Part shown: one piece after another, positions 1 to 64,000 of the stretch
How the letters are laid out: each line of letters opens with the position of its first letter
Numbering within the stretch: the stretch's first letter is position 1
From: Mariniflexile litorale
GTDB lineage: Bacteria > Bacteroidota > Bacteroidia > Flavobacteriales > Flavobacteriaceae
Length of the DNA: 64,000 bases
Direction: 5' to 3'
Assembly (NCBI RefSeq): GCF_031128465.2
Contig: NZ_CP155618.1
Location: 505,501-569,500 of the forward strand
The notes under the pieces: generated by a model
The model's database searches: none
Seen by the model: only the letters and a program-made list of their open reading frames with translations
What the model was told of the DNA's origin: nothing
Position numbers and translations under genes: made by a program

Positions 1-448
1 CATTTACTAAATTTATACTACCACCAATAGCGCCACTACCATCTGCAACACTAGACCCACCTGGTTTAATTTCAATTTTATTATATCCTCTGGTATTTAT
101 GGTATTAAAATCTGTTTGTCCTGTAGTTTGCGAATTAATACTTATACCATTCCAAAGCACAGCGGTTTGCGACGCGGTAGTACCACGAAATGAAGGCGAA
201 GACACCATACCCAATCCATTTTCCTTAAAGTAGACCAAACTGTTATAATTTAAAAGATTGGTTAAAGAGGCTTGATTTTGTCTAAGAACACTATCTTTCA
301 GTACGCTTACATTCGTAGTGTATAAAGAATCTTTCATACGGTATGCAACAAGATTAACAGCATCCAAAACCGTAATAGAGTCTGTTTGAGCGTATGTAAT
401 ACGTCCAAAACACATACAAAATATTAGTATATAAATCGAATTCCTCAT
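1..448 (-). CDS. btuB: TonB-dependent receptor, BtuB-like (N-terminal part only)
   Basis: Partial gene: the first 149 codons are present and the rest lies beyond base 1. The ATG at 448 gives a signal peptide (residues 1-20, cut before Gln21 in ITYAQ), then a plug-type domain with the stretches SFRGTTASQTAVLWNGI and GGSSVADGSGAIGGSINLVN, typical of TonB-dependent outer-membrane receptors. Such receptors import a bound nutrient across the outer membrane using TonB-ExbBD energy. A cobalamin riboswitch lies in its leader and a BtuFCD-type ABC transporter is divergent, so the likely ligand is vitamin B12 or another corrinoid. The receptor fold is seen in the sequence; substrate is inferred from context. 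No carboxypeptidase-like (SusC-type) extension is present before the plug, which fits BtuB rather than SusC. Confidence 0.85.
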   Translation of the reverse strand, partial: MRNSIYILIFCMCFGRITYAQTDSITVLDAVNLVAYRMKDSLYTTNVSVLKDSVLRQNQASLTNLLNYNSLVYFKENGLGMVSSPSFRGTTASQTAVLWNGISINSQTTGQTDFNTINTRGYNKIEIKPGGSSVADGSGAIGGSINLVN

Positions 449-490
449 AAATCTTGAAGACCTTTTTCCCGAAAGTCGTATTAGATGATG

Positions 491-645
491 AAAAAGGCAG
501 GTCTCCTGACTTACGTCTTAATAGATGTCTTCCCAGATAGTATCCAGTGACTTGAAGTGTACTATTAAGCATCCTATTAAAAGGACTAAGCTTACAGTTG
601 CGGGAACAGTTCTGGGTTTACACCAGATTCCCTTTTAATTTATTC
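491..645 (-). ncRNA. Cobalamin (B12) riboswitch
   Basis: Read on the minus strand, the region has the conserved cobalamin-aptamer blocks in order: GGGAATCTGGTG near 629-618, then CCCGCAACTGTAA near 605-593, and the B12 box AGTCAGGAGACCTGCC at 511-496. It ends about 45 bases before the btuB-like start codon at 448. Bound adenosylcobalamin normally shuts off expression of the downstream transporter gene. No strong intrinsic terminator is visible between aptamer and start codon, so control of translation initiation is the likelier mode, but this is inference. Ends are approximate to about 10 bases. Confidence 0.93.
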
Positions 646-693
646 ACGTGAAATGAACAAAACCAAATTCTATGCAAAAATAATTGTTTTAAT

Positions 694-870
694 TTAACTA
701 TTCAGATAAACTTTACTTTTCTTATTCATTTTATAAACAAGATAAATAAACCCTATAAGAAAATAAGCTATTATTACGCCAGCTACTATATATATTGTTA
801 AATTTGAACCGTCTCGTATTGTTAAACTTTGACCAAAAGTACCAAGCTGTAAACCATTTAAAAATGACAA
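694..870 (-). CDS. Possible small membrane protein (58 codons, weak start)
   Basis: An open frame on the minus strand between btuF and the riboswitch encodes about 58 residues from a TTG at 870. It has a plausible single membrane segment (IYIVAGVIIAYFLIGFIYLV, about residues 27-46) followed by a positive tail (YKMNKKSK). Against it: the only start is TTG, the start lies inside a perfect palindrome, a good -7 box lies inside the frame at 834-841, and AT-rich DNA often yields hydrophobic frames by chance. If the promoter at 834-841 is used, this stretch is instead the 5' leader of btuB. I do not recognise a family. Confidence 0.25.
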   Translation of the reverse strand: MSFLNGLQLGTFGQSLTIRDGSNLTIYIVAGVIIAYFLIGFIYLVYKMNKKSKVYLNS

Positions 871-877
871 TTGTCAT
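834..877 (-). promoter_or_regulatory. Putative Crp/Fnr-type site and -7 box
   Basis: Bases 864-877 form the perfect 14-bp palindrome ATGACAATTGTCAT (half sites ATGA/TCAT around a 6-bp spacer). On the minus strand, TACTTTTG at 841-834 matches the Bacteroidetes -7 consensus TAnnTTTG. A start site about 6 bases past it would put the palindrome centre near -42, the usual class II activator position. The same arrangement occurs at 59681-59726. The transcript would run through the riboswitch into btuB. The palindrome is also 9 bases before the btuF start on the other strand and could act on that gene as well. The motif is seen; the regulator is inferred. Confidence 0.45.
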
Positions 878-886
878 ATACTACTT

Positions 887-2032
887 ATGAAGTACAAATA
901 TATTTTTTTAGTTTTTACAATCATTTTATTTAATTGTAAAAATGACTCCGAAAAACATAACATCGAAACGAGTAAAGGCAAGCCAATAAACATTAAATAT
1001 GCCAAAGGTTTTTCGGTTTCAAATCATGAAAATTTTAAAGTTTTAGAAATTAAAAATCCATGGCCTAAGGCTGAAAAAACTTATAAATATGTTTTAATAA
1101 GTAAAGAAAACGCAGCCAAGACTAGTTTTATGCAAGATGCATATGATGGAATCATCATCATTCCTATTAAAAAAATAGTGGTTACTAGTACCACTCACAT
1201 TCCTTCATTAGAATTGTTAAATGAAGAGCAAACTTTAGTAGGTTTCCCGGGAGTCAATTACATATCTTCAGAAAACACCAGAAATAGAATCGATAAGGGG
1301 TTGGTAAGGGAATTAGGTAAAAACGAAGGTATAAACACGGAAGTATTATTAGAACTAAAACCCGATGTTGTAATTGGTTTTGGAATTGATGGTAATAACA
1401 AAACTTTTGAAATTATTAAAAAATCGGGGGTTCCTGTAATTTTTAATGGGGATTGGGTGGAAGAATCTCCGCTGGCCAAAGCTGAATGGGTTAAGTTTTT
1501 TGGAACTTTATTTAATAAAGAAAAAGAAGCTGATTCAATTTTCAATACTATAGAAAAAGATTATTTAGAAGCAAAAAAACTAGCTAAAAATACTAAAACC
1601 AAGCCTAACGTTTTAAGTGGTGCCATGCATAATGATGTTTGGTATTTACCTAATGGAAACAGTACAGAAGCGCAGCTTTTAGAAGATGCTAACGTCAATT
1701 ATTTATGGAAAGACTCGAAAGGCATAGGTAGTTTATCGCTTAATTTTGAAACCGTTTTCATGAAAGCTAAAGATGCTGATATTTGGCTAAGCCCGTCAAA
1801 TTACACAAGTAAAGAAGCGCTTAAAAATGCGAATGCACACCATGCCACATTTAAGCCGTTTCAAAACAACAATATCTATTCTACTATAAATACTAAAGGA
1901 ACATCGGGTGGTGTTTTGTATTTTGAGTTGGGCACTACCCGACCCGATTTGGTTTTAAAAGATCTTATTAAAATTTGTCATCCAGAACTCTTAAAAAATC
2001 ATGACCTTTACTTTTTTAAACATTTAGATTAA
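887..2032 (+). CDS. btuF: Corrinoid ABC transporter substrate-binding lipoprotein
   Basis: A 381-residue periplasmic binding protein of the BtuF/FecB class (PF01497). Residues 1-17 form a lipoprotein signal ending in Cys17 (FNCKN), so it should be anchored in the inner or outer membrane facing the periplasm. The core has the class hallmarks: LVGFPGVNYISS, then VLLELKPDVVIGFG. First gene of a btuF-btuC-btuD operon: btuC begins on the base after its stop. The ligand is inferred to be cobalamin from the divergent riboswitch-controlled receptor; iron-siderophore binding proteins share the fold, so the assignment rests on context. The ATG at 887 gives a clean lipobox and lies just after the palindrome at 864-877. 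Confidence 0.85.
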   Translation: MKYKYIFLVFTIILFNCKNDSEKHNIETSKGKPINIKYAKGFSVSNHENFKVLEIKNPWPKAEKTYKYVLISKENAAKTSFMQDAYDGIIIIPIKKIVVTSTTHIPSLELLNEEQTLVGFPGVNYISSENTRNRIDKGLVRELGKNEGINTEVLLELKPDVVIGFGIDGNNKTFEIIKKSGVPVIFNGDWVEESPLAKAEWVKFFGTLFNKEKEADSIFNTIEKDYLEAKKLAKNTKTKPNVLSGAMHNDVWYLPNGNSTEAQLLEDANVNYLWKDSKGIGSLSLNFETVFMKAKDADIWLSPSNYTSKEALKNANAHHATFKPFQNNNIYSTINTKGTSGGVLYFELGTTRPDLVLKDLIKICHPELLKNHDLYFFKHLD

Positions 2033-3064
2033 TTGCCAAATTCAAAAACATACAGCCTTTCTTTTTTAGTATTATTTCTAATACTCATACTTTGTTTTTT
2101 AACAAATATAAGTTTAGGCTCTGTGTATATTCCGCTTAAAGATGTTTTTAATAGTTTAATAGGTAGTACTACCGAACAAGAAACTTGGCTACACATCATT
2201 CAAAATTACAGATTGCCAAAGGCATTAACCGCTATTCTTGTAGGTTCTGGTTTAGGGATTTCTGGACTTTTAATGCAAACCTTATTTAGAAATCCATTAG
2301 CAGGTCCTTTTGTGTTGGGTATTAGTTCGGGTGCTAGCTTAGGGGTTGCTTTAGTTATTTTAGGTTCTTCCGTATTTGGAGGCGTTTTTGTAACGTTTTT
2401 AATCTCAAAATGGAGCATTGTTATTGCTGCGAGTTTAGGCAGTTTTTTAGTACTATTGGCGGTTCTAATGGTATCTATAAAAGTGCGCGACACGATGGCG
2501 ATACTTATTATAGGCCTCATGTTTGCAAGTATAACGGCTGCTATAGTGAGCGTACTTTCCTATTTTGGTTCTGCTCAACAATTACAACAATATATTTTCT
2601 GGGGTTTTGGTAGTTTAGGAAATTTATCTTGGGATGAATTAGGGGTGTTTTTTATCATTTATAGCATAGGAATGCTTGTGTGTCTTGCTTCAGTAAAATC
2701 ACTAAACACCTTACTTTTAGGTGAAAATTATGCTAAAAGTTTAGGTTTGAATATTAAAAGAAGCCGACTAGCTATCATTATTTCCACCAGTTTATTAGCA
2801 GGTACTATTACTGCGTTTACGGGGCCTATTGCATTTATAGGCTTGGCCATTCCACATTTAACACGTCAAGTTTTTAATACCTCCAATCATAAAATATTAG
2901 TACCTGCCGTATTTTTATTTGGTGCTATTGTGATGCTTATTTGCGATAGTATTGCTCAAGTACCCAATAGTGATTACACCTTACCTATTAATGCCATAAC
3001 TTCTTTAGTGGGTGCGCCTGTAGTGATTTGGTTATTGGTAAGAAAACGCAACATGATATTTTAA
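2033..3064 (+). CDS. btuC: FecCD-family ABC permease (BtuC)
   Basis: A 343-residue multi-pass inner-membrane permease of the FecCD/BtuC family, expected to form the dimeric channel that passes corrinoid from BtuF into the cytoplasm. About ten hydrophobic segments are visible. Family landmarks include GISGLLMQTLFRNPLAGPFV in the first third and GPIAFIGLAIPHLTR near residue 263, the region that contacts the ATPase. The start is a TTG immediately after the btuF stop; the next in-frame ATG is inside the conserved GLLMQ region, so TTG is the credible start and translation is probably coupled. The next gene starts on the base after its stop. Confidence 0.88.
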   Translation: MPNSKTYSLSFLVLFLILILCFLTNISLGSVYIPLKDVFNSLIGSTTEQETWLHIIQNYRLPKALTAILVGSGLGISGLLMQTLFRNPLAGPFVLGISSGASLGVALVILGSSVFGGVFVTFLISKWSIVIAASLGSFLVLLAVLMVSIKVRDTMAILIIGLMFASITAAIVSVLSYFGSAQQLQQYIFWGFGSLGNLSWDELGVFFIIYSIGMLVCLASVKSLNTLLLGENYAKSLGLNIKRSRLAIIISTSLLAGTITAFTGPIAFIGLAIPHLTRQVFNTSNHKILVPAVFLFGAIVMLICDSIAQVPNSDYTLPINAITSLVGAPVVIWLLVRKRNMIF

Positions 3065-3859
3065 ATGGAAAACACAAGCCAACATATCATTTTAAAAACT
3101 AAAGATTTATCTATTGGATATGTTTCTAAAAAAGAACGCATTATTGTGGCTTCTCATATCAATATTGAATTACCCAAAGGTGAATTAGTGGGTTTGGTTG
3201 GTGGTAATGGTATTGGAAAATCGACCCTATTAAGAACGCTTACCAATGTTCAAAATACTATAGAGGGTACTGTGTTTATTAATGAACAAAATATAAAACA
3301 ATTTCCTGCACTCGATTTAGCCAAAGTGATGAGTTTGGTTTTAACCGAACAAATGATGTCTAAAAATTTATCTGTTTTCGAGTTGGTAGCTTTGGGCAGA
3401 CAACCTTATACCAACTGGGTAGGCAACTTATCTGAAAATGATATTGCTATCATCAACACCGCTTTAACCCAAACCAATATAACCGATTTAAAAAACAAAA
3501 GGTGTTTTGAATTAAGTGATGGACAATTACAAAAAGTGATGATTGCACGTGCTTTAGCTCAAGATACCGATTTGATTATTTTAGATGAACCTACGACTCA
3601 TTTAGATATGTATCACAAAGTATCTATTTTGAAATTACTACAAAAATTAACGAAAGACACAGGAAAAACCATTTTATTTTCATCGCACGAAATAGATTTG
3701 GCCATTCAACTTTGTGATACCATGATTGTGATGTCTAAAGATTCGGTGGTGACGGATACACCTTGCAATCTCATTTCGAATGGTGTATTTGAATCATTAT
3801 TTCCTAAAGACTTAATTGCATTTGATCAGGTAACCGGAAGTTTTCGGGTGAAAAAATAA
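3065..3859 (+). CDS. btuD: ABC transporter ATPase (BtuD)
   Basis: A 264-residue ATPase powering the BtuFC importer. Walker A is GGNGIGKST (residues 46-54); the signature loop is LSDGQLQK, with Asp where LSGGQ has Gly, as is common in FecE/BtuD ATPases; Walker B is LIILDEPTTHLD. Third gene of the operon, starting on the base after the btuC stop. The cluster has no cobalamin-salvage genes inside the window. Function as a corrinoid or siderophore importer ATPase is secure; choice of corrinoid comes from the locus. Confidence 0.88.
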   Translation: MENTSQHIILKTKDLSIGYVSKKERIIVASHINIELPKGELVGLVGGNGIGKSTLLRTLTNVQNTIEGTVFINEQNIKQFPALDLAKVMSLVLTEQMMSKNLSVFELVALGRQPYTNWVGNLSENDIAIINTALTQTNITDLKNKRCFELSDGQLQKVMIARALAQDTDLIILDEPTTHLDMYHKVSILKLLQKLTKDTGKTILFSSHEIDLAIQLCDTMIVMSKDSVVTDTPCNLISNGVFESLFPKDLIAFDQVTGSFRVKK

Positions 3860-3928
3860 AGGTTAACTCAAAATTTTAAATTTCTAAAAACTTCGGTCTT
3901 TGGTCTTCATTCTTCAGCCTAAAAAAAT

Positions 3929-3936
3929 TATCTTTG
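3929..3936 (+). promoter_or_regulatory. Candidate -7 promoter box for rmuC
   Basis: TATCTTTG matches the Bacteroidetes -7 consensus TAnnTTTG and lies 17 bases before the rmuC start codon. I see no well-spaced -33 TTG, so support is partial. Confidence 0.4.
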
Positions 3937-3953
3937 GATAAATTCTTAGTTAA

Positions 3954-5276
3954 ATGTACGACAACCTGATTCTAATTCTTGCCATATTAATCTCCGGAGG
4001 CCTTGGTGCTTATATTGGCATGACCATTACCAAATTAAAAAGTAAAAGCGAGCAAAGCACTTTAGAAGAACGTCAAAGTCAGTTAAACACAACCATTAAC
4101 GACCTAAAACAAAATATTGATAAAATTGAAAAAGATCGTGAAGACATTCGTCGTGAAAAAGAGTTTTTAAATTCTGAATTAACCAGAAAAAATACCGAAT
4201 ACGAAAACCTACAACAAATAAGTTCTAAACGCGAACAAGAAATAGAAGTACGCCAAGAACAACTGCGTAAAGATTTTGAATTGTTGGCTAATAAAATTTT
4301 AGAAGAAAAATCGGAGAAATTCACCACTAAAAACAAAGAAAACTTAGACGCTATTTTAAAACCACTTCAAGAGAAAATAAAAACCTTTGAAGATAAAGTC
4401 GATTTAACTCAAAAAGAAAGCATCAGCATGCATTCGGCTTTAAAAGAGCAATTGCTGGGATTAAAAGACTTGAACCAACAAATGACAAAAGAGACCACCA
4501 ACTTAACCCGAGCCTTAAAAGGTGATAGTAAAATGCAAGGGAATTGGGGCGAATTGGTTTTAGAACGCGTGTTAGAAAAATCGGGGTTAGAAAAAGATAG
4601 AGAATATTTTGTACAACAAAGTTTTACATTGGCAGATGGGTCTCGTGTTTTGCCAGACGTGGTTTTAAATCTTCCCGATGGAAAGAAAATGATTATTGAT
4701 AGTAAAGTATCGTTAACCGCTTATGAGCGTTTAGTTAATGCTGAAGACGATGAGAAACCTCTATTTTTAAAAGCACACGTAAACTCGATTAAAAAACACG
4801 TAGACCAACTTTCAGAAAAAAATTATCAAGATTTATATGATATTGAATCACCTGATTTTGTTTTAATGTTTATCCCTATAGAACCTGCTTTTGCAGTAGT
4901 TGTAAATGAGGATAATAGTATTTACAACAAAGCTTTTGAGAAGAATATTGTAATAGTAACACCTTCTACCCTATTGGCCACTTTACGTACTATTGACAGT
5001 ATGTGGAACAATGAAAAACAACAACAAAACGCTATTGAAATTGCAAGACAAGCTGGAGCACTTTACGATAAATTTGAAGGTTTGATGAGTGATTTAATTG
5101 GTGTTGGCAAAAAAATTGACGCTACAAAATCAGATTATAATTCAGCAATGAATAAATTATTTGAAGGAAACGGAAACCTCATTATTAGTGTTGAAAAACT
5201 AAAAACATTAGGAGCCAAAGCAAAAAAAGCATTGCCCGAAGCTATTATAAAACGTGCTAGTAAAGAAATTGAATAA
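3954..5276 (+). CDS. rmuC: DNA recombination protein RmuC
   Basis: A 440-residue RmuC-family protein. One N-terminal membrane segment (about residues 4-24) is followed by a long coiled coil (about 30-160, rich in E/K/Q heptads) and then the conserved RmuC domain: LKGDSKMQGNWGELVLERVL, then a PD-(D/E)XK-like nuclease core with LPDVVLNLPDG and MIIDSKVSLTAYER. RmuC proteins limit inversions at short repeats in E. coli and are predicted membrane-tethered nucleases. Length is normal for the family. It follows btuD by 94 bases with its own candidate promoter, and the next gene starts 13 bases after its stop. Confidence 0.92.
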   Translation: MYDNLILILAILISGGLGAYIGMTITKLKSKSEQSTLEERQSQLNTTINDLKQNIDKIEKDREDIRREKEFLNSELTRKNTEYENLQQISSKREQEIEVRQEQLRKDFELLANKILEEKSEKFTTKNKENLDAILKPLQEKIKTFEDKVDLTQKESISMHSALKEQLLGLKDLNQQMTKETTNLTRALKGDSKMQGNWGELVLERVLEKSGLEKDREYFVQQSFTLADGSRVLPDVVLNLPDGKKMIIDSKVSLTAYERLVNAEDDEKPLFLKAHVNSIKKHVDQLSEKNYQDLYDIESPDFVLMFIPIEPAFAVVVNEDNSIYNKAFEKNIVIVTPSTLLATLRTIDSMWNNEKQQQNAIEIARQAGALYDKFEGLMSDLIGVGKKIDATKSDYNSAMNKLFEGNGNLIISVEKLKTLGAKAKKALPEAIIKRASKEIE

Positions 5277-5289
5277 ATAATTTATACTT

Positions 5290-5640
5290 ATGAAAATTTT
5301 AATTAAAATTGGCATTGCTCTCTTTTTAGTACTTATAGGGTATTTTTGTTTCCTTTATTTTGCGCATTACAGCGAGGGCATTCGTGCTGGCGAATTAGTG
5401 AAGTTTAGTAAAAAAGGCATGTTTATTAAAACCTGGGAAGGACAAATAAGTCAAGGCGTATCAGAATCACTTCAATTTGAATTTTCGGTAGAAGATAAAG
5501 AAGAACAAGTGAAAAATGATTTAATGAATTTACAAGGTAAGTATGTAAAACTTCATTATTTCGAACGTTATAAAACATTTTTTTGGCTGGGAGATACTAA
5601 ATATTTTATTACTAAAGTTGAAATAACACAACAAAATTAG
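5290..5640 (+). CDS. Small membrane-anchored protein, unknown function
   Basis: A 116-residue protein with one N-terminal membrane segment (about residues 5-27) and a short periplasmic-type domain containing YSEGIRAGELVKFSKKGMFIKTWEG. From memory, relatives are common in Flavobacteriia and are sometimes named 6-phosphogluconate dehydrogenase; nothing here supports that, since it is too short and has no nucleotide-binding motif. It sits 13 bases downstream of rmuC, probably co-transcribed. The function is unknown. Confidence 0.75.
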   Translation: MKILIKIGIALFLVLIGYFCFLYFAHYSEGIRAGELVKFSKKGMFIKTWEGQISQGVSESLQFEFSVEDKEEQVKNDLMNLQGKYVKLHYFERYKTFFWLGDTKYFITKVEITQQN

Positions 5641-5651
5641 CATGCCTCAAC

Positions 5652-5698
5652 ATCACTTAGTTAAGTGATATTTTGTTTTTCTTATAATTAAGTGATAT
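5652..5698 (+). promoter_or_regulatory. Palindromic operator-like site upstream of satD
   Basis: ATCACTTA-GT-TAAGTGAT (5652-5669) is a perfect inverted repeat with 8-bp arms. The half-site in the form TTAAGTGATAT occurs at 5661-5671 and again, as a lone copy, at 5688-5698. This looks like a paired binding site for a dimeric regulator. Confidence 0.45.
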
Positions 5699-5716
5699 AT
5701 TTAAACATTCCTTTAT

Positions 5717-5783
5717 AAAGGCATATTTAATATTATGCCATTTTTAAGGCATATTTAATATTATTCCATTAAAAAGGCATATT
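5717..5783 (+). repeat. 28-bp direct repeats in the satD control region
   Basis: The string AAGGCATATTTAATATTAT begins at 5718 and again at 5746, and AAGGCATATT begins once more at 5774: an exact 28-bp period. The first copy also holds an inverted repeat GGCATA-N8-TATGCC. The third, partial copy ends 11 bases before the satD start codon, so the array covers the expected promoter and leader. Its role is probably regulatory. Confidence 0.6.
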
Positions 5784-5793
5784 ACACACATAT

Positions 5794-6429
5794 ATGGTAA
5801 GTATTATAACGGGAGACATCATAAGATCGAAAAAATTCAAAAATCCAGAAATATGGTTAACGCCCTTAAAAGAAGCTTTAACCAAAACGGGTATTGACAA
5901 AAAATACTGGGAAATTTTTCGGGGCGATAGTTTCCAAATAGAAATTGAAAGTAACCAACTTGCTTTCAATATAGCAACCTACATAAAAGCGTGTATAAAA
6001 ACCGTAAAAGGATTAGATGTGAGAATGGCGATAGGTATAGGTGATAAAAATTTTGAAGGCGATGAGGTCACGGAATCTAATGGGGAAGCATTTCAATTTT
6101 CTGGAGAGACTTTAGAGGAACTTAAAAAAGAGAAAACAAACTTAAAACTGAAATCCCATAATTTAATTTTAAATGAGGAGCTTAACTTATATTTTAAGTT
6201 CGCCTCAATCTCTATGGACAATTGGTCTGTCTCCTCAGCCGAAACTGTTAAAATTGCTCTTGAAAACTCCACCGCCTTACAAACCGAAATGGCGCAAACT
6301 TTAGGTGTTAGTCAAGATGCGGTGAGTAAACGGCTTAAACGGGCACATTTCAATGAAATAATGGAATTAGATAGGATGTATTCTAAAAAAATTACACAAC
6401 TGGAATTAAATCTCATAAAAGAAAAATGA
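5794..6429 (+). CDS. SatD-family protein with C-terminal helix-turn-helix
   Basis: A 211-residue SatD-like protein. The N-terminal part begins VSIITGDIIRSK, has FRGDSFQIE near residue 42 and VRMAIGIGD, as in SatD-family proteins. The C-terminal quarter reads like a helix-turn-helix: TEMAQTLGVSQDAVSKRLKR at about residues 167-186, so DNA binding is plausible. It overlaps the next gene (DUF3307) by 4 bases, a pairing I recall as common in bacteria. The function of SatD is not established. The repeat-rich upstream region suggests control by this protein itself, which is inference. Confidence 0.8.
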   Translation: MVSIITGDIIRSKKFKNPEIWLTPLKEALTKTGIDKKYWEIFRGDSFQIEIESNQLAFNIATYIKACIKTVKGLDVRMAIGIGDKNFEGDEVTESNGEAFQFSGETLEELKKEKTNLKLKSHNLILNEELNLYFKFASISMDNWSVSSAETVKIALENSTALQTEMAQTLGVSQDAVSKRLKRAHFNEIMELDRMYSKKITQLELNLIKEK

Positions 6430-7130
6430 TATTATTAGCGAAGCTATTACTGGCGCATATTATAGGTGATTTTTTTCTTCAACCAGAAAAATGGGTTAGA
6501 GAGAAAGAACAGAAAAAGCTAAAATCGAAAGCTCTTTATCTACATGTTTTTATCCATAGCATCTTAACATGTATTTTCCTTTGGGATGTCTCTTTATGGC
6601 CTGTCATTTTAACAGTAGGTACTACACACTTTATTATTGATGCTATAAAGCTTCTAATTCAAAATAAAAAAACTCAACGCTTGTTGTTTTTTATAGATCA
6701 GCTGCTTCATGTAAGCGTTATTTTTATATGTTACTATTTATTCACTGAAAGTAACTTTAACTTGAGCAATTACATTACGGAAAATAATTTATTTCTAATA
6801 GTATGCTTTCTGTTTTTAACAATTCCTACTTCAATAATTATGAAAACCATTTTTTTAAAGTGGAATATTTCAGAACTCACTAAAAATAACGAGTCGCTTG
6901 AGGATGCAGGGAAATATATTGGTATTTTAGAGCGTGTTTTAGTATTTATTTTTATAATAGTAGGACACTGGGAAGCTGTTGGTTTTTTAATTACGGCTAA
7001 GTCTGTTTTTAGATTTGGCGATTTAAAAGAGTCTAAACACAGGCAACTTACAGAATACATTTTAATAGGAACTTTAATAAGTTTTGGAATTGCTATAATA
7101 ACAGGAATCACCTATTTGACTTTAACTTAA
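6426..7130 (+). CDS. DUF3307 membrane protein
   Basis: A 234-residue multi-pass membrane protein of the DUF3307 family. The N-terminus has LLLAHIIGDFFLQPEKWV and a later HFIIDAIK, the conserved residues of that family. About six to seven hydrophobic segments are visible. Its ATG overlaps the satD stop (ATGA), so the two are translationally coupled and probably work together. The molecular role is unknown. The thioesterase gene follows after 4 bases, suggesting a three-gene transcript. Confidence 0.82.
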   Translation: MILLAKLLLAHIIGDFFLQPEKWVREKEQKKLKSKALYLHVFIHSILTCIFLWDVSLWPVILTVGTTHFIIDAIKLLIQNKKTQRLLFFIDQLLHVSVIFICYYLFTESNFNLSNYITENNLFLIVCFLFLTIPTSIIMKTIFLKWNISELTKNNESLEDAGKYIGILERVLVFIFIIVGHWEAVGFLITAKSVFRFGDLKESKHRQLTEYILIGTLISFGIAIITGITYLTLT

Positions 7131-7134
7131 TTTT

Positions 7135-7680
7135 ATGCTTAGAACAATTGAAGAATCGCAAATAACACTAACACAATTAATGCTACCATCGCATTCCAAT
7201 TTCAGTGGAAAAATCCATGGAGGTTTTATATTAGGTCTTATGGATCAAATAGCATTTGCTTGCGCCTCTAAACATTCTAGAAATTATTGTGTAACGGCAT
7301 CGGTAAATAAAGTAGATTTCCTAAACCCTATAGAAGTTGGTGAACTTGTAACTCTTAAAGCCTCTATTAACTATACAGGAAAAACCTCAATGGTGATTGG
7401 AGTAAGAGTAGAATCTGAAAACATTCAGACGGGCGATAAAAAACATTGCAACTCTTCTTATTTTACGATGGTTGCTAAAGACGAAAACGGAAAAAATGTA
7501 CCAGTTCCAGGTATTATTTTAGATTCAAAAAACAAAATAAGACGCTTTGCTAGAAGTATCGCCAGACAAGAACAGGCAAAAAACAGAACTTCAGCATTTA
7601 AAACTTCAGAGTTTAAAGTGGAATTGTATTTAGAGTCTTTAAAAGGGCAAAATACTAAAATTGAATGGATTGACAATTAA
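7135..7680 (+). CDS. Acyl-CoA thioesterase, hotdog fold
   Basis: A 181-residue hotdog-fold acyl-CoA thioesterase of the YciA/BFIT type, hydrolysing acyl-CoA to free acid and CoA in the cytoplasm. The conserved block is NFSGKIHGGFILGLMDQIAF (residues 22-41), followed by SVNKVDFLNPIEVGELVTL. The C-terminal about 45 residues are basic and variable. It starts 4 bases after the DUF3307 stop and is followed by a bidirectional terminator. Chain-length preference cannot be read from the sequence. Confidence 0.87.
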   Translation: MLRTIEESQITLTQLMLPSHSNFSGKIHGGFILGLMDQIAFACASKHSRNYCVTASVNKVDFLNPIEVGELVTLKASINYTGKTSMVIGVRVESENIQTGDKKHCNSSYFTMVAKDENGKNVPVPGIILDSKNKIRRFARSIARQEQAKNRTSAFKTSEFKVELYLESLKGQNTKIEWIDN

Positions 7681-7703
7681 TTTTCTTTAAGACAAGACAT
7701 AAA

Positions 7704-7726
7704 AAAAGCCGCTTTAAGCGGCTTTT
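7704..7726. terminator. Bidirectional intrinsic terminator
   Basis: AAAAGCCGC-TTTAA-GCGGCTTTT hairpin between the convergent thioesterase and carB genes, with A and T runs on both sides so it can work in both directions. Confidence 0.85.
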
Positions 7727-7732
7727 ATATTT

Positions 7733-10585
7733 TTATTTATTAAGATACATTTTTCGTCTTGAATATAGTTCGTAAAACTCATCGTCTTTTAAACTATCTA
7801 TAAACAAAATGCTTTCGCCTGTACTTTTCATTTCTGGACCTAACTTCTTGTTCACATTATGAAACTTATTGAATGAGAATACAGGTTGCTTGATAGCAAA
7901 TCCTTTTAATTGTGGATTAAATTTAAAATCTTTAACCTTTTTCTCACCTAACATCACTTTAGTAGCATAGTTTACATACGGCTCACCATAAGCTTTTGCA
8001 ATAAAAGGAACCGTTCTAGATGCTCTTGGGTTTGCTTCAATGATGTAAACAATATCGTCTTTAATAGCGAACTGAATATTAATCAAACCAACTGTATTAA
8101 GTGCTAACGCAATCTTTTTAGTATGGTCTTTAATTTGTTGCATTACAAATTCACCTAAATTAAATGGAGGCAACATAGAGTTGCTATCACCTGAGTGAAT
8201 TCCACATGGTTCAATATGTTCCATGATACCAATAATATACACATCTTCTCCATCGCAAATAGCATCTGCTTCGGCTTCAATGGCACCTTCCAAATAATGG
8301 TCTAAAAGCAATTGATTCCCTGGCATTTGGCTTAATAAATCTACCACATGCTTTTCAAGTTCTTCTTTATTGATAACAATTTTCATTCCTTGACCACCAA
8401 GTACGTAAGAAGGTCTTACCAAAATTGGAAAATCCAACACATCTGCAATCGCAGAAGCTTCATCAGCAGTTGTAGCTATATCAAACTCTGGATAAGGAAT
8501 GTTATTCTCTTTTAATAAGTTTGAAAAATGTCCTCTATCTTCGGCTAAATCAAGAGACTCATAACTCGTTCCTATAATTTTAATACCGTATTTGGTTAAC
8601 TTTTCAGCAAGCTTTAAAGCGGTTTGTCCACCTAATTGCACAATAACACCTTCTGGTTTTTCATGCTTAATAATATCATAAATATGTTCCCAGAAAACAG
8701 GTTCAAAATATAATTTATCGGCAGTATCAAAATCGGTTGAAACCGTTTCAGGGTTACAGTTAATCATAATCGTTTCATAACCACACTCAGCAGCTGCTAA
8801 AACACCATGCACACAACAGTAATCAAACTCAATACCTTGCCCAATTCGGTTTGGTCCTGAACCTAAAACAATAACTTTCTTTTTATCTGTTACGATACTT
8901 TCATTATCTGCATAACGTTTTCCGTCGGCAGTTTCCATATCACTTTCAAAAGTTGAATAATAATAAGGTGTTTTTGCCTTAAATTCGGCAGCACAAGTAT
9001 CTACTAATTTATAGACACGATTTACACCAAATTCTTCACGCTTATTGTAAACCTGACTTTCTAAACAACCCAACATGTGTGCTATTTGTCTGTCGCCATA
9101 ACCTTTTTGTTTCGCTTCAAGTAATAAGTCCTTTTGAATAGTATCTATTTTAAAAGTAGAAATTTCCTTTTGAAGTAAAAACAATTCTTCATATTGCTTT
9201 AAAAACCACATATCTATTTTTGTGATTTCATGAATTCTACTTAAAGGAATTCCCATGGCAATGGCATCGTAAATGATAAACACACGATCCCAAGAGGCAA
9301 ATGTTAATTTTTCAATTATTTGATTGTAATTTTTATTTTCTTTTCCATCTGCTCCTAAACCATTACGTTTGATTTCAAGTGATTGTGTTGCTTTATGCAA
9401 AGCTTCTTGAAACGAACGCCCAATACCCATAACTTCACCTACTGATTTCATTTGAAGTCCTAACGTTCTATCTGACCCTTCAAACTTATCAAAATTCCAA
9501 CGTGGTATTTTCACAATCACATAATCTAAAGTCGGCTCAAATAAAGCTGAAGTAGATTTTGTAATTTGATTTTGTAATTCATCTAAATGATATCCCAAAG
9601 CTAATTTAGCAGCGATTTTTGCAATCGGGTAACCCGTTGCTTTACTAGCTAATGCCGATGAGCGCGACACACGAGGGTTAATTTCAATGGCAATAATATC
9701 TTCTTTTTCATCTGGACTTACTGCAAATTGCACATTACATCCACCTGCGAAATCACCAATACTACGCATCATATGAATAGCCATATCACGCATTTTCTGG
9801 TAAGTTCTATCACTTAAAGTCATAGCAGGTGCTACTGTAATAGAATCCCCTGTATGAATTCCAATCGGATCCATATTTTCAATAGAACAGATGATGACAA
9901 CATTATCATTTGCGTCTCTAAGTAGCTCTAATTCATATTCTTTCCACCCAATTAAGGCTTTATCAATCATAACTTCATGAATAGGAGACACCTCTAATCC
10001 ACGTGTTAACAGCTCGTCAAACTCTTCTTCTTTATGAACAAATGAAGCACCTTCACCTCCTAATGTAAATGACGCTCTAATTATCAAAGGAAAACCATAC
10101 TCTTGGGCAATTTCTTTACCTTTTAAGTAAGAAGTTGCTGTTGCTTGAGGCGCCATAGGAATACCTATTTTAAGCATCAATTCTCTAAACTTCTCTCTAT
10201 CCTCTGTAATGTTAATAGCATCAATATCTACACCAATAATTTCTACACCAAAATCTTTCCAAATTCCCTTTTCATCTGCTTCAATACATAAATTTAATGC
10301 GGTTTGTCCTCCCATAGTGGGTAATACAGCATCAATTTGTGGGTGGTCTTTTAAGATTTTAATTAATGATTTGGATGTAAGCGGCAACAAGTACACATGA
10401 TCGGCCATTGATGGGTCTGTCATAATGGTTGCTGGATTCGAATTAATTAAAATGGTTTCAATTCCATCCTCTCTTAAAGAGCGTAAAGCTTGTGTTCCTG
10501 AATAATCAAATTCGCATGCTTGCCCTATAACAATAGGACCCGATCCAATAATTAGAATAGATTTAAGTTTTGAATTTTTCGGCAT
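7733..10585 (-). CDS. carB: Carbamoyl-phosphate synthase large subunit
   Basis: A 950-residue CarB that makes carbamoyl phosphate from bicarbonate, ammonia (delivered by CarA) and two ATP, for pyrimidine and arginine synthesis. It carries the two homologous ATP-grasp halves: the first opens with ILIIGSGPIVIGQACEFDYS, the second with VIVLGSGPNRIGQGIEFDY near residue 560. It ends about where the second ATP-grasp half ends, so the C-terminal allosteric (MGS-like) domain of about 130 residues in the 1073-residue E. coli enzyme is absent. I recall this as normal for Flavobacteriia, so it is not a truncation. carA is not in the window. Confidence 0.96.
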   Translation of the reverse strand: MPKNSKLKSILIIGSGPIVIGQACEFDYSGTQALRSLREDGIETILINSNPATIMTDPSMADHVYLLPLTSKSLIKILKDHPQIDAVLPTMGGQTALNLCIEADEKGIWKDFGVEIIGVDIDAINITEDREKFRELMLKIGIPMAPQATATSYLKGKEIAQEYGFPLIIRASFTLGGEGASFVHKEEEFDELLTRGLEVSPIHEVMIDKALIGWKEYELELLRDANDNVVIICSIENMDPIGIHTGDSITVAPAMTLSDRTYQKMRDMAIHMMRSIGDFAGGCNVQFAVSPDEKEDIIAIEINPRVSRSSALASKATGYPIAKIAAKLALGYHLDELQNQITKSTSALFEPTLDYVIVKIPRWNFDKFEGSDRTLGLQMKSVGEVMGIGRSFQEALHKATQSLEIKRNGLGADGKENKNYNQIIEKLTFASWDRVFIIYDAIAMGIPLSRIHEITKIDMWFLKQYEELFLLQKEISTFKIDTIQKDLLLEAKQKGYGDRQIAHMLGCLESQVYNKREEFGVNRVYKLVDTCAAEFKAKTPYYYSTFESDMETADGKRYADNESIVTDKKKVIVLGSGPNRIGQGIEFDYCCVHGVLAAAECGYETIMINCNPETVSTDFDTADKLYFEPVFWEHIYDIIKHEKPEGVIVQLGGQTALKLAEKLTKYGIKIIGTSYESLDLAEDRGHFSNLLKENNIPYPEFDIATTADEASAIADVLDFPILVRPSYVLGGQGMKIVINKEELEKHVVDLLSQMPGNQLLLDHYLEGAIEAEADAICDGEDVYIIGIMEHIEPCGIHSGDSNSMLPPFNLGEFVMQQIKDHTKKIALALNTVGLINIQFAIKDDIVYIIEANPRASRTVPFIAKAYGEPYVNYATKVMLGEKKVKDFKFNPQLKGFAIKQPVFSFNKFHNVNKKLGPEMKSTGESILFIDSLKDDEFYELYSRRKMYLNK

Positions 10586-10619
10586 TTTTACTGTTTAATA
10601 TGTGTTTTATAATAAGTTA

Positions 10620-10627
10620 CAAAAGTA
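10620..10627 (-). promoter_or_regulatory. Candidate -7 box for carB
   Basis: On the minus strand TACTTTTG matches TAnnTTTG, 35 bases upstream of the carB start. No well-placed -33 TTG is seen. Confidence 0.4.
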
Positions 10628-10645
10628 ATGATTCGTAGATATAAA

Positions 10646-10675
10646 AAAAGGCGTTACACTTAAGTAACACCTTTT
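10646..10675 (-). terminator. Intrinsic terminator of rpmH
   Basis: On the minus strand AAAAGGTGTTAC-TTAAGT-GTAACGCCTTTTTTT forms a hairpin with one G-T pair followed by a T run, 22 bases after the rpmH stop. Confidence 0.8.
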
Positions 10676-10697
10676 AAATATCAACAATTGTTAATCA

Positions 10698-10859
10698 TTA
10701 TTTTTTATGTCTAGACTCAGATGATACAGACAATTTCTTTCTACCCTTAGCTCTTCTACGAGCAAGTACTTTTCTTCCATTAGCAGAGGCCATTCTTTCT
10801 CTAAAACCATGTTTGTTTCTTCTTTTTCTTTTCGATGGCTGAAATGTTCTTTTACTCAT
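10698..10859 (-). CDS. rpmH: 50S ribosomal protein L34
   Basis: A 53-residue, very basic protein starting [20 protein letters not shown] and continuing with [20 protein letters not shown], the unmistakable L34 sequence. It is a structural protein of the large ribosomal subunit. The usual dnaA/rnpA neighbours are not adjacent here. It has a consensus promoter about 70 bases upstream and an intrinsic terminator, so it is probably a single-gene transcript. Confidence 0.98.
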
Positions 10860-10927
10860 TATCTTATATCTTTAAAATCTGAATTGTACTTTTTATTTAT
10901 AATTTTGGCTTTCTCCAAAACTGAGCG

Positions 10928-10958
10928 CAAATATACAAAGAGTTTTCACTTTGACAAA
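10928..10958 (-). promoter_or_regulatory. rpmH promoter, full Bacteroidetes consensus
   Basis: Read on the minus strand: TTTG (10958-10955), 19 bases, then TATATTTG (10935-10928). This is an exact match to TTTG-N19-TAnnTTTG for the primary sigma factor of Bacteroidetes and places transcription start about 65 bases before the rpmH start codon. Confidence 0.75.
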
Positions 10959-11150
10959 TCTTATTTTAAAAATATTTTGAATTATTTTTTTGAAATTAAA
11001 TAACCTCCTAAATGCTTTATTTATTTGGGCTACACATCTTTTTTTTGTTAATTATCTATGGACTTATTTTAATAAAAATTTAGTTTCTTTGTATTCTATA
11101 TTGAATCAGACATATGAAAATGTCTGCTACAACAACTCAAAACATAAAAA

Positions 11151-11726
11151 ATGTACAATAAAATTATAAAACTTATCATAGCTGCTGGAATAATAGCCTT
11201 TGCAGTTTATCAATTTACTGAAGGAAATATAGGTAACGGTATTATGTTCATACTACTTTCATTGATTTTTGTTTTTCTATATTTTAAAAACGAGTTTATT
11301 TTGTTAGCATTTTTAAGATTGCGTAAACAAGATTTTGAAGGAGCAAAAAAATGGTTAGATAAAATTAAAAATCCTGAAACAGCCTTGGTAACTAAGCAGC
11401 AAGGGTATTACAATTACTTACATGGTTTAATGGTTTCTCAAACGAATATGAACGAAGCTGAAAAATATTTTAAGAAAGCGATTGCACTTGGCTTATCTAT
11501 GAATCACGATTTAGCAATGGCAAAATTAAATTTATCGGGTATTGCTTTTTCTAAACGCAGAAAAATAGAGGCTGAAAAACTACTTTCTGAAGCTCAAAAA
11601 TTAGATAAACAAGGCATGTTGGCCGATCAAATAAAAATGATGAAGGAAAACATGAAACGTTCGCAAATGCCTAATCAACATTTTGGTGCTGGTGGTTCTA
11701 TTCGATCTCAGAAAAGAAGAAGCTAA
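11151..11726 (+). CDS. Membrane-anchored TPR-like protein
   Basis: A 191-residue protein with two N-terminal membrane segments (about residues 6-22 and 28-46) followed by a helical region resembling two to three tetratricopeptide repeats (AEKYFKKAIALGLSMNHDLA, then AEKLLSEAQKLDKQGMLADQ). The tail is Gly/Arg/Lys-rich. TPRs mediate protein contacts; no specific partner can be named. It is convergent with the lytic transglycosylase gene and the two overlap by 4 bases at their stops. Confidence 0.7.
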   Translation: MYNKIIKLIIAAGIIAFAVYQFTEGNIGNGIMFILLSLIFVFLYFKNEFILLAFLRLRKQDFEGAKKWLDKIKNPETALVTKQQGYYNYLHGLMVSQTNMNEAEKYFKKAIALGLSMNHDLAMAKLNLSGIAFSKRRKIEAEKLLSEAQKLDKQGMLADQIKMMKENMKRSQMPNQHFGAGGSIRSQKRRS

Positions 11727-12652
11727 TTTATACTACTATAATACCCCTTCTCAGGAATCTCAATAGTATAACTTTTTTTTGATTTGTTATTTAGTTTAGG
11801 TTCTCTTAACCAAGGATTATGAATTTTTAGTATTTTATAATTGATACCATGTTCTTCAGCGAACTTAGTAAAATCACTTATTTCCGTATCAACCGTAACT
11901 TTATGAGTAGGTACATTAGTATACAAATCTTTATCTCTAAAGTTGAAACCATATTTCGTTGGATTAGATAAAATCTCTTTTAGTGCTACAATTCTAAACA
12001 CATAACGACCTGTTTCTTCCCCCAGGAGTAAATCATAATAATTATTAACATTTTGTTCTCTTAAATATCTGGAAACACCAGAATTTCCTGCATTGTATGC
12101 AGCAGCTGCCAATGTCCATGAACCCAATTCTTCTTTAGATTTTAATAAATACCTGCAAGCTACTTCTGTAGATTTTTCTAAATGATAACGTTCATCTACA
12201 TTGTCGTTTACCTCTAATCCATTTTCTCTAGCCGTAGCTGGCATAATTTGCCAAACACCTCTAGCTCCAGCAGGAGAAACAGCGTTCGTTAAACCACTTT
12301 CTATAACTGCTAAATATTTAAAATCATCTGGAATACCATGTTTTGCCAAAATGGGTTCTATAATGGGAAAATATTTTTTTGCACGCTTAAACATAAGTAA
12401 CCCATTAGATTGCCAATAGGTATTTACCAAAAGTTCTTTATCCATGCGCTCTAAAATATCTGGACTTTTAAGCGGCATGCGTTCTCCTGCAAAATCTAAA
12501 TTATTAGGTACTTGAAGCGCATAAACATTATAATCGTTAATAAGCTTCTTTTCAAAATTTTCATCTGTTGGTGCATCTTGTATAGCATAAACAAATAACG
12601 CACATAAACTTAATAATCCCACAAACGCCAATAATTTCTGCATAATCTTCAT
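11723..12652 (-). CDS. Lytic transglycosylase (SLT domain, MltD-like)
   Basis: A 309-residue periplasmic lytic transglycosylase that cleaves peptidoglycan between MurNAc and GlcNAc. N-terminal membrane or signal segment (about residues 5-23), then the SLT fold: YLAVIESGLTNAVSPAGARG with catalytic Glu118, WQIMPATAREN, and AAAYNAGNSGVSRYL. The C-terminal about 60 residues resemble a single degenerate LysM-like region. Full MltD proteins carry clear LysM repeats, so this is a short form. A start at Met4 would serve equally well. The neighbouring hydrolase gene is on the same strand 35 bases upstream. Confidence 0.88.
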   Translation of the reverse strand: MKIMQKLLAFVGLLSLCALFVYAIQDAPTDENFEKKLINDYNVYALQVPNNLDFAGERMPLKSPDILERMDKELLVNTYWQSNGLLMFKRAKKYFPIIEPILAKHGIPDDFKYLAVIESGLTNAVSPAGARGVWQIMPATARENGLEVNDNVDERYHLEKSTEVACRYLLKSKEELGSWTLAAAAYNAGNSGVSRYLREQNVNNYYDLLLGEETGRYVFRIVALKEILSNPTKYGFNFRDKDLYTNVPTHKVTVDTEISDFTKFAEEHGINYKILKIHNPWLREPKLNNKSKKSYTIEIPEKGYYSSIN

Positions 12653-12687
12653 TTTTAATAAGTTTTATTTAAAGGTAAATATTTTGT

Positions 12688-13353
12688 TCAATTTTCTAAA
12701 ATTATATTAGGTAAATTTTCGTTAAACCATTTATACTTATTGATAATCATAATATGTGTTCCGCCCTTTATTGAAATACAATTTGATATGTTTTCTATTG
12801 GAAATACCGCATCATTATCACCATGTATGTGTACAATATTTTGAAAACAAATTTTTTGGTCCCAACAAACCATCTCTTTTACGGCCCAACTTAAATAACC
12901 ACTATCATTAACAGATAAATATTTTTTATACAACTCCAAACGCTTTTTTATATTGCTTCCAAAAGCATATTTAGCAAGAAGTTCTACATTACTAACCAAC
13001 TGTGTAGACAGCAATTTATATGCCATAGTAGCTTTGGCTAATATCATTTTTTTTGGTAATTCGTCCATAGACTTAACACTAGATACTATAATAAGCTTCC
13101 GAACCACAACATGTTTACATATTTCTTGTACCAAAACACCTCCAAAAGACACTCCTAGTAACACTATATTTTCATGTAATATATATTTCGTCATTCGCAA
13201 AGCATAATCGCTAATAGATTCGTTTTTAAGTGGTAAAATCCATTCTAGATAATAAATTTTAAATTGATTTTCAGGTAATTGGATATTTTCAAAAATTTTG
13301 GGACTGGCTGCCATTCCTGGCATTAAATAAACGTGTATAATTTCTTTAGTCAT
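12688..13353 (-). CDS. Alpha/beta hydrolase
   Basis: A 221-residue alpha/beta hydrolase. The nucleophile elbow is GVSFGG with Ser69; the acid is probably the second Asp in HGDNDAVFP and the base the His in GGTHIMI near the C-terminus, giving a full catalytic triad. No signal peptide, so cytoplasmic. The substrate cannot be told. It precedes the lytic transglycosylase gene by 35 bases on the same strand. Confidence 0.78.
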   Translation of the reverse strand: MTKEIIHVYLMPGMAASPKIFENIQLPENQFKIYYLEWILPLKNESISDYALRMTKYILHENIVLLGVSFGGVLVQEICKHVVVRKLIIVSSVKSMDELPKKMILAKATMAYKLLSTQLVSNVELLAKYAFGSNIKKRLELYKKYLSVNDSGYLSWAVKEMVCWDQKICFQNIVHIHGDNDAVFPIENISNCISIKGGTHIMIINKYKWFNENLPNIILEN

Positions 13354-13442
13354 GTATTGTAATATAAAAACTACTAAACTCTAATAGTTTATTTTATAAG
13401 GCATTAACCGCTGTTTTACTTTTTAATAACGATTTTTTTTCG

Positions 13443-13450
13443 TATTTTTG
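13443..13450 (+). promoter_or_regulatory. Candidate -7 box
   Basis: TATTTTTG matches TAnnTTTG, 64 bases upstream of the start at 13515; no clear -33 element. Confidence 0.35.
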
Positions 13451-13514
13451 CTAAACAAAGTTATATAATAGTCCTCACTATTTTAAGTTTCCTGAAAAAT
13501 AAAAAATACTCACC

Positions 13515-13811
13515 ATGATTGATGTTGCAGAATTAGTAGATAATGATTTTTTACGTCAGTTCGAACTAAAAATCGATAATCATTTAGCTAAAATAGAATA
13601 CTCATTACAAGAACGAAAGATTTTCCTAACTAAACTTATTATTCCAGACGAAATTAACGACGAGAATTTTAGTGAAAAATTTTTAGCTGCTGTTTTTGAA
13701 CAAATTGAAGAACGTAATTTAAGCGTTGTACCAACAAGCCCTGAAATTGCTAAGTTTGTAAGAAGCAACCGAAAATATAAGCGCATGCTTCCTGTAGGAT
13801 TAAGAATATAA
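13515..13811 (+). CDS. Small GNAT-like acetyltransferase (YjdJ type)
   Basis: A 98-residue protein resembling the short GNAT-fold family of about 90 residues (N-acetyltransferase-like, YjdJ/CG type). The pattern AKIEYSLQERKIFLTKLIIP, then EKFLAAVFEQIEERNLSVVP and SPEIAKFVRSNRKY, matches the beta-strand / helix / P..PY order of that family. Such proteins are thought to bind acetyl-CoA, but substrates are unknown. Monocistronic: candidate promoter upstream, strong terminator downstream. Confidence 0.7.
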   Translation: MIDVAELVDNDFLRQFELKIDNHLAKIEYSLQERKIFLTKLIIPDEINDENFSEKFLAAVFEQIEERNLSVVPTSPEIAKFVRSNRKYKRMLPVGLRI

Positions 13812-13840
13812 ATATTATTTACAATTATACAAAAAATATA

Positions 13841-13870
13841 AAAATCCGAAGACATAGAGTTTCGGATTTT
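13841..13870. terminator. Bidirectional intrinsic terminator
   Basis: AAAATCCGAA-N10-TTCGGATTTT, a perfect 10-bp-arm hairpin with flanking A/T runs between two convergent genes. Confidence 0.85.
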
Positions 13871-13888
13871 TTACTTTATATAAGAAAT

Positions 13889-14389
13889 TTATTGTTTTGT
13901 ATACACCAATGTTAAATCTTTAGAAGCTAGCACTTCTGTAAAATCTTCATTATATATTTTAATAGCACCAATAAATACGCGTGTTAACTTATTGTTTTTT
14001 ACTGTCGCTATAGCATCATTAATTAAAACTACATCGCCATTTTTACTGTAATTACTCGCATAACTTATACTCCCTTCTTCATCACATACAATATTAAAAA
14101 TATAATTATTTGAAGTCCCATTTTGCAAAGCTATTTCAATAGTTGGATTGAAAGTTTTGTTTGAAGACACCATTCCTGTAGATTCAAAAACCAAGGTTTC
14201 ATTATTTACACAATCTATTTCATTTAAAATATTGGTGTTTACAATATCATCATTATTCATATCAAACCCGTCAGCAACATTCCATTCGGTTAAGATCCAA
14301 ACACCGTTAATCGTATTATGATCTGAATCGTGAGAGCAACTAGTTAATAATAATGCAACTAAAGTTAATGCTAAAATTATTTTTTTCAT
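13889..14389 (-). CDS. Lipocalin-like lipoprotein
   Basis: A 166-residue exported lipoprotein: signal peptide with lipobox LLTSCSHD (Cys18). The mature part begins INGVWILTEWNVADG, then alternating hydrophobic strands (ETLVFESTGMV, DVVLINDAIATVKNNKLTRV), which looks like the lipocalin-like / DUF5004 beta-barrel lipoproteins frequent in Flavobacteriia. No binding residues can be assigned. Convergent with the GNAT-like gene across a shared terminator. Confidence 0.72.
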   Translation of the reverse strand: MKKIILALTLVALLLTSCSHDSDHNTINGVWILTEWNVADGFDMNNDDIVNTNILNEIDCVNNETLVFESTGMVSSNKTFNPTIEIALQNGTSNNYIFNIVCDEEGSISYASNYSKNGDVVLINDAIATVKNNKLTRVFIGAIKIYNEDFTEVLASKDLTLVYTKQ

Positions 14390-14500
14390 ACTTGGGACAT
14401 ACTAAATAAGCACATGTAAATGTATTAAGCTGTATTTAATTTGTATTATAAATAAGATGAACGGAATATAATTCAGATGATTTGTACTTAAGTTATCATT

Positions 14501-15826
14501 TTAATGAGAAAGTAGCTCTACAAACTCAAATCTGACCAAACCATCATCATCTATTTTTGCTAATTCGACTTGATGCAACGTGTTTACAAGTTCAGGATTC
14601 CATGGTGCTTTAACTTTTATATAATTTTCTGTAAAACCATTTATATACCCTTCTTTATTTTCACTTTCAAACAAAACAGTTCTAAGAGTTCCTAACTGAC
14701 TTTCATAGAAAGCACGACGCTTTTTAACTGATAGGCCTCGCAACATCTTACTACGTTTACTTCTAACATTCATAGGCACCACACCATCCATCTCTGCAGC
14801 TTCAGTGTTATCGCGTTCAGAATAAGTAAACACATGCAAATAAGAAATATCCAGTTCGTTTAAAAAATTGTAAGTTTCTAAAAAATGCGTCTCAGTTTCA
14901 CCTGGAAAACCAACAATAACATCTACACCTATACAAGCATGCGGCATCACTTCTTTTATTTTTGAAACGCGATCCACATACAATTCACGCATGTAACGAC
15001 GCTTCATTTTTTTAAGAATTTCATTGCTTCCAGATTGTAAAGGAATATGAAAATGAGGCACAAAAGCTCTTGATTTTGAAACCAAATCAATCGTTTCATT
15101 CTTTAAAAGATTGGGTTCTATGGATGATATTCGTAAACGCTCAATCCCCTCCACTTTATCTAATTCGGTAACTAAATCTAAAAACGTATGCTCGTGTTTT
15201 TTGTTTCCGAACTCCCCTTTACCATAATCGCCAATATTTACGCCTGTTAAAACAATTTCTTTTATGTTTTGAGATGAAATTTCTCTGGCATTTTGCAACA
15301 CACTTTCCATGGTATCACTTCTAGAAATACCACGCGCCAACGGAATAGTGCAATAAGTACATTTATAATCGCACCCATCTTGCACTTTTAAAAAAGCACG
15401 TGTTCTATCGCCTATAGAATAACTCCCTACATAAAAATCGGCTTCTTCTATTTCACACGAATGCACTTCACCAAAATCATTTTTAGATAAGTCGTTTATA
15501 TAATCGGTAATTTTAAATTTTTCAGTCGCACCCAAAACCAAATCGACTCCATGAACATCGGCTAATTCTTGTGGTTTTAATTGCGCATAACAGCCAACAG
15601 CAGCTACAAATGCTTCAGAGTTTACTTTTTGTGCTTGTTTTACGATGCTTTTAAAACGCTTGTCTGCATTTTCGGTAACCGAACAGGTATTAATAACATA
15701 TATATCTGCCCTTTCAGAAAAATCGACACGATCAAAACCTTCATCTGTAAAGCCTCTTGCAATGGTAGAAGTTTCAGAAAAATTCAGTTTACAACCAAGA
15801 GTATAAAATGCAACTTTTTTTCTCAT
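14501..15826 (-). CDS. mtaB: tRNA t6A37 methylthiotransferase MtaB
   Basis: A 441-residue radical-SAM methylthiotransferase that turns N6-threonylcarbamoyladenosine at tRNA position 37 into its 2-methylthio form. The N-terminal UPF0004 domain has the three cluster cysteines (TLGCKLN, NTCSVTE, AVGCYAQ); the radical SAM motif is CDYKCTYC; a C-terminal TRAM-like segment follows. The LGCKLN form and length favour MtaB over MiaB (LGCQMN) and RimO. Divergent from the binding lipoprotein at 15917, with a -7 box TAAATTTG at 15901-15894 on the minus strand. Confidence 0.93.
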   Translation of the reverse strand: MRKKVAFYTLGCKLNFSETSTIARGFTDEGFDRVDFSERADIYVINTCSVTENADKRFKSIVKQAQKVNSEAFVAAVGCYAQLKPQELADVHGVDLVLGATEKFKITDYINDLSKNDFGEVHSCEIEEADFYVGSYSIGDRTRAFLKVQDGCDYKCTYCTIPLARGISRSDTMESVLQNAREISSQNIKEIVLTGVNIGDYGKGEFGNKKHEHTFLDLVTELDKVEGIERLRISSIEPNLLKNETIDLVSKSRAFVPHFHIPLQSGSNEILKKMKRRYMRELYVDRVSKIKEVMPHACIGVDVIVGFPGETETHFLETYNFLNELDISYLHVFTYSERDNTEAAEMDGVVPMNVRSKRSKMLRGLSVKKRRAFYESQLGTLRTVLFESENKEGYINGFTENYIKVKAPWNPELVNTLHQVELAKIDDDGLVRFEFVELLSH

Positions 15827-15893
15827 TTATTGTTTTGCTATTTCCATGAAGGCAGAAATCTCATTATATTTACCTTCTTACTTAATAAGTCTG

Positions 15894-15901
15894 CAAATTT
15901 A
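15894..15901 (-). promoter_or_regulatory. Candidate -7 box for mtaB
   Basis: Minus-strand TAAATTTG, 68 bases upstream of the mtaB start, matches TAnnTTTG. It lies in the 90-base gap shared with the divergent lipoprotein gene. Confidence 0.35.
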
Positions 15902-15916
15902 CAATTAATAAGTTAT

Positions 15917-17536
15917 ATGGTAAAACATGTTTTAAAACAAATAACAAACTATTTATCAATTAGTTGTACTATGTTACTACTTATTTCTTGTGAAAAAAAT
16001 TCTAGCTCAGATAATAATCATTTAGTATTTAGGTACAACGAACACAAAAATATAGGCTCATTAGACCCTGCATTTTCAAAAGACATTTCCGACATATGGG
16101 CTACCAATCAATTGTTCAACGGGTTGGTACAAATGGACGAAAACTTAAACATACAACCATGTATTGCCAAAAACTGGACCATTTCTGAAAATGCCCTTAA
16201 CTACTCATTTTCATTACGCAACGATGTGTACTTTCACAAAGATGCATTATTTGGAAACGATTCGACTAGAACAGTAACCGCTCATGATTTTGAATACAGT
16301 TTAAACCGTTTATTAGACAATCAAGTGGCTTCACCAGGCAGCTGGGTTTTAGCTAAAGTTGATAGTTTTAAAGCTATAAACGACACGCTTTTTCAAATCC
16401 AATTAAAGCAACCTTTTCCAGCATTCTTAGGGTTATTAACCATGAAATACTGTTCGGTAGTTCCCCAAGAAATTGTGGAACATTACGGAAGTGATTTTCG
16501 TTCGCACCCTATTGGCACGGGCCCTTTTAAATTTAAACGTTGGGAAGAAAATATCAAGTTGGTATTTAGAAGAAATAACCATTATTTTGAAACAGATAAA
16601 AAAGGAAGGTCTCTGCCCTATTTAGAAGCGGTTGCAATCACTTTTTTACCAGACAAACAAAGTGAGTTTTTACAATTTTCTCAAGGCAACATTGATTTTA
16701 TTATTGGTTTGGATGCATCCTATAAAGATGAGATTTTAACAGCCGATGGAAAACTTCGTGATATTTATAGAAATGATGTGAATATGATACGAGGCCCCTA
16801 CCTAAACACCGAATATTTAGCATTCTTTATGGATTCCGAAGTACCAGAAATCCAATCGGCACTTATAAGAAAAGCGGTGAATTATGGTTTTGATAGAAAA
16901 AAAATGATGATTTACTTAAGAAACGGCATTGGTATTCCGGCGGAAGGTGGCTTCATCCCTAAGGGTCTCCCTGGGTATAATAAAACCATAGGATTTGATT
17001 ATCAACCAGAAAAAGCAAAACAATTAGTTGCTCAATTTAAAAAAGAAACCAACAATCTAAATCCAAAAATCACAATCACTACCACGGGAAATTACTTAAG
17101 TTTTTCAGAATATATACAGCGTGAACTTCAAAAAACAGGTATTGAGGTAAATATTGATGTGATTCCTGGAGCCGCATTAAAGGACGCAAAGGCTAATGGA
17201 AAATTAGATCTCTTTAGAGCCAGTTGGGTAGCCGATTATCCAGATGCCGAAAACTATCTATCACTATACTACAGTAAGAATTTCGCTCCCAATGGTCCTA
17301 ATTATTCACATTTTAAAAGTGAATTATTTGACAATTGGTATGAGCAGTCATTTACTGAAAACAATACTAAACAACGCGAAATGCTATATTCTAAAATGGA
17401 TTCTTTAGTTATGCAACAAGCGCCCGTTGTTCCCCTTTTTTATGATGAAATAATTCGTTTTACAAGAAAAAATGTAAAGGGATTAGAAGTTAACCCTGTG
17501 TATGTTTTAGATCTAAAACAGGTTAAAAAGGATTAA
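15917..17536 (+). CDS. Oligopeptide-type ABC substrate-binding lipoprotein
   Basis: A 539-residue solute-binding protein of family 5 (OppA/DppA type). The reading frame stays open upstream into mtaB, but the ATG at 15917 gives a proper lipoprotein signal (LLLISCEKN, Cys25), so it is the start. Core motifs: GSLDPAFSKDISDIWATNQL, LFNGLVQMDENLN, IGTGPFKFKRWEEN and RASWVADYPDAENYLSLYY. It should bind peptides or similar ligands in the periplasm. No permease or ATPase gene lies nearby, so it is an orphan, a situation known for this family. Its last 14 bases overlap the convergent gene 17523-18248. Confidence 0.88.
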   Translation: MVKHVLKQITNYLSISCTMLLLISCEKNSSSDNNHLVFRYNEHKNIGSLDPAFSKDISDIWATNQLFNGLVQMDENLNIQPCIAKNWTISENALNYSFSLRNDVYFHKDALFGNDSTRTVTAHDFEYSLNRLLDNQVASPGSWVLAKVDSFKAINDTLFQIQLKQPFPAFLGLLTMKYCSVVPQEIVEHYGSDFRSHPIGTGPFKFKRWEENIKLVFRRNNHYFETDKKGRSLPYLEAVAITFLPDKQSEFLQFSQGNIDFIIGLDASYKDEILTADGKLRDIYRNDVNMIRGPYLNTEYLAFFMDSEVPEIQSALIRKAVNYGFDRKKMMIYLRNGIGIPAEGGFIPKGLPGYNKTIGFDYQPEKAKQLVAQFKKETNNLNPKITITTTGNYLSFSEYIQRELQKTGIEVNIDVIPGAALKDAKANGKLDLFRASWVADYPDAENYLSLYYSKNFAPNGPNYSHFKSELFDNWYEQSFTENNTKQREMLYSKMDSLVMQQAPVVPLFYDEIIRFTRKNVKGLEVNPVYVLDLKQVKKD

Positions 17537-18248
17537 TAATAATTTTTCTTTTTTGCTCTTTCACAATCCCAATGGTAATACAATATAGCGCCATCCCGTA
17601 AAGTAACATGATTAAAAAATCTTGCAATGGTATATCCGTCCTGAAAATTTTTATTGCCATCATACTTTCAGAAATAATGTATAAGATTACACCAATACAC
17701 ACATAGATATAACTTATCTTATTAACCGCATCCTTTCTTAAAAAAGCAAACTGAAAAAGCAACAGCGATATAAAAAAACTAATCAGAGCAGGAACAAAAA
17801 AAACTTTTAAACTATTAAAAAGAAAACTTACAATACAAACCGTATAGATAAACATGGCTATAGAAAATGGTATGAGCCTAGAAATATTAAAATCGAATTT
17901 ATGCGAAAATCGGAAACTCAAAAATATTTTTCCTAATGAGAAAAAAAACAAACTGGCTCCCAAAAACACAATTTTAGTAGGGTTTATTATCAAAATATCT
18001 CCAATAAAGAACATAAGCAATGCCAAGATGATCCATAAATGCTTTTTCTTATTCCTTTCTTTATTATTGAAATAATAATAAAAAAACAACATCAATATAA
18101 TGGGTACTCTGGAAATATAACGATACGGAAACGCTGGACAGTACTGCTTAACTATAATATCCAACATAAGCATCCCGAAAAAAAGTACTGTAAACTCTTT
18201 TTCATTTTTTATAAGGTCAATCATTTTTGCGGCAATGCGATAACTCAA
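17523..18248 (-). CDS. YhhN/TMEM86-like membrane protein
   Basis: A 241-residue protein with about eight hydrophobic segments. The pieces LLMFFIGDILIINP and GVILYIISESMMAIKIF correspond to the conserved Asp and Ser/Asp positions of the YhhN family (lysoplasmalogenase-like). In the family the second motif is usually SDS; here it is SES, so enzymatic activity is uncertain. Starts ATG at 18248. Convergent overlap of 14 bases with the binding lipoprotein gene. Confidence 0.6.
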   Translation of the reverse strand: MSYRIAAKMIDLIKNEKEFTVLFFGMLMLDIIVKQYCPAFPYRYISRVPIILMLFFYYYFNNKERNKKKHLWIILALLMFFIGDILIINPTKIVFLGASLFFFSLGKIFLSFRFSHKFDFNISRLIPFSIAMFIYTVCIVSFLFNSLKVFFVPALISFFISLLLFQFAFLRKDAVNKISYIYVCIGVILYIISESMMAIKIFRTDIPLQDFLIMLLYGMALYCITIGIVKEQKRKIIINPF

Positions 18249-18343
18249 TAATTATTAAAAATAGTAAATAGCATCAATATATAAATCAAATTATAGAATC
18301 ATGATATTCATCAACTAATATAATAATGTTTTGAATAGTAAAG

Positions 18344-19240
18344 CTACTTTTTTAGAAAATAATATATATCATCATCTCCCTTACCTCCATCCCGTTTTGA
18401 TGAAAAATAACCTGTTTTATTCACTCTATCAATAACCAAACTAAAGTCGTCTTGAGGACTATTAATTGGTTTTGGTAGCTTTTCAGCTTTTTCAAAATCG
18501 CCGTTAACAGTCATTTTACTTTTATAAATATCAAAACCTCCATAACCATTGGGTCGGTTAGATGCAAAATACAAAGTGTTATCTTCGGCAATAAAAGGAA
18601 ACATTTCTTTACTATAAGAATTTACTTTACTTCCTAGATTTATAGGTTCACTAAAAGTATTATTGTCTAAAATATTAACTTTAAAAATATCCGATCCGCC
18701 TTTGGTTGTCTCCTTTCCTCCTCTTATATTCGACGTAAAATATAAAGTTTTTCCATCTTTGCTTATTGCAGGATGCGCATAAGAATATTTAGAATTACAA
18801 AAAGGCAAGGTTTTAAAATGCGTCCACCCTTCTCCTTTTTTAAACTCTCCAACTTTAATTTCAAAGTTATCTTCGTTAAAACCACTATTTGCTTTTGTTG
18901 TTAAATAAAGTTTTTTATTATCGGGGGAAAGGGTCGCACTGGTAATATACTTTATTTTTTCATTGGATGCTATTTCAATATTTTTAATATCCTGAATAGC
19001 TCCATTTTCAGATAACTGTCCTTCATAAATTGAAAGTACAGGGCTTCCTTGATCTTTTTTCAATCTGCCTCTATCATCTAATAAATACGATGTGAATATT
19101 ATTCTAGAATCACTTACCAACATTAAACCTAAATGGGGGTATTTGGTATTCATTTCAATATTTTTTACAGTATAAGTATCGGTTTGAGAGAACCCTAAAT
19201 AACTTAGTAAAAAACAAAAACAATACAACTGTTTAAACAT
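18344..19240 (-). CDS. Secreted PD40 beta-propeller protein
   Basis: A 298-residue exported protein. A signal peptide (residues 1-18, LGFSQ) precedes several TolB-like PD40 repeats: SATLSPDNKKLYLTT, HPAISKDGKTLYFTSNI, FPFIAEDNTLYFASNRPNGY and DFSLVIDRVNKTGYFSSKRD. In Bacteroidetes this propeller often precedes an OmpA domain in larger proteins; here there is no OmpA domain, only the propeller. Likely a periplasmic or surface protein binding partner. The start codon is placed 5 bases after a strong hairpin (19246-19275). Confidence 0.75.
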   Translation of the reverse strand: MFKQLYCFCFLLSYLGFSQTDTYTVKNIEMNTKYPHLGLMLVSDSRIIFTSYLLDDRGRLKKDQGSPVLSIYEGQLSENGAIQDIKNIEIASNEKIKYITSATLSPDNKKLYLTTKANSGFNEDNFEIKVGEFKKGEGWTHFKTLPFCNSKYSYAHPAISKDGKTLYFTSNIRGGKETTKGGSDIFKVNILDNNTFSEPINLGSKVNSYSKEMFPFIAEDNTLYFASNRPNGYGGFDIYKSKMTVNGDFEKAEKLPKPINSPQDDFSLVIDRVNKTGYFSSKRDGGKGDDDIYYFLKK

Positions 19241-19245
19241 AAAAA

Positions 19246-19275
19246 CAAAGTGTTATACACAAATATAACACTTTG
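19246..19275 (-). terminator. Perfect 12-bp-arm hairpin before the PD40 gene
   Basis: On the minus strand CAAAGTGTTATA-TTTGTG-TATAACACTTTG is followed by TTTTT and then the ATG of the PD40 gene. It looks like the intrinsic terminator of the GlmU-like gene (which stops at 19309). It also contains the -7 like string TATATTTG at 19267-19260, so terminator and promoter may be superimposed. Confidence 0.65.
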
Positions 19276-19308
19276 AATTTAAACAAATTACATTAAAACA
19301 TCGATGTT

Positions 19309-20484
19309 TTATTCGCGTCTATACTTTTTTGTTTCTTCAAAAACGTGTTCTAAAATGGCTTTATCTTCATCGGAAAATGCCATAAGGCGTCTAGACATAA
19401 CCACTTCGGCTACTTCAAAAGCCTTTTTAGTTAAATAAGTTGTAAAGCCTGCACTACCACCCCAGCTAAAACTAGGTACAAAATTTCTAGGGAAACCACT
19501 ACCAAAAATATTGGCACTCACCCCTACAACCGTACCAGTGTTAAACATAGTATTGATACTACATTTACTATGATCTCCCATCATGAGTCCACAAAACTGC
19601 AATCCAGTTCTAGCAAAACTTTCGGTTTGGTAGTCCCATAAACGCACTTCGGCATAATTGTTTTTTAAATTCGATGTATTGGTATCGGCACCTAAGTTGC
19701 ACCATTCCCCTAAAACAGAGTTTCCTAAATAGCCATCATGACCTTTATTTGAATTTGCAAATAGCACGGCATTACTTATTTCCCCACCCACTTTACTTGA
19801 AGGTCCTATAGTGGTAGGTCCGTAAATTTTAGCTCCCATTTTCACTATGGCTTCTTCACACAATGCAAAAGGACCTCTTATTAGAGTTCCTTCCATAATC
19901 AATGCATTTTCACCTATGTAAATAGGACCATTACTTGCATTTAGCGTGGTGAATTCTAATTGGGCACCTTCTTCAATAAAAATATTTTCGGCAGCTATTA
20001 CATTATTACTCGAAGGGATGGGTTGTGACCGTCTACCATCAGTTAATAAATTAAAATCTTCTCGAATTGCTTCTCCGTTTTTTGAAAAAATATCCCATGT
20101 ATGCTCTACTTTTATAACATCAGCATCAAACTCGATGGCTTCGTAAGTATCAAAATTAACCTCTTCTTGTGTTTCTTTTGAAAAAAAAGCAATCACATCT
20201 TCATCTTTAAAAATGGCTTGATTTTCTTGTAAATCTTTTACCATCTCAACCAATTCTAAATTGGGGAGGTAGGATGCATTTATCATTACATTTTCATCCA
20301 TTTCCACCATGGGGTACTTATCGGATAAATAATCTTCGGTAATGGTTGTAGTGGTAGACTCTAAAAATGTTTCCCATTTTTCACGAATGGTTAAAATGCC
20401 TATCCTTAAATCGGCAACAGGACGTGTAAATGTAAATGGCAATAAATTATTTCGAGAAGGTCCATCAAAAAGAATATAGTTCAT
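19309..20484 (-). CDS. GlmU-like putative sugar nucleotidyltransferase
   Basis: A 391-residue protein of the GlmU-related family of Bacteroidetes. The N-terminal half (FDGPSRNNLLPFTFTRPVAD) resembles a degenerate nucleotidyltransferase and lacks the usual GxGTRxxP loop. The C-terminal half is a left-handed beta helix of hexapeptide repeats (IYIGENALIMEGTLIRGPFA; GPTTIGPSSKVGGEISNAVL). Probably involved in activated-sugar or cell-wall precursor metabolism, but the reaction is not established. It lies between the L31 gene and the PD40 gene, all on one strand, with its own upstream heptamer repeat. Confidence 0.78.
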   Translation of the reverse strand: MNYILFDGPSRNNLLPFTFTRPVADLRIGILTIREKWETFLESTTTTITEDYLSDKYPMVEMDENVMINASYLPNLELVEMVKDLQENQAIFKDEDVIAFFSKETQEEVNFDTYEAIEFDADVIKVEHTWDIFSKNGEAIREDFNLLTDGRRSQPIPSSNNVIAAENIFIEEGAQLEFTTLNASNGPIYIGENALIMEGTLIRGPFALCEEAIVKMGAKIYGPTTIGPSSKVGGEISNAVLFANSNKGHDGYLGNSVLGEWCNLGADTNTSNLKNNYAEVRLWDYQTESFARTGLQFCGLMMGDHSKCSINTMFNTGTVVGVSANIFGSGFPRNFVPSFSWGGSAGFTTYLTKKAFEVAEVVMSRRLMAFSDEDKAILEHVFEETKKYRRE

Positions 20485-20495
20485 ACAGAAGCTAA

Positions 20496-20521
20496 AAGTT
20501 TTAAGTTTTAAGTTTTAAGTT
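20496..20521. repeat. AAGTTTT tandem repeat before the GlmU-like gene
   Basis: Three copies of AAGTTTT plus a partial fourth (AAGTT), starting 12 bases upstream of the start codon at 20484. Sequence-level fact; function unknown. Confidence 0.7.
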
Positions 20522-20586
20522 GCCCACCCAAAACCTAAACTGATTGGTTGTCTATTCAAAAGTAGACTAAATGTAGAAAATAAAAA

Positions 20587-20612
20587 AGCCTTCAATATAA
20601 AATATGAAGGCT
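20587..20612 (-). terminator. Intrinsic terminator of rpmE2
   Basis: Minus-strand AGCCTTCA-N10-TGAAGGCT followed by TTTTTATTTT, 22 bases after the L31 stop. Confidence 0.82.
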
Positions 20613-20634
20613 CCGTATAATAATTTTGTTAAGC

Positions 20635-20886
20635 TTATTTACTAAACTTAGCGTATTTGTTTTTGAATTTATCAATACGACCTGCTGTATCTATTAATTT
20701 AGATTTACCAGTGTAAAAAGGGTGCGATGATCTAGAAATCTCCATTTTAATAAGTGGATACTCAACACCATCAACCTCTAAAGTTTCACTTGTGTTTGCA
20801 GTAGATTTGGTTAAAAACACATCTTCGTTAGACATATCTTTAAATGCTACAATTCTATAATTTTCTGGATGTATATCTTTTTTCAT
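20635..20886 (-). CDS. rpmE2: 50S ribosomal protein L31, type B
   Basis: An 83-residue L31 beginning [20 protein letters not shown], with [20 protein letters not shown] near residue 53. It lacks the CxxC zinc-binding cysteines of type A L31, so it is the zinc-independent type B form. Single-gene transcript with a consensus promoter and terminator. Confidence 0.96.
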
Positions 20887-20923
20887 CGCTTAAAGCTTTA
20901 AATTCTTTTCAATTTTGGAAGTG

Positions 20924-20953
20924 CAAAAATAAGCATTTTTTGCAATCATGCAA
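20924..20953 (-). promoter_or_regulatory. rpmE2 promoter, Bacteroidetes consensus
   Basis: Minus strand: TTG (20953-20951), 19 bases, TATTTTTG (20931-20924). Same spacing as the rpmH promoter. It lies 38 bases before the L31 start codon. Confidence 0.7.
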
Positions 20954-21044
20954 TACTTTTTTGTATTTTTTATTACTAATATTATTGTAACGAATTAGTA
21001 TATTTGAATTCTAACTATATAACTCATAAAAAAAATACAATATT

Positions 21045-21575
21045 ATGGAAAAATCTCTAAAATCAATTGCTGTTAATTACGGCTTATACTTAGGTGTTTT
21101 ATTAACCTTACTAACCGTGCTTTCCTATGCTATAAACTTAGAATTGCTTACAAATACTTGGTATGGTATTTTTATTTTGATAGCCATCGTTGCCTCCGGA
21201 ATGGTATCTGTAGCAAAAATAAAACAAGCTCAAGATGGGTATGCGAGTTTTAAAGAAGCTTTCACAGCCTATTTTATTACAATTTTAGTTGGTTTATTAA
21301 TAAGCACATTGGTTTCTTATTTATTATTTAATTTTATTGATACCGATGCTGCTACGGTTCTAAAAGAAAAAACCATTGAAAAAACGATTCAAATGATGGA
21401 AAGTTTTAATACTCCTAGTGAAGTAATTGCAGAAGCTGTAGATAAAATTGAAAGTCAAAATCAATTCGGATTGGGCAATATTGTAAAAGGATTAGCTGGT
21501 TATCTAGTGTTTTTTAGTGTTATTGGGTTAATAGTTGCCGCAGCAATGAAAAAAAGTAAACCCGACACCGAATAA
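21045..21575 (+). CDS. DUF4199 membrane protein
   Basis: A 176-residue inner-membrane protein with four hydrophobic segments (about 11-28, 36-54, 70-95, 148-167) and the pattern GYASFKEAFTAYFITILVGL typical of DUF4199 proteins of Bacteroidetes. A short soluble helix-rich loop (residues 100-140) lies between segments three and four. Function unknown. The glycosyltransferase gene follows 41 bases later with its own -7 like box. Confidence 0.82.
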   Translation: MEKSLKSIAVNYGLYLGVLLTLLTVLSYAINLELLTNTWYGIFILIAIVASGMVSVAKIKQAQDGYASFKEAFTAYFITILVGLLISTLVSYLLFNFIDTDAATVLKEKTIEKTIQMMESFNTPSEVIAEAVDKIESQNQFGLGNIVKGLAGYLVFFSVIGLIVAAAMKKSKPDTE

Positions 21576-21581
21576 ATTCTG

Positions 21582-21589
21582 TATTTTTG
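21582..21589 (+). promoter_or_regulatory. Candidate -7 box for the glycosyltransferase gene
   Basis: TATTTTTG, 27 bases before the start at 21617, just after the DUF4199 stop; no clear -33 element. Confidence 0.35.
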
Positions 21590-21616
21590 AAGCATCAACT
21601 TTTTGAAAGCTCTTAA

Positions 21617-22567
21617 ATGAACATATCAGTAGTCATACCACTACTTAACGAAGAAGACTCTTTAACCGAATTACACGATTGGATTGCAAAAGTGATGCAA
21701 ACCAATCGTTTTTCGTATGAAATTATTTTTATAGATGATGGTAGTACTGACGATTCTTGGAAAACCATAAGTAATTTAACATCGCAAAACCCAAATGTAA
21801 AAGGCATTCGTTTTTTAAAGAATTTTGGGAAATCGCAAGCCTTACATGCTGGTTTTGAAAAAGCTACTGGTGATGTGGTTATAACTATGGATGCCGATTT
21901 ACAAGACAACCCCGACGAAATTCCAGAACTTTACTGCATGATTGCTAACGATGGACATGATTTAGTTTCTGGTTGGAAAAAGAAACGTTACGATTCTGTT
22001 ATATCAAAAAACTTACCGTCCAAATTATTCAATTGGGCAGCTAGAAAAACATCGGGTGTAAAACTCAACGATTTTAATTGTGGACTAAAAGCGTACAAAC
22101 TTGAAGTCGTTAAAAACATTGATGTGAATGGCGAAATGCACCGTTACATTCCTGTTTTAGCTAAAAATGCTGGCTTTATAAAAATCGCCGAAAAAATAGT
22201 GCAACATCAAGCCAGGAAATATGGCGAAACTAAATTTGGTATGAACCGTTTTGTTCATGGTTTTTTGGATTTAATCACCATTTGGTTTTTATCCAGTTTT
22301 GGCAAACGTCCCATGCATTTATTTGGAGCTTTAGGTTTTATCATGTTTGCTATTGGTTTTGGGTTCGCCATATACCTTGGCATCGATAAATTATTTTTAA
22401 ACCCATCAGGGAGACTTATTACCCAACGCCCTCAATTTTATTTATCGCTTTCAACTATGATAATTGGTACGCAGTTTTTTGTTGCTGGCTTTTTGGGTGA
22501 AATTATTTTACGTACCAAAGAAGACAAAAAACGCTATTTAATTAAAGAAGAATTGAATTTAAATTAA
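21617..22567 (+). CDS. Glycosyltransferase family 2 (DPM1/GtrB-like)
   Basis: A 316-residue membrane glycosyltransferase. The GT-A domain starts at residue 1 (MNISVVIPLLNEEDSL), with IDDGSTDDSW and the metal-binding DADLQDNP near residue 92. Two C-terminal membrane segments (about 229-255 and 265-290) place it in the GtrB/ArnC/DPM1-like group, which transfer a sugar from a nucleotide sugar to a polyprenyl phosphate at the inner membrane. The sugar is unknown. It is followed on the same strand by the phosphohexomutase and an MsbA-like exporter. Confidence 0.87.
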   Translation: MNISVVIPLLNEEDSLTELHDWIAKVMQTNRFSYEIIFIDDGSTDDSWKTISNLTSQNPNVKGIRFLKNFGKSQALHAGFEKATGDVVITMDADLQDNPDEIPELYCMIANDGHDLVSGWKKKRYDSVISKNLPSKLFNWAARKTSGVKLNDFNCGLKAYKLEVVKNIDVNGEMHRYIPVLAKNAGFIKIAEKIVQHQARKYGETKFGMNRFVHGFLDLITIWFLSSFGKRPMHLFGALGFIMFAIGFGFAIYLGIDKLFLNPSGRLITQRPQFYLSLSTMIIGTQFFVAGFLGEIILRTKEDKKRYLIKEELNLN

Positions 22568-22635
22568 TAACTTTAAAAAGAGTTTCATCACCTTCAAAAT
22601 AACAATTTATTAAAGATTATAATCAGGTAATTGTT

Positions 22636-22643
22636 TATTTTTG
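22636..22643 (+). promoter_or_regulatory. Candidate -7 box for the phosphohexomutase gene
   Basis: TATTTTTG, 22 bases before the start at 22666; matches TAnnTTTG but lacks a placed -33 TTG. Confidence 0.4.
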
Positions 22644-22665
22644 AAACCATTATTTATAAGACATT

Positions 22666-24396
22666 ATGATACATATTGAACCAAAAATTTTAGATCGAAT
22701 TAACTCATGGCTAACCCCGACTTTTGATGCAGAAACTCAATCTATTATAAAAAACAGTATTGCAAACAACCCAAAAGACATACAAGAAAGTTTTTATAAA
22801 GATTTAGAATTTGGAACCGGTGGCATGCGCGGTATTATGGGCGTTGGCACCAACCGAATCAATAAATACACACTTGGAAAAAGCACGCAAGGCTTAAGTG
22901 ATTATCTACATAAATCGTTCCCTAACGAAACACCGAAAGCAGTAATAGCTTACGATTGCAGGAACAACAGTAAATCTCTTGCGAAAGTGGTAGCCGATGT
23001 GTTTTCTGCCAACGGTATACAGGTATATTTGTTTGAAGATTTACGTGCGACTCCTGAATTATCATTTGCTGTAAGGCATTTAAACTGCCATTGTGGTATT
23101 GTGTTAACAGCATCACACAACCCTCCAGAATATAACGGTTATAAAGTATATTGGCAAGATGGAGGTCAATTAGTCCCACCACAAGATGGTGAAATTATTA
23201 ACGTTATTGATAATTTAAAATATTCAAACATCAAGTTTGAAGCCAACAATGCTTTAATTAAATATATAGGCAAAGAAGTTGATGATGCCTTTATAAACGA
23301 ATCTGTTAAAAATGCTAACTTTAATACTTCGGCAGAAGCAAAAGACAATTTAACGATTGTTTTCACATCGCTTCACGGAACATCTATTACAGCAGTTCCA
23401 GAAACTTTAAAGCGTGCAGGATTCAAAAATGTTCATATCGTAAAAGAACAAGAAGCGCCCGATGGTAATTTTCCAACTGTAGCATCACCAAATCCAGAAG
23501 AACCCGCAGCTTTGAAAATGGCGTTAGAATTAGCCGAAAAAGTAAATGCTGACATTGTTATTGGTACCGACCCAGACTGTGATCGCTTAGGTGTTGCGGT
23601 ACGTAATTCGGAAAACAAATTACAGCTGCTTAATGGAAATCAAACCATGCTAATGATGACCGATTTCTTATTAAAGCAATGGAAAGCTGCTGGAAAAATT
23701 AAAGGAAAAGAGTTTATTGCCTCCACAATAGTTTCAACCCCTATGTTAAACAAGCTTGCTGATGCTTATAAAATAGATAGCAAAATTGTTTTAACTGGCT
23801 TTAAATGGATAGCTAAACTTATTGAAGATTTTCCTGAACTTGATTTTATTGGAGGTGGCGAAGAAAGTTTTGGCTACATGGTAGGCGATTTTGTTCGCGA
23901 TAAAGATGCTGTTACTTCTACACTATTAGCTTGCGAAATAGCTGCTATAACTAAAGCCAATGGCAGTTCTTTTTACAACGAACTTCTTAACCTTTATGTA
24001 GAACATGGCTGCTATAAAGAAAAATTAGTATCATTAACAAAAAAAGGTATTGAAGGCGCTCAAGAAATCACACAAATGATGATTGATGCTCGTGAAAACC
24101 CCTTTAAGGTGGTCAATGGCTCAAAAGTTTTAAAAATTGAAGATTATGATTCTTCTATTTCAAAAAATATGATAACGAATGAAGAATCCACTATTGATAT
24201 TCCAAAATCAAACGTTATTATTTACTATTTGGAAGATGGTAGCCAAGTTGCTTTAAGACCTAGTGGCACAGAGCCAAAGATAAAGTTTTATGTAAGTGTA
24301 AACACAAAATTAAATTCGGTAGGAGATTTTAATAAAACCGAAGCTGCACTTGATGCTAAAGCTGAAGGCATTTTAAAAGACATGAAATTAATATAA
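22666..24396 (+). CDS. Phospho-sugar mutase (phosphoglucomutase/phosphomannomutase)
   Basis: A 576-residue alpha-D-phosphohexomutase interconverting hexose 1- and 6-phosphates in the cytoplasm. Active-site phosphoserine Ser150 in [13 protein letters not shown]; metal-binding loop DPDCDR at 302-307; sugar-recognition loop [10 protein letters not shown]-terminal phosphate-binding RPSGTEPK. Length and the GTGGMRG motif at the N-terminus fit the long PGM/PMM family of Bacteroidetes and Firmicutes (PgcA-like). Glucose versus mannose preference cannot be read with certainty. A hairpin follows the gene. Confidence 0.93.
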
Positions 24397-24422
24397 TATC
24401 TTGTATCTTTACTAAAAATTTG

Positions 24423-24451
24423 CATGCTTTTATGGTTATCATAAAAGCATG
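24423..24451 (+). terminator. Hairpin after the phosphohexomutase gene
   Basis: CATGCTTTTAT-GGTTATC-ATAAAAGCATG, perfect 11-bp arms, followed by TTTTAT. Probably a terminator or mRNA-end stabiliser between this gene and the exporter gene at 24478. Confidence 0.65.
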
Positions 24452-24477
24452 TTTTATAAACAGTCAAATCTTATTTA

Positions 24478-26307
24478 ATGAATCAGTTTTTAAATATCTT
24501 AAAGTATGCTAAACCTTATAAAAAGCATGCTTTAGGGCACATTATATCAAACATATTTTATGCATTATTTGGAGCATTATCATTTGTGGCATTAATACCC
24601 ATGCTCGATATTTTATTTGAAGAAAAAGACAATAAAAAAGCCATTATAAAACCCGTCTACAATGGTATCTCTAGCTTAAAAGATTTTTATAAAGATTATT
24701 TATCTTATCACGTTAATTTATACGCTGAAAATGACCCGCAAAAAGCATTGCTTTTAGTTGTTAGCTTAATAATGGTGTTGTTTCTTTTAAAAAATATATT
24801 TGGATATTTAGCTAACTACTTCATGGTTTTCCTAAGAAACGGTGTCGTTCGCGATCTAAGAAATAGAGTTTATAAAAAAACAGTCGAACTTCCGCTTTCC
24901 TACTTTTCGGAACAAAGAAAAGGAGATATTATGTCGCGTATTACTAATGATATATCCACATTGCAATATTCTATGCTCCCCGTTTTAGAACTTATTGCAA
25001 GAGAGCCTTTAACTATTCTTTTTACCATTATAATGATGGTTATAATTAGTTTAAAACTAACCATATTCGTTTTTATATTCATCCCTTTATCTGGTATTAT
25101 AATTTCTAGAATTGGAAAAAGTTTAAAACGAAAATCAGACCGTGTTCAAAAAGAGCAAGGTGTTATTTTATCTATCTTAGAAGAAACGTTAACAGGTTTA
25201 CGTATTATAAAAGGTTTTAATGCCGAAGATAAATTTGATACTAAATTTCAAGAATCGTCTTCTCGTTCTTATAACTTTTCAAATAAATTATATAACCGTC
25301 AAAATTTAGCTTCACCAACCAGTGAGTTTTTAGGTATTTTAGTAATATCTATTTTATTATGGTATGGTGGACAATTAGTACTTGTAGATGGTTCTCTAGA
25401 TGGTAGTTCTTTTATTGCTTACATGGGATTGGCGTATAATATTATGGTACCTGCCAAAGCTATCTCAAGAGGTCTTTACAATATAAAACAAGGAGATGCC
25501 GCTGCAGAACGCATTCAGGAAATTATAGATACACCCAACCCTTTAAAAGATAAAGAAGGAGCGATTACCAAAACTGGATTCGACTCAGAGATTGTATTTA
25601 ATAACATTTCTTTTAAATACGAAAAAGAATATGTTTTAAAAGATTTCTCATTAACCATTCCCAAAGGAAAAACCGTGGCATTGGTTGGACAATCAGGAAG
25701 CGGAAAATCTACCATAGCTAATTTAATTACGCGGTTTTATGATATTAATAAAGGAAGTATTTTAATTGATGGTATTGATATACGTGAATTTTCTACCAAA
25801 TCACTAAGACAACAATTAGGCATTGTAACTCAAGACGCTATTTTATTTAACGATAGTATTAAAAACAATTTAAAGCTTGGTAAAGACAATGCAACCGATG
25901 CCGAAGTTATTGAAGCCTTGAAAATAGCTAATGCTTGGGAATTTGTTAAAGAATTACCTAATGGTATCGAAACTAATATTGGAGATGCAGGAAATAAATT
26001 ATCGGGCGGACAAAAACAACGTTTAAGTATTGCACGTGCCGTTTTAAAAAGCCCTCCTATTATGGTTTTAGATGAAGCCACCTCGGCACTCGATACCGAA
26101 AGCGAACGTTTGGTACAGGTAGCACTAGAAAATATGATGAAAAACAGAACATCTATAGTGATTGCTCACAGATTATCTACTATACAAAATGCCGATGAAA
26201 TTGTGGTTTTAAGCAAGGGAGAAATTGTAGAAAAAGGCAAACATGCTGAACTTATTTCAAAAAAAGGTGTTTACCAAAAGCTTGTTGAAATGCAAAGTTT
26301 CGAATAA
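24478..26307 (+). CDS. ABC exporter, fused permease-ATPase (MsbA-like)
   Basis: A 609-residue half-transporter: N-terminal six-helix membrane domain (about residues 15-320) and C-terminal nucleotide-binding domain (about 365-609). Walker A GQSGSGKST, signature LSGGQKQR, Walker B IMVLDEATSALD and switch His in IAHRLS are all intact, so it should be active as a homodimer. Family members flip lipid A precursors or export drugs and peptides; proximity to a glycosyltransferase hints at envelope lipid or glycan export, which is inference. Followed by a strong terminator. Confidence 0.9.
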   Translation: MNQFLNILKYAKPYKKHALGHIISNIFYALFGALSFVALIPMLDILFEEKDNKKAIIKPVYNGISSLKDFYKDYLSYHVNLYAENDPQKALLLVVSLIMVLFLLKNIFGYLANYFMVFLRNGVVRDLRNRVYKKTVELPLSYFSEQRKGDIMSRITNDISTLQYSMLPVLELIAREPLTILFTIIMMVIISLKLTIFVFIFIPLSGIIISRIGKSLKRKSDRVQKEQGVILSILEETLTGLRIIKGFNAEDKFDTKFQESSSRSYNFSNKLYNRQNLASPTSEFLGILVISILLWYGGQLVLVDGSLDGSSFIAYMGLAYNIMVPAKAISRGLYNIKQGDAAAERIQEIIDTPNPLKDKEGAITKTGFDSEIVFNNISFKYEKEYVLKDFSLTIPKGKTVALVGQSGSGKSTIANLITRFYDINKGSILIDGIDIREFSTKSLRQQLGIVTQDAILFNDSIKNNLKLGKDNATDAEVIEALKIANAWEFVKELPNGIETNIGDAGNKLSGGQKQRLSIARAVLKSPPIMVLDEATSALDTESERLVQVALENMMKNRTSIVIAHRLSTIQNADEIVVLSKGEIVEKGKHAELISKKGVYQKLVEMQSFE

Positions 26308-26328
26308 AAACTGACATTCATAAATTTA

Positions 26329-26360
26329 AAAAGGATAGAAATTTGGGCTTCTATCCTTTT
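26329..26360 (+). terminator. Intrinsic terminator
   Basis: AAAAGGATAGAA-ATTTGGGC-TTCTATCCTTTT followed by more T residues: a strong hairpin after the exporter gene. Confidence 0.88.
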
Positions 26361-26606
26361 TTTTGTTCTGTTAGACTTGGGGACGACTAACAACATAAAT
26401 AGGTTTCTGAAGCAAACTTAAAACAAAAAACCATAACATACAAGAAAAAATGTATTTAAACGTATTAATTTACACTTAATCGATAAATCTGTTTTCAAAA
26501 CATTGATTTTTAAAGTCTTAACGCATTTCTATGAAATTAAGAAAAATCAAGGTTAAACTTTTAGTATATTTAATAGTCTAAAGAGCATAACTAGTAAAAT
26601 ATATTT

Positions 26607-27149
26607 GTGATTGACGAAGCACAATTAATAGAACAATTAAAATCTAAAACCCACAAAGAACAGGCTTTTAAAGTACTTATAACACTTTACAAAGAACGTT
26701 TATATTGGCACATACGGCACATTGTAAAGTCTCACGATGATACAGATGACGTACTTCAAAACACATATATTAAAATATATAAAAATATTCATAACTTTAA
26801 AGGAGACAGCAAACTGTTTTCTTGGGTATACCGAATAGCCACCAATGAATCTATTACATTTATTAATCAAAATGCAAAAAAATTACAAATAACTAGTGAA
26901 GAAGCGCAGTTAGCGGCAATAAACAATTTAACTTCCGATGTTTATTTTGAAGGCGATGCTATTCAACTTAAATTACAACAAGCTATTGCAACATTGCCCG
27001 AAAAACAAAAATTGGTATTTAATATGAAATATTTTCAGGAATTAAAATATTCAGAAATATCAGATATTTTGGAAACAAGTGAAGGAGCTTTAAAAGCTTC
27101 TTATCACATTGCCGTGAAAAAAATTGAAACTTATCTAACCCAAGATTAA
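26607..27149 (+). CDS. RNA polymerase ECF sigma factor
   Basis: A 180-residue ECF sigma factor. Region 2 spans about residues 15-83 (LYWHIRHIVKSHDDTDDVLQ; FSWVYRIATNESITFI), region 4 about 123-176 (LPEKQKLVFNMKYFQELKY, with SEGALKASYHIAVKKIE as recognition helix). The start is GTG at 26607; no better start is in frame before region 2. The next two genes are a probable membrane anti-sigma factor and a CpxP/Spy-like periplasmic protein, so the trio looks like an envelope-stress module. A TATATTTG string ends on the start codon, probably by chance. Confidence 0.9.
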   Translation: MIDEAQLIEQLKSKTHKEQAFKVLITLYKERLYWHIRHIVKSHDDTDDVLQNTYIKIYKNIHNFKGDSKLFSWVYRIATNESITFINQNAKKLQITSEEAQLAAINNLTSDVYFEGDAIQLKLQQAIATLPEKQKLVFNMKYFQELKYSEISDILETSEGALKASYHIAVKKIETYLTQD

Positions 27150-27182
27150 ACCATTATTAAAATATGGAGTCTTATTAACATA

Positions 27183-27686
27183 ATGAAAACAAACAAATTA
27201 CATAATATAAAAACTACTGGATTTAAAATTCCTAAAGATTATTTTGCATCGCTTGAAGACACTATTCTAAACGAGGCCAAACTTCAGGAAATAATAACTG
27301 AGCCTGGTTATAAAGTGCCTAACAATTACTTTGATTCATTAGAGGAAAAAATAATTAATGCTACCCAATCACAAAAACAGGACATTAAGGTTATTAAACT
27401 AATAACATGGCGTAAAGCTTCGTATGTTGCGGCTGTAGCTGCTAGTTTAATTTTAACGATTAATATTTTCTTCAATAACAATAAAAATATTACCATTGAA
27501 AGTATAGAAACTACAAGTATTGAAAACTATATTATAGATGAAGATATAGAAACCAGTGAATTTGCATCTCTTTTTACTAATGAAGATTTAATAGACGTTC
27601 GTTTAATTCATGATGGCTATACTTCTGAAACTTTAGAAAATTATGTGTTTGACAATTTAGAAATTGAAGATATTATTACAAAATAA
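27183..27686 (+). CDS. Probable anti-sigma factor, single-pass membrane protein
   Basis: A 167-residue protein with one membrane segment (about residues 77-93, ASYVAAVAASLILTINIFF). The cytoplasmic part has two copies of a short motif: TGFKIPKDYFASLEDTIL and PGYKVPNNYFDSLEEKII. The periplasmic part is acidic. Position directly after an ECF sigma gene and this topology suggest an anti-sigma factor; no zinc-binding HxxxCxxC motif is present, so it is not of the ZAS type. The assignment is from context. It ends 7 bases before the next gene. Confidence 0.65.
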   Translation: MKTNKLHNIKTTGFKIPKDYFASLEDTILNEAKLQEIITEPGYKVPNNYFDSLEEKIINATQSQKQDIKVIKLITWRKASYVAAVAASLILTINIFFNNNKNITIESIETTSIENYIIDEDIETSEFASLFTNEDLIDVRLIHDGYTSETLENYVFDNLEIEDIITK

Positions 27687-27693
27687 AGCAAAA

Positions 27694-28119
27694 ATGAAAA
27701 CACTTACAAGCATACTATTTATATTAAGTTTTTCGCTAATAACCATTGCGCAATCTAATAGAGACAAGATTAAAACTTTAAAAATTGCGTACATAACCGA
27801 AAAATTAGATTTGAGCGAAAAAGAGGCTCAAAAATTCTGGCCTATTTATAACACTTATGAAGAAGAAAATACTAGACTGAGAAAAGAAGCTTATGAAGCT
27901 AGAAAAAGAATAAATTTTGAAACTATTACCGAAGAAGAAGCTAAAGAAGTTTTAAAAGAAAATCGCTTAAAAGACAACAAAAGACAGGCTATTGAAAATG
28001 AATTTTTCAATAACTTATCTAAAGTAATCTCAGCAAAAAAAATCATTCTTTTACATAAAACTGAAGATGACTTTAAAAGAAAAATATTTGACGAATATAA
28101 AAAAAGAGGCCGTTCTTGA
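27694..28119 (+). CDS. CpxP/Spy-like periplasmic protein
   Basis: A 141-residue exported, helical, highly charged protein. The ATG at 27694 gives a signal peptide (residues 1-19, TIAQ); the frame is open further upstream but without a better start. The helix KLDLSEKEAQKFWPIYNTYE is a variant of the LTxxQ-type repeat of CpxP/Spy sensors, common in Bacteroidetes after ECF sigma factors. It probably acts as a periplasmic chaperone or sensor feeding back on the sigma/anti-sigma pair; this is inference. Confidence 0.7.
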   Translation: MKTLTSILFILSFSLITIAQSNRDKIKTLKIAYITEKLDLSEKEAQKFWPIYNTYEEENTRLRKEAYEARKRINFETITEEEAKEVLKENRLKDNKRQAIENEFFNNLSKVISAKKIILLHKTEDDFKRKIFDEYKKRGRS

Positions 28120-28253
28120 TAAAAAAACTTATTAGAAACTCATATTGATTTTATATACCCTCTTTTGAATACTCTTGATAATTAGCAGAAGAAAAAACTA
28201 TTTTCCAAGTGTATTACATCAACTTATATAGCTCAAATATCCAAAGGAACAAA

Positions 28254-30875
28254 TTAATCAGCGTCCATTTCCATAATTAAATTAGCTATTAAAGCGGTCC
28301 ATCCTGTTTGGTGTGATGCGCCCAAACCTTTACCGTTATCACCATCGAAAAACTCATAAAACAGGTGTAAGTTTTTAAAATGTTCATCATTCGAGAACTG
28401 CTTATTAGCACTATCAGCATGGTATTGAAACTTCCCATCTCCATTTGCTTCAAACAGTTTTACCAAACGTTTTGTAAGCTCATTCGCAATTTGTTTCAGA
28501 TTGAGTTTATTACCTGAACCTGTAGGGAATTCGTATTGATATGTTGGCCCATAGAAAGTGTAATATTTACGCAACGACTGAATAATCATGTAATTTAAAG
28601 GCATCCAAATAGGTCCGCGCCAATTGGAATTACCACCAAACATATTAGAGCGACTCTCTCCAGGTTCATATTGAATTTGATGATGCCCATGATGCTCGAA
28701 CACAAATGGATGTGCTTCGTGATACTTAGATAGTGAGCGAATACCATAATCTGATAAAAATTCATCTTCATCTAATAAACGCTTTAGTAAGTGCTCTAAT
28801 CTAAAACCACGCATGAGGGCAAATAGATAATTACCTTCAGCATTGGCATCATCTAAATTTGTAATCAATGAAGCTAAATCTGGACGGGTTCTAATAATTT
28901 CGTTAGCTCTAACCCTAAAATCCTTTAATTCTTCAAATAAATCTTTATGCATAATTTCTACAGCAAACATAGGTATCACCCCTACCAATGAACGCACTTT
29001 TAAACGACTTGTACTACCATTATCCATTTCTACCACATCGTAATAAAAATTATCTTCATCATCCCAAAGCGAAATATCTTTCTTGCCTATGTGATGCATG
29101 GCCCAAGCAATATTAAGAAAATGCCTAAAAAACTTTGCCGCAGATTCTTCGTAAATTTTATTAGTTTTTGAGAGTTCTAACGACATGCGTAGCATATTAA
29201 GCGTAAACATAGCCATCCAACTAGTAGCGTCGGCTTGTTGCATTCTAGTAATACCAGGAGGCATGTGGTTACGGTCGAATACCCCAATATTATCTAAACC
29301 TAAAAAGCCTCCTTCAAATAAATCAGTCCCATTTTTATCTTTTTGGTTTACCCACCAGGTGAAATTGATGAGTAGTTTTTGGAAGGCTTTTTCTAAAAAT
29401 TCAGTATCTCCCTTCCCTGTATAATTTTTATCTTTTTCATATACATTCCAAACAGCATACGAATGTACAGGTGGGTTTACATCACTAAAATTCCATTCGT
29501 AAGCTGGAATTTGTCCATTGGGATGCATGTAATTTTCTTTGAGCACCAATAACAATTGCTCTTTGGCGAAAAAAGGATCTATTTCTACAAAAGATGCCAT
29601 ATGGAAAGCTAAATCCCAAGCAGCATACCATGGATACTCCCATTTATCAGGCATGGAAATAACATGCCTATTCGTAAGGTGTTGCCAACTGTAATTTCGC
29701 ATGTTGGCTCTTTCGGGTTTCCCTTCACCTGGACCACCAAATAACCATTTAAAAACATCATTATAATAAAATTGTTTGGTCCATAATAAACCAGAAAAAG
29801 CACTTCTGGCAATGGCTTGATGTGTTTCTGGAATGTTGGTTTTAATCGTTTCGGTGTAAAAGTCTTCACATTCGCTAATACGATCGTGAAAAATGGCATC
29901 GAAATCTCCCCAAGGCTCTTTTACTTTCTTTTTACTTAAGCGTACTTTTATGGTTTTCTCTTCGCCTGCTTCTAATTTTAGTTGATGCCAAATAGCAAAT
30001 TTAGAGCCTGCTTTTTCCGGATTTACAGTTGATTTTCCATCGACCACATGGTCATTAATACCATCTTTTACATATTTAACATCATTTTCAAAGTTATAAA
30101 TACGCATGTTATTGGTTTCATTATCACAAAATAACTGTTCACCATTTTCGTGATATAAATAATATCTTCCGTTTCTAATACTTCGAGATTGTACGCTATT
30201 ATCTGAAACAGATTTCATACTAGGTCGTTCATAACGTTTGTTGTGTTTCCAAAAGTTACGAAACCATAAATGTGGGAGCACATGAATATCAGCTGCTTTA
30301 GTGCCTCTATTCACCACAGTAACTTTCATAAGAATATCATCTACGTTGGCTTTAGCATATTCTATATAACAGTCAAAATAAGCATTATCTTTAAAAGCAT
30401 CAGTATCTAACAACTCGTATTCAAGTTCCAGACGCCCACGTTGATTACCATTTACCAAATCGCCATACGGAAATTCACAATGTGGGTATTTATATAGATA
30501 CTTTGAGTAGGAGTGTGTAGGTGAGGATACTTGGTGAAAATAAAGCTCCTTCACATCTTCCCCGTGATTACCTTGGTTGTTGGTAAGTCCGAATAAGCGT
30601 TCCTTTAAAATGGGGTCTTTACCATTCCAAAAAGCAGGTGCTAAACACAAAATTTCTCGTGAATCGCAAAAACCACCGATGCCCTCTTCTCCCCAACGGT
30701 AAGCATTACTACGTGCTTTTTCATGGTCTATAAATTCCCATGCTTCTCCATGATTACTATAGTCTTCTCTAACAGTTCCCCATTGTCTCTCCGCTAAGTA
30801 AGGCCCCCATTTTTTCCAGTTTTTATAGTTATTAGGGACTTTTAATCTTTCTGCTTCAGAACCTTTTTGAATCAT
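28254..30875 (-). CDS. Glucosidase-like enzyme, GH63/MGH1 type
   Basis: An 873-residue cytoplasmic protein (no signal peptide) of the (alpha/alpha)6-barrel glucosidase group related to GH63. It opens with an N-terminal beta domain (about residues 1-330) including WGTVREDYSNHGEAWEF, followed by the barrel domain with WEYPWYAAWDLAFHMA, GWT...-type and SNWRGPIWMPLNYMI motifs. GH63 enzymes remove terminal alpha-glucose from mannosyl- or glucosyl-glycerate-like or oligosaccharide substrates; the substrate here cannot be read. Probably single-gene; the 134 bases before 28254 and 256 bases after 30875 show no other gene. Confidence 0.8.
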   Translation of the reverse strand: MIQKGSEAERLKVPNNYKNWKKWGPYLAERQWGTVREDYSNHGEAWEFIDHEKARSNAYRWGEEGIGGFCDSREILCLAPAFWNGKDPILKERLFGLTNNQGNHGEDVKELYFHQVSSPTHSYSKYLYKYPHCEFPYGDLVNGNQRGRLELEYELLDTDAFKDNAYFDCYIEYAKANVDDILMKVTVVNRGTKAADIHVLPHLWFRNFWKHNKRYERPSMKSVSDNSVQSRSIRNGRYYLYHENGEQLFCDNETNNMRIYNFENDVKYVKDGINDHVVDGKSTVNPEKAGSKFAIWHQLKLEAGEEKTIKVRLSKKKVKEPWGDFDAIFHDRISECEDFYTETIKTNIPETHQAIARSAFSGLLWTKQFYYNDVFKWLFGGPGEGKPERANMRNYSWQHLTNRHVISMPDKWEYPWYAAWDLAFHMASFVEIDPFFAKEQLLLVLKENYMHPNGQIPAYEWNFSDVNPPVHSYAVWNVYEKDKNYTGKGDTEFLEKAFQKLLINFTWWVNQKDKNGTDLFEGGFLGLDNIGVFDRNHMPPGITRMQQADATSWMAMFTLNMLRMSLELSKTNKIYEESAAKFFRHFLNIAWAMHHIGKKDISLWDDEDNFYYDVVEMDNGSTSRLKVRSLVGVIPMFAVEIMHKDLFEELKDFRVRANEIIRTRPDLASLITNLDDANAEGNYLFALMRGFRLEHLLKRLLDEDEFLSDYGIRSLSKYHEAHPFVFEHHGHHQIQYEPGESRSNMFGGNSNWRGPIWMPLNYMIIQSLRKYYTFYGPTYQYEFPTGSGNKLNLKQIANELTKRLVKLFEANGDGKFQYHADSANKQFSNDEHFKNLHLFYEFFDGDNGKGLGASHQTGWTALIANLIMEMDAD

Positions 30876-31131
30876 ATATTTGGTATATAAGTTTTGTGTG
30901 TAATAAAAGTGTAAAGCCTAATACAAATTTCAAATAGCAACTAGATGACAGATTTGAAATCTTTGATTTCCAATAGGCTATCAAATAAAAATAAGACTTT
31001 TTATTTGAAGTTAAAACCACTGTTAAAAGTATTGCCTAATTGCTGTTTTTATTAGGACTTATTTAATATCTTGTAAAAAAACAGCCAATAAATTAACAAA
31101 CTCATTGGGCGTTATTAAAGCAATTCGTAAA
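30876..31131. other. Intergenic region without recognised gene
   Basis: AT-rich sequence between two minus-strand glycosidase genes. I see no convincing hairpin with a T run, small gene or promoter match. Confidence 0.5.
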
Positions 31132-32130
31132 CTAATCACCTTCTTTTTGCATAAAATCGGGAAAACCACTAGCTGTCCATTTCACGACTCTTGCTCGTGT
31201 AGCACGATTAGGATCGGATAATTCATGCCCTTTAATACCTTTATAATCTCGGGCGTGATATATCATGATTATATTTTTACCATCTTCTGAGATTGTAAAC
31301 GAATTATGTCCTGGACCATAACGCTTCAAATCTTCATTAGTATAAAACACAGGTGCTGGCGATTTATGCCAATTATTAATATCGAGTAAGTTGGCATTTT
31401 CATCTATCCACAACAAACCTAAGCAATAATTTTCATTTGTGGCACTTGCCGAATATGTCACAAATATTTTACCATTCTGTTTAATTACTGCGGGCCCTTC
31501 ATTGACATTATATTTCATGCGTTCCCAACTAAACTCGGGTTCGGTTATCACCACTTCTACTCCTGTTAATGTTGTAGGGTCTTTCATTTCAGATAGAACT
31601 AAAGCGGTACCATGCTCCCCGCCTCTAACATTTTGTGCCCATATAAGGTAACGTTTTTCGTCATGCTCAAAAGTTGTCGCATCTAATGAAAAAGATTCTT
31701 TTTGCGTTTTTATCTGTCCTTCTTCTACCCACTCACCTTCCATAGGGTCTGCTGAAGAATTAGACAGTACCCACATTCTAATATTCCAAATATTTTCGGC
31801 TTCACCAGCTGCAAAATAAATATACCATTTTCCATCTATTTTATGTAGTTCTGGTGCCCAAATATGATGCCCCATCATCCCTTTGTCATGTTTTAACCAA
31901 ATGATCTTTTCCTCTGCCTCCCTTAAACCATTAATTGATTTTGATTTTCGTAACACAATTTTATCATATTCTGGCACTGTAGCAATGAGGTAATATATGC
32001 TATCATCAGCTTTATAAACCCATGGGTCGGCACGCTTTTCTGCTATTGGATTATTAAACGCTACGGTTTGAGACAGTAATGAGTACGGTAATGCGATAGT
32101 TAATATGAATAATATTTTAAAAAAATGCAT
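31132..32130 (-). CDS. Secreted glycoside hydrolase, GH43-like
   Basis: A 332-residue exported five-bladed beta-propeller glycosidase of the GH43 type. Signal peptide residues 1-20 (SLLSQ). Probable catalytic residues: Asp in KRADPWVYK (general base), Asp in SLDATTFE (pKa modulator) and Glu in NVNEGPAVIK (general acid), in the right order and spacing. Family enzymes cut alpha-L-arabinose, beta-xylose or galactose linkages. No sugar-binding module is attached. The gene is separate from the GH63-type gene by 256 bases. Confidence 0.85.
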   Translation of the reverse strand: MHFFKILFILTIALPYSLLSQTVAFNNPIAEKRADPWVYKADDSIYYLIATVPEYDKIVLRKSKSINGLREAEEKIIWLKHDKGMMGHHIWAPELHKIDGKWYIYFAAGEAENIWNIRMWVLSNSSADPMEGEWVEEGQIKTQKESFSLDATTFEHDEKRYLIWAQNVRGGEHGTALVLSEMKDPTTLTGVEVVITEPEFSWERMKYNVNEGPAVIKQNGKIFVTYSASATNENYCLGLLWIDENANLLDINNWHKSPAPVFYTNEDLKRYGPGHNSFTISEDGKNIIMIYHARDYKGIKGHELSDPNRATRARVVKWTASGFPDFMQKEGD

Positions 32131-32204
32131 CTGAGATAATTTGAAGAATGATTTACATTAGAAACTTAAAACCAAACTATTTAATTTTTAACATAAAAGA
32201 AATA

Positions 32205-33002
32205 CTACCATTCGCGGAGTTTATCCAATTCCTCTTGAGCCTTTAATTCTTTTTGAGAAATGACTTTTAAAAATGACGGATGTTGTTCTATAGCATACTC
32301 TATTTTTGTAACGATGTCATCCGTAGTTTCGTTATCATAATCAATTTCAAGTGGAGCTTTAATTTCAAACGATTGCAAGATGTTTTTCTTTTTAATACGC
32401 AAGCCCTTTTTATCGAACGAGCGTCTAAATCCATCAATAACAATAGGCACTACAATGGGTTTATAACGTTTAATTACATGTGCTGTTCCTTTTCTAATAG
32501 GTCTAAACGGTGTAGTTGTACCTTGCGGAAAGGTAATAACCCACCCATCATTTAAAGCTTTACCAATATTAGAGATATCGCTCATTTTTACTTGGCGGTT
32601 TACATCTTGCCCCTCAGATCTCCATGTTCTTTCGATGCTTATAGATCCCATATATGCCAATATTTTAGGCAACAAACCAGCTCTCATGGTCTCTTTGGCT
32701 GCTACATAATAGATATTTAGTTTGGGGTTCCATATATAGCCCACATTTTTAATAGAGTCTGTGCGTCCACTTAAACTTGCATTAAACACATGAAACATAG
32801 ACACCACATCGGCAAAATAAGTTTGGTGGTTCGAAATAAACAAAACGTTTTTGTCTGGTAAGTTTTTTATAATTTCAGAGCCTTCTATTTGCAACTCATT
32901 AAACCCTCGAAAGCGTCTGTGGGTTAAAACTCCAAAAATTCTGATAAGCCACTTTTTTAAAAAAAGTATATGCCCAAATGGATTTCGTTTAAATAATCCC
33001 AT
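32205..33002 (-). CDS. 1-acyl-glycerol-3-phosphate acyltransferase-like (PlsC family)
   Basis: A 265-residue acyltransferase of the PlsC family, expected to acylate lysophosphatidate or a similar lipid at the inner membrane. The catalytic motif is NHQTYFAD (residues 58-65; NHx4D). The second substrate motif reads FPQGTTTPF, where canonical PlsC has FPEGTRS: Glu is Gln and the Arg-Ser pair is changed. I recall this variant in other flavobacteria, which suggests a subfamily with a different acceptor. A -7 box TACATTTG lies at 33039-33032 on the minus strand. Confidence 0.83.
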   Translation of the reverse strand: MGLFKRNPFGHILFLKKWLIRIFGVLTHRRFRGFNELQIEGSEIIKNLPDKNVLFISNHQTYFADVVSMFHVFNASLSGRTDSIKNVGYIWNPKLNIYYVAAKETMRAGLLPKILAYMGSISIERTWRSEGQDVNRQVKMSDISNIGKALNDGWVITFPQGTTTPFRPIRKGTAHVIKRYKPIVVPIVIDGFRRSFDKKGLRIKKKNILQSFEIKAPLEIDYDNETTDDIVTKIEYAIEQHPSFLKVISQKELKAQEELDKLREW

Positions 33003-33031
33003 AAATCACACGTCAAATTAGTTAGATGGTA

Positions 33032-33039
33032 CAAATGTA
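33032..33039 (-). promoter_or_regulatory. Candidate -7 box for the PlsC-like gene
   Basis: Minus-strand TACATTTG (TAnnTTTG), 30 bases before the start at 33002. Confidence 0.35.
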
Positions 33040-33051
33040 ATAAATCTTAAA

Positions 33052-33693
33052 CTACATGAGTTGTTTTAACACGTCTTTAATCTCACTTAACATCATTGCT
33101 GTAGCTCCCCAAACCACATAATTATTAAGTTCAAATGCAGGGACCTCAACTTCAACACTATACGAGGTATTTACTTTTTCTGAAATGATATTGGCATCAT
33201 CTAAAAAATGATTTAAAGCGACTTCAATAACAGCTTCAACTTCTTCATCTTGCTTTATAAATTGTGGCGTTTGCTTCGAAATTCCTATAAACGGATGCAC
33301 ATAAAAATTGCTTGGAGGGATGTAAACTTCTGATAATGCTCTTAATACTTCCATGTCTTTGATGGGTACACCTACTTCTTCAAAGGTTTCCCTTATAGCC
33401 GCTGCTTCTAATGAAGTATCATATGCTTCTAATTTTCCACCAGGAAACCCAACTTGTGCTGAATGTACACCTTTATATGTTTTCCTAAGAATTAAAACCA
33501 AGTATGTTTCTTGGTTGACATCGGGATAAAACAATGCCAATACCCCTGCCCTTTTTGCCGTTTTTATAGCGTCTTCTTGTTGTTTTAACAGTTCTTGCCT
33601 AAATGGCGGCACCATTTTAAACTGAGATGCTTGGGCTGGTAACGGTATATTTTTTATTTTTGAGATTGCTATTAAAAAATCATCAAAATTCAT
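33052..33693 (-). CDS. NUDIX hydrolase, CoA pyrophosphatase type
   Basis: A 213-residue NUDIX hydrolase of the NudL/CoAse type, which splits CoA or its derivatives into 3',5'-ADP and acyl-phosphopantetheine. The NUDIX box is GGKLEAYDTSLEAAAIRETF followed by EEVG; the CoAse-specific upstream pattern is LVLILRKTYKGVHSAQVGFP. Full length, cytoplasmic. The start at 33693 lies 3 bases from the divergent cyclophilin gene, so both promoters must lie inside the other gene or share it. Confidence 0.85.
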   Translation of the reverse strand: MNFDDFLIAISKIKNIPLPAQASQFKMVPPFRQELLKQQEDAIKTAKRAGVLALFYPDVNQETYLVLILRKTYKGVHSAQVGFPGGKLEAYDTSLEAAAIRETFEEVGVPIKDMEVLRALSEVYIPPSNFYVHPFIGISKQTPQFIKQDEEVEAVIEVALNHFLDDANIISEKVNTSYSVEVEVPAFELNNYVVWGATAMMLSEIKDVLKQLM

Positions 33694-33696
33694 TCT

Positions 33697-34410
33697 ATGA
33701 GACTTATATTACTATTATGTGTTTTCATTTTATTTCTAAATTGTGAAGATAAGAAAAGTAAAAACAAAATAAATTCTAAAAAAGAAATTACAACTGTTAT
33801 AAAAGAAGAAGGCTTAACAGGAGACGAAGACACCACTGATATTGAAAATCGCAGCTTCCCCAAATTAAATTCTAAAAATGCCATGGAGTTTTTTTTGCAG
33901 TACGACCAGGCTCATAAAGAAAACAACGTGCGTTTAACAACCGACTTTGGAACTATTGATATTTTATTATTTAATGAAACCAAATTTCATCGTTCTAACT
34001 TTATATTTTTAACTAAACAAAAATATTTTAACGGCACCCAGTTTTATAGAGTGATTAATGATTATATGGTGCAAGCAGGAAATAGTGATGATAAAAAAAC
34101 AGCTAATAAACGTAATTATATAGGTAAATATTTATTGCCTCCCGACACCAAACTCGGACTTAAACACGATAGAGGTGTGGTGTCGATGCCCAGTAGCGAA
34201 ATAGACAACCCACACAAGTTAGCATCACCTTATGAATTTTTTATTGTTCAACAACAAGGAGGCTCTCACTTTTTAGATGGCGATTATACCATTTTTGGGA
34301 AAGTGACTAGCGGTATGGATGTGGTAGATAAAATTGCAGCTGTTGAAACCGACGCTGGCGATTGGCCACAACACAATATATATATTAGAAATGTGGAGAT
34401 TATTGATTGA
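33697..34410 (+). CDS. Cyclophilin-type peptidyl-prolyl isomerase lipoprotein
   Basis: A 237-residue lipoprotein (LFLNCEDK, Cys16) with a charged linker (residues 20-70) and a cyclophilin domain (about 80-237). Family pieces: TDFGTIDILLFNETKFHRSN, FYRVINDYMVQAGN, HDRGVVSMPS and GDYTIFGKVTSGMDVVDKIA. It should assist proline isomerisation in the periplasm. The usual FHR active-site arginine is present as FYR. Convergent with the TRIC gene, 38 bases apart. The start codon is 3 bases from the divergent NUDIX gene. Confidence 0.86.
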   Translation: MRLILLLCVFILFLNCEDKKSKNKINSKKEITTVIKEEGLTGDEDTTDIENRSFPKLNSKNAMEFFLQYDQAHKENNVRLTTDFGTIDILLFNETKFHRSNFIFLTKQKYFNGTQFYRVINDYMVQAGNSDDKKTANKRNYIGKYLLPPDTKLGLKHDRGVVSMPSSEIDNPHKLASPYEFFIVQQQGGSHFLDGDYTIFGKVTSGMDVVDKIAAVETDAGDWPQHNIYIRNVEIID

Positions 34411-34448
34411 TTATTTTTTATTGTGGATTGACTATTAAAATACTACCA

Positions 34449-35078
34449 CTAATTTTCTAACTTTTCAACTTCATGTTTATACAAACTAGGCAAGCTAATT
34501 TTAAACTTGACCGCAATTAAGCGTACAATAATAACTACCGAACCCGAAATTATAAACGTTATATAATTCTCTATAGGCAATGCTCGTAGTATAAAATAGG
34601 CGAAACCTCCTAAAATACAGGCCGTTGCGTACACTTCCTTTCTAAAAATAACGGGGATTTCATTACAAAGAATATCTCTAATAACACCTCCAAAACAGGC
34701 AGTTATAGTACCTAAAGCAATACAAATAATGGGGTGTAACCCCATTATCAATCCTTTTTGTATCCCTACTACTGTATATAGGCCGATACCAATGGTATCA
34801 AACAGAAATAAAGATATCCTTAAATAATTAAGACGTTTTCTAAATATAATAGCAAAAATAGTAGCTCCTAGAATGACGTAAACATAAGTCATATTTAACA
34901 TCCACGTTACAGGAGTTAACCCTATGAGAACATCTCTTACGGTTCCACCACCAATGGAAGTTACAAAGGCAATAATTAGCACTCCAAAAGGATCCATTCT
35001 TTTTTCTAATGCCACCAACACACCTGAAATGGCAAAAGCGAAGGTTCCGAATATTTCTATAATTTGAATAAACATCAT
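34449..35078 (-). CDS. TRIC-family cation channel (UPF0126)
   Basis: A 209-residue inner-membrane protein with seven hydrophobic segments in two inverted halves. The repeat pair FGVLIIAFVTSIGGGTVRDV and ACFGGVIRDILCNEIP is the hallmark of trimeric intracellular cation channels of bacteria (YvgT/YadS-like). It likely conducts K+ or similar ions. Start is ATG 35078; an ATG follows directly (35075). An eight-copy octamer repeat begins 6 bases upstream of the start codon. Confidence 0.88.
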   Translation of the reverse strand: MMFIQIIEIFGTFAFAISGVLVALEKRMDPFGVLIIAFVTSIGGGTVRDVLIGLTPVTWMLNMTYVYVILGATIFAIIFRKRLNYLRISLFLFDTIGIGLYTVVGIQKGLIMGLHPIICIALGTITACFGGVIRDILCNEIPVIFRKEVYATACILGGFAYFILRALPIENYITFIISGSVVIIVRLIAVKFKISLPSLYKHEVEKLEN

Positions 35079-35084
35079 GATTTG

Positions 35085-35152
35085 GGTGTTTAGGTGTTTA
35101 GGTGTTTAGGTGTTTAGGTGTTTAGGTGTTTAGGTGTTTAGGTGTTTAGGTG
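35085..35152. repeat. GGTGTTTA octamer tandem repeat (8 full copies plus 4 bases)
   Basis: Eight exact head-to-tail copies of GGTGTTTA plus GGTG occupy nearly the whole gap between the RDD gene stop (35168) and the TRIC gene start (35078). On the transcribed minus strand the unit reads TAAACACC. Perfect copies imply recent slippage or selection. Copy-number change would alter promoter or leader spacing of the TRIC gene in 8-base steps. Confidence 0.95.
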
Positions 35153-35167
35153 AAAAAAAACTTTAAC

Positions 35168-35893
35168 CTACATGTTTTGGGTATAATAATTATAATCCTT
35201 TAAAATGGTGTTTATAAAATCGATATCGTATAAATTAGATTCTATATTTAGCACTCCAGACACTTTATTCCTTAATAAGGTAAGTGTTTTAAAATCGTTA
35301 TTCTTTTTTGAAATGATAAAAGCTTCCTTAATAATACGAACATCTTTATCGGTTAATTGGATTACGTTATTAAAAACGGGTTGATAATCCACCTCAAGAT
35401 CTTCTAAAATGGTACTTGTAATTTTATGTTTCTTCTTCACACTAATAACGACGGTTCCTGCTGCGGCATCACCAACACGTTGCTTTTTATCTGATAACAA
35501 GATGCTTAAAACACCTATAGAAGCAAAAAACAACCAAATATCGACAATACGCAACATCCACCTAACAAGCAAATTATACCATTGGGTTGGTGCACCATCT
35601 AAACGTACCACTTTTATTTTCATTATCATTTTTCCTATGGTTTGTCCGCTAAAAAGAATGTGACACAACACTGAATAAAAAAGGGCTGGCAAGGTAATCA
35701 AACCTAGAACACCACGTTTAGTCCAATCGTCTGTATTAAACATATCCGAAAGTGCCACCAAATTTTCCATAAGAGTGATGTAGGTTAGCAAAATAAGCCC
35801 ATCAATTAAGAATGCTACAAAACGCTCGCCTAAACCAATTAATTTATAATCTAAATTAACATTTTGTGCTGTGTTAATTGCTAAATTGCTCAT
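35168..35893 (-). CDS. RDD-family membrane protein
   Basis: A 241-residue RDD protein. The N-terminal domain has three to four membrane segments with LGERFVAFLIDGLILL (the conserved Arg and Asp), GQTIGKMIMKIKVVRLDG and RVGDAAAGTVVI; the C-terminal about 90 residues are soluble and helical. RDD proteins are proposed small-molecule or ion transporters. It is divergent from the SpoIIM gene, 35 bases away; these two families co-occur next to MoxR/DUF58 genes in many Bacteroidetes and Actinobacteria, so it probably belongs to that module. Confidence 0.86.
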   Translation of the reverse strand: MSNLAINTAQNVNLDYKLIGLGERFVAFLIDGLILLTYITLMENLVALSDMFNTDDWTKRGVLGLITLPALFYSVLCHILFSGQTIGKMIMKIKVVRLDGAPTQWYNLLVRWMLRIVDIWLFFASIGVLSILLSDKKQRVGDAAAGTVVISVKKKHKITSTILEDLEVDYQPVFNNVIQLTDKDVRIIKEAFIISKKNNDFKTLTLLRNKVSGVLNIESNLYDIDFINTILKDYNYYTQNM

Positions 35894-35928
35894 TGAAATG
35901 TATATTCGTTTCTAATTAAAATAGTTTT

Positions 35929-36906
35929 ATGCGCGAAGCATCTTTCGTGAAGCAAAATAAAGAAAAATGGCTGGTTTTTGAAAACGCATTACATAATAAT
36001 GCAAAAATAAATCCAGACGACTTAGCTTCATACTACATTCACCTCACTAACGACCTTGCTTACGCGCAAACGTATTACCCAGAAAGTAAAACTTTGCTGT
36101 ACTTAAACTCGTTAGCATCAGAGGCGCATCAAAAAATTTACATCACCAAAAGAGAATCGAAAAACAAGATTATCTCTTTTTGGAAATATGAATTCCCGCT
36201 ATTTTTCATTAGCTATCAAAAAACCTTACTTTATACGTTCTTAATATTTATGGTAGCGGTTTGTATTGGAACTATTTCAACTTTAAACGACGATTCGTTT
36301 GTGCGTTTAATTTTAGGTGATGGCTATGTTAATATGACCATTGAAAATATTGAAAAGGGCGAGCCTATGGCAGTTTACAAAAGTGGCAGCAATATTGGGT
36401 CGTTTTTAGGCATTACTATCAATAATATTCGAGTGGCTATTATGGCATTTGCATTTGGAGTCTTTTTTAGTGTGGGTACCATTTACATCCTGTTTAGCAA
36501 TGGCATTATGCTAGGTGCTTTTATTAGCTTTTTTTACAACTATGGTATTTTGGAAAAAACATCGACCATTTGGCTGCACGGTACTATTGAAATTTCAGTC
36601 ATTGTGATTGCGGGTTGTGCAGGCTTGGTTATGGGAAATAGTTTTTTGTTTCCAAAAACATATTCCAGGCGTGTGGCATTTACCAAGGGTGCTAAAGACG
36701 GATTGAAAATAGTGGTAAGCACCATTCCGTTTTTCATCATTGCAGGATTTATTGAAGGTTTTATTACCCGTTATGGCGAACAAATGCCATGGATACTATC
36801 TTACAGTATTATAGCTTGCTCGCTGTTTTTAATTGTATTTTATTACGTTATTTACCCCATGAAACTAAATAATGCTTACCTGTTTGAACTTAAAAACATT
36901 AAATAG
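35929..36906 (+). CDS. SpoIIM-family membrane protein
   Basis: A 325-residue membrane protein of the stage II sporulation protein M family. An N-terminal soluble part (FVKQNKEKWLVFENAL, about 1-95) precedes five to six membrane segments; the conserved NNIRVAIMAFAFGVFFSVGT and LHGTIEISVIVIAGCAGL are family landmarks. In non-sporulating bacteria these proteins accompany MoxR and DUF58. First gene of a six-gene operon; its TAG shares a base with the GTG start of the next gene. Confidence 0.87.
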   Translation: MREASFVKQNKEKWLVFENALHNNAKINPDDLASYYIHLTNDLAYAQTYYPESKTLLYLNSLASEAHQKIYITKRESKNKIISFWKYEFPLFFISYQKTLLYTFLIFMVAVCIGTISTLNDDSFVRLILGDGYVNMTIENIEKGEPMAVYKSGSNIGSFLGITINNIRVAIMAFAFGVFFSVGTIYILFSNGIMLGAFISFFYNYGILEKTSTIWLHGTIEISVIVIAGCAGLVMGNSFLFPKTYSRRVAFTKGAKDGLKIVVSTIPFFIIAGFIEGFITRYGEQMPWILSYSIIACSLFLIVFYYVIYPMKLNNAYLFELKNIK

Positions 36907-37826
36907 TGAACAACGCCTACATAGAACTCCGCAACAGAAATGACTTTGGTGATACCATAAACACCTATTTTTTATTTCTTAAATATAACTTTAAAAAATA
37001 CACCAGCTTGTACTTACGTTACAATGCCATAAGTATTATTCTTTTAATAATAGCCTCTTATTTATTAGTAACAGGTTTTATGGGTTTAGCCAGTAGAGAT
37101 TTTAGATTTGGAATGACTAACGGCGGTGACCAGAACATTTATTTAATTATCGGTGCTGTTTTTTTGGCTCTCATAATATTTGTTACAACCCTTATAAATT
37201 ACAGTTTTTCTAGTTCGTATATGGCTGAATATGTAAAAAACACAGGGCAAGTGGAATCAAAAAACGTATGGCAAAACATTAAAATAAACTTAGGGCCTAT
37301 CATTTTATTTATCTTTTTGGGTATTGGTCTTTATATTGGTTATTTTATAGTGTCTATTATTTTTGCATTCATTCCTTTAATAGGGATGTTGGTTCAATAT
37401 GGACTTAGTTTTCTATTAGCTGCTTTTTTTGGATTGTCATTCATGGCTATTTTTTCAGAAAACAAAGGGTTAACTAATGCACTGTCTGAAGGTTTAACGT
37501 TTACCTTTTCAAGTTTTGGCAAAGTGATTCTTTTTGGGTTAGTAATAGGTATTTTAAATTTAATGATTACTATGCTTATCATTTCCATTCCTGGTTTCAT
37601 TATTGGTATTTACGTCTATTTTTCATTAGAAAGTCATGTAGATCTAGCTACGAATGTATTTGCAAGTCTGGTATTTACCTTGGGATTTGCCATGTTTTTG
37701 TTAGCGTTTATTTATTCACAGGCTTTATCACAAATAGCTTATAGCGTTTTGTATTATAATATATTTGAAGAAAAAAATAATATTTTCTTAAAAAACAAAA
37801 TTGAGCAAATAGGCATTAATGAATAA
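36906..37826 (+). CDS. Multi-pass membrane protein of the MoxR locus
   Basis: A 306-residue integral membrane protein with six to seven hydrophobic segments and no recognised catalytic motif. It starts GTG at 36906, overlapping the SpoIIM stop by one base, and overlaps the next gene by 8 bases. Glycerophosphoryl-diester or DUF4013-like membrane proteins hold this position in other genomes, as I recall, but I cannot assign a family with confidence. Probably part of an envelope complex served by the MoxR ATPase. Confidence 0.75.
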   Translation: MNNAYIELRNRNDFGDTINTYFLFLKYNFKKYTSLYLRYNAISIILLIIASYLLVTGFMGLASRDFRFGMTNGGDQNIYLIIGAVFLALIIFVTTLINYSFSSSYMAEYVKNTGQVESKNVWQNIKINLGPIILFIFLGIGLYIGYFIVSIIFAFIPLIGMLVQYGLSFLLAAFFGLSFMAIFSENKGLTNALSEGLTFTFSSFGKVILFGLVIGILNLMITMLIISIPGFIIGIYVYFSLESHVDLATNVFASLVFTLGFAMFLLAFIYSQALSQIAYSVLYYNIFEEKNNIFLKNKIEQIGINE

Positions 37827-38541
37827 TAAGAAATACCACATTTCGTTAATTACATTTGGCTTGTTTCTTTGCAATAGCTATTCTTTTTCTCAAGACAGTA
37901 TTCAAAAAGATTCTTCAAATATTAAGGTTCTCTATTTTAAAGACGCCATCAAAGAACGCTATAAAGGCGATGATTTTAACTACTCTATAAACGACACTGG
38001 TGGTATAAATTTGTTACAACGTGTTTTACAGAAATTCTTTGGGTGGTTGAGTGATGTTTTTGGTTTTGACATCGATTTTATTAATTATAAAACCTTAGAA
38101 TATATTGTGTATGGCTTCTTAGGAATTGCTGCTTTGTATTTAATTATTAAATTTTTAATGCAATCGCCTATAAATTCGGTTTTTAAAACGGAAGTACAAG
38201 ATATTAGTAATTTTAAATATGTTGAAGAAAACATTAAAGATGTTAATTTCGATCATTTAATTGAAGCTGCATTGAAAGAGAACAACTACCGTTTGGCAAC
38301 GCGTTATTTATATCTAAAATCTTTAAAATTACTTACCAATAAAAATATTATTGAGTGGCATTACGATAAAACAAATAGCGACTACATAAACGAAATTAAA
38401 GACGAACACACCAAATCGGTATTTAAACGTATTTCTTATTTATATGATTATGTTTGGTATGGCGAATTCCCTATAGATGAAGCTATTTACACAAAAAACC
38501 AATCTGATTTTGACAAACTAAACGCTCTTCAGCATGGATAA
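37819..38541 (+). CDS. DUF4129 domain protein
   Basis: A 240-residue protein with a signal-like N-terminus (about 1-24, SFSQ), a central membrane segment (about 92-113) and a C-terminal cytoplasmic DUF4129 domain: LIEAALKENNYRLATRYLYL and YLYDYVWYGEFPIDEAIY. DUF4129 domains are found next to MoxR/DUF58 and in transglutaminase-like envelope proteins. Overlaps its neighbours by 8 bases on each side, so translation is coupled. Confidence 0.82.
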   Translation: MNNKKYHISLITFGLFLCNSYSFSQDSIQKDSSNIKVLYFKDAIKERYKGDDFNYSINDTGGINLLQRVLQKFFGWLSDVFGFDIDFINYKTLEYIVYGFLGIAALYLIIKFLMQSPINSVFKTEVQDISNFKYVEENIKDVNFDHLIEAALKENNYRLATRYLYLKSLKLLTNKNIIEWHYDKTNSDYINEIKDEHTKSVFKRISYLYDYVWYGEFPIDEAIYTKNQSDFDKLNALQHG

Positions 38542-39754
38542 ACGATCTAAAATAGCATTGTATGCCATTGGAGCGGTAATCGTTTTGATGATGATTGCAG
38601 AAATAACCAAACCCAAAGCCTTGAATTGGCGTGACTCTTACGCTGCTGCTGATAAAATTCCTCTGGGTTGTTATGTGCTTTTTAATGAATTAAAGGAAGT
38701 TTCAAGCAAACCAATTTCAGTTTCAACCAAAACAGCTTTTGAAGGTTTAAAAGATTTTGAAGGAAAAGAAAAAACTGTTCGCCTGTTTATAAATAATGGC
38801 ATTTCGTTTGATAAGCAAGACTCCGAATCTCTTATTAAATATGTTGAAAACGGTAATTCAGTATTTATAAGTACTAATTATATGTATGGTATTTTAAGTG
38901 ATACTTTAAATATTAGAATCGGAACAGATTATAATAATTTCTTCAAAAAACCATCTTTAAATAGCTTTACTAGTCCGAATTTAAAAACCAACGAACGCCA
39001 CTTTAAAGACGTTATTGAAAACAGCTTTTTTATAAGTTTGGACACTATAAATGCAGTTGCGTTGGGTACAACCAAAGTTGAAAAAACTGAAAAAATTAGT
39101 GCTGATTCCGTTCCTGATACCAACATCAACTATATTAAAGTTCCTTTTGGGAAGAATAACGGTGCGTTTTATGTACACACCAACCCATTTGCGTTTAGCA
39201 ACTACCACCTATTAAACGGTAATGAAAATTATGCAGCAACCGTATTATCATTTTTGCCAAAACATCAAATTATTTGGGATAACTATTATAAAAGTGGACG
39301 CAAGGTTATTACAAGTCCGTTGCGTTTTATACTTCAAAACCAAGCTTTAAAATGGGCATTCTATATTGCTATGCTATCATTAATTCTTTTTGTTATTTTT
39401 AGAGGAAAACGTACCCAACGCATCATTCCGGTTATAGAACCGCTAAAAAATGCCACATTGGATTTCACTAGAACTATTGGCGATTTGTATTATCAACATG
39501 GCGATTTTACTAATATTATCAATAAAAAAATTCAATATTTTTTAGAGCAAATACGGACCAAATATTACTTAAATACGAATGAATTAAATGAAAATTTCAT
39601 TTCGAAATTAGCCATAAAATCATCCAACAAAATAGAAGACACCAAAGCTTTAATAGATTATATGGTGTATTTAAAATCAAAATCGAACCACACGGAAACC
39701 GATTTAATTCAACTAAATAAACACATGGAATCATTCACAAAAAACACAATCTAA
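38534..39754 (+). CDS. DUF4350 domain protein
   Basis: A 406-residue membrane protein: one membrane segment near the N-terminus (8-23), a periplasmic DUF4350 domain (about 30-265, including DKIPLGCYVLFNELKE and VENGNSVFISTNYM, a GATase-like fold), a second membrane segment (about 276-292) and a cytoplasmic helical tail. Found between DUF4129 and MoxR genes in many Bacteroidetes. Its stop overlaps the MoxR start by one base. Function unknown. Confidence 0.82.
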   Translation: MDKRSKIALYAIGAVIVLMMIAEITKPKALNWRDSYAAADKIPLGCYVLFNELKEVSSKPISVSTKTAFEGLKDFEGKEKTVRLFINNGISFDKQDSESLIKYVENGNSVFISTNYMYGILSDTLNIRIGTDYNNFFKKPSLNSFTSPNLKTNERHFKDVIENSFFISLDTINAVALGTTKVEKTEKISADSVPDTNINYIKVPFGKNNGAFYVHTNPFAFSNYHLLNGNENYAATVLSFLPKHQIIWDNYYKSGRKVITSPLRFILQNQALKWAFYIAMLSLILFVIFRGKRTQRIIPVIEPLKNATLDFTRTIGDLYYQHGDFTNIINKKIQYFLEQIRTKYYLNTNELNENFISKLAIKSSNKIEDTKALIDYMVYLKSKSNHTETDLIQLNKHMESFTKNTI

Positions 39755-40752
39755 TGGAAGAACAACCAATTGAAAATCAAGATATAAATTTTGAAAGCAG
39801 GCTCGATTTAAAACCTCTTCAAGAACATGTTGAGGCTATTAAAAAAGAGATCGGCAAAATAATTGTTGGGCAAAATGAAATGATTGAATTACTTATTATT
39901 TCATTGCTTTCAAACGGACATGCCTTAATTGAAGGTGTTCCTGGTGTTGCAAAAACAATCACAGCTAAATTATTAGCAAAAACATTAGCTGTAGACTTTA
40001 GTCGAATTCAATTTACACCCGATTTAATGCCGAGTGACATTTTAGGAACTTCTGTATTTAATATAAAAACCAATGAGTTTGAATATAAAAAAGGTCCTAT
40101 TTTTTCAAACGTCATTTTAATTGATGAAATAAACCGTGCACCTGCAAAAACACAAGCTGCTTTGTTTGAAGTCATGGCAGAACGGCAAATTACTATGGAT
40201 GGTACCAAATATATCATGGAGCCACCTTTTTTAGTATTTGCTACCCAAAACCCGATTGAACAAGAAGGCACGTACAGATTGCCAGAAGCACAATTAGACC
40301 GCTTTTTATTTAAGATAGATGTAGATTATCCTACCCTTGAAAACGAAATTCAAATTTTAATGGAAAACCACCAGCGACATGATGTGTTGGATTTCGATGC
40401 TGTGATTCCCGTTTTAAATGCCCAACAAATTAAACATTATCAAAATTTAATAAAACAAATAGTTGTTGAAGACCACCTTATTACCTACATCGCATCTATT
40501 ATAAGCAACACTAGAAACAATGCTAACTTGTATTTAGGAGCTTCACCAAGAGCCTCTATAGCAATATTGAACGCTGCTAAATCGAATGCTGCGATTCAAG
40601 GTAGAGATTTTGTAACCCCAGAAGACATTAAACGTTGTACCAAAGCCGTTTTAAAGCACCGATTGGTTTTAACTCCAGAACGCGAAATGGAAGGTTTTAC
40701 TGTTGAAAAAGTTATTGAACAAATTTTAGAAACTATTGAGATTCCAAGATAA
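39754..40752 (+). CDS. MoxR-family AAA+ ATPase
   Basis: A 332-residue AAA+ ATPase. Walker A GVPGVAKT (about residue 68), Walker B VILIDEINRAP, sensor region FATQNPIEQEGTYRLPEAQL and the arginine-finger region follow in order. MoxR proteins are cytoplasmic chaperone-like ATPases that act with DUF58 or VWA partner proteins; here the DUF58 gene follows after 78 bases, and membrane partners precede it. The module is linked in other bacteria to envelope stress and protein maturation. Confidence 0.92.
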   Translation: MEEQPIENQDINFESRLDLKPLQEHVEAIKKEIGKIIVGQNEMIELLIISLLSNGHALIEGVPGVAKTITAKLLAKTLAVDFSRIQFTPDLMPSDILGTSVFNIKTNEFEYKKGPIFSNVILIDEINRAPAKTQAALFEVMAERQITMDGTKYIMEPPFLVFATQNPIEQEGTYRLPEAQLDRFLFKIDVDYPTLENEIQILMENHQRHDVLDFDAVIPVLNAQQIKHYQNLIKQIVVEDHLITYIASIISNTRNNANLYLGASPRASIAILNAAKSNAAIQGRDFVTPEDIKRCTKAVLKHRLVLTPEREMEGFTVEKVIEQILETIEIPR

Positions 40753-40830
40753 ATTTTTAATTAGATATAAGATCGCTGTGCTGTTAGAAACAAGAATAAA
40801 GACTTTTATAGTCATGGCAAAAATTAATAA

Positions 40831-42162
40831 ATGAAACGCTTTTTCAAAAATACCTACTTGAATACACACTTTTTTATTGGCGTGAGTGTTCTTGTTTTCC
40901 TATTTATTCTGGCATATATTTTTCCAGGGTTATTGGTTATCGCTCAAATGTTATTTTTTGTTTTTGTAAGTTTATTAATCGTTGATTCCATACTGCTATT
41001 CAAACAAAAAGGGATTTTAGCATCTCGAATTTTACCTGAAAAATTAAGTAATGGCGATGACAATCCTATTGAAATTTCACTACAAAACAATTATAATTTC
41101 ACAAGCGATGTCAAGTTAATTGATGAACTGCCTTTTCAATACCAAAAACGCGATTTTGAGATAGATACCCAACTCCAAAAACAAACTAGTAAAAAAATAA
41201 CCTATACCCTAAGACCTTTAGAGCGTGGTGAATATTATTTTGGTAACTTAAACCTGTATGCCAACAGTCCGATTAACTTAATATCTAGACGCTTTCAATT
41301 TGGTAAAGATGCTATGGTACCTAATTACCCATCATTTTTACAATTAAAGAAATACATGCTTTTAGCCTTTTCTAACAAGATTTTTGAGTACGGTTTAAAA
41401 AAGATTCGTCGTATTGGACATACTATGGAATTTGAGCAAATAAAAGATTATGTACAAGGTGACGATTTGCGAAACATAAACTGGAAAGCCACTGCAAAAA
41501 GCAGTAAGCTTATGGTGAACCAGTTTCAAGATGAACGGTCACAACCTGTTTACAGCGTTATTGATAAAGGCAGAGTTATGAAAATGCCTTTTGAAGGCTT
41601 GAGTTTGTTAGATTATGCCATAAACGCATCTCTAGTAATAAGTAATGTTGCTTTAAAAAAACAAGACAAAGCAGGTCTTTTTTCATTTTCAAGAAAAGTT
41701 GAAAACCGTGTGGTTGCCGAACGCAGACCATCACAAATGAACACCATTCTTGAAACACTTTATAATTTGAATACCGATTTTGTCGAATCAGATTTCTCAA
41801 GATTATATATTGATGTAAAACGACATTTGAATCAGCGAAGTTTACTTTTGTTGTACACCAACTTTGAAACTTTAGATGCTTTGTACCGACAATTACCTTA
41901 TTTAAAAGCCATTGCTAAAAATCATTTATTGGTAGTTATCTTTTTTGAAAACACAGAACTTCAAAGACTCACTCATAAAAGCGCTGATACTACCTTTGAA
42001 ATATTCGAAAAAACCATTACCGAAAAATTTATTTACGAGAAAAAACTAATTGTAAACGAACTTCAAAAACATGGTATTCAAAGTATTTTAACAGCACCAG
42101 AACATTTAACAATTAATACCATCAATAAGTATTTAGAAATAAAAGCTAGAGGGTTGTTGTAA
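40831..42162 (+). CDS. DUF58 domain protein, MoxR partner
   Basis: A 443-residue protein with two N-terminal membrane segments (about 15-32 and 34-52) and a C-terminal DUF58 domain with a VWA-like fold. Key block: RRIGHTMEFEQIKDYVQGDD followed by LRNINWKATA, the DUF58 signature. The usual metal-site residues of a VWA domain are only partly preserved (YSVIDKGRVM instead of DxSxS). It ends the six-gene operon and is followed by a terminator. Confidence 0.9.
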   Translation: MKRFFKNTYLNTHFFIGVSVLVFLFILAYIFPGLLVIAQMLFFVFVSLLIVDSILLFKQKGILASRILPEKLSNGDDNPIEISLQNNYNFTSDVKLIDELPFQYQKRDFEIDTQLQKQTSKKITYTLRPLERGEYYFGNLNLYANSPINLISRRFQFGKDAMVPNYPSFLQLKKYMLLAFSNKIFEYGLKKIRRIGHTMEFEQIKDYVQGDDLRNINWKATAKSSKLMVNQFQDERSQPVYSVIDKGRVMKMPFEGLSLLDYAINASLVISNVALKKQDKAGLFSFSRKVENRVVAERRPSQMNTILETLYNLNTDFVESDFSRLYIDVKRHLNQRSLLLLYTNFETLDALYRQLPYLKAIAKNHLLVVIFFENTELQRLTHKSADTTFEIFEKTITEKFIYEKKLIVNELQKHGIQSILTAPEHLTINTINKYLEIKARGLL

Positions 42163-42165
42163 TAA

Positions 42166-42197
42166 AAAAGACCCTCAAATAATTTGAAAGTCTTTCT
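42166..42197. terminator. Bidirectional terminator (imperfect)
   Basis: AAAGAC-CCT-CAAAT / ATTTG-AAA-GTCTTT: two paired blocks with an internal mismatch loop, between the convergent DUF58 and dps genes. Confidence 0.6.
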
Positions 42198-42220
42198 TGT
42201 TATTAATCAATCCAAAGTTA

Positions 42221-42691
42221 TTAGCTTAACCAAGCTTTCATCATCCAAACTGTTTTTTCTTGTTCTGTAATAAAATCGCTCATCATAGAGTTGGTACCTT
42301 CATCATTTGCATCACCTGATTTATCTAAAATAGCACGTTCAATTTTTAATAATTCAGTCAGCGATTCAACAATTAAAGTCACTGCTTTTTCATCTTGAGA
42401 TATATTTTTACCTACGGGTACTTGAGCATTTTCTATATAATCTGTAAAAGTATGCAGCGGTGTTTCTCCCAAAGTCAATACACGTTCGGCAATTAAATCT
42501 ACTTTCATATTTGCATCGGTATATAACTCTTCAAACTTAACATGTAGATCAAAAAATCGTTTTCCCTTTATATTCCAGTGAATACCTCTTAAATTCTGAT
42601 AATAAATTTGAAAATTAGCTAACAAGTTATTTAAATCATTTGCTAATTCTTTTGCTTTTTGAATGTCTAATCCGATACTGTTTAATTTCAT
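42221..42691 (-). CDS. dps: Dps-family ferritin-like protein
   Basis: A 156-residue Dps protein that stores iron and protects DNA by consuming peroxide. The ferroxidase site residues are visible: RGIHWNIKGKRFFDLHVKFE with the conserved HW, then ELYTDANMKVDLIAER. Length and four-helix pattern are normal; there is no long basic N-terminal tail for DNA binding. It is divergent from oxyR, so peroxide control of dps by OxyR is likely. Confidence 0.92.
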   Translation of the reverse strand: MKLNSIGLDIQKAKELANDLNNLLANFQIYYQNLRGIHWNIKGKRFFDLHVKFEELYTDANMKVDLIAERVLTLGETPLHTFTDYIENAQVPVGKNISQDEKAVTLIVESLTELLKIERAILDKSGDANDEGTNSMMSDFITEQEKTVWMMKAWLS

Positions 42692-42795
42692 AATAAGTTA
42701 TATTTTATTCTACCACAAATTTAATCTATAATTAACAGCAATATCGATAGGTTTTATTGATAGTTTTTATATTTTTATAAGCTAAATTGATACAC
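42692..42795. promoter_or_regulatory. dps-oxyR divergent control region
   Basis: The 104-base gap between the divergent dps and oxyR starts. It contains ATAGGTTTTATTGATAG (42750-42766), two ATAG half-sites 13 bases apart, resembling half of the OxyR pattern ATAGnTnnnAnCTAT repeated every helical turn. Only weak support; position makes it the place to look for OxyR binding. Confidence 0.4.
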
Positions 42796-43737
42796 ATGAC
42801 CATTACGCAATTATACTATGTTTTAGCAGTAGCTGAAAACCAAAATTTCACAAGGGCAGCAGAAAAATGTTTTGTTACCCAACCTACCCTAAGTATGCAA
42901 ATACAAAAACTGGAAGAAGAACTAGATATTCTAATTTTTGATAGAAGTAAAAAACCTATAGAATTAACAGATGTGGGCAGAAAAATAGTCACCCAAGCTA
43001 GAAACATTGTAAACGAATCGTATAGAATACAAGATATTGTAGACCAGCAAAAAGGATTTATTGGTGGCGAATTTAAACTAGGTATTATACCAACGGTAAT
43101 GCCAACATTGTTACCTATGTTTTTGAAGAATTTCATAAAAAAGCATCCCAAAATAAAGCTTAAAATAGAAGAGTTAACAACCGAGGAAATTATTGAACGC
43201 TTAAAAGACGGCCATTTAGATGCTGCCATTGCCGCCACGCCTTTAGAAGATGAAAATATAAAAGAACGCGTACTTTACTTTGAACCTTTTGTGGGCTATA
43301 TTCCTAAAAACCACAGACTTCATACTAATAAAAAAATTGATGTCGCCGATTTAGATATAAGCGATATGTTACTACTTGAAGATGGGCATTGTTTTAGAGA
43401 TGGTGTTATTAATTTATGTAAAGCTTTCAAAAACCAATCCGACGAACAGTTTCAGTTAGAAAGTGGTAGTATTGAAACCTTAATAAAATTATCTAACGAA
43501 GGTTTAGGTATGACGCTTCTTCCTTATTTACACACTTTGGATATTAATGAGAAAGAAAAAGAAAACCTTCATTATTTTAATGAACCTTCTCCTGCTAGGG
43601 AAGTCAGTCTTATTTATCATAAAAGTGAATTAAAAATGCAAATCATTGAAGCTTTACAAGATGTTATATCTGGTGTGGTTCGTGGCGCTATTGCATTTCA
43701 AAATGTGAAGATTATTAGTCCGTTGCCTTCAAAATAA
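42796..43737 (+). CDS. oxyR: LysR-type peroxide sensor OxyR
   Basis: A 313-residue LysR-family regulator. The ATG at 42796 is chosen over the TTG nine bases upstream because MTITQLYYVLAVAENQNFTR is the normal family N-terminus. Helix-turn-helix at about 18-37 (TRAAEKCFVTQPTLSMQIQK). The effector domain carries both redox cysteines at Cys199 and Cys208 (HCFRDGVINLC), the same positions and spacing as in E. coli OxyR, so disulfide sensing of peroxide should be intact. Its divergent neighbour dps is a classic target. A palindromic repeat follows the gene. Confidence 0.93.
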   Translation: MTITQLYYVLAVAENQNFTRAAEKCFVTQPTLSMQIQKLEEELDILIFDRSKKPIELTDVGRKIVTQARNIVNESYRIQDIVDQQKGFIGGEFKLGIIPTVMPTLLPMFLKNFIKKHPKIKLKIEELTTEEIIERLKDGHLDAAIAATPLEDENIKERVLYFEPFVGYIPKNHRLHTNKKIDVADLDISDMLLLEDGHCFRDGVINLCKAFKNQSDEQFQLESGSIETLIKLSNEGLGMTLLPYLHTLDINEKEKENLHYFNEPSPAREVSLIYHKSELKMQIIEALQDVISGVVRGAIAFQNVKIISPLPSK

Positions 43738-43741
43738 AAAG

Positions 43742-43823
43742 AATCGTCATTACGAGCATATTAAAGTAATCTGTATACTAAATTTTAAAGATTACTTCCT
43801 GATACTTTCTCGCAATGACGATT
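43742..43823. repeat. REP-like palindromic element
   Basis: Outer arms AATCGTCATTACGAG (43742-43756) and CTCGCAATGACGATT (43809-43823) are complementary with one mismatch pair; inner arms AAGTAATCT and AGATTACTT pair as well, giving a long cruciform or hairpin of 82 bases. The CGTCATTGCGAG-type ends resemble dispersed repeats I recall in many Flavobacteriia. It sits between convergent genes and may serve as a terminator. Confidence 0.75.
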
Positions 43824-43830
43824 AACTATT

Positions 43831-44817
43831 TTACAACATATAATTCAAATAGAGAGAAAATTTATTTTTAGAAGTTACATTATCTCCAAAAAGGTGTTGA
43901 CTTACAGGAAACGTATAATTGGCACCGACTATAAATTTATCAATCTTGAATTCTGAACCAAATGTACCATTTACCATATTTCCATCGGTATCTGCCAGCC
44001 TTTCATTATACTGTTTAATAGAATTATAAACATCTCCTGAAATGCCTAAAAACGGACTTAAAGCCGATTTTTTAAACGGAACATTATAATACACATTGGA
44101 GGCATAACTAAATTGATTCCCGAATTGATATTCGTTTTTGTTTTCTGTTTTTAAATAATAAGTTGCCGTTGTATTAACACCCAATTGGTTTTTTGAATAC
44201 GTATGCATTAAAGAAAAAATAGCATCAACGCTTCCTGTACCAACTTGAAACCCTGGATTTATTCTGTTAGTTAAACTTTCTTCAAAAGCACCTGTTGGCA
44301 ATTTTACACCCAAGCCAACATTTAGTTGATGTCCCGAAGCTTCTCTTTCTTCATCTTCAGTATCTTCGGCTTGCTTCTTATAAAACGTCATTTTATACCA
44401 ACCTATTATTGAGGCATCACCCAACCCATTTCTACGCTCATTACTAGCTTCAAAAACTCTATTTAAATCTTGATAGGGAATTATAGCATTTAAGGAAAAA
44501 ACTTCGGTAATAGGAAGCCTTCCCCAAAGTTGATATGTATTAAAATATTCTTTACTTGTTGGTGAATTACTAAAAATACCATTTTTAGACTCAAAATTTT
44601 GATACATGTATCTTACACCTACAAAACTCACATTGCCTAAAGTTCCAAAACTGGAACTCCCACCACTGGTTGAACAACCACATAAATCACAAAAAAATTC
44701 AAACGGGTCATGATTGTGAGTTGGGTTCGTTTTAGCTTCATTCTGTAAAGGATTACATAAAAATAGTATCCCAAATAAAATTGTTTTTATATTAATATTC
44801 TGAAAATCTAACATCAT
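43831..44817 (-). CDS. Outer-membrane protein of the MbnP/MbnH locus
   Basis: A 328-residue exported protein predicted to form an outer-membrane beta barrel. After the signal segment (about 10-28) comes a His/Cys-rich stretch, HNHDPFEFFCDLCGC (His34, His36, Cys43, Cys46, Cys48), and then CSTSGGSSSFGTLGNVSFVG and amphipathic strands to the C-terminus (SLYLNYML). The N-terminal stretch could bind copper or another metal. Its start overlaps the MbnH-like gene by 26 bases, so the two are coupled. Related proteins are often named simply transporter. Function inferred only from the locus. Confidence 0.75.
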   Translation of the reverse strand: MMLDFQNINIKTILFGILFLCNPLQNEAKTNPTHNHDPFEFFCDLCGCSTSGGSSSFGTLGNVSFVGVRYMYQNFESKNGIFSNSPTSKEYFNTYQLWGRLPITEVFSLNAIIPYQDLNRVFEASNERRNGLGDASIIGWYKMTFYKKQAEDTEDEEREASGHQLNVGLGVKLPTGAFEESLTNRINPGFQVGTGSVDAIFSLMHTYSKNQLGVNTTATYYLKTENKNEYQFGNQFSYASNVYYNVPFKKSALSPFLGISGDVYNSIKQYNERLADTDGNMVNGTFGSEFKIDKFIVGANYTFPVSQHLFGDNVTSKNKFSLYLNYML

Positions 44818-45835
44818 TTAAAAATTCGTTATCTGTAAGTGTTTTTAAGAAAGCAATAATACTTTCTTTTTCATAGGCATTTAGTGTAATACCATAGGTG
44901 TTATCTGCTCTTAAAAGTAACGCATCTACATTGCCATTATCAACTGCCCCCGAATCATAAAAATCTAAAACAGCTTCCAAAGTTGCAAACCTTCCGTCGT
45001 GCATATAAGGATAGGTATGTTCAATATTCCTTAAACTAGGCACTTTAAACTTGTATAAATCATCTGAATTTTCAAAAACGGCATAACGCCCTTTATCCTC
45101 TAATTTTGGATTTATTGACAAACCATTGTTTCGATAAGATTGGTCTGAAAACAAATCGGTTGTATGACAAGATGCACATTTGTTTTGAAAAGTATTTAAA
45201 CCATCGGACTCTTTTTGAGATAGTGTTACATTATTTTCTTTTCTAATATATTTATCATATTTAGAGTTTGAAGACACCATTAAAATCATGAATTGGGACA
45301 AGGCTTTAAGCATGTTTGCTGAATTAATTTCGCCATCATCAAATGCTTTACTAAATTGCTTTTTATAGTAGGAATCTTTTTTTAATTTTTCAAGCACGTT
45401 CGATAAGGTTTCTCCCATTTCTAAATCGCTTGTTAAGGGAATTATAGGTTGAAAATCTAAATGCGTCGCTGCACCATCCCACATAAATTCTTTTTGAAAA
45501 GCTAAATTTTGAATGGGTTGTGCATTTCGTAAACCAATACCTCCATTAACGCCATGACTTAAAGTGTGCCCATGGTGCGTAAAGGCAAAAGCCTGCTCGT
45601 GACAAAAAGCACAGGGAATGGAATTGTTAGCAGATAATCTACCATCGTAAAACAATTTTTTACCCAATTCAAATCCTTCTTCTGTTAAAGGATTGTTTTC
45701 CAAATTATAAGTTATATCTGGAAAATTCGAGGGTAAATCAAACGTTAAAGGTTTAGGGACATAAACACCTTCTTCTTTTGAGCACGACATAAAAATTAAC
45801 TGAACAAAAATAATTACTAAAAGTATTTTTTTCAT
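44792..45835 (-). CDS. Di-heme cytochrome c peroxidase / MbnH-like protein
   Basis: A 347-residue lipoprotein (FMSCSK, Cys18) with two c-type heme motifs, CAFCH (75-79) and CASCH (220-224), placing it in the bacterial CcP/MauG superfamily. The block FKVPSLRNIEHTYPYMHDGR is typical. Directly upstream is an MbnP-like gene. In the characterised methanobactin system of Methylosinus, MbnH is a MauG-like di-heme enzyme that oxidises a tryptophan of MbnP to kynurenine; the pairing suggests the same here rather than peroxide removal. That is inference; classic CcpA remains the alternative. Confidence 0.87.
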   Translation of the reverse strand: MKKILLVIIFVQLIFMSCSKEEGVYVPKPLTFDLPSNFPDITYNLENNPLTEEGFELGKKLFYDGRLSANNSIPCAFCHEQAFAFTHHGHTLSHGVNGGIGLRNAQPIQNLAFQKEFMWDGAATHLDFQPIIPLTSDLEMGETLSNVLEKLKKDSYYKKQFSKAFDDGEINSANMLKALSQFMILMVSSNSKYDKYIRKENNVTLSQKESDGLNTFQNKCASCHTTDLFSDQSYRNNGLSINPKLEDKGRYAVFENSDDLYKFKVPSLRNIEHTYPYMHDGRFATLEAVLDFYDSGAVDNGNVDALLLRADNTYGITLNAYEKESIIAFLKTLTDNEFLNDVRFSEY

Positions 45836-45865
45836 TTTTAAGTTTTTATTACCAGTATAGAATAG

Positions 45866-45895
45866 CTAGGAAGTAATTTTCAAACTACTTCCTAG
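45866..45895 (-). other. Intercistronic hairpin between mbnP- and mbnH-like genes
   Basis: CTAGGAAGTA-N10-TACTTCCTAG, perfect 10-bp arms, in the 78-base gap. No T run follows on the minus strand, so it is more likely an mRNA stability or partial attenuation element than a full terminator. Confidence 0.6.
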
Positions 45896-45913
45896 TATTT
45901 CCTACAACACGTA

Positions 45914-46714
45914 TTAATTATTGTGTACGTGGTGTACTTCAAAAATGCCTTTTAAATTATTGGCAATAACGGGTGTTGTTTCTGCACTCGTATGTACTTG
46001 ATTGTAACCGTCGGCAAAATTCACTGATGTGGTACCATCAAAAACCTTAGAAATATCGGCTTTAATATGTATTTCTGGTTGAGCCGTTTCTCGAACCCTC
46101 ACCGTATTTGGAAATGTTAAAGTAACTTCTTTGTAATTATCTAAAGAAGTGCCGACACTTCCCATATGCAACGCCAAACTTCCATCAACAACAGCAGGAA
46201 CAGCAATTGAAGAAGAATATGTACCATCAAAACGCATAAATCGGTAACCCGTTGCCCAAGCCCACATCATACCTGCCGCTTGTGCTTGTACTAAAAAATC
46301 ACCTTGACCATCAGCTCCAAGTGCATAACGTTCTTGATCGATGCCTATACCAAATGTTACTTCGGTATAATCGGCAGCATCAACATCATTTAGTGTTATA
46401 AAAATTTCACCTGCATTATTACCATTAGCTTCGTCTACAATAAATAGGTTACTTGATGAAGGGTATGTAAAAACGTTACCTTTAGAGTCTTTAACTCTAA
46501 CGTTACTTATGATGTATTTTAAGCTAGTAAGTTTGAAAGATTCTCCATTAGATTTAGTGTATGATGTTCCAAAAATAAAATCTTGGTCGCCTACTGCATT
46601 ATCGAATTTTAAAGTTAAAGTTCCTGTTTGTCCTTCTAAATTTTCATCATCTGATGAACACGATATGATTGATACGCATAGCAACAGTGCTAACGCTATT
46701 TTCGTTATTTTCAT
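45914..46714 (-). CDS. MbnP-like metal-locus lipoprotein
   Basis: A 266-residue lipoprotein (IISCSSD, Cys19). The ATG at 46714 gives the proper signal; the frame opens 14 codons earlier without a signal-like start. The mature protein is beta-rich (TGTLTLKFDNAVGDQDFIFG) with the MbnP hallmark GMMWAWATGYRFMRFDG (Trp151, Trp153) and a His-rich C-terminus ending HHVHNN. MbnP proteins bind copper in the periplasm and carry a Trp modified by MbnH. First of the MbnP-MbnH-outer-membrane trio. Which Trp is modified cannot be told from sequence. Confidence 0.82.
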   Translation of the reverse strand: MKITKIALALLLCVSIISCSSDDENLEGQTGTLTLKFDNAVGDQDFIFGTSYTKSNGESFKLTSLKYIISNVRVKDSKGNVFTYPSSSNLFIVDEANGNNAGEIFITLNDVDAADYTEVTFGIGIDQERYALGADGQGDFLVQAQAAGMMWAWATGYRFMRFDGTYSSSIAVPAVVDGSLALHMGSVGTSLDNYKEVTLTFPNTVRVRETAQPEIHIKADISKVFDGTTSVNFADGYNQVHTSAETTPVIANNLKGIFEVHHVHNN

Positions 46715-46790
46715 GTGTTTAAAATATAATATTGAAGTGCTATTATGGGCAAGCACTAAAAAGCCTTGTAAAAAAACTAAATATTAAATG

Positions 46791-47192
46791 TTACACAATG
46801 GGAGGTTTGTAAGCAAAGGAGGTATGTAAAAAGGAATAGGTATTAGCATACCTAAACAATTCTTTTTTTGAACTATAAATAACAAGATTAGTAAAATTAA
46901 AATCTTGATGTTTAGATATATATACGGGTAGAAATGACTCAAATATAACTCTTAAAGACTTAGTACTATCATCATCATTACTAGTTGATGAATCACTGAG
47001 TTGATTTGCTAAATGGCATTTACCATTACACTGAAACTCTGGTTTATCTTTATTAACACAGTATTTTTGAATAATCGCATCTATATTCAATTCAAAATAA
47101 ACCAACTGTCCAATATAATATGCTGGACGAATGGAAAAGCAAAATAAAAGGAATATAGTAATTAACTTTTTCAGCTGTTTTATTTTTTGCAA
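46791..47192 (-). CDS. Small Cys-rich membrane-anchored protein of the metal locus
   Basis: A 133-residue protein with an N-terminal membrane or signal segment (about 9-25), then YCVNKDKPEFQCNGKCHLAN: three cysteines and a His in a C-x9-C-x3-C-H arrangement that looks like a metal site, then a Ser/Asp linker. I recall relatives near copper and heavy-metal genes in Bacteroidetes. The start is uncertain: the first in-frame start is TTG at 47192, which lies inside a -7 like TATATTTG (47197-47190); no ATG precedes the hydrophobic segment. It is 76 bases upstream of the mbnP-like gene on the same strand. Confidence 0.65.
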   Translation of the reverse strand: MQKIKQLKKLITIFLLFCFSIRPAYYIGQLVYFELNIDAIIQKYCVNKDKPEFQCNGKCHLANQLSDSSTSNDDDSTKSLRVIFESFLPVYISKHQDFNFTNLVIYSSKKELFRYANTYSFLHTSFAYKPPIV

Positions 47193-47231
47193 ATATACAA
47201 TTCAATTAAAACTACAGCCATTTATTCTCAA

Positions 47232-47260
47232 AAAAAAGCGACTGGTTAAGTCGCTTTTTT
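47232..47260. terminator. Bidirectional intrinsic terminator
   Basis: AAAAAAGCGACT-GGTTA-AGTCGCTTTTTT with long A and T runs on both sides, directly after the stop of the small gene 47262-47459. Confidence 0.88.
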
Positions 47261-47261
47261 T

Positions 47262-47459
47262 TTATAGTTTTAAATAAATCAAACATTGATTTAATTCTGG
47301 GTTTTGCTGTACAAGAGAAAGAATAAATGATTTAAGCTCTTCCAACTCATGGGGCAGTAATCGTTGACCTGCCTTTTGTACTTCTTTGCAAAACAATGAT
47401 GCGTCAAAACTCACTTTTTTGAGCACAGTTTTGGTGTAATCAAGCATTGCTCTTGCCAT
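47262..47459 (-). CDS. Small helical protein, unknown function
   Basis: A 65-residue soluble protein starting MARAMLDYTKTVLKKVSFDA and continuing with Leu/Glu-rich helices (LLPHELEELKSFI). Support for being real: ATG start, stop set directly against a strong terminator, and a typical codon pattern. I recall similar short proteins in Flavobacteriia but no function. A dedicated promoter is not evident. Confidence 0.65.
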   Translation of the reverse strand: MARAMLDYTKTVLKKVSFDASLFCKEVQKAGQRLLPHELEELKSFILSLVQQNPELNQCLIYLKL

Positions 47460-47871
47460 AATTTTGTAAAGGTTTAGATTGATAAAAGGTAGATTTTTAA
47501 ATAAGCTAATTTATTTTAATTGAATTTTTAAATTTAATAAAAATTCTCTAAGTTTTTCAACTTTTATATAAAATTAACTTTTCAATACCTTCAAAATCCC
47601 CTAACTGTATTTAAAATGAATCTATTAAATAATATTTTCAGCATTTTAGTAAGAGCTTTAAGCATTACAGTAACACAGATCTATGAACGGTAAGAGTAAT
47701 TTTTTAATTTTACACCTCCCTCAAAACATATAGTTCCCTCAAAGTAAATTACGATAATTCAACTTAAAATCTCTTTTAAAAAAATGAATGTTTTTTAAAA
47801 TGTAACCCCATTTCAAGTTATTTATAAATTAACTTAAAAATATTTCACTAACCTACAAATGTCTCTCACAC
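47460..47871. other. 412-base AT-rich region before the T9SS protein gene
   Basis: Upstream region of the large surface protein gene. It holds only a 25-codon frame at 47616-47693 without support, and no clean TTG-N19-TAnnTTTG promoter. A long untranslated leader for the 47872 gene is possible. Confidence 0.4.
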
Positions 47872-50800
47872 ATGAATATATTCAAACAATTTTTAGCGCT
47901 TTTTATACTTACATTTATCAATATAAGTTATTCACAAACAGGTCCTGGTGGTGTAGGTAACTCTACCAACAATGCCCTATGGCTAAAAGGTGACGGTCTC
48001 ACATGTATAGATGCTGGAGCAACTCAGGCTGCCCACGGAGAACAAATTAGACAATGGAATGATGTGTCTGGAAATAACCGGCATGCAACCCAAACCACAG
48101 CTGGAAACAGACCTTATTATGAGGCCAGTACAACCAATGGTATGCCTGGATTAAAATTTACAGGAAATTCATTTATTGATGGACCAGCCTTGGGAATAGG
48201 ATCAAACAGTAGTTATACCTATTTAATGGTTTTTAAAGATACGCAAACGAACCCAGGCGGAATGAATAATGGAAGTGGTGATTTCATATTAGATAGAACC
48301 AGCGCAACAAACGGTTTAGTGTCTTTAAAACCTATAACTGGAAACAAATATGGTTTTCAAAAAAGAAACAATTCTGGAGGAGGTTTAGGTGGGCCTTTAA
48401 GTACAACAAGTATTAACACTAATACTAAAATAATTGAATTAAGAAGAAATTACAATGTCAATTATCAATTTTTTTATAATGGCAATCAAGAATCGACATT
48501 GTCCGATACTGATGGTGCGACAACGCCTCCAGATCCTAGAATAGGAAGACATGCAACGGATCCTAATAATGGATTAAGAGGTTTTATTAATGAATTTATT
48601 ATATATGATTTTGCACTTAACACAGCCCAAACCATTATTGTAAATAACTACCTTGCTGCTAAATATGACCTATCCTTATCTGCAAATGATTTATATACCC
48701 AAGATAATGCTATAAGAGGAAACTTCGACCATAATGTTGCTGGTATTGGTCGGGCAAGTGATGGCACAAACCATACCGATTCTCGCGGAACTGGTATAGT
48801 AAAAATAAGCAATCCAAACGCATTAAGTAATAATGAATTTTTATTTTGGGGAGAAGAAACTAGAAACCCAACTTATAGTTTCTCTACCAATACTAGTAAC
48901 TACACAGAACAATTAAATTCTAAATGGCGGGTTAATCATATAGGAAATTTGGGAACAGTTACTGTTGAATTTGATATTACCAATGTAAACTTATCAGGAA
49001 AACAATCATGTTCTAACTTGCAATTGGTCGTTGATAATGATACAAATTTTTCTTCCCCAACTTCAACGTATAATTTAACAATTTCGGGAAATACAGCCAC
49101 GGCAACAGGAGTTGTATTTACAAATAATGATTATTTTACATTAAGATATATAGATCAAATCGTTTGGGATGGTACTAATTTTTTTAACGGTTCTAGAGTA
49201 AATAATGCACCACACACTACCAACTCCTGCTTAAAATTCACGGTAAAAGCATCAGGTACACTAAGTTTAGATGCCAACATTAGAGAAATTGAAGTTGAAA
49301 CTGGAGCGACATTAAATATAGCAAATGGCGTTTTACTTAATATAGAGAACCAAGTGGTTATTAATGGAACTTTAGACTTAATAGGCGAAGCTCAACTTAT
49401 ACAAAACCACACTGGCGTTACTTCTAATTCTGGCAGTGGGAATTTAAAAATAAGACAACAAGGTACTTCTAACTTATATAATTATAATTATTGGAGCTCG
49501 CCCGTAAATAGAAGTGGTAACTGGCAAATTGGTTATTTAGAAGATGCTAATGGCGTAGTGAATTTTACGAGCGCAGTTGACGCGAAGGCCTCAACAACAC
49601 CTATTACGCTTAGTAGCAGGTGGCTGTATGGTTTTAATGGCCCTGTTGGAGATTATAATTCCTGGTCGCAATTCTTAAAGACTAGTAATGTAGTTCCTGG
49701 TATTGGCTATACCATGAAAGGTTCTGGAACAATAGCTTCAGAACAAGAATATATTTTTAAGGGCACTCCTAATGATGGTGACTACATAATACCCGTAACC
49801 TCAAATAAAGAAATTTTAATTGGAAACCCCTACCCTTCTACTTTAGATGCTAACCAGTTTATTAACGATAATTTGTCGGTTATTGATGGGGCAATATATT
49901 TTTGGGAATCTTTTTCAACCAACAATAGTCATTACTTAGCGGAATACGAAGGTGGTTACGCAACTTATAACTTAACAATGCCATTGCCAGCTGTTGCCGA
50001 TGCTTCAGGCTTAACAAGTGGTAATGGTAACACATCAAAACCTGCTCCTACCAGATATGTAAATGTGGGTCAAGGATTTTTCACAACCATAACAAATACA
50101 GGCAATGTAAGGTTTAATAATGCTCAACGTGCATTTGCCAAAGAATCATCAAACGAAACTGTATATTTTAAAACCAATACTAAAAATAAACAAGCCATAA
50201 TTAAAGATGATAGACCAAAAATATGGTTTTCATTTACTGAACCAAAAGGTTACATGAAAATGATCGGGTTAGGTTATGATGAAAAAACTTCTTATGGTTA
50301 CGATAAAGGCTATGACGCAAAATCAAAAAATGATTTCAAAAATGATTTTTACTGGTTTCTGAATAATCAAAAATTAGTAATTCAAGCATTACCAGAAATA
50401 AACATTGAAGACAAGCTTCCTTTAACCGTGAAAATTTCTGATGCTGGCTCATACACATTTTCTATTAACAACATGGAAAACATTCCTGAGGATTTAAATA
50501 TTTATCTAGTAGATAATATTCAAAACATCTATTATAACTTAAGAAATGAAGATGCTAAATTGTTTTTAAATTCAGAAACAAAAAGCAATCAGTTTTCAAT
50601 TGCTTTCAAAAATGAAAGTTCATTAAGTACAACTTCTTTTGATTATAAAAACCTTTACACATCATATCATTCTAGTACCAAAACATTAGAATTACATACT
50701 CCAGAATCTTTATCAAATTTCAAAAGCCTAAAAATATACAATGTAGTTGGGCAAGAAGTTTTAGAAATCAATTCACCAGAGTCTCATACAATCAATCTAT

Positions 50801-50886
50801 CTCATCTTACCAACGGTGTTTACTTTCTTAAAGTTAATTCTGAAACCGCAGAACAAATTAATAGTATTAAATTTGTTAAATATTAA
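47872..50886 (+). CDS. Large secreted protein with LamG-like domain and T9SS sorting signal
   Basis: A 1004-residue secreted protein. Signal peptide 1-21 (SYSQ). Residues about 30-270 form a LamG/concanavalin-like domain (NALWLKGDG, WNDVSGNNRHATQTTAGNRP, YTYLMVFKDTQTNPGG), followed by a repeat-poor beta region (to about 900) with IGNPYPSTLDANQFINDN, and a C-terminal type IX sorting domain (about 925-1004: LKIYNVVGQEVLEINSPE, HLTNGVYFLKVNSE). It should be exported by T9SS and attached to or released from the surface. Ligand unknown; adhesion or polysaccharide binding are plausible. Monocistronic, with a strong terminator. Confidence 0.9.
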   Translation: MNIFKQFLALFILTFINISYSQTGPGGVGNSTNNALWLKGDGLTCIDAGATQAAHGEQIRQWNDVSGNNRHATQTTAGNRPYYEASTTNGMPGLKFTGNSFIDGPALGIGSNSSYTYLMVFKDTQTNPGGMNNGSGDFILDRTSATNGLVSLKPITGNKYGFQKRNNSGGGLGGPLSTTSINTNTKIIELRRNYNVNYQFFYNGNQESTLSDTDGATTPPDPRIGRHATDPNNGLRGFINEFIIYDFALNTAQTIIVNNYLAAKYDLSLSANDLYTQDNAIRGNFDHNVAGIGRASDGTNHTDSRGTGIVKISNPNALSNNEFLFWGEETRNPTYSFSTNTSNYTEQLNSKWRVNHIGNLGTVTVEFDITNVNLSGKQSCSNLQLVVDNDTNFSSPTSTYNLTISGNTATATGVVFTNNDYFTLRYIDQIVWDGTNFFNGSRVNNAPHTTNSCLKFTVKASGTLSLDANIREIEVETGATLNIANGVLLNIENQVVINGTLDLIGEAQLIQNHTGVTSNSGSGNLKIRQQGTSNLYNYNYWSSPVNRSGNWQIGYLEDANGVVNFTSAVDAKASTTPITLSSRWLYGFNGPVGDYNSWSQFLKTSNVVPGIGYTMKGSGTIASEQEYIFKGTPNDGDYIIPVTSNKEILIGNPYPSTLDANQFINDNLSVIDGAIYFWESFSTNNSHYLAEYEGGYATYNLTMPLPAVADASGLTSGNGNTSKPAPTRYVNVGQGFFTTITNTGNVRFNNAQRAFAKESSNETVYFKTNTKNKQAIIKDDRPKIWFSFTEPKGYMKMIGLGYDEKTSYGYDKGYDAKSKNDFKNDFYWFLNNQKLVIQALPEINIEDKLPLTVKISDAGSYTFSINNMENIPEDLNIYLVDNIQNIYYNLRNEDAKLFLNSETKSNQFSIAFKNESSLSTTSFDYKNLYTSYHSSTKTLELHTPESLSNFKSLKIYNVVGQEVLEINSPESHTINLSHLTNGVYFLKVNSETAEQINSIKFVKY

Positions 50887-50905
50887 ACTAATACATTTAT
50901 AATAC

Positions 50906-50937
50906 AAAAAAGCTTGGGTTTATTCGCCCAAGCTTTT
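50906..50937. terminator. Intrinsic terminator
   Basis: AAAAAGCTTGGG-TTTATTCG-CCCAAGCTTTTT, strong hairpin with T run after the T9SS protein gene and usable from the convergent side. Confidence 0.9.
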
Positions 50938-50966
50938 TTTATATACATAAGTTAAAAGAGTAACTT

Positions 50967-51767
50967 TTAAAAACGATTGTCACCATCTAAAATATTACCT
51001 AAGCCTCCTAAAATACTGCCTTCGCCTTTATCTTTCCCACCACCTTGAGGTGCAGATGCCAATACGCGTCCTGCCAACCTACTAAAAGGTAAGGATTGTA
51101 TATATACCGTACCTGGGCCTTGTAATTTGGCAAAAAACAGGCCTTCACCTCCAAAAATGGTATTTTTAATACCACCTATAAATTCAATATCATAATCAAT
51201 GTCTTGGGTAAAACCGACAATACAACCAGTATCTACACGTAAAGTTTCGCCACGCTGTAATACTTTTTTTGCCATGGTACCACCTGCATGTACAAACGCC
51301 ATACCATCGCCTTCTAGCTTTTGCATAATAAAACCTTCGCCTCCAAAAAGTCCGCGACCTAATTTTTTCGAAAATTCTATACCTACACTAACGCCTTTAG
51401 CGGCACATAAAAAAGCATCTTTTTGGCAAATAAACTTACCTCGAAATTCGGTTAAATCAATAGGTATGATTTTACCTGGATAGGGCGATGCAAACGATAC
51501 ATTTTTCTTTCCTACTACATTATTATAAAAGGCAGTCATAAACAAACTTTCACCCGTTAGAATACGTTTTCCTGCGCCAAGAATAGAACCTAGAAATCCT
51601 TGATTTTTTGTAGAGCCATCTCCAAAAATAGTTTCCATTTTAATGCCATCGTCCATCATCATAAAACTTCCTGCTTCGGCTATCACACCTTCTTGCGGAT
51701 CCAGTTCTATTTCTACATATTGCATTTCTTCTCCGTATATTCTATAATCAATTTCGTGTGCTGTCAT
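50967..51767 (-). CDS. AIM24/TIGR00266-family protein
   Basis: A 266-residue cytoplasmic protein of the AIM24 (TIGR00266) family, a double-stranded beta-helix with repeated Gly-rich turns: [60 protein letters not shown]. Family members have no established biochemical role. The start ATG at 51767 follows a T-rich leader with imperfect TTGTT repeats. It lies downstream of the DUF4442 gene on the same strand, separated by 135 bases holding a hairpin. Confidence 0.88.
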
Positions 51768-51857
51768 TTTTGTTGTTTTTGTTGATTTGTTAAATCGTTG
51801 AATTGTTTATTTGTAGGATTGTTTAATGATTTGTTACATTTTTTTGTTAATTGTTTA

Positions 51858-51895
51858 GTTGTTAAGTTGCAAGTCAACTAAAACGACTTAACAAC
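51858..51895 (-). other. Hairpin after the DUF4442 gene
   Basis: GTTGTTAAGT-N18-ACTTAACAAC, perfect 10-bp arms starting 8 bases downstream of the DUF4442 stop. Without a good T run on the minus strand (TAAACAATT follows), it is only a possible terminator. Confidence 0.45.
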
Positions 51896-51902
51896 AAACA
51901 AC

Positions 51903-52358
51903 TCAACGCTTAGCCTTTATACTCCATTCAAAAACAAAGGTTGAAACTTCTACCCCTTCTTCATTCACACCCACAGATTTCATACTAACGGTTTGCCCTT
52001 CTCCTGTTTCGATAGCTTTTTGAAGTGCTTCATCAATTAATTTACCATCATTACAAGTAAAGGTTATTTTTCCTGTTGCTTTCTTAGTAAAAGTTGCAGA
52101 ATTGGATGTCACTAACATAGACACGCGTTTTCCAGAATCTTTAATTTTTGTCATCATTAAAGCACCAGTCGAAAACTCTGCAGCCATACCTTGCACTGCC
52201 CAAAACATAGATTTAAATGGGTTTTGATTAATCCAACGGTGGGTTACTGTAACTACACATTTACTAGTATCTATATGTTTTGTACGAACACCACAAAGAT
52301 AGGCTGATGGCAGCTTTAGCATGGTAAAAGTGTTAAGTTTATTAGGAGTTACGTTCAT
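51903..52358 (-). CDS. DUF4442 hotdog-fold protein
   Basis: A 151-residue protein of the DUF4442 family, hotdog-fold relatives of acyl-CoA thioesterases. Landmark: WINQNPFKSMFWAVQGMAAE (residues 43-62), where thioesterases have the substrate-binding helix, then FSTGALMMTKIKDSGK. No catalytic Asp/Glu can be assigned with certainty. Cytoplasmic. Confidence 0.8.
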   Translation of the reverse strand: MNVTPNKLNTFTMLKLPSAYLCGVRTKHIDTSKCVVTVTHRWINQNPFKSMFWAVQGMAAEFSTGALMMTKIKDSGKRVSMLVTSNSATFTKKATGKITFTCNDGKLIDEALQKAIETGEGQTVSMKSVGVNEEGVEVSTFVFEWSIKAKR

Positions 52359-52467
52359 GGGTTATTATTTAATTTTTTACTAAGTTATGAAAATAAACCA
52401 TACTCCGTAATGTTAAAATTATGTTAATTTTTAGTACTATGCGTAACATAATACCTTTTTAAAGACA

Positions 52468-52475
52468 TATATTTG
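52468..52475 (+). promoter_or_regulatory. Candidate -7 box for the DUF4870 gene
   Basis: TATATTTG, 29 bases before the start at 52505; no -33 TTG at the right distance. Confidence 0.4.
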
Positions 52476-52504
52476 CATAAGAAACTATTATATGTTTTAA
52501 AACC

Positions 52505-52951
52505 ATGATAAATAATCACCAAAAAAACATCGCCACATTTATTCATTTATCAACCTTTAGCAGGTTTATAATCCCTTTTGGAAATTTTATTGGACCTATT
52601 ATATTATGGGCTGCAAATAAAGATAAATCGGAGTTTATAGATGCACACGGAAAACAAGCCATTAATTTTCAGGCAAGTATTTTACTCTATGCTCTTATTT
52701 TAGGAGCTATTACTGTTCCGTTTTTTATTTTTAAAATGTTTAGTGGTTTAGACTTTATAGATTTTCATAGCTTCCACGATTTTCATATTAATATCGGCAA
52801 GCCTTCTCCCCTTTTATACATTGGCGGTGGCTTAGGTCTTTTGGCAGTTGTAGGCTTTATTATAGAGCTTGTTTTGATAGTAGTGGCGAGCTTAAAAGCA
52901 AGAGATGGCGAATATTATAAGTATCCTTTAACAATCAATTTTTTAAAATAA
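52505..52951 (+). CDS. DUF4870 (Tic20-like) membrane protein
   Basis: A 148-residue inner-membrane protein with three hydrophobic segments. The patterns IIPFGNFIGPIILWAANKDK, DAHGKQAINFQASILLY and SLKARDGEYYKYPL are the conserved parts of DUF4870 proteins. Function unknown. A structured intergenic element follows it at 52991-53072. Confidence 0.85.
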   Translation: MINNHQKNIATFIHLSTFSRFIIPFGNFIGPIILWAANKDKSEFIDAHGKQAINFQASILLYALILGAITVPFFIFKMFSGLDFIDFHSFHDFHINIGKPSPLLYIGGGLGLLAVVGFIIELVLIVVASLKARDGEYYKYPLTINFLK

Positions 52952-52990
52952 ACGGATGCCACATTATAAAAATGAATAACAAATAGTACC

Positions 52991-53072
52991 GCGTTAGGGA
53001 TTGAACGGATTGTTTGAGCTCCCCGACGAAGGAGGGAGCGAGTCGTGAAAGCCCGCCCCTTGTGGTAACGCC
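52991..53072. repeat. Structured 82-base intergenic element, tRNA-like ends
   Basis: Outer arms GCGTTA (52991-52996) and TAACGC (53066-53071) pair; inner arms GCTCCC (53018-53023) and GGGAGC (53034-53039) pair. It is clearly richer in G+C than its surroundings. On the minus strand the end reads GTTCAATCCCTAACGC, like a tRNA T-arm plus acceptor strand, but there is no anticodon arm. I recall similar dispersed elements in Flavobacteriia. No ORF. Confidence 0.6.
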
Positions 53073-53152
53073 AAAAAAAATAAAATTTCGTCAATAACTC
53101 ATCAAATCAATCAAAAAATGAACAGTTTCACATTATTAAAACGCTTTAGAAC

Positions 53153-53491
53153 ATGAAGATAGAAAACACAAAAGCACAAATGCGTAAAGGGGTTTTAGAA
53201 TTCTGCATACTATCGGTCTTAAAAGACGACGATGCCTATGTTGCAGAAATTTTAGAGACTTTAAAAGATGCAAAACTGCTAGTGGTTGAAGGGACTATTT
53301 ACCCACTGCTTACCAGATTAAAAAATGCCGGACTTCTTAATTACCGTTGGGAAGAATCTACCTCGGGACCGCCAAGAAAATACTATGGTTTAACCGAAAC
53401 TGGCAAATTATTTTTAACCGAATTAAACACGACGTGGAGCGAATTACAAAACGCCGTGAACTTAGTAACCATTCAAAAAAAACAACATTAA
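53153..53491 (+). CDS. PadR-family transcriptional regulator
   Basis: A 112-residue winged-helix regulator of the PadR family: MRKGVLEFCILSVLKDDDAY at the N-terminus, then LLVVEGTIYPLLTRLKNAGL and the wing YRWEESTSGPPRKYYGLTE. It lies one base before the PspC-domain gene and probably controls the operon, in response to an unknown signal; this pairing is frequent in Bacteroidetes. Confidence 0.92.
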   Translation: MKIENTKAQMRKGVLEFCILSVLKDDDAYVAEILETLKDAKLLVVEGTIYPLLTRLKNAGLLNYRWEESTSGPPRKYYGLTETGKLFLTELNTTWSELQNAVNLVTIQKKQH

Positions 53492-53492
53492 A

Positions 53493-55286
53493 ATGAATAA
53501 AACTGTCAACATAAATTTAGCAGGTACATTCTTCCATATTGATGAAGATGCATACTTAAAACTGCAACGTTACCTTGAGGCTATAAAACGTTCATTTACC
53601 GACTCTCAAGGGCGCAATGAAATTATTGCAGATATTGAAGCACGTATTGCTGAACTTTTTAGCGAGCGGGTTCAAAATGACAAACAAGTAATTCGTATTA
53701 AAGAAGTAGAAGAAGTTATTTCTATTATGGGGCAACCAGAAGATTATTTGGTTGATGATGAAATATTTGAAGATGAACTTCAACCAGCATATCAAAGAAA
53801 ATCTTCGGCTTCAAAAAAACTATTTAGAGATACCGATAACTCATATATTGGCGGTGTTGCTTCTGGATTGGGGCACTATTTAGGTATTGATGCCGTTTGG
53901 GTGCGTTTACTTTGGGTATTACTTACAGTTGGCTCAGGTGGTACATTTATATTCATTTATATTCTATTTTGGATTTTAGTTCCTGAAGCGATAACCACAG
54001 CTGAAAAAATAATGATGACAGGTGATCCTGTAAACATTAGCAACATAGAAAAAAAAATAAAAGACGGATTTGACACAGTTTCTGAAACTGTATCGGGTGT
54101 TGCTAAAAATGTAAGTGATTCTGTTTCTGGTGCAGCAAAAAATGTTTCGGACGCAGCAAAGAAAGCGGATTTCCAAAGACAAGGAAACAAAATAAAATCG
54201 AGTTCAAAATCATTCTTCGATACCTTAGCTGATATTATTATGTTCTTCTTTAAAATATTCGCAAAGTTTATAGGAATTATTTTTATAATAGTAGGTGCGT
54301 TTGCTCTGATAGCGTTAATAATTAGCTGGTTTTCTGTAGGTATTGCCGATATTGTACACATTCCTGGAATGGACTTTGTTAACATAGCTATTGCAGGAAA
54401 CTCCCCTGTTTGGTTGGCATCTTTACTCCTCTTTTTCGCTATTGGCATTCCCTTCTTTTTCTTGTTCTATTTAGGCTTAAAAATTCTTGTGAACAACCTA
54501 AAATCTATTGGTAACATTGCGAAATTTACGCTTTTAGGCCTATGGTTATTTTCAATAATAGGATTAGTCGTTATTGGATTAAGAGAAGCAAGTGAGCATG
54601 CTTTTAACGAACGTATTACAGAAAAAAAAGAACTTTTAATTACTGCTAACGATACCTTAGAAATTAAAATGACAGAAAATGATTTACTAAGAAACCGCTA
54701 TTACAGACATGATTCATTTAAAGTAGCAAATAATGAAAACGGAGAAAAAACCATTTACCGTTCAGATATTAGCATCATTATTAAATCGACAACCGATACT
54801 TTAGCCTCTATAAGTATTGAAAAAAGTGCCGATGGCAGAAACTATGATATAGCCATTGATCGCGCCAAAAAAATTAACTACAATTACATTTTAAAAGGAC
54901 AAGAACTGCGACTAGATTCTTATTTATCAACTCATTCTAAAAATAAATTCAGCGACCAAGAAATAGTAGTAATTCTATATTTACCCGAAGGGGCTGTAGT
55001 TAAGTTTAATAACAATACAAAACACTATTTAAATAATAGAATAGCGTCAAACTATATAAATCAATACCTTAATGTAGATGAAGATGGTGTAATATGTAAG
55101 GATTGTGACAATGATGAATTTGAAGTAGACATTGATACTCCCAATATTAAAATTAACGAAAACGGGATTGAAATTAAAGGAGAGAAAAGCAGTTTAAAAA
55201 TCAACGATAGTGGCATTAATGCCGAATCGGAAGAAGTAAAAGTAAAAATTGACGGCGACGGTATTAATATTAAATCCGATAATTAA
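53493..55286 (+). CDS. PspC-domain membrane protein with C-terminal beta domain
   Basis: A 597-residue protein. The N-terminal about 90 residues (MNKTVNINLAGTFFHIDEDA; then EIIADIEARIAELF) are a conserved cytoplasmic domain; a PspC domain follows (about 108-168, KLFRDTDNSYIGGVASGLGH); then three to four more membrane segments (about 245-365) and a C-terminal, probably periplasmic beta-rich part ending in repeats of INENGIEIKGEKSSLKINDS. PspC domains sense envelope stress. The neighbours are a PadR regulator and two head-GIN proteins. Confidence 0.85.
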   Translation: MNKTVNINLAGTFFHIDEDAYLKLQRYLEAIKRSFTDSQGRNEIIADIEARIAELFSERVQNDKQVIRIKEVEEVISIMGQPEDYLVDDEIFEDELQPAYQRKSSASKKLFRDTDNSYIGGVASGLGHYLGIDAVWVRLLWVLLTVGSGGTFIFIYILFWILVPEAITTAEKIMMTGDPVNISNIEKKIKDGFDTVSETVSGVAKNVSDSVSGAAKNVSDAAKKADFQRQGNKIKSSSKSFFDTLADIIMFFFKIFAKFIGIIFIIVGAFALIALIISWFSVGIADIVHIPGMDFVNIAIAGNSPVWLASLLLFFAIGIPFFFLFYLGLKILVNNLKSIGNIAKFTLLGLWLFSIIGLVVIGLREASEHAFNERITEKKELLITANDTLEIKMTENDLLRNRYYRHDSFKVANNENGEKTIYRSDISIIIKSTTDTLASISIEKSADGRNYDIAIDRAKKINYNYILKGQELRLDSYLSTHSKNKFSDQEIVVILYLPEGAVVKFNNNTKHYLNNRIASNYINQYLNVDEDGVICKDCDNDEFEVDIDTPNIKINENGIEIKGEKSSLKINDSGINAESEEVKVKIDGDGINIKSDN

Positions 55287-55392
55287 ACAATTCAGTATTA
55301 AAAAACAACAGTTCAGATATTTAAGTTACTAATCAATAACAACAAATAAGATATTTGAATAATAAAAATCATCAATAAAAAAACGAACAGTT

Positions 55393-56121
55393 ATGACAAC
55401 CTTAGTAAAAATTATAGTAGCAACCCTAATTAGTTTCAGTTTATTTTCTTGCAACTTTGATATAAACATGAACTCAGGCGTTAAAGGCAATGGGCATGTT
55501 ACCACAGAAAACCGTTCTATAAACAAACCATTTACAGCTATCAAAGCTTCAGAAGGTTTGAATGTGTATGTAACACAAAGCGACAACGAAAGTATTAGTG
55601 TTGAAGCCGACGACAATTTACAAGATATTATTATAACCGAAGTTGTAGATAATGTCTTAAAAATTCACACCAAAGAAAATATTGGTACATGCACCTCTAA
55701 AAAAATTGTTATAAACCTTAAAGAAGTTTCTAGCATTACAGCTACAAGCGGTAGCGATGTAAGATCTACAAACACACTTGTTACCAAACACTTAGATTTA
55801 GAAACCACCAGTGGGAGCGATATGAATTTAGACATTAATACCGCATCACTAAATTGTAAATCTACCAGTGGTAGCGATTTAAAATTATCTGGCAAAACCA
55901 TAAAGCTTATCGCAGAAGCTACCAGTGGCAGCAATATAAAAGCAGCTAATCTAATTGCAGAATCTAGCCATGTAAAAGCTACAAGTGGTGCCGATATTAC
56001 GATAAATACTTCCAAAGAATTAACAGCAAAAGCAAGCAGTGGCGGAGATATTAAATATTTAGGAAACCCAAAAGTTGTAAATAAAAGCGATAGTGCTTCG
56101 GGTAGTATAAAGAAACAATAA
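55393..56121 (+). CDS. Head-GIN (DUF2807) lipoprotein with TSGSD repeats
   Basis: A 242-residue lipoprotein (LFSCNFD, Cys20) with a DUF2807 domain, a putative auto-transporter-like beta helix. From residue 118 the sequence TSGSD and close forms recur at about 118, 139, 158, 177, 197 and 215, roughly one per 20 residues, matching the turns of a beta helix. It should sit in the periplasm or on the surface. The operon with PspC and PadR suggests an envelope-stress role. It is followed by a divergent paralogue at 56220. Confidence 0.86.
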   Translation: MTTLVKIIVATLISFSLFSCNFDINMNSGVKGNGHVTTENRSINKPFTAIKASEGLNVYVTQSDNESISVEADDNLQDIIITEVVDNVLKIHTKENIGTCTSKKIVINLKEVSSITATSGSDVRSTNTLVTKHLDLETTSGSDMNLDINTASLNCKSTSGSDLKLSGKTIKLIAEATSGSNIKAANLIAESSHVKATSGADITINTSKELTAKASSGGDIKYLGNPKVVNKSDSASGSIKKQ

Positions 56122-56187
56122 GCCTATAATACCAACCAATTTTGAAACCATCTCATACTTAAATTTAAGTTTGGGGTGGTTTTTGTT

Positions 56188-56195
56188 TATATTTG
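56188..56195 (+). promoter_or_regulatory. Candidate -7 box for the second head-GIN gene
   Basis: TATATTTG, 24 bases before the start at 56220; suggests that this gene can be transcribed apart from the operon. Confidence 0.4.
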
Positions 56196-56219
56196 TTTAC
56201 AACACAATACCTTGTACCT

Positions 56220-57056
56220 ATGCATAAGCAAATCATTACTATACTACTATCTTTAGTGTTATGCCTTACTTCTGTAGCACAAACAATAGAAAAAGTAAAA
56301 GGAAACAAAAACGTTACTATTATACAAACCGAAATAAATCCGTTTCACACCATTATAGTTGATGAAGATTTTGACATTGAAATAATTTACAACAATGTTC
56401 CTTCCATAACTATTGAAACCGATGAAAACTTACATGAATTTATAAAGTTTGATGTGATAAATGGTGTTTTATCGTTTGATAAAACGACCAGAATAACCTC
56501 AAAAAAACGCTTGAACATTACCGTTAATTACGATGATAGTTTAAACAATATTAAAATAACTGAAAAAGGCGAAATACTATCATTAACCACTATGAATTTA
56601 GTTAATGCTATACTCATAACCGAAGGCTCAGCAAGAGCAGGCTTAACCATAAAAACAAATAATTTTGAATTTCAAAGTAATGGTAAAGCAAAAGTAAAAC
56701 TAAATTTAACTTGTGAAAACGCGAAACTCTCATTAATAGATACTAGTAAATTAGATGCTTTAATTTATTCACCAATTACACATATCGACTTGTACCAACG
56801 TGCCGATGCAACCATTGAAGGAGAAACTCATGAATTGAAATTAAGAACCGATAATTACTCACAATTTAACGGTAAAAATTTCACCGCCAAAACCTGCAAT
56901 ACTTTAAACGAAATATCGAGTGATGCTTATTTAGAAGTTTTAGATACTATAACCATTGATGCTTCGGGCAATAGTAGTGTTTACTTATATGGCGACCCTG
57001 AAATTATTGTAAATAAATTAAGTGGTACTTCTAAACTTCAAAAGAAAGAAAAATAA
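56220..57056 (+). CDS. Second head-GIN-like (DUF2807) exported protein
   Basis: A 278-residue exported protein; the ATG at 56220 gives the signal peptide (LTSVAQ) while the frame opens nine codons earlier without one. No lipobox, unlike its upstream neighbour. It has the DUF2807 start FHTIIVDEDFDIEIIYNN and a C-terminal TIDASGNSSVYLYGDPEIIV, but the TSGSD repeats of the neighbour are missing. It is probably an old duplicate. Followed by a convergent YceI gene 25 bases later. Confidence 0.75.
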   Translation: MHKQIITILLSLVLCLTSVAQTIEKVKGNKNVTIIQTEINPFHTIIVDEDFDIEIIYNNVPSITIETDENLHEFIKFDVINGVLSFDKTTRITSKKRLNITVNYDDSLNNIKITEKGEILSLTTMNLVNAILITEGSARAGLTIKTNNFEFQSNGKAKVKLNLTCENAKLSLIDTSKLDALIYSPITHIDLYQRADATIEGETHELKLRTDNYSQFNGKNFTAKTCNTLNEISSDAYLEVLDTITIDASGNSSVYLYGDPEIIVNKLSGTSKLQKKEK

Positions 57057-57081
57057 AAAAGAATAAAACTTGATTAATAGC

Positions 57082-57669
57082 CTATTTTTCTCTTATTAAT
57101 AATTGAAAATCTATTTTGATAATATCATTTATAGAAATAAGACCAAATAGCTTTTTAGGGGTTTCTAGGTTATAATCGGATAATCGGATAACTAAATCTC
57201 CGGAAATAAATAGGTCGTTACTTTTTTTAACTTTTACAGGAATTTTATAGTCTTGTGTTACACCTGCAATTTCTATATTTATGGATGCTTGAACATCCCG
57301 CATGTTTTCAGTTTGATTTATTTCTTTTAAAAACAACGTTATTTGAGGATACTTATCTGATTTTAAAATCTTTTGAAAATCATTATTAATCGCTCTTCCT
57401 CCACAGTCAAAACAATCATTTTCTAAAACTAAAGCTGTTTTGTTAAAAACAATTTTACCATTTTCAACATGATAAAATACTTGAATAGGATTTTTAAATT
57501 TATTAATATTAAACACACACGAAAAATCACTCACATTGGTTGTTCCTTTAACTTTTAAAGAACTCTGTGGTGTTATAATAACCGACGTGCTTTTAATAAT
57601 AGAATCTCTAGTTGTAAAAGCGATTGTGGTTAGTATCGAAATTAAAAACAGAACCTTCTTGATTATCAT
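57082..57669 (-). CDS. YceI-family protein with Cys-containing loop
   Basis: A 195-residue exported YceI-like lipocalin-type protein. The ATG at 57669 gives MIIKKVLFLISILTTIAFTT as signal sequence; the frame is open upstream without one. The domain carries LKVKGTTNVSDFSCVFNINK, VLENDCFDCGGRAINNDFQK and a final beta strand (IKIDFQLLIREK). YceI proteins bind polyisoprenoid-type lipids. The two cysteines in NDCFDCGG mark a subgroup different from the other YceI of this operon. Last gene of the YceI/porin/YceI operon. Confidence 0.83.
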   Translation of the reverse strand: MIIKKVLFLISILTTIAFTTRDSIIKSTSVIITPQSSLKVKGTTNVSDFSCVFNINKFKNPIQVFYHVENGKIVFNKTALVLENDCFDCGGRAINNDFQKILKSDKYPQITLFLKEINQTENMRDVQASINIEIAGVTQDYKIPVKVKKSNDLFISGDLVIRLSDYNLETPKKLFGLISINDIIKIDFQLLIREK

Positions 57670-57778
57670 GATATTAAAACTAAATTTTAAAATTTTATTA
57701 TAAAAAACAAGTCTCAAAATACATGTCAATTTTAAAATCTTGACTTTGTACTATTGAGACTTGTTCACTTTTAATTAT

Positions 57779-59047
57779 TTAGAAACTAATAGCTGCTTCT
57801 AGCATAAGCCCATTAAATTTCCCGTCTTCTAACAAATCTCCAGTAGGGTAATCGTTATATTTTTGATTTACATATTCAGCTTTTAGTAAGATATTTTTAG
57901 TCATAAACCAACCAGCACCTAATTGGAATCTATCAACACTTATATCATCTCCACTTGCTAATTCAGCACTTACGGTATTGTATCGTCCACCTATGTACAC
58001 TTTTTCAGCATCACCAAATCTATATATAATTTCACCTGCATATTGCGTTGCTTTTCTTCTATCCGTTTCAGTTAATGCTCTTCCTGATGTTAACTCTACA
58101 GTTCCAAAAACTTCAAGTCCGTCATACTTTAAGAAAGGATTAATCATTACAGCAGTAATTTTATTTTTAAAACCTGGGTCAAAACGTCCTGATCTAAAAT
58201 TGTCGCTAGTAGCAGTTGCAGATTGCATGATGTTATAATATCTTGAACCGGCTCTATCAGCTGTATATAAATAAACGCTTTGTGCGTAGCCTGTATTATA
58301 TAAAGACCCTGTTAATCGAAATCTAAAATCGTCGTTAATTTGTTTATCATAACCTAATTTAGCTAAAAAAGCAGCACCTCCAGTGGTTCCGTCAACTTCC
58401 TTAACATTTTGGTTTAATTTTCCATTTGAAAAACCTACCATTCCTAAAAGGCCACTATCACATTGGTAATACAATTCAGCTCCAACTTCAGTTGTAAATG
58501 AATCCATTATTAAGTTCCCAACAAACGGATTGAAAATTGTTTGCGCATTATCACTTCTTCTAAAGTGTGCATCACCATAATTATTTTCCATATGTCCAAT
58601 TTTAATGGTAGCATGGTTCATGATGTCTTCTAAAAATCCTTCACTAATAAAATTTAATTTATCAATTTGAAAATACCCCCCTTTAACATATGGTTCTGGG
58701 TGGTGTCTAGAAGATAGATAGGTTCTTAAATGCATTCTTACACCATCATAAAGTGCCACATCTAAATCTAAATTGGCTGTCGCTAAGTTGAAATTACTTC
58801 CTACATCTCCTAAAGGAGCAACCCCTGAATTTTCATTATCTAAAGCTTGAAACTGTAATGTAGATGCCCCACCTATTCGTACTTTTACACCATCAAATGT
58901 TGATACCGAATCTTTTGGAGCTTCAAAGATACCCGTTCCATCTTGGTCTTGTGGTTTATAATTATCCAAACTTCTATTTTGGGCATACACGCTGAATCCT
59001 ATTAATATGACTCCTAATACAACTGATTTTTTTAAAATTGTTTTCAT
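57779..59047 (-). CDS. Porin-like outer-membrane protein
   Basis: A 422-residue exported protein, signal peptide 1-22 (SVYAQ), with a long run of alternating hydrophobic strands ending in a C-terminal aromatic strand (GLMLEAAISF), as in outer-membrane beta barrels. The stretch RIGGASTLQFQALDNEN near residue 55 and YGDAHFRRSDNAQ resemble phosphate-selective-type porins of Bacteroidetes. Substrate unknown. It is the middle gene between two YceI genes, 23 bases from the first. Confidence 0.78.
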   Translation of the reverse strand: MKTILKKSVVLGVILIGFSVYAQNRSLDNYKPQDQDGTGIFEAPKDSVSTFDGVKVRIGGASTLQFQALDNENSGVAPLGDVGSNFNLATANLDLDVALYDGVRMHLRTYLSSRHHPEPYVKGGYFQIDKLNFISEGFLEDIMNHATIKIGHMENNYGDAHFRRSDNAQTIFNPFVGNLIMDSFTTEVGAELYYQCDSGLLGMVGFSNGKLNQNVKEVDGTTGGAAFLAKLGYDKQINDDFRFRLTGSLYNTGYAQSVYLYTADRAGSRYYNIMQSATATSDNFRSGRFDPGFKNKITAVMINPFLKYDGLEVFGTVELTSGRALTETDRRKATQYAGEIIYRFGDAEKVYIGGRYNTVSAELASGDDISVDRFQLGAGWFMTKNILLKAEYVNQKYNDYPTGDLLEDGKFNGLMLEAAISF

Positions 59048-59070
59048 AATTTTTATTTTTTATTGCTTGG

Positions 59071-59655
59071 TTATTTGAATATGGTTGAAAATTTAATTGT
59101 AATGTCGTCGCCTGTGGTAATGGTTCCTAATAAAGCCTTTGGTGGATCGACCTTGAAATCGGTCATCTTAATTTTCTTTTCTCCAGTAAGCGTTATTTTA
59201 TTACCTACTACACTCACAGAAAAGTCTAAAGGAATACGCTTTTTAACACCCGAAATGGTTAAGTCTCCTTCTGCTTTAATTGTAAACTTCCCATTTCCTT
59301 TGTTTACAGTTTCCTTAACCGCAATTAATTGAAAAGAAATGGTTTTATAAGAACTGGAGTTTAAAGCTTTATAAGTGTTTTTATCCATAGAAGATTTGCC
59401 ACTTTTTAAGCTTTCTACAACTACATCAATAGTGCATGTTGTAATCTCACCTGCTTCAAGGTTTTTAAAAATTATTTTTCCGCTTTGTTGTTCGGCGCTA
59501 ATGTGCCAATCGTGTAAACTTGAAGTTCCAAAAACGGTTAATGAAGATTCTTTGTTTATTAAATTGAATTGTTGTGCTTGAATTAAATTAAATGTTAAAA
59601 GAAAAAGAGCCATCAAACTTAAGCCTCTTTTGTACGTTTTTTTATTTGGGTTCAT
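59071..59655 (-). CDS. YceI-family exported protein
   Basis: A 194-residue YceI protein. Signal peptide about 1-27 (LIQAQ). The lipocalin-like domain has SLTVFGTSSLHDWHISAEQQ, MDKNTYKALNSSSYKTISFQ and ISGVKKRIPLDFSVSVVGN. YceI proteins bind isoprenoid lipids in the periplasm and are often linked to electron transport or stress. First gene of the operon, behind a -7 like box at 59681-59688 and a Crp/Fnr-like palindrome. Confidence 0.9.
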   Translation of the reverse strand: MNPNKKTYKRGLSLMALFLLTFNLIQAQQFNLINKESSLTVFGTSSLHDWHISAEQQSGKIIFKNLEAGEITTCTIDVVVESLKSGKSSMDKNTYKALNSSSYKTISFQLIAVKETVNKGNGKFTIKAEGDLTISGVKKRIPLDFSVSVVGNKITLTGEKKIKMTDFKVDPPKALLGTITTGDDITIKFSTIFK

Positions 59656-59680
59656 AATATCTATTGTTTTTATTATGATG

Positions 59681-59726
59681 CAAAGTTCATTGTAAACCCA
59701 ATATTAAAATATGATTTTTGTCATAT
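59681..59726 (-). promoter_or_regulatory. Putative Crp/Fnr-activated promoter of the YceI operon
   Basis: On the minus strand the perfect inverted repeat ATATGA-CAAAAA-TCATAT (59726-59709) is followed by GAACTTTG (59688-59681), one base off TAnnTTTG. Transcription would start near 59675, putting the palindrome centre (59717.5) near -42, a class II activator position. No -33 TTG is present, consistent with activator dependence. The same half-sites and spacer occur at 864-877. Confidence 0.5.
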
Positions 59727-60078
59727 TGAAAATTATTAATCGTAACCCATTCCTCTAATACCAAGTGTAAGTAATAACTTTGTACCTGCTTCGAATGGTT
59801 TTTGTCATGTAGCAGCGAAAGGGGTACTATCATCATATGAACTTAAATAATTTAAAATACCATAACCTTTTAAATCTGAATTTATAAGCTTTTAAAAGCA
59901 TGGTCAAAACAATTCACTTGTTTGTCTTCAAAATCGAATGCTTTTTTTTTACGGAAATGCCATAATTATACACTTCGACTATTGAATAAAATTCTATTTT
60001 CTTGTTCTTTTGAAAACACCTCTTCTTTTCCTTTACAATTGAAAAAAAACAAGTGTTATAAAAAGCAAAAAGTGTGTA
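59727..60078. other. Intergenic region without recognised gene
   Basis: 352 bases of AT-rich sequence between the YceI operon promoter and the end of the GH13 gene. A short frame at 59922-60104 has poor composition and a TTG start, so I do not call it. No strong hairpin seen. Confidence 0.4.
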
Positions 60079-61974
60079 TCATATTTTCTGAATTTTTAAA
60101 ATGACAGATTCTAAAGCTTTTAAGCTAATAGCAATAGTGCCTTCACCATTTTTAATGACAAATTGAGACGAAAACGTATCATATAATTCATCCTTCACTA
60201 AATAACTACCCGTTTTTAATTGCCAGCTTGTAACAATATCTTGAGGTATTTTTAATTGGAATTTTTGATTAGTATCGGCATCAAAATTAGATACAACAAT
60301 TAACTTTTCATCGGCACTCCAACGTACAAACGATAGTATTTTATCATTATAATTTTTAGTGTTTTTTCGATTGAACAGGTGAATGTCTTGGTAGTTTCCT
60401 GCTAATGCTGAACTGTTAATGGTGACATTCAATAAACGTTTATAAAAATCGCGTAATGCTTTTTCGTTCTCAGTAGATTGTCCACCGTCAAACTGTTTAT
60501 CATTAACCCAACGTTGTAAGTGAGGCACTCCAATATAATCGAAAATGGAAGTTCTGGAAGGTTTGCCAAATCCCGCATCTTCTTCTGCAGACTCGCCTAA
60601 TTCTTGTCCAAAATATAGCATAGTCGGCGAAGTACTTATGGTCGCCGAAACAACCATCGCTGGTTTTCCTTTTTCTGCACTTCCTGCAAATTCTATACTA
60701 GCAATTCGCTGCTCATCGTGGTTTTCTAAAAAGTGCAGCATGTGGTGTTCAATATCTTTCAAACCCTCTTGTATGGGCGGTATATTATCGGTTTTTCCAT
60801 ACCCTTGCATCACATGTTTTAGGGTATCATATAATTGAACTTTATCGTATAGATAATCTATTTTTCCTTTTTTAATATAATCTCTATACAGATTTGGATT
60901 ATACACTTCAGCCATTAAAAAAGCATCTGGGTTTTTCATTTTAATGTTAGAGTTCATATAACTCCAAAACTCAACCGGCACCATTTCTGCCATGTCATAA
61001 CGGAAACCATCAACACCAAAAGCGATCCAATAGAGTGCAATATCTTTAAATTTTTTCCAAGAGTTTGGCACTGTTTTATCGTTCCAGAACTCAGCATGTT
61101 TTTTATAATTTTCATTTTCAAAACCTGCAGGTAGTTCCTCAAAATCTTTTTTACCATCTGGAGAAATACCATAATTAATTTTAACGGTTTCATACCAATC
61201 GTTTGCATGGGGTTGCGATAATTGAGATCCATTTCCTGTCCATTTTGCTGGGTTTTCATCAAATTCATGATCCTCTAATAGATGATTTTCTTTGCCTAAA
61301 GGCGAATAATCTGGTTCCCAAACTGGGACTTTAAAAGTTTCTTTGGGATTGTAATAAAAGTTATTATTCACATCATAAACTTTCGATTTATCATCTGAAG
61401 CACCAAAATCTTCCACCCCTTTAGGGTTAGTTAAACTTTGATAATTTCGTGCTACATGATTAGGTACAATATCAATAATCACTTGTAATCCTGCTAAATG
61501 AGTTCTATCTACTAAAGCTTTAAACTCTTGCAATCTATTTTCAATATTTACAGCCAAATCAGGATTTACATTGTAATAATCTTTTACAGCATAAGGTGAA
61601 CCTGCGCGTCCTTTTACCACATCGGGGTCGTCGTTAGAAATTCCGTATTTAGTATAATCTGTAATCACATTGTGATGCGGCACACCTGTGTACCAAACAT
61701 GCGTAACGCCCAAATCTTTAATTTCTTTTAGTGCTTTATCTGTAAAATCGTTAAACTTGCCCACACCATTTTCTTCAAGAGTGCCCCAAGGTTTATTATT
61801 AGAGTTAGTATTACCAAATAAACGTGTAAACACCTGATAAACAACTTGTTTTTTTTGCTTATTTGAAACAGATACTTCTGGAAGTATATTTGCTTTTTTT
61901 TCTTTACAACCGTTAAGTGATACTAAAAATAAGATAAAAATAAGGCGATGAATGTAGGCTAAAAATCGTTTCAT
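60079..61974 (-). CDS. Alpha-amylase family (GH13) lipoprotein
   Basis: A 631-residue GH13 enzyme anchored as a lipoprotein (LNGCKEK, Cys23), so periplasmic or on the surface. Barrel residues: VIIDIVPNHVARNYQS, nucleophile Asp327 in GFRYDMAEM, acid/base Glu356 in AFLMAEVYN, and stabiliser Asp420 in FLENHDEQ; the C-terminal beta domain ends the chain. It should cut alpha-1,4-glucan or smaller maltooligosaccharides. Three bases downstream of the second GH13 gene, so one transcript. Typical Sus-type enzyme; the exact product pattern cannot be told. Confidence 0.9.
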   Translation of the reverse strand: MKRFLAYIHRLIFILFLVSLNGCKEKKANILPEVSVSNKQKKQVVYQVFTRLFGNTNSNNKPWGTLEENGVGKFNDFTDKALKEIKDLGVTHVWYTGVPHHNVITDYTKYGISNDDPDVVKGRAGSPYAVKDYYNVNPDLAVNIENRLQEFKALVDRTHLAGLQVIIDIVPNHVARNYQSLTNPKGVEDFGASDDKSKVYDVNNNFYYNPKETFKVPVWEPDYSPLGKENHLLEDHEFDENPAKWTGNGSQLSQPHANDWYETVKINYGISPDGKKDFEELPAGFENENYKKHAEFWNDKTVPNSWKKFKDIALYWIAFGVDGFRYDMAEMVPVEFWSYMNSNIKMKNPDAFLMAEVYNPNLYRDYIKKGKIDYLYDKVQLYDTLKHVMQGYGKTDNIPPIQEGLKDIEHHMLHFLENHDEQRIASIEFAGSAEKGKPAMVVSATISTSPTMLYFGQELGESAEEDAGFGKPSRTSIFDYIGVPHLQRWVNDKQFDGGQSTENEKALRDFYKRLLNVTINSSALAGNYQDIHLFNRKNTKNYNDKILSFVRWSADEKLIVVSNFDADTNQKFQLKIPQDIVTSWQLKTGSYLVKDELYDTFSSQFVIKNGEGTIAISLKALESVILKIQKI

Positions 61975-61977
61975 TAA

Positions 61978-63924
61978 TTAGAATTTAGTTGTTAAAATGG
62001 TGATTCCTTTTGAATTTAATACCATTTCACCTTTCCAAACAAAAGTTTCATTAGTTATAATATTTTTTAAGTTTTTTCCTTTCAACCCAATTTCATCATA
62101 ACGTTTTAAATCGATTGTTATCGGACTGTCGTTTTTGTTTATTATAACAGCAACTGTTTCTCCTTCAATAATTCTAAACAGTAAGTAAGTACCCATAAAT
62201 GGCGCAAAGTGGATGGTTTTTCCGCTGTGAATGGCTTTGCTATTTTTACGATAATTCAATAACTGTTTAACAAAACCTTGCATATCCTTTTGCTCATCAT
62301 TTAAGCTTTTACCAGTAAATGCATTTACAGTATCTCCTTCCCAACCACCAGGAAAATCGGTACGAATCAATCCATGATCACCTGGGTTAACCGAATCGTT
62401 CATTAAAATTTCGGTCCCGTAATATATTTGAGGAATTCGAGGTAATGCTAACATATAACCCAAGGTTATTTTTGTATTCACCACATCTTCCTTCAATTGG
62501 GTAAAAATACGACTCATATCGTGGTTGTCGGGGAAAATCATAATATCTTTAGGTGAAGCGTAGTGAAAATCGTTCGCCAACCCTTCATACATTTTAATCA
62601 AACCGGTGTCCCAACTTTCGTATTCATTCAATCCATTTACTATTTGACCTTGCATAGCAAAATCCATAGGTGATTTTAAATTAGATTTATATCCATCTCT
62701 ATTGTTAGCTCCATTTTGCCAATACCCAATAATTAAAGGGTTATAACTCCATTCTTCGCCAACAATACTAAAATTAGGATACTGCTCCATAATAGCTCCC
62801 GCCCACTGACTCATAAACTCTTTATCGGAATATGGATACGTATCTTGACGAATACCACTCAAACCAGCCGTTTCAATCCACCAAATACTATTTTGGATTA
62901 GGTATTTTGCCATAAAGGGATTGCGTTGATTTAAATCTGGCATTCCAGACACAAACCAACCATTGCTCATTTCTTCTTTATCTTTTTTAGACGAATAAAT
63001 ATCTTGGTTACTGGTACGTCTGTGATTGGTTGTAATGGTTGCTTGATTGTTCCATGAATCTTTATTTTCTTCGTAGTTTTCTTGGTAATTCACCCAATTT
63101 TTAAAGGGTAAATCCTTCATCCACCAATGTTCTAATCCGCAATGGTTAGCCACTTGATCCATAATAAGCTTTATCCCTTTGTCTTTGGTTTGATGTGCTA
63201 ACTCCAGATAGTCTCCTAAAGTTCCAAAACGAGAATCAATTTCATAAAAATCCGTCATAGCATACCCATGATATGAACCACTTGGCATATTGTTGGTCAA
63301 CAACGGGCACGGCCAAATGGCCGTAAAACCCATACTTTCGATATAATCCAAATGATTAATCATCCCGCGAATATCTCCACCATGTCGCGCGTAGTTATTG
63401 GTTCTATCAATCGTTTTTTCAAGTAAATTTTGGTTAATGTCGTTTGAAGAATCGCCATTAGAAAATCGATCTGGTGTGATGAGATAAATTACATCGGAGC
63501 TATCAAAACCGATATAGTCTTCTGCAGGTTTCTTCCTTGATTTCAATTCATAAGTTTGTATTTTTTTAACACCGTTTTCAAATTTAAAAACAATATTTAA
63601 TTTTCCTGCTTTGGCCGTTTTATCAATATATAAATCTATAAACAAGTAGTTTTCACTATCGGTCTTATGTACTTTTTTAATTGACACTCCTGCATAATCT
63701 ATTTCGGGGAAAGCATTAATAATGTTTGGATGCTTTACCAATAACTGCAATTCACTGTTTTTAAATCCTACCCACCAATTTGAGGGCTCAATTCGTTCAA
63801 TATCGTTGTGTTCCTCTACTACACTATTTATATGAGCTGTAATAGTGTTTTCTGTTTTTATATAGGTTAACGGCATATTTAAAACCGTTAACCAAATAAT
63901 AAATATACTACTTACTTTAACCAT
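61978..63924 (-). CDS. GH13 cyclomaltodextrinase/neopullulanase-like enzyme (SusA-like)
   Basis: A 648-residue exported GH13 enzyme with an N-terminal cyclomaltodextrinase-type beta domain (about 38-128: IERIEPSNWWVGFKNSELQL), a catalytic barrel (about 140-540: nucleophile Asp361 in GIRQDTYPY, acid/base Glu390 in VGEEW, stabiliser Asp469 in FPDNHD) and a C-terminal domain. The signal segment is weak (about 5-20). SusA/neopullulanase enzymes hydrolyse starch fragments and pullulan in the periplasm. The next genes of the locus (susC/D-like) would lie beyond 64000, which is inference. Confidence 0.88.
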   Translation of the reverse strand: MVKVSSIFIIWLTVLNMPLTYIKTENTITAHINSVVEEHNDIERIEPSNWWVGFKNSELQLLVKHPNIINAFPEIDYAGVSIKKVHKTDSENYLFIDLYIDKTAKAGKLNIVFKFENGVKKIQTYELKSRKKPAEDYIGFDSSDVIYLITPDRFSNGDSSNDINQNLLEKTIDRTNNYARHGGDIRGMINHLDYIESMGFTAIWPCPLLTNNMPSGSYHGYAMTDFYEIDSRFGTLGDYLELAHQTKDKGIKLIMDQVANHCGLEHWWMKDLPFKNWVNYQENYEENKDSWNNQATITTNHRRTSNQDIYSSKKDKEEMSNGWFVSGMPDLNQRNPFMAKYLIQNSIWWIETAGLSGIRQDTYPYSDKEFMSQWAGAIMEQYPNFSIVGEEWSYNPLIIGYWQNGANNRDGYKSNLKSPMDFAMQGQIVNGLNEYESWDTGLIKMYEGLANDFHYASPKDIMIFPDNHDMSRIFTQLKEDVVNTKITLGYMLALPRIPQIYYGTEILMNDSVNPGDHGLIRTDFPGGWEGDTVNAFTGKSLNDEQKDMQGFVKQLLNYRKNSKAIHSGKTIHFAPFMGTYLLFRIIEGETVAVIINKNDSPITIDLKRYDEIGLKGKNLKNIITNETFVWKGEMVLNSKGITILTTKF

Positions 63925-64000
63925 TTTTTATTCATTTTGAATGAAACTTAACAAATACATGCAACTTTTAATAAAACCTCTAAAAAAACATATCTTACTT
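63925..64000. other. Upstream flank at window end
   Basis: 76 bases before the SusA-like start; no complete gene or promoter can be supported here. Confidence 0.4.

Follow-up and report, generated by a model that had tools for sequence, protein, structure and literature searches.

The first open reading frame (ORF) of a probable four-gene operon in Mariniflexile litorale is likely to be a cis-acting nascent-chain leader, probably copper-sensing, that controls the genes behind it. The operon lies in a 64,000-nt stretch of the genome (hereafter the window), where this ORF precedes genes for an MbnP-like lipoprotein, a di-heme lipoprotein, and an outer-membrane protein (Table 1). The original prediction had taken the first gene for a metal-site partner protein, which was not borne out: judged from sequence, its family is built like the cis-acting, copper-responsive leader peptides CruR and CutF, though without RAPP and without detectable DUF2946 homology.

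Table 1. Features of the cassette, with positions counted in the window.
Feature	Position	Strand	Basis
Outer-membrane protein, 328 residues, N-terminal CDLCGC	43831..44817	-	predicted barrel
mbnH-like gene, 347-residue di-heme lipoprotein, two CxxCH	44792..45835	-	CCP_MauG PF03150
13-pair hairpin between mbnP and mbnH	45866..45895	-	pattern not above chance
mbnP-like gene, 266-residue lipoprotein, W151-A-W153, C-terminal VHHVHNN	45914..46714	-	PF20243
RNA element, leader stop codon to mbnP start: outer AU stem, ACAAGGC, inner hairpin GUGCU...AGCAC	46713..46793	-	covariation
Leader ORF, 127 residues: export signal, C39-x9-C49-x3-C53 box, C-terminal KPPIV	46791..47174	-	CTG start inferred
TATATTTG, match to -7 element, 15 nt before inferred start codon	47190..47197	-	sequence match
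Terminator-like hairpin with T runs on each strand; a 65-aa minus-strand ORF (47262-47459) lies on one side and the leader on the other	47230..47262	.	pattern match

All four minus-strand ORFs exist in the order originally predicted (small, MbnP-like, di-heme, outer-membrane), with a 26-base overlap between the last two (44792-44817). The motifs claimed for them are also present: the small protein has KYCVNKDKPEFQCNGKCH, the MbnP-like protein has WAWATGYRF and ends in a VHHVHNN tail, and the outer-membrane protein has HNHDPFEFFCDLCGC. They form one coherent cassette, which is probably copper-handling. Co-occurrence of the four genes, proposed as a check, was upheld in 60 sampled MbnP loci, chosen by their place in the family match list (top, middle, or lower) and not at random: a strong match to the small gene and the outer-membrane gene fell at the same 19 loci, and a single further locus had a small-gene match, weak and short, without the outer-membrane gene. 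Within the MbnP-sampled loci alone, a CDxC(G/S)C barrel accompanied 18 of the 19 MbnPs with a [DH]H[VIT]H tail versus one of the 37 without it, and the leader stood at all 19 loci with that tail. Among the 30 best Flavobacteriaceae MbnP loci, 26 have the small ORF. As for the predicted absence of a methanobactin system, the MbnB model gave no match in the whole genome at E 0.01; the claim stands for MbnB, which was the gene searched, and a small precursor gene alone may still be present. The hairpin between mbnP and mbnH is a possible termination or processing site.

The identification of the MbnP-like protein is upheld by PF20243 (156 bits, gathering cut-off 27, E 1.3e-45), though it reaches only 49.7 bits on the NCBIfam equivalog TIGR04052 (cut-off 140), and the MbnPs of two relatives likewise fall under that cut-off. 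W151 and W153 are invariant in seven aligned MbnP proteins, the WxW motif is found at all 30 best family MbnP loci, and MbnP occurs in 139 of 299 sampled genomes of Flavobacteriaceae. A sequence search of solved structures with MbnP returned no relative. Because its AlphaFold model (pLDDT 53.6) is too poor for placing the Trp and His residues, we claim no metal site and ran no fold search on it.

The MauG/CcP-like gene proved to be of MbnH type: its best NCBIfam model is MbnH TIGR04039 (232 bits, under the cut-off of 362.85), and its best solved chain, 6e1c, scores above every peroxidase chain. The scores of both proteins under the NCBIfam cut-offs place the pair on a branch outside the named equivalogs. 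In a tree that held no proven CcpA, the di-heme gene grouped with MbnP-adjacent enzymes, apart from 11 long CCP paralogs; on these grounds we rejected its identity as a bacterial di-haem peroxidase CcpA. The original prediction was to fail if this gene grouped with true peroxidases and the four genes did not co-occur; the grouping observed and the shared 19 loci leave it standing. An MbnH-type gene adjoins MbnP at 59 of the 60 sampled loci. In Methylosinus, MbnH reportedly converts a Trp of MbnP to kynurenine.

A Pfam search of the outer-membrane protein returned no family. Its model (pLDDT 68) shows a barrel of about 12 strands, counted by eye, behind a low-confidence N-terminus. The outer-membrane channels FapF (PDB 5o67, E 4e-12) and COG4313 (PDB 4rl8, E 5e-9) are the best fold matches of the predicted barrel, at an identity of only 11-14% and with moderate confidence in the barrel model.

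Of special interest is the leader ORF. Its family, which has no name, was detected in 143 of 395 Bacteroidota genomes by a profile search in which some matches end well before the model does. Nine residues are invariant across 27 aligned leaders, including C39, C49, C53, and P124-P125. Of 109 leader ORFs, 108 have a Pro-Pro no more than eight residues from the C-terminus; among control frames, 16 of the 944 that are 100-200 aa long and 2 of the 608 that reach 250 aa do so. These leader ORFs come from 100 loci among the listed family matches, mostly the best per genome and sometimes two regions of one genome; many belong to one genus, so that the loci are not independent. From the Cys box to the Pro-Pro the distance is 62-73 residues in 130 of 131 leaders, and the approximately 66 residues in between are poorly conserved in sequence and near-fixed in length. 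The Pro-Pro is mainly preceded by Phe at -2 and His, Arg, or Lys at -1, and none of the 131 leaders ends in a RAPP or RGPP tail. All 16 Pro-Pro codon pairs are in use, so that selection must act on the amino acids. With an export signal (judged by eye), a Cys motif, a Pro-Pro no more than 15 residues from the C-terminus, and a same-strand gene within 1,000 nt, the leader shares the anatomy of the CruR/CutF-like class. Membership in DUF2946 was rejected, as PF11162 matched none of the 27 leader members and nothing in the leader's own genome, and hhalign of the leader against DUF2946 (a set of six rows, two of them below cut-off) gave a probability of 0.3%.

Alignment with relatives puts the inferred leader start at the CTG at 47174. 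The TTG at 47192 lies inside TATATTTG, which resembles TAnnTTTG, the -7 promoter consensus of Bacteroidota, so translation of the small gene is unlikely to begin there. Of 132 leader ORFs, 79 carry a -7 element in the stretch 110-180 nt ahead of their first Cys codon, against a mean of 8.6 and a maximum of 17 in shuffles; the median distance from the element to the first start candidate is 10 nt, and 45 of these 79 leaders have no in-frame ATG there. In the window, the promoter element and the hairpin both lie upstream of the leader. For the family, we abandoned the notion that the leader is always first in its operon: among 131 leaders with enough upstream sequence, 79 follow a same-strand frame of at least 100 aa that ends within 300 nt, the count being of open frames and not of proven genes. 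For 42 of the 131 that frame ends within 100 nt, and 26 of the 42 have no -7 match; another 35 have a divergent frame upstream and 17 have none. The upstream same-strand frames at 79 leaders slightly lower our confidence in the leader reading. Terminator-like sites number two in the region versus 2.0 expected from shuffles, so this pattern alone is not significant.

Of 109 leaders, 107 have a same-strand gene behind them, and the remaining two lie at contig ends. The gap to that gene is -104 to 1205 nt (median 108), with no antisense gene in between. The 106 next proteins comprise a TonB-receptor cluster (46), MbnP (26), YtkA-type proteins (14), MetA-like barrels (9), YHS proteins (5), SCO-like proteins (2), and four singles. 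NCBIfam TonB models were dropped as copper evidence, being non-specific: 25 of the 106 match the copper model and 40 the haemoglobin model. A second leader in the same genome, with its own -7 element, precedes genes for YtkA-like, TonB-receptor, and copper nitrite-reductase proteins, the last matching TIGR02376 at 350 bits (cut-off 296).

The gaps themselves carry a modest folding signal. In 85 leader gaps of 40–250 nt (22 of the 107 fell outside this range), the mean z was -1.67 and 34% lay below -2; the controls gave -0.30 and 5% within the next gene, -0.30 and 7% at the leader end, and -0.95 and 25% upstream of the leader, where terminators are perhaps responsible. In close relatives, the gap RNA has 17 pairs, six of them changed on both sides, a covariation reached in none of 500 shuffles, and its ACAAGGC is invariant. 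Taken alone, the window copy folds no better than shuffles (z -0.72), and swapping its stem arms gives pairing that is just as good (rank 0.37). An Rfam search gave sub-threshold matches only, none at gathering score. The element is narrow, being detected in 7 of 299 family genomes, of which six are the model's own rows and the seventh a near-copy; independent finds came from Mariniflexile gromovii, whose copy breaks three of the pairs and is followed by some 90 additional bases ahead of mbnP, and from one MAG.

We propose that the leader would be exported through Sec during its synthesis. With the last Pro-Pro at the peptidyl-transferase centre, the Cys box about 66 residues back would roughly reach the periplasm, past the tunnel and translocon. 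There a metal, most likely Cu(I), may bind the Cys box and alter the force that draws the nascent chain outward, and the Pro-Pro arrest would in turn be prolonged or released. The arrested or released ribosome would stand at the foot of the stem, which begins at the leader stop codon and reaches almost to the mbnP start, and may there set mbnP translation or transcription across the gap. The output would be an outer-membrane copper module of MbnP, MbnH, and a barrel that bears a CxxCxC site at its N-terminus, in which MbnH may oxidise the WxW site of MbnP. By analogy with CruR and the copper-repressible CorA, copper is expected to switch the operon off. A ribosome with prolines in its P and A sites would cover about the stop codon and only abut the stem, so the switch may run in either direction.

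The first gene might instead encode a stable periplasmic or membrane-anchored chaperone that passes copper to MbnP, its Pro-Pro being a structural or contact motif. An invariant Cys box is typical of a metal site, and the export signal, the metal-type genes adjoining the family, and the many members that may sit within longer operons, as a structural gene could, all suit such a protein. We nevertheless regard it as unlikely: a spacer free in sequence yet near-fixed in length would be odd in a folded chaperone, the Pro-Pro keeps its position ahead of the stop codon, and ORFs of this one short type stand ahead of proteins of very unlike kinds, often with translation from a weak start codon with almost no 5' leader and, in close relatives, with a structured gap behind it. 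An arrest peptide that senses export or redox state, like SecM or VemP, would share the Pro-Pro C-terminus and export signal common to Sec monitors, and its Cys residues could report disulfide state in an operon with a di-heme enzyme. The neighbours of the leader family are MbnP, SCO-like, and YHS proteins, with a copper nitrite reductase in the same genome, and neither the 25 commonest Pfam nor the 25 commonest NCBIfam families of next-door proteins include a Sec gene, which makes a sensor of this kind quite improbable. The weakness of the window stem by itself and the narrowness of the RNA family would fit an MbnP-MbnH cassette of the usual sort that a conventional transcription factor controls, with a drifting small ORF and a stem that is an unrelated terminator or processing site. 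This seems very improbable given how regularly the ORF stands at the best MbnP loci and how widely its family is spread in the phylum; its invariant ends around a free middle are not those of a drifting ORF.

Beyond the leader reading of this one operon, we tentatively suggest, at just under even chances, that the Bacteroidota have a phylum-wide copper-sensing leader class of their own. Its leaders would be unrelated in sequence to DUF2946 and end for the most part in Phe-[His/Arg/Lys]-Pro-Pro instead of RAPP, and the Cys box 62-73 residues back would detect copper beyond the cell membrane during the arrest of the ribosome. Many would lie on nearly leaderless mRNAs, often with non-ATG starts, and one flavobacterial branch may have a new RNA switch, from leader stop to mbnP start, governing the MbnP-MbnH-CDxCGC-barrel module.

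Adjacent mbnP and mbnH genes and a WxW in MbnP are shared with the methanotroph pair (PMC3621798), and a copper-binding surface protein beside a MauG-like enzyme, copper-repressible, is shared with CorA-CorB and MopE-SACCP (PMC3621798, PMC3912023). Compared with the methanotroph pair, our cassette adds the HVHN tail, the CDxCGC barrel, and the leader, scores below the equivalog cut-offs, and lies in a genome with no MbnB match. Upstream ORFs before secA and secDF in Bacteroidota have a conserved C-terminal Pro (NSP or NAP before the stop) and are proposed arrest peptides; they differ in their single terminal Pro and in the Sec genes downstream (PMC10987492). The RAPP/RGPP survey describes upstream ORFs that precede metal genes and arrest at a C-terminal Pro-Pro, including CruR, whose arrest was shown with prolines in the P and A sites; its copper-gene class is reported from various lineages excepting some, e.g., Bacillota and Bacteroidota, its TonB-related class from throughout the Gram-negatives, and our family differs from it in having no such tail (PMC12992588).

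Copper control by a nascent exported peptide is already known from CruR and CutF in proteobacteria. CutF of Rhodobacter capsulatus resembles our leader in its CxxxC motif, Sec signal, Pro-rich C-terminus, and stem in the gap over the next-gene start, and differs in sitting upstream of a multicopper oxidase and in being part of a system that copper switches on (PMC9973294). List D of that paper holds 5,334 CutF-like proteins, 19% of them from Bacteroidota, so relatives of our leader may be among them; its main text does not mention MbnP, and the paper as available describes no test in Bacteroidota (PMC9973294). CruR (Bp2923, DUF2946) of Bordetella pertussis is described as a first ORF encoding an exported small protein with a Cys metal motif and, at a fixed distance from it, a Pro-Pro near the C-terminus; it heads TonB and MbnPH-like operons, and copper lowers downstream expression (PMC9426467). 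It has CXXC, a 45-residue spacing, and RAPP where our family has C-x9-C-x3-C, the longer spacing, and another tail, its 162-nt gap acts with Rho termination, and the lineages named for its type are alpha-, beta-, and gammaproteobacteria and a few Planctomycetes, Firmicutes, and Deinococcus (PMC9426467). Our profile comparison of CruR/DUF2946 with the leader found no similarity. The leader family gives a sequence handle on metal operons of the Bacteroidota, among which MbnP is widespread, and with its invariant ends, its near-fixed spacing, and the covarying RNA, the idea lends itself to direct tests. If true, such sensing also controls the MbnP–MbnH pair, and in Bacteroidota it either arose separately from that of CruR and CutF or diverged from it beyond recognition.

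All four minus-strand genes of the original prediction are present in the window: a small protein with C-x9-C-x3-C-H, an MbnP-like lipoprotein with WAWATGYRF and a His-rich tail, a MauG/CcP-like di-heme lipoprotein and an outer-membrane protein with CDLCGC, with the 26-base overlap between the last two. They are transcribed in that order, and the small first gene looks like a leader on the sequence features described below. The TTG at 47192, listed as its start, falls within TATATTTG, a match to TAnnTTTG, which we take to be the consensus of the Bacteroidota -7 promoter element; alignment with relatives indicates the CTG at 47174. Ahead of the leader come, in order, a 65-aa minus-strand ORF ending at 47262, a hairpin with T runs and the -7 element. 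Another hairpin, of 13 pairs, lies between mbnP and mbnH (45866-45895) and could raise the level of MbnP above that of MbnH. The cassette is adjoined by divergent genes for a Dps-like ferritin and a LysR regulator (42221-43737), a usual oxidative-stress pair.

Features of the cassette and the second leader (window positions unless stated otherwise)
Feature	Position	Strand	Basis
Outer-membrane protein gene	43831–44817	minus	ORF in window
Di-heme (MbnH-like) gene	44792–45835	minus	ORF in window
MbnP-like gene	45914–46714	minus	ORF, ATG start
RNA element, leader stop codon to mbnP start	46713–46793	minus	
Small first gene (leader)	46791–47174	minus	ORF, CTG start by aligned relatives
Second leader, same genome (locus at genome positions 2010200-2017300)	2016202–2016570 (genome)		Profile match

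The lipoprotein scores 156 bits against PF20243, whose cut-off is 27. The di-heme protein carries a match to the CCP_MauG domain; its best NCBIfam model is MbnH (TIGR04039) and its best-scoring solved chain is 6e1c, titled just "Di-heme enzyme", which we take to be MbnH. Because both proteins score under the NCBIfam cut-offs, we call them MbnP-like and MbnH-like. A search of the genome for MbnB, a methanobactin marker, gave no match at E 0.01. The outer-membrane protein matched no Pfam family; its predicted structure (pLDDT 68) has about 12 strands, preceded by an N-terminus of low confidence, and in a fold comparison the predicted barrel resembles FapF and COG4313 channels.

MbnP is found in 139 of 299 sampled Flavobacteriaceae genomes. 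Among 60 loci drawn from the top, middle and bottom of the MbnP list, MbnH adjoins MbnP in 59 and the leader is present in 20 (19 strong matches and a weak, short one, L192), while the outer-membrane protein occurs in exactly the 19 with a strong leader. The window's MbnP detected 56 distinct MbnPs in these loci, 19 of which end in a [DH]H[VIT]H tail. Of the tailed MbnPs, 18/19 are followed by a barrel that carries CDxC(G/S)C close to the N-terminus, vs 1/37 others (Fisher 1.7e-12), and the leader is found at 19/19 vs 1/37. When 30 MbnPs from leader-sampled loci were added, the barrel was counted at 31/33 tailed vs 5/53 others. Four of these five untailed exceptions carry a looser tail, HVHND after another residue; the barrels of two tailed MbnPs went uncounted, one lying further down (L161) and one having the motif CEICGC (L120). 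Because of these counts, we conclude that leader, His tail and barrel travel together.

A second large MbnP-MbnH subtype of Flavobacteriaceae (L191-L220, e.g., L201-L218) lacks WxW; it accounts for 22/56 distinct MbnPs in the MbnP-sampled loci, all of them without leader and barrel. In a tree of 86 di-heme proteins (67 labelled, 19 unlabelled), the window's protein sits inside the cassette group of MbnP-adjacent enzymes, and a branch with 100/100 support sets the 11 long CCP paralogs apart from the rest. MbnHs adjoining MbnPs without WxW fall, apart from the long-branched L161, into their own clade of 21 labelled rows (100/100). Six labelled MbnHs from loci without leader, barrel and His tail are nested in the cassette group, as if the three had been lost together; the nesting branch (96/78) is below the tool's mark.

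Nine residues are invariant across a 27-row alignment of the leader family: those of the Cys box C-x-N...C-x-G-x-C-x-L, the terminal Pro-Pro and a Pro that follows the hydrophobic stretch. The profile built from this alignment matches in 143/395 Bacteroidota genomes and 68/171 genera, with some matches ending well short of the model's end. In the 100 fetched loci, Pro-Pro lies at most 8 residues from the end in 108/109 ORFs (17 in the exception), as against 16/944 other open frames 100–200 residues long. The Cys box stands 62–73 residues from Pro-Pro in 130/131 leaders, with poor sequence conservation in between. Every one of the 16 Pro-Pro codon pairs is in use; in the tail, position -2 is Phe in 85/131 and position -1 is His, Arg or Lys in 97/131. 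The leader of another genome of the window's genus (G680, locus L234) is identical to that of Mariniflexile gromovii. Six loci (L015, L022, L081, L161, L171, L180) hold paired leader ORFs on the same strand less than about 1 kb apart, the second preceding MbnP or a TonB receptor.

In 79/132 ORFs the first Cys codon has a -7 element 110–180 nt ahead of it (mean 8.6, maximum 17 in 100 shuffled runs). Among these ORFs, the median distance from the element to the first start candidate (TTG 27, ATG 27, GTG 21, CTG 4) is 10 nt, with exactly 4 nt in 16; an in-frame ATG is absent from the searched stretch in 45. Since the start candidates stand so near the element, many of these leader mRNAs are probably leaderless or nearly so. 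A general rule that the leader comes first in its operon is countered by same-strand open frames upstream: counting open frames, which are not proven genes, for 131 leaders with sufficient upstream sequence, one of at least 100 aa ends within 300 nt in 79 and within 100 nt in 42, of which 26 have no -7 match. The upstream frame is divergent in 35/131 and there is none in 17/131. Downstream, 107/109 leaders have a same-strand gene with no intervening antisense gene, the other two being at contig ends; gaps range from -104 to 1205 nt (median 108).

In six related loci, an outer stem begins directly after the leader stop and closes a few bases short of the mbnP ATG. It encloses ACAAGGC, which is invariant, and an inner hairpin. 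Six of the element's 17 pairs change on both sides, equalled in 0/500 shuffles, and the effect is gone on sliding the partner. With three further model-found rows (two new genomes and a near-copy, in an alignment fitted to the model), the finding stands: 94.1% of cells are paired (6 pairs, 11 cells, 0/500 shuffles). M. gromovii has three broken pairs, hairpin pairs among them, and about 90 extra bases between element and mbnP (4909-5001 of its locus, L228). The RNA model matches 7/299 genomes, always in the leader–mbnP gap, which shows specificity rather than spread because six of the seven supplied its rows. When arms were exchanged between loci as a control for 59 leader–MbnP gaps, a gap's own arms (its first 23 and last 32 bases) gave the better pairing (p 2e-4). 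Of these gaps, 16 rank in the best tenth, the window's at 0.37; several have long stems of differing sequence and others none. Taken alone, the window's element folds unremarkably (z -0.72).

The 106 next-door proteins comprise 46 of TonB-receptor type, 26 MbnP, 14 YtkA-type, 9 MetA-like barrels, 5 YHS lipoproteins, 2 SCO-like and 4 single ones, and TonB models applied to them did not single out copper. The family's strongest copper link is the second leader locus of this genome. There, the leader is followed by a YtkA-like protein (below the Pfam cut-off), a TonB receptor whose best model is TonB-copper (134 bits against a cut-off of 472) and a copper nitrite reductase that exceeds its own cut-off and has a cytochrome c domain; an FGE-sulfatase-like gene also lies downstream. 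A -7 element lies 4 nt ahead of this leader's ATG, and a same-strand ABC-2 permease-like gene ends shortly upstream.

By the lengths of the ribosome tunnel and translocon, a spacing of about 66 residues would put the Cys box just outside the translocon while the prolines are at the catalytic centre, whereas the 45 residues of the Bordetella leader CruR would not. The ribosome would then extend to roughly the stop codon, where the RNA stem has its foot. Arrest might then open mbnP, as proposed for the Rhodobacter leader CutF, or release might close it, as for CruR. Our guess is that copper switches the operon off, since the genes behind the leader resemble ones for uptake or scavenging.

The logic of leader control is already known. 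CruR and CutF are exported Cys-bearing leaders with C-terminal Pro-Pro and copper-responsive downstream expression (PMC9426467, PMC9973294); CruR arrests with two prolines in the P and A sites (PMC12992588), and the CutF tail alone gave no arrest. CutF-like lists include Bacteroidota proteins (PMC9973294, section 10), and MbnPH-like genes occur in CruR operons elsewhere (PMC9426467, section 10). In Bacteroidota, candidate arrest peptides with a final Pro precede Sec genes (PMC10987492). Our literature search, with most subscription papers and supplements outside its scope, did not find the leader family, the MbnP link in Bacteroidota, the CDxCGC barrel or the RNA element described. In the survey PMC12992588, Bacteroidota are listed with the groups whose copper genes have no RAPP/RGPP leaders, and such tails occur in 0/131 of our leaders. 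DUF2946 proteins with these tails exist in some Bacteroidota (L283, L284, L285, L287), separate from the leader family; DUF2946 is over its cut-off in 5/296 Bacteroidota genomes, none in Flavobacteriaceae. The leader family is built of the same parts as CruR and CutF in a different sequence; a profile comparison of the family with a small DUF2946 set found nothing.
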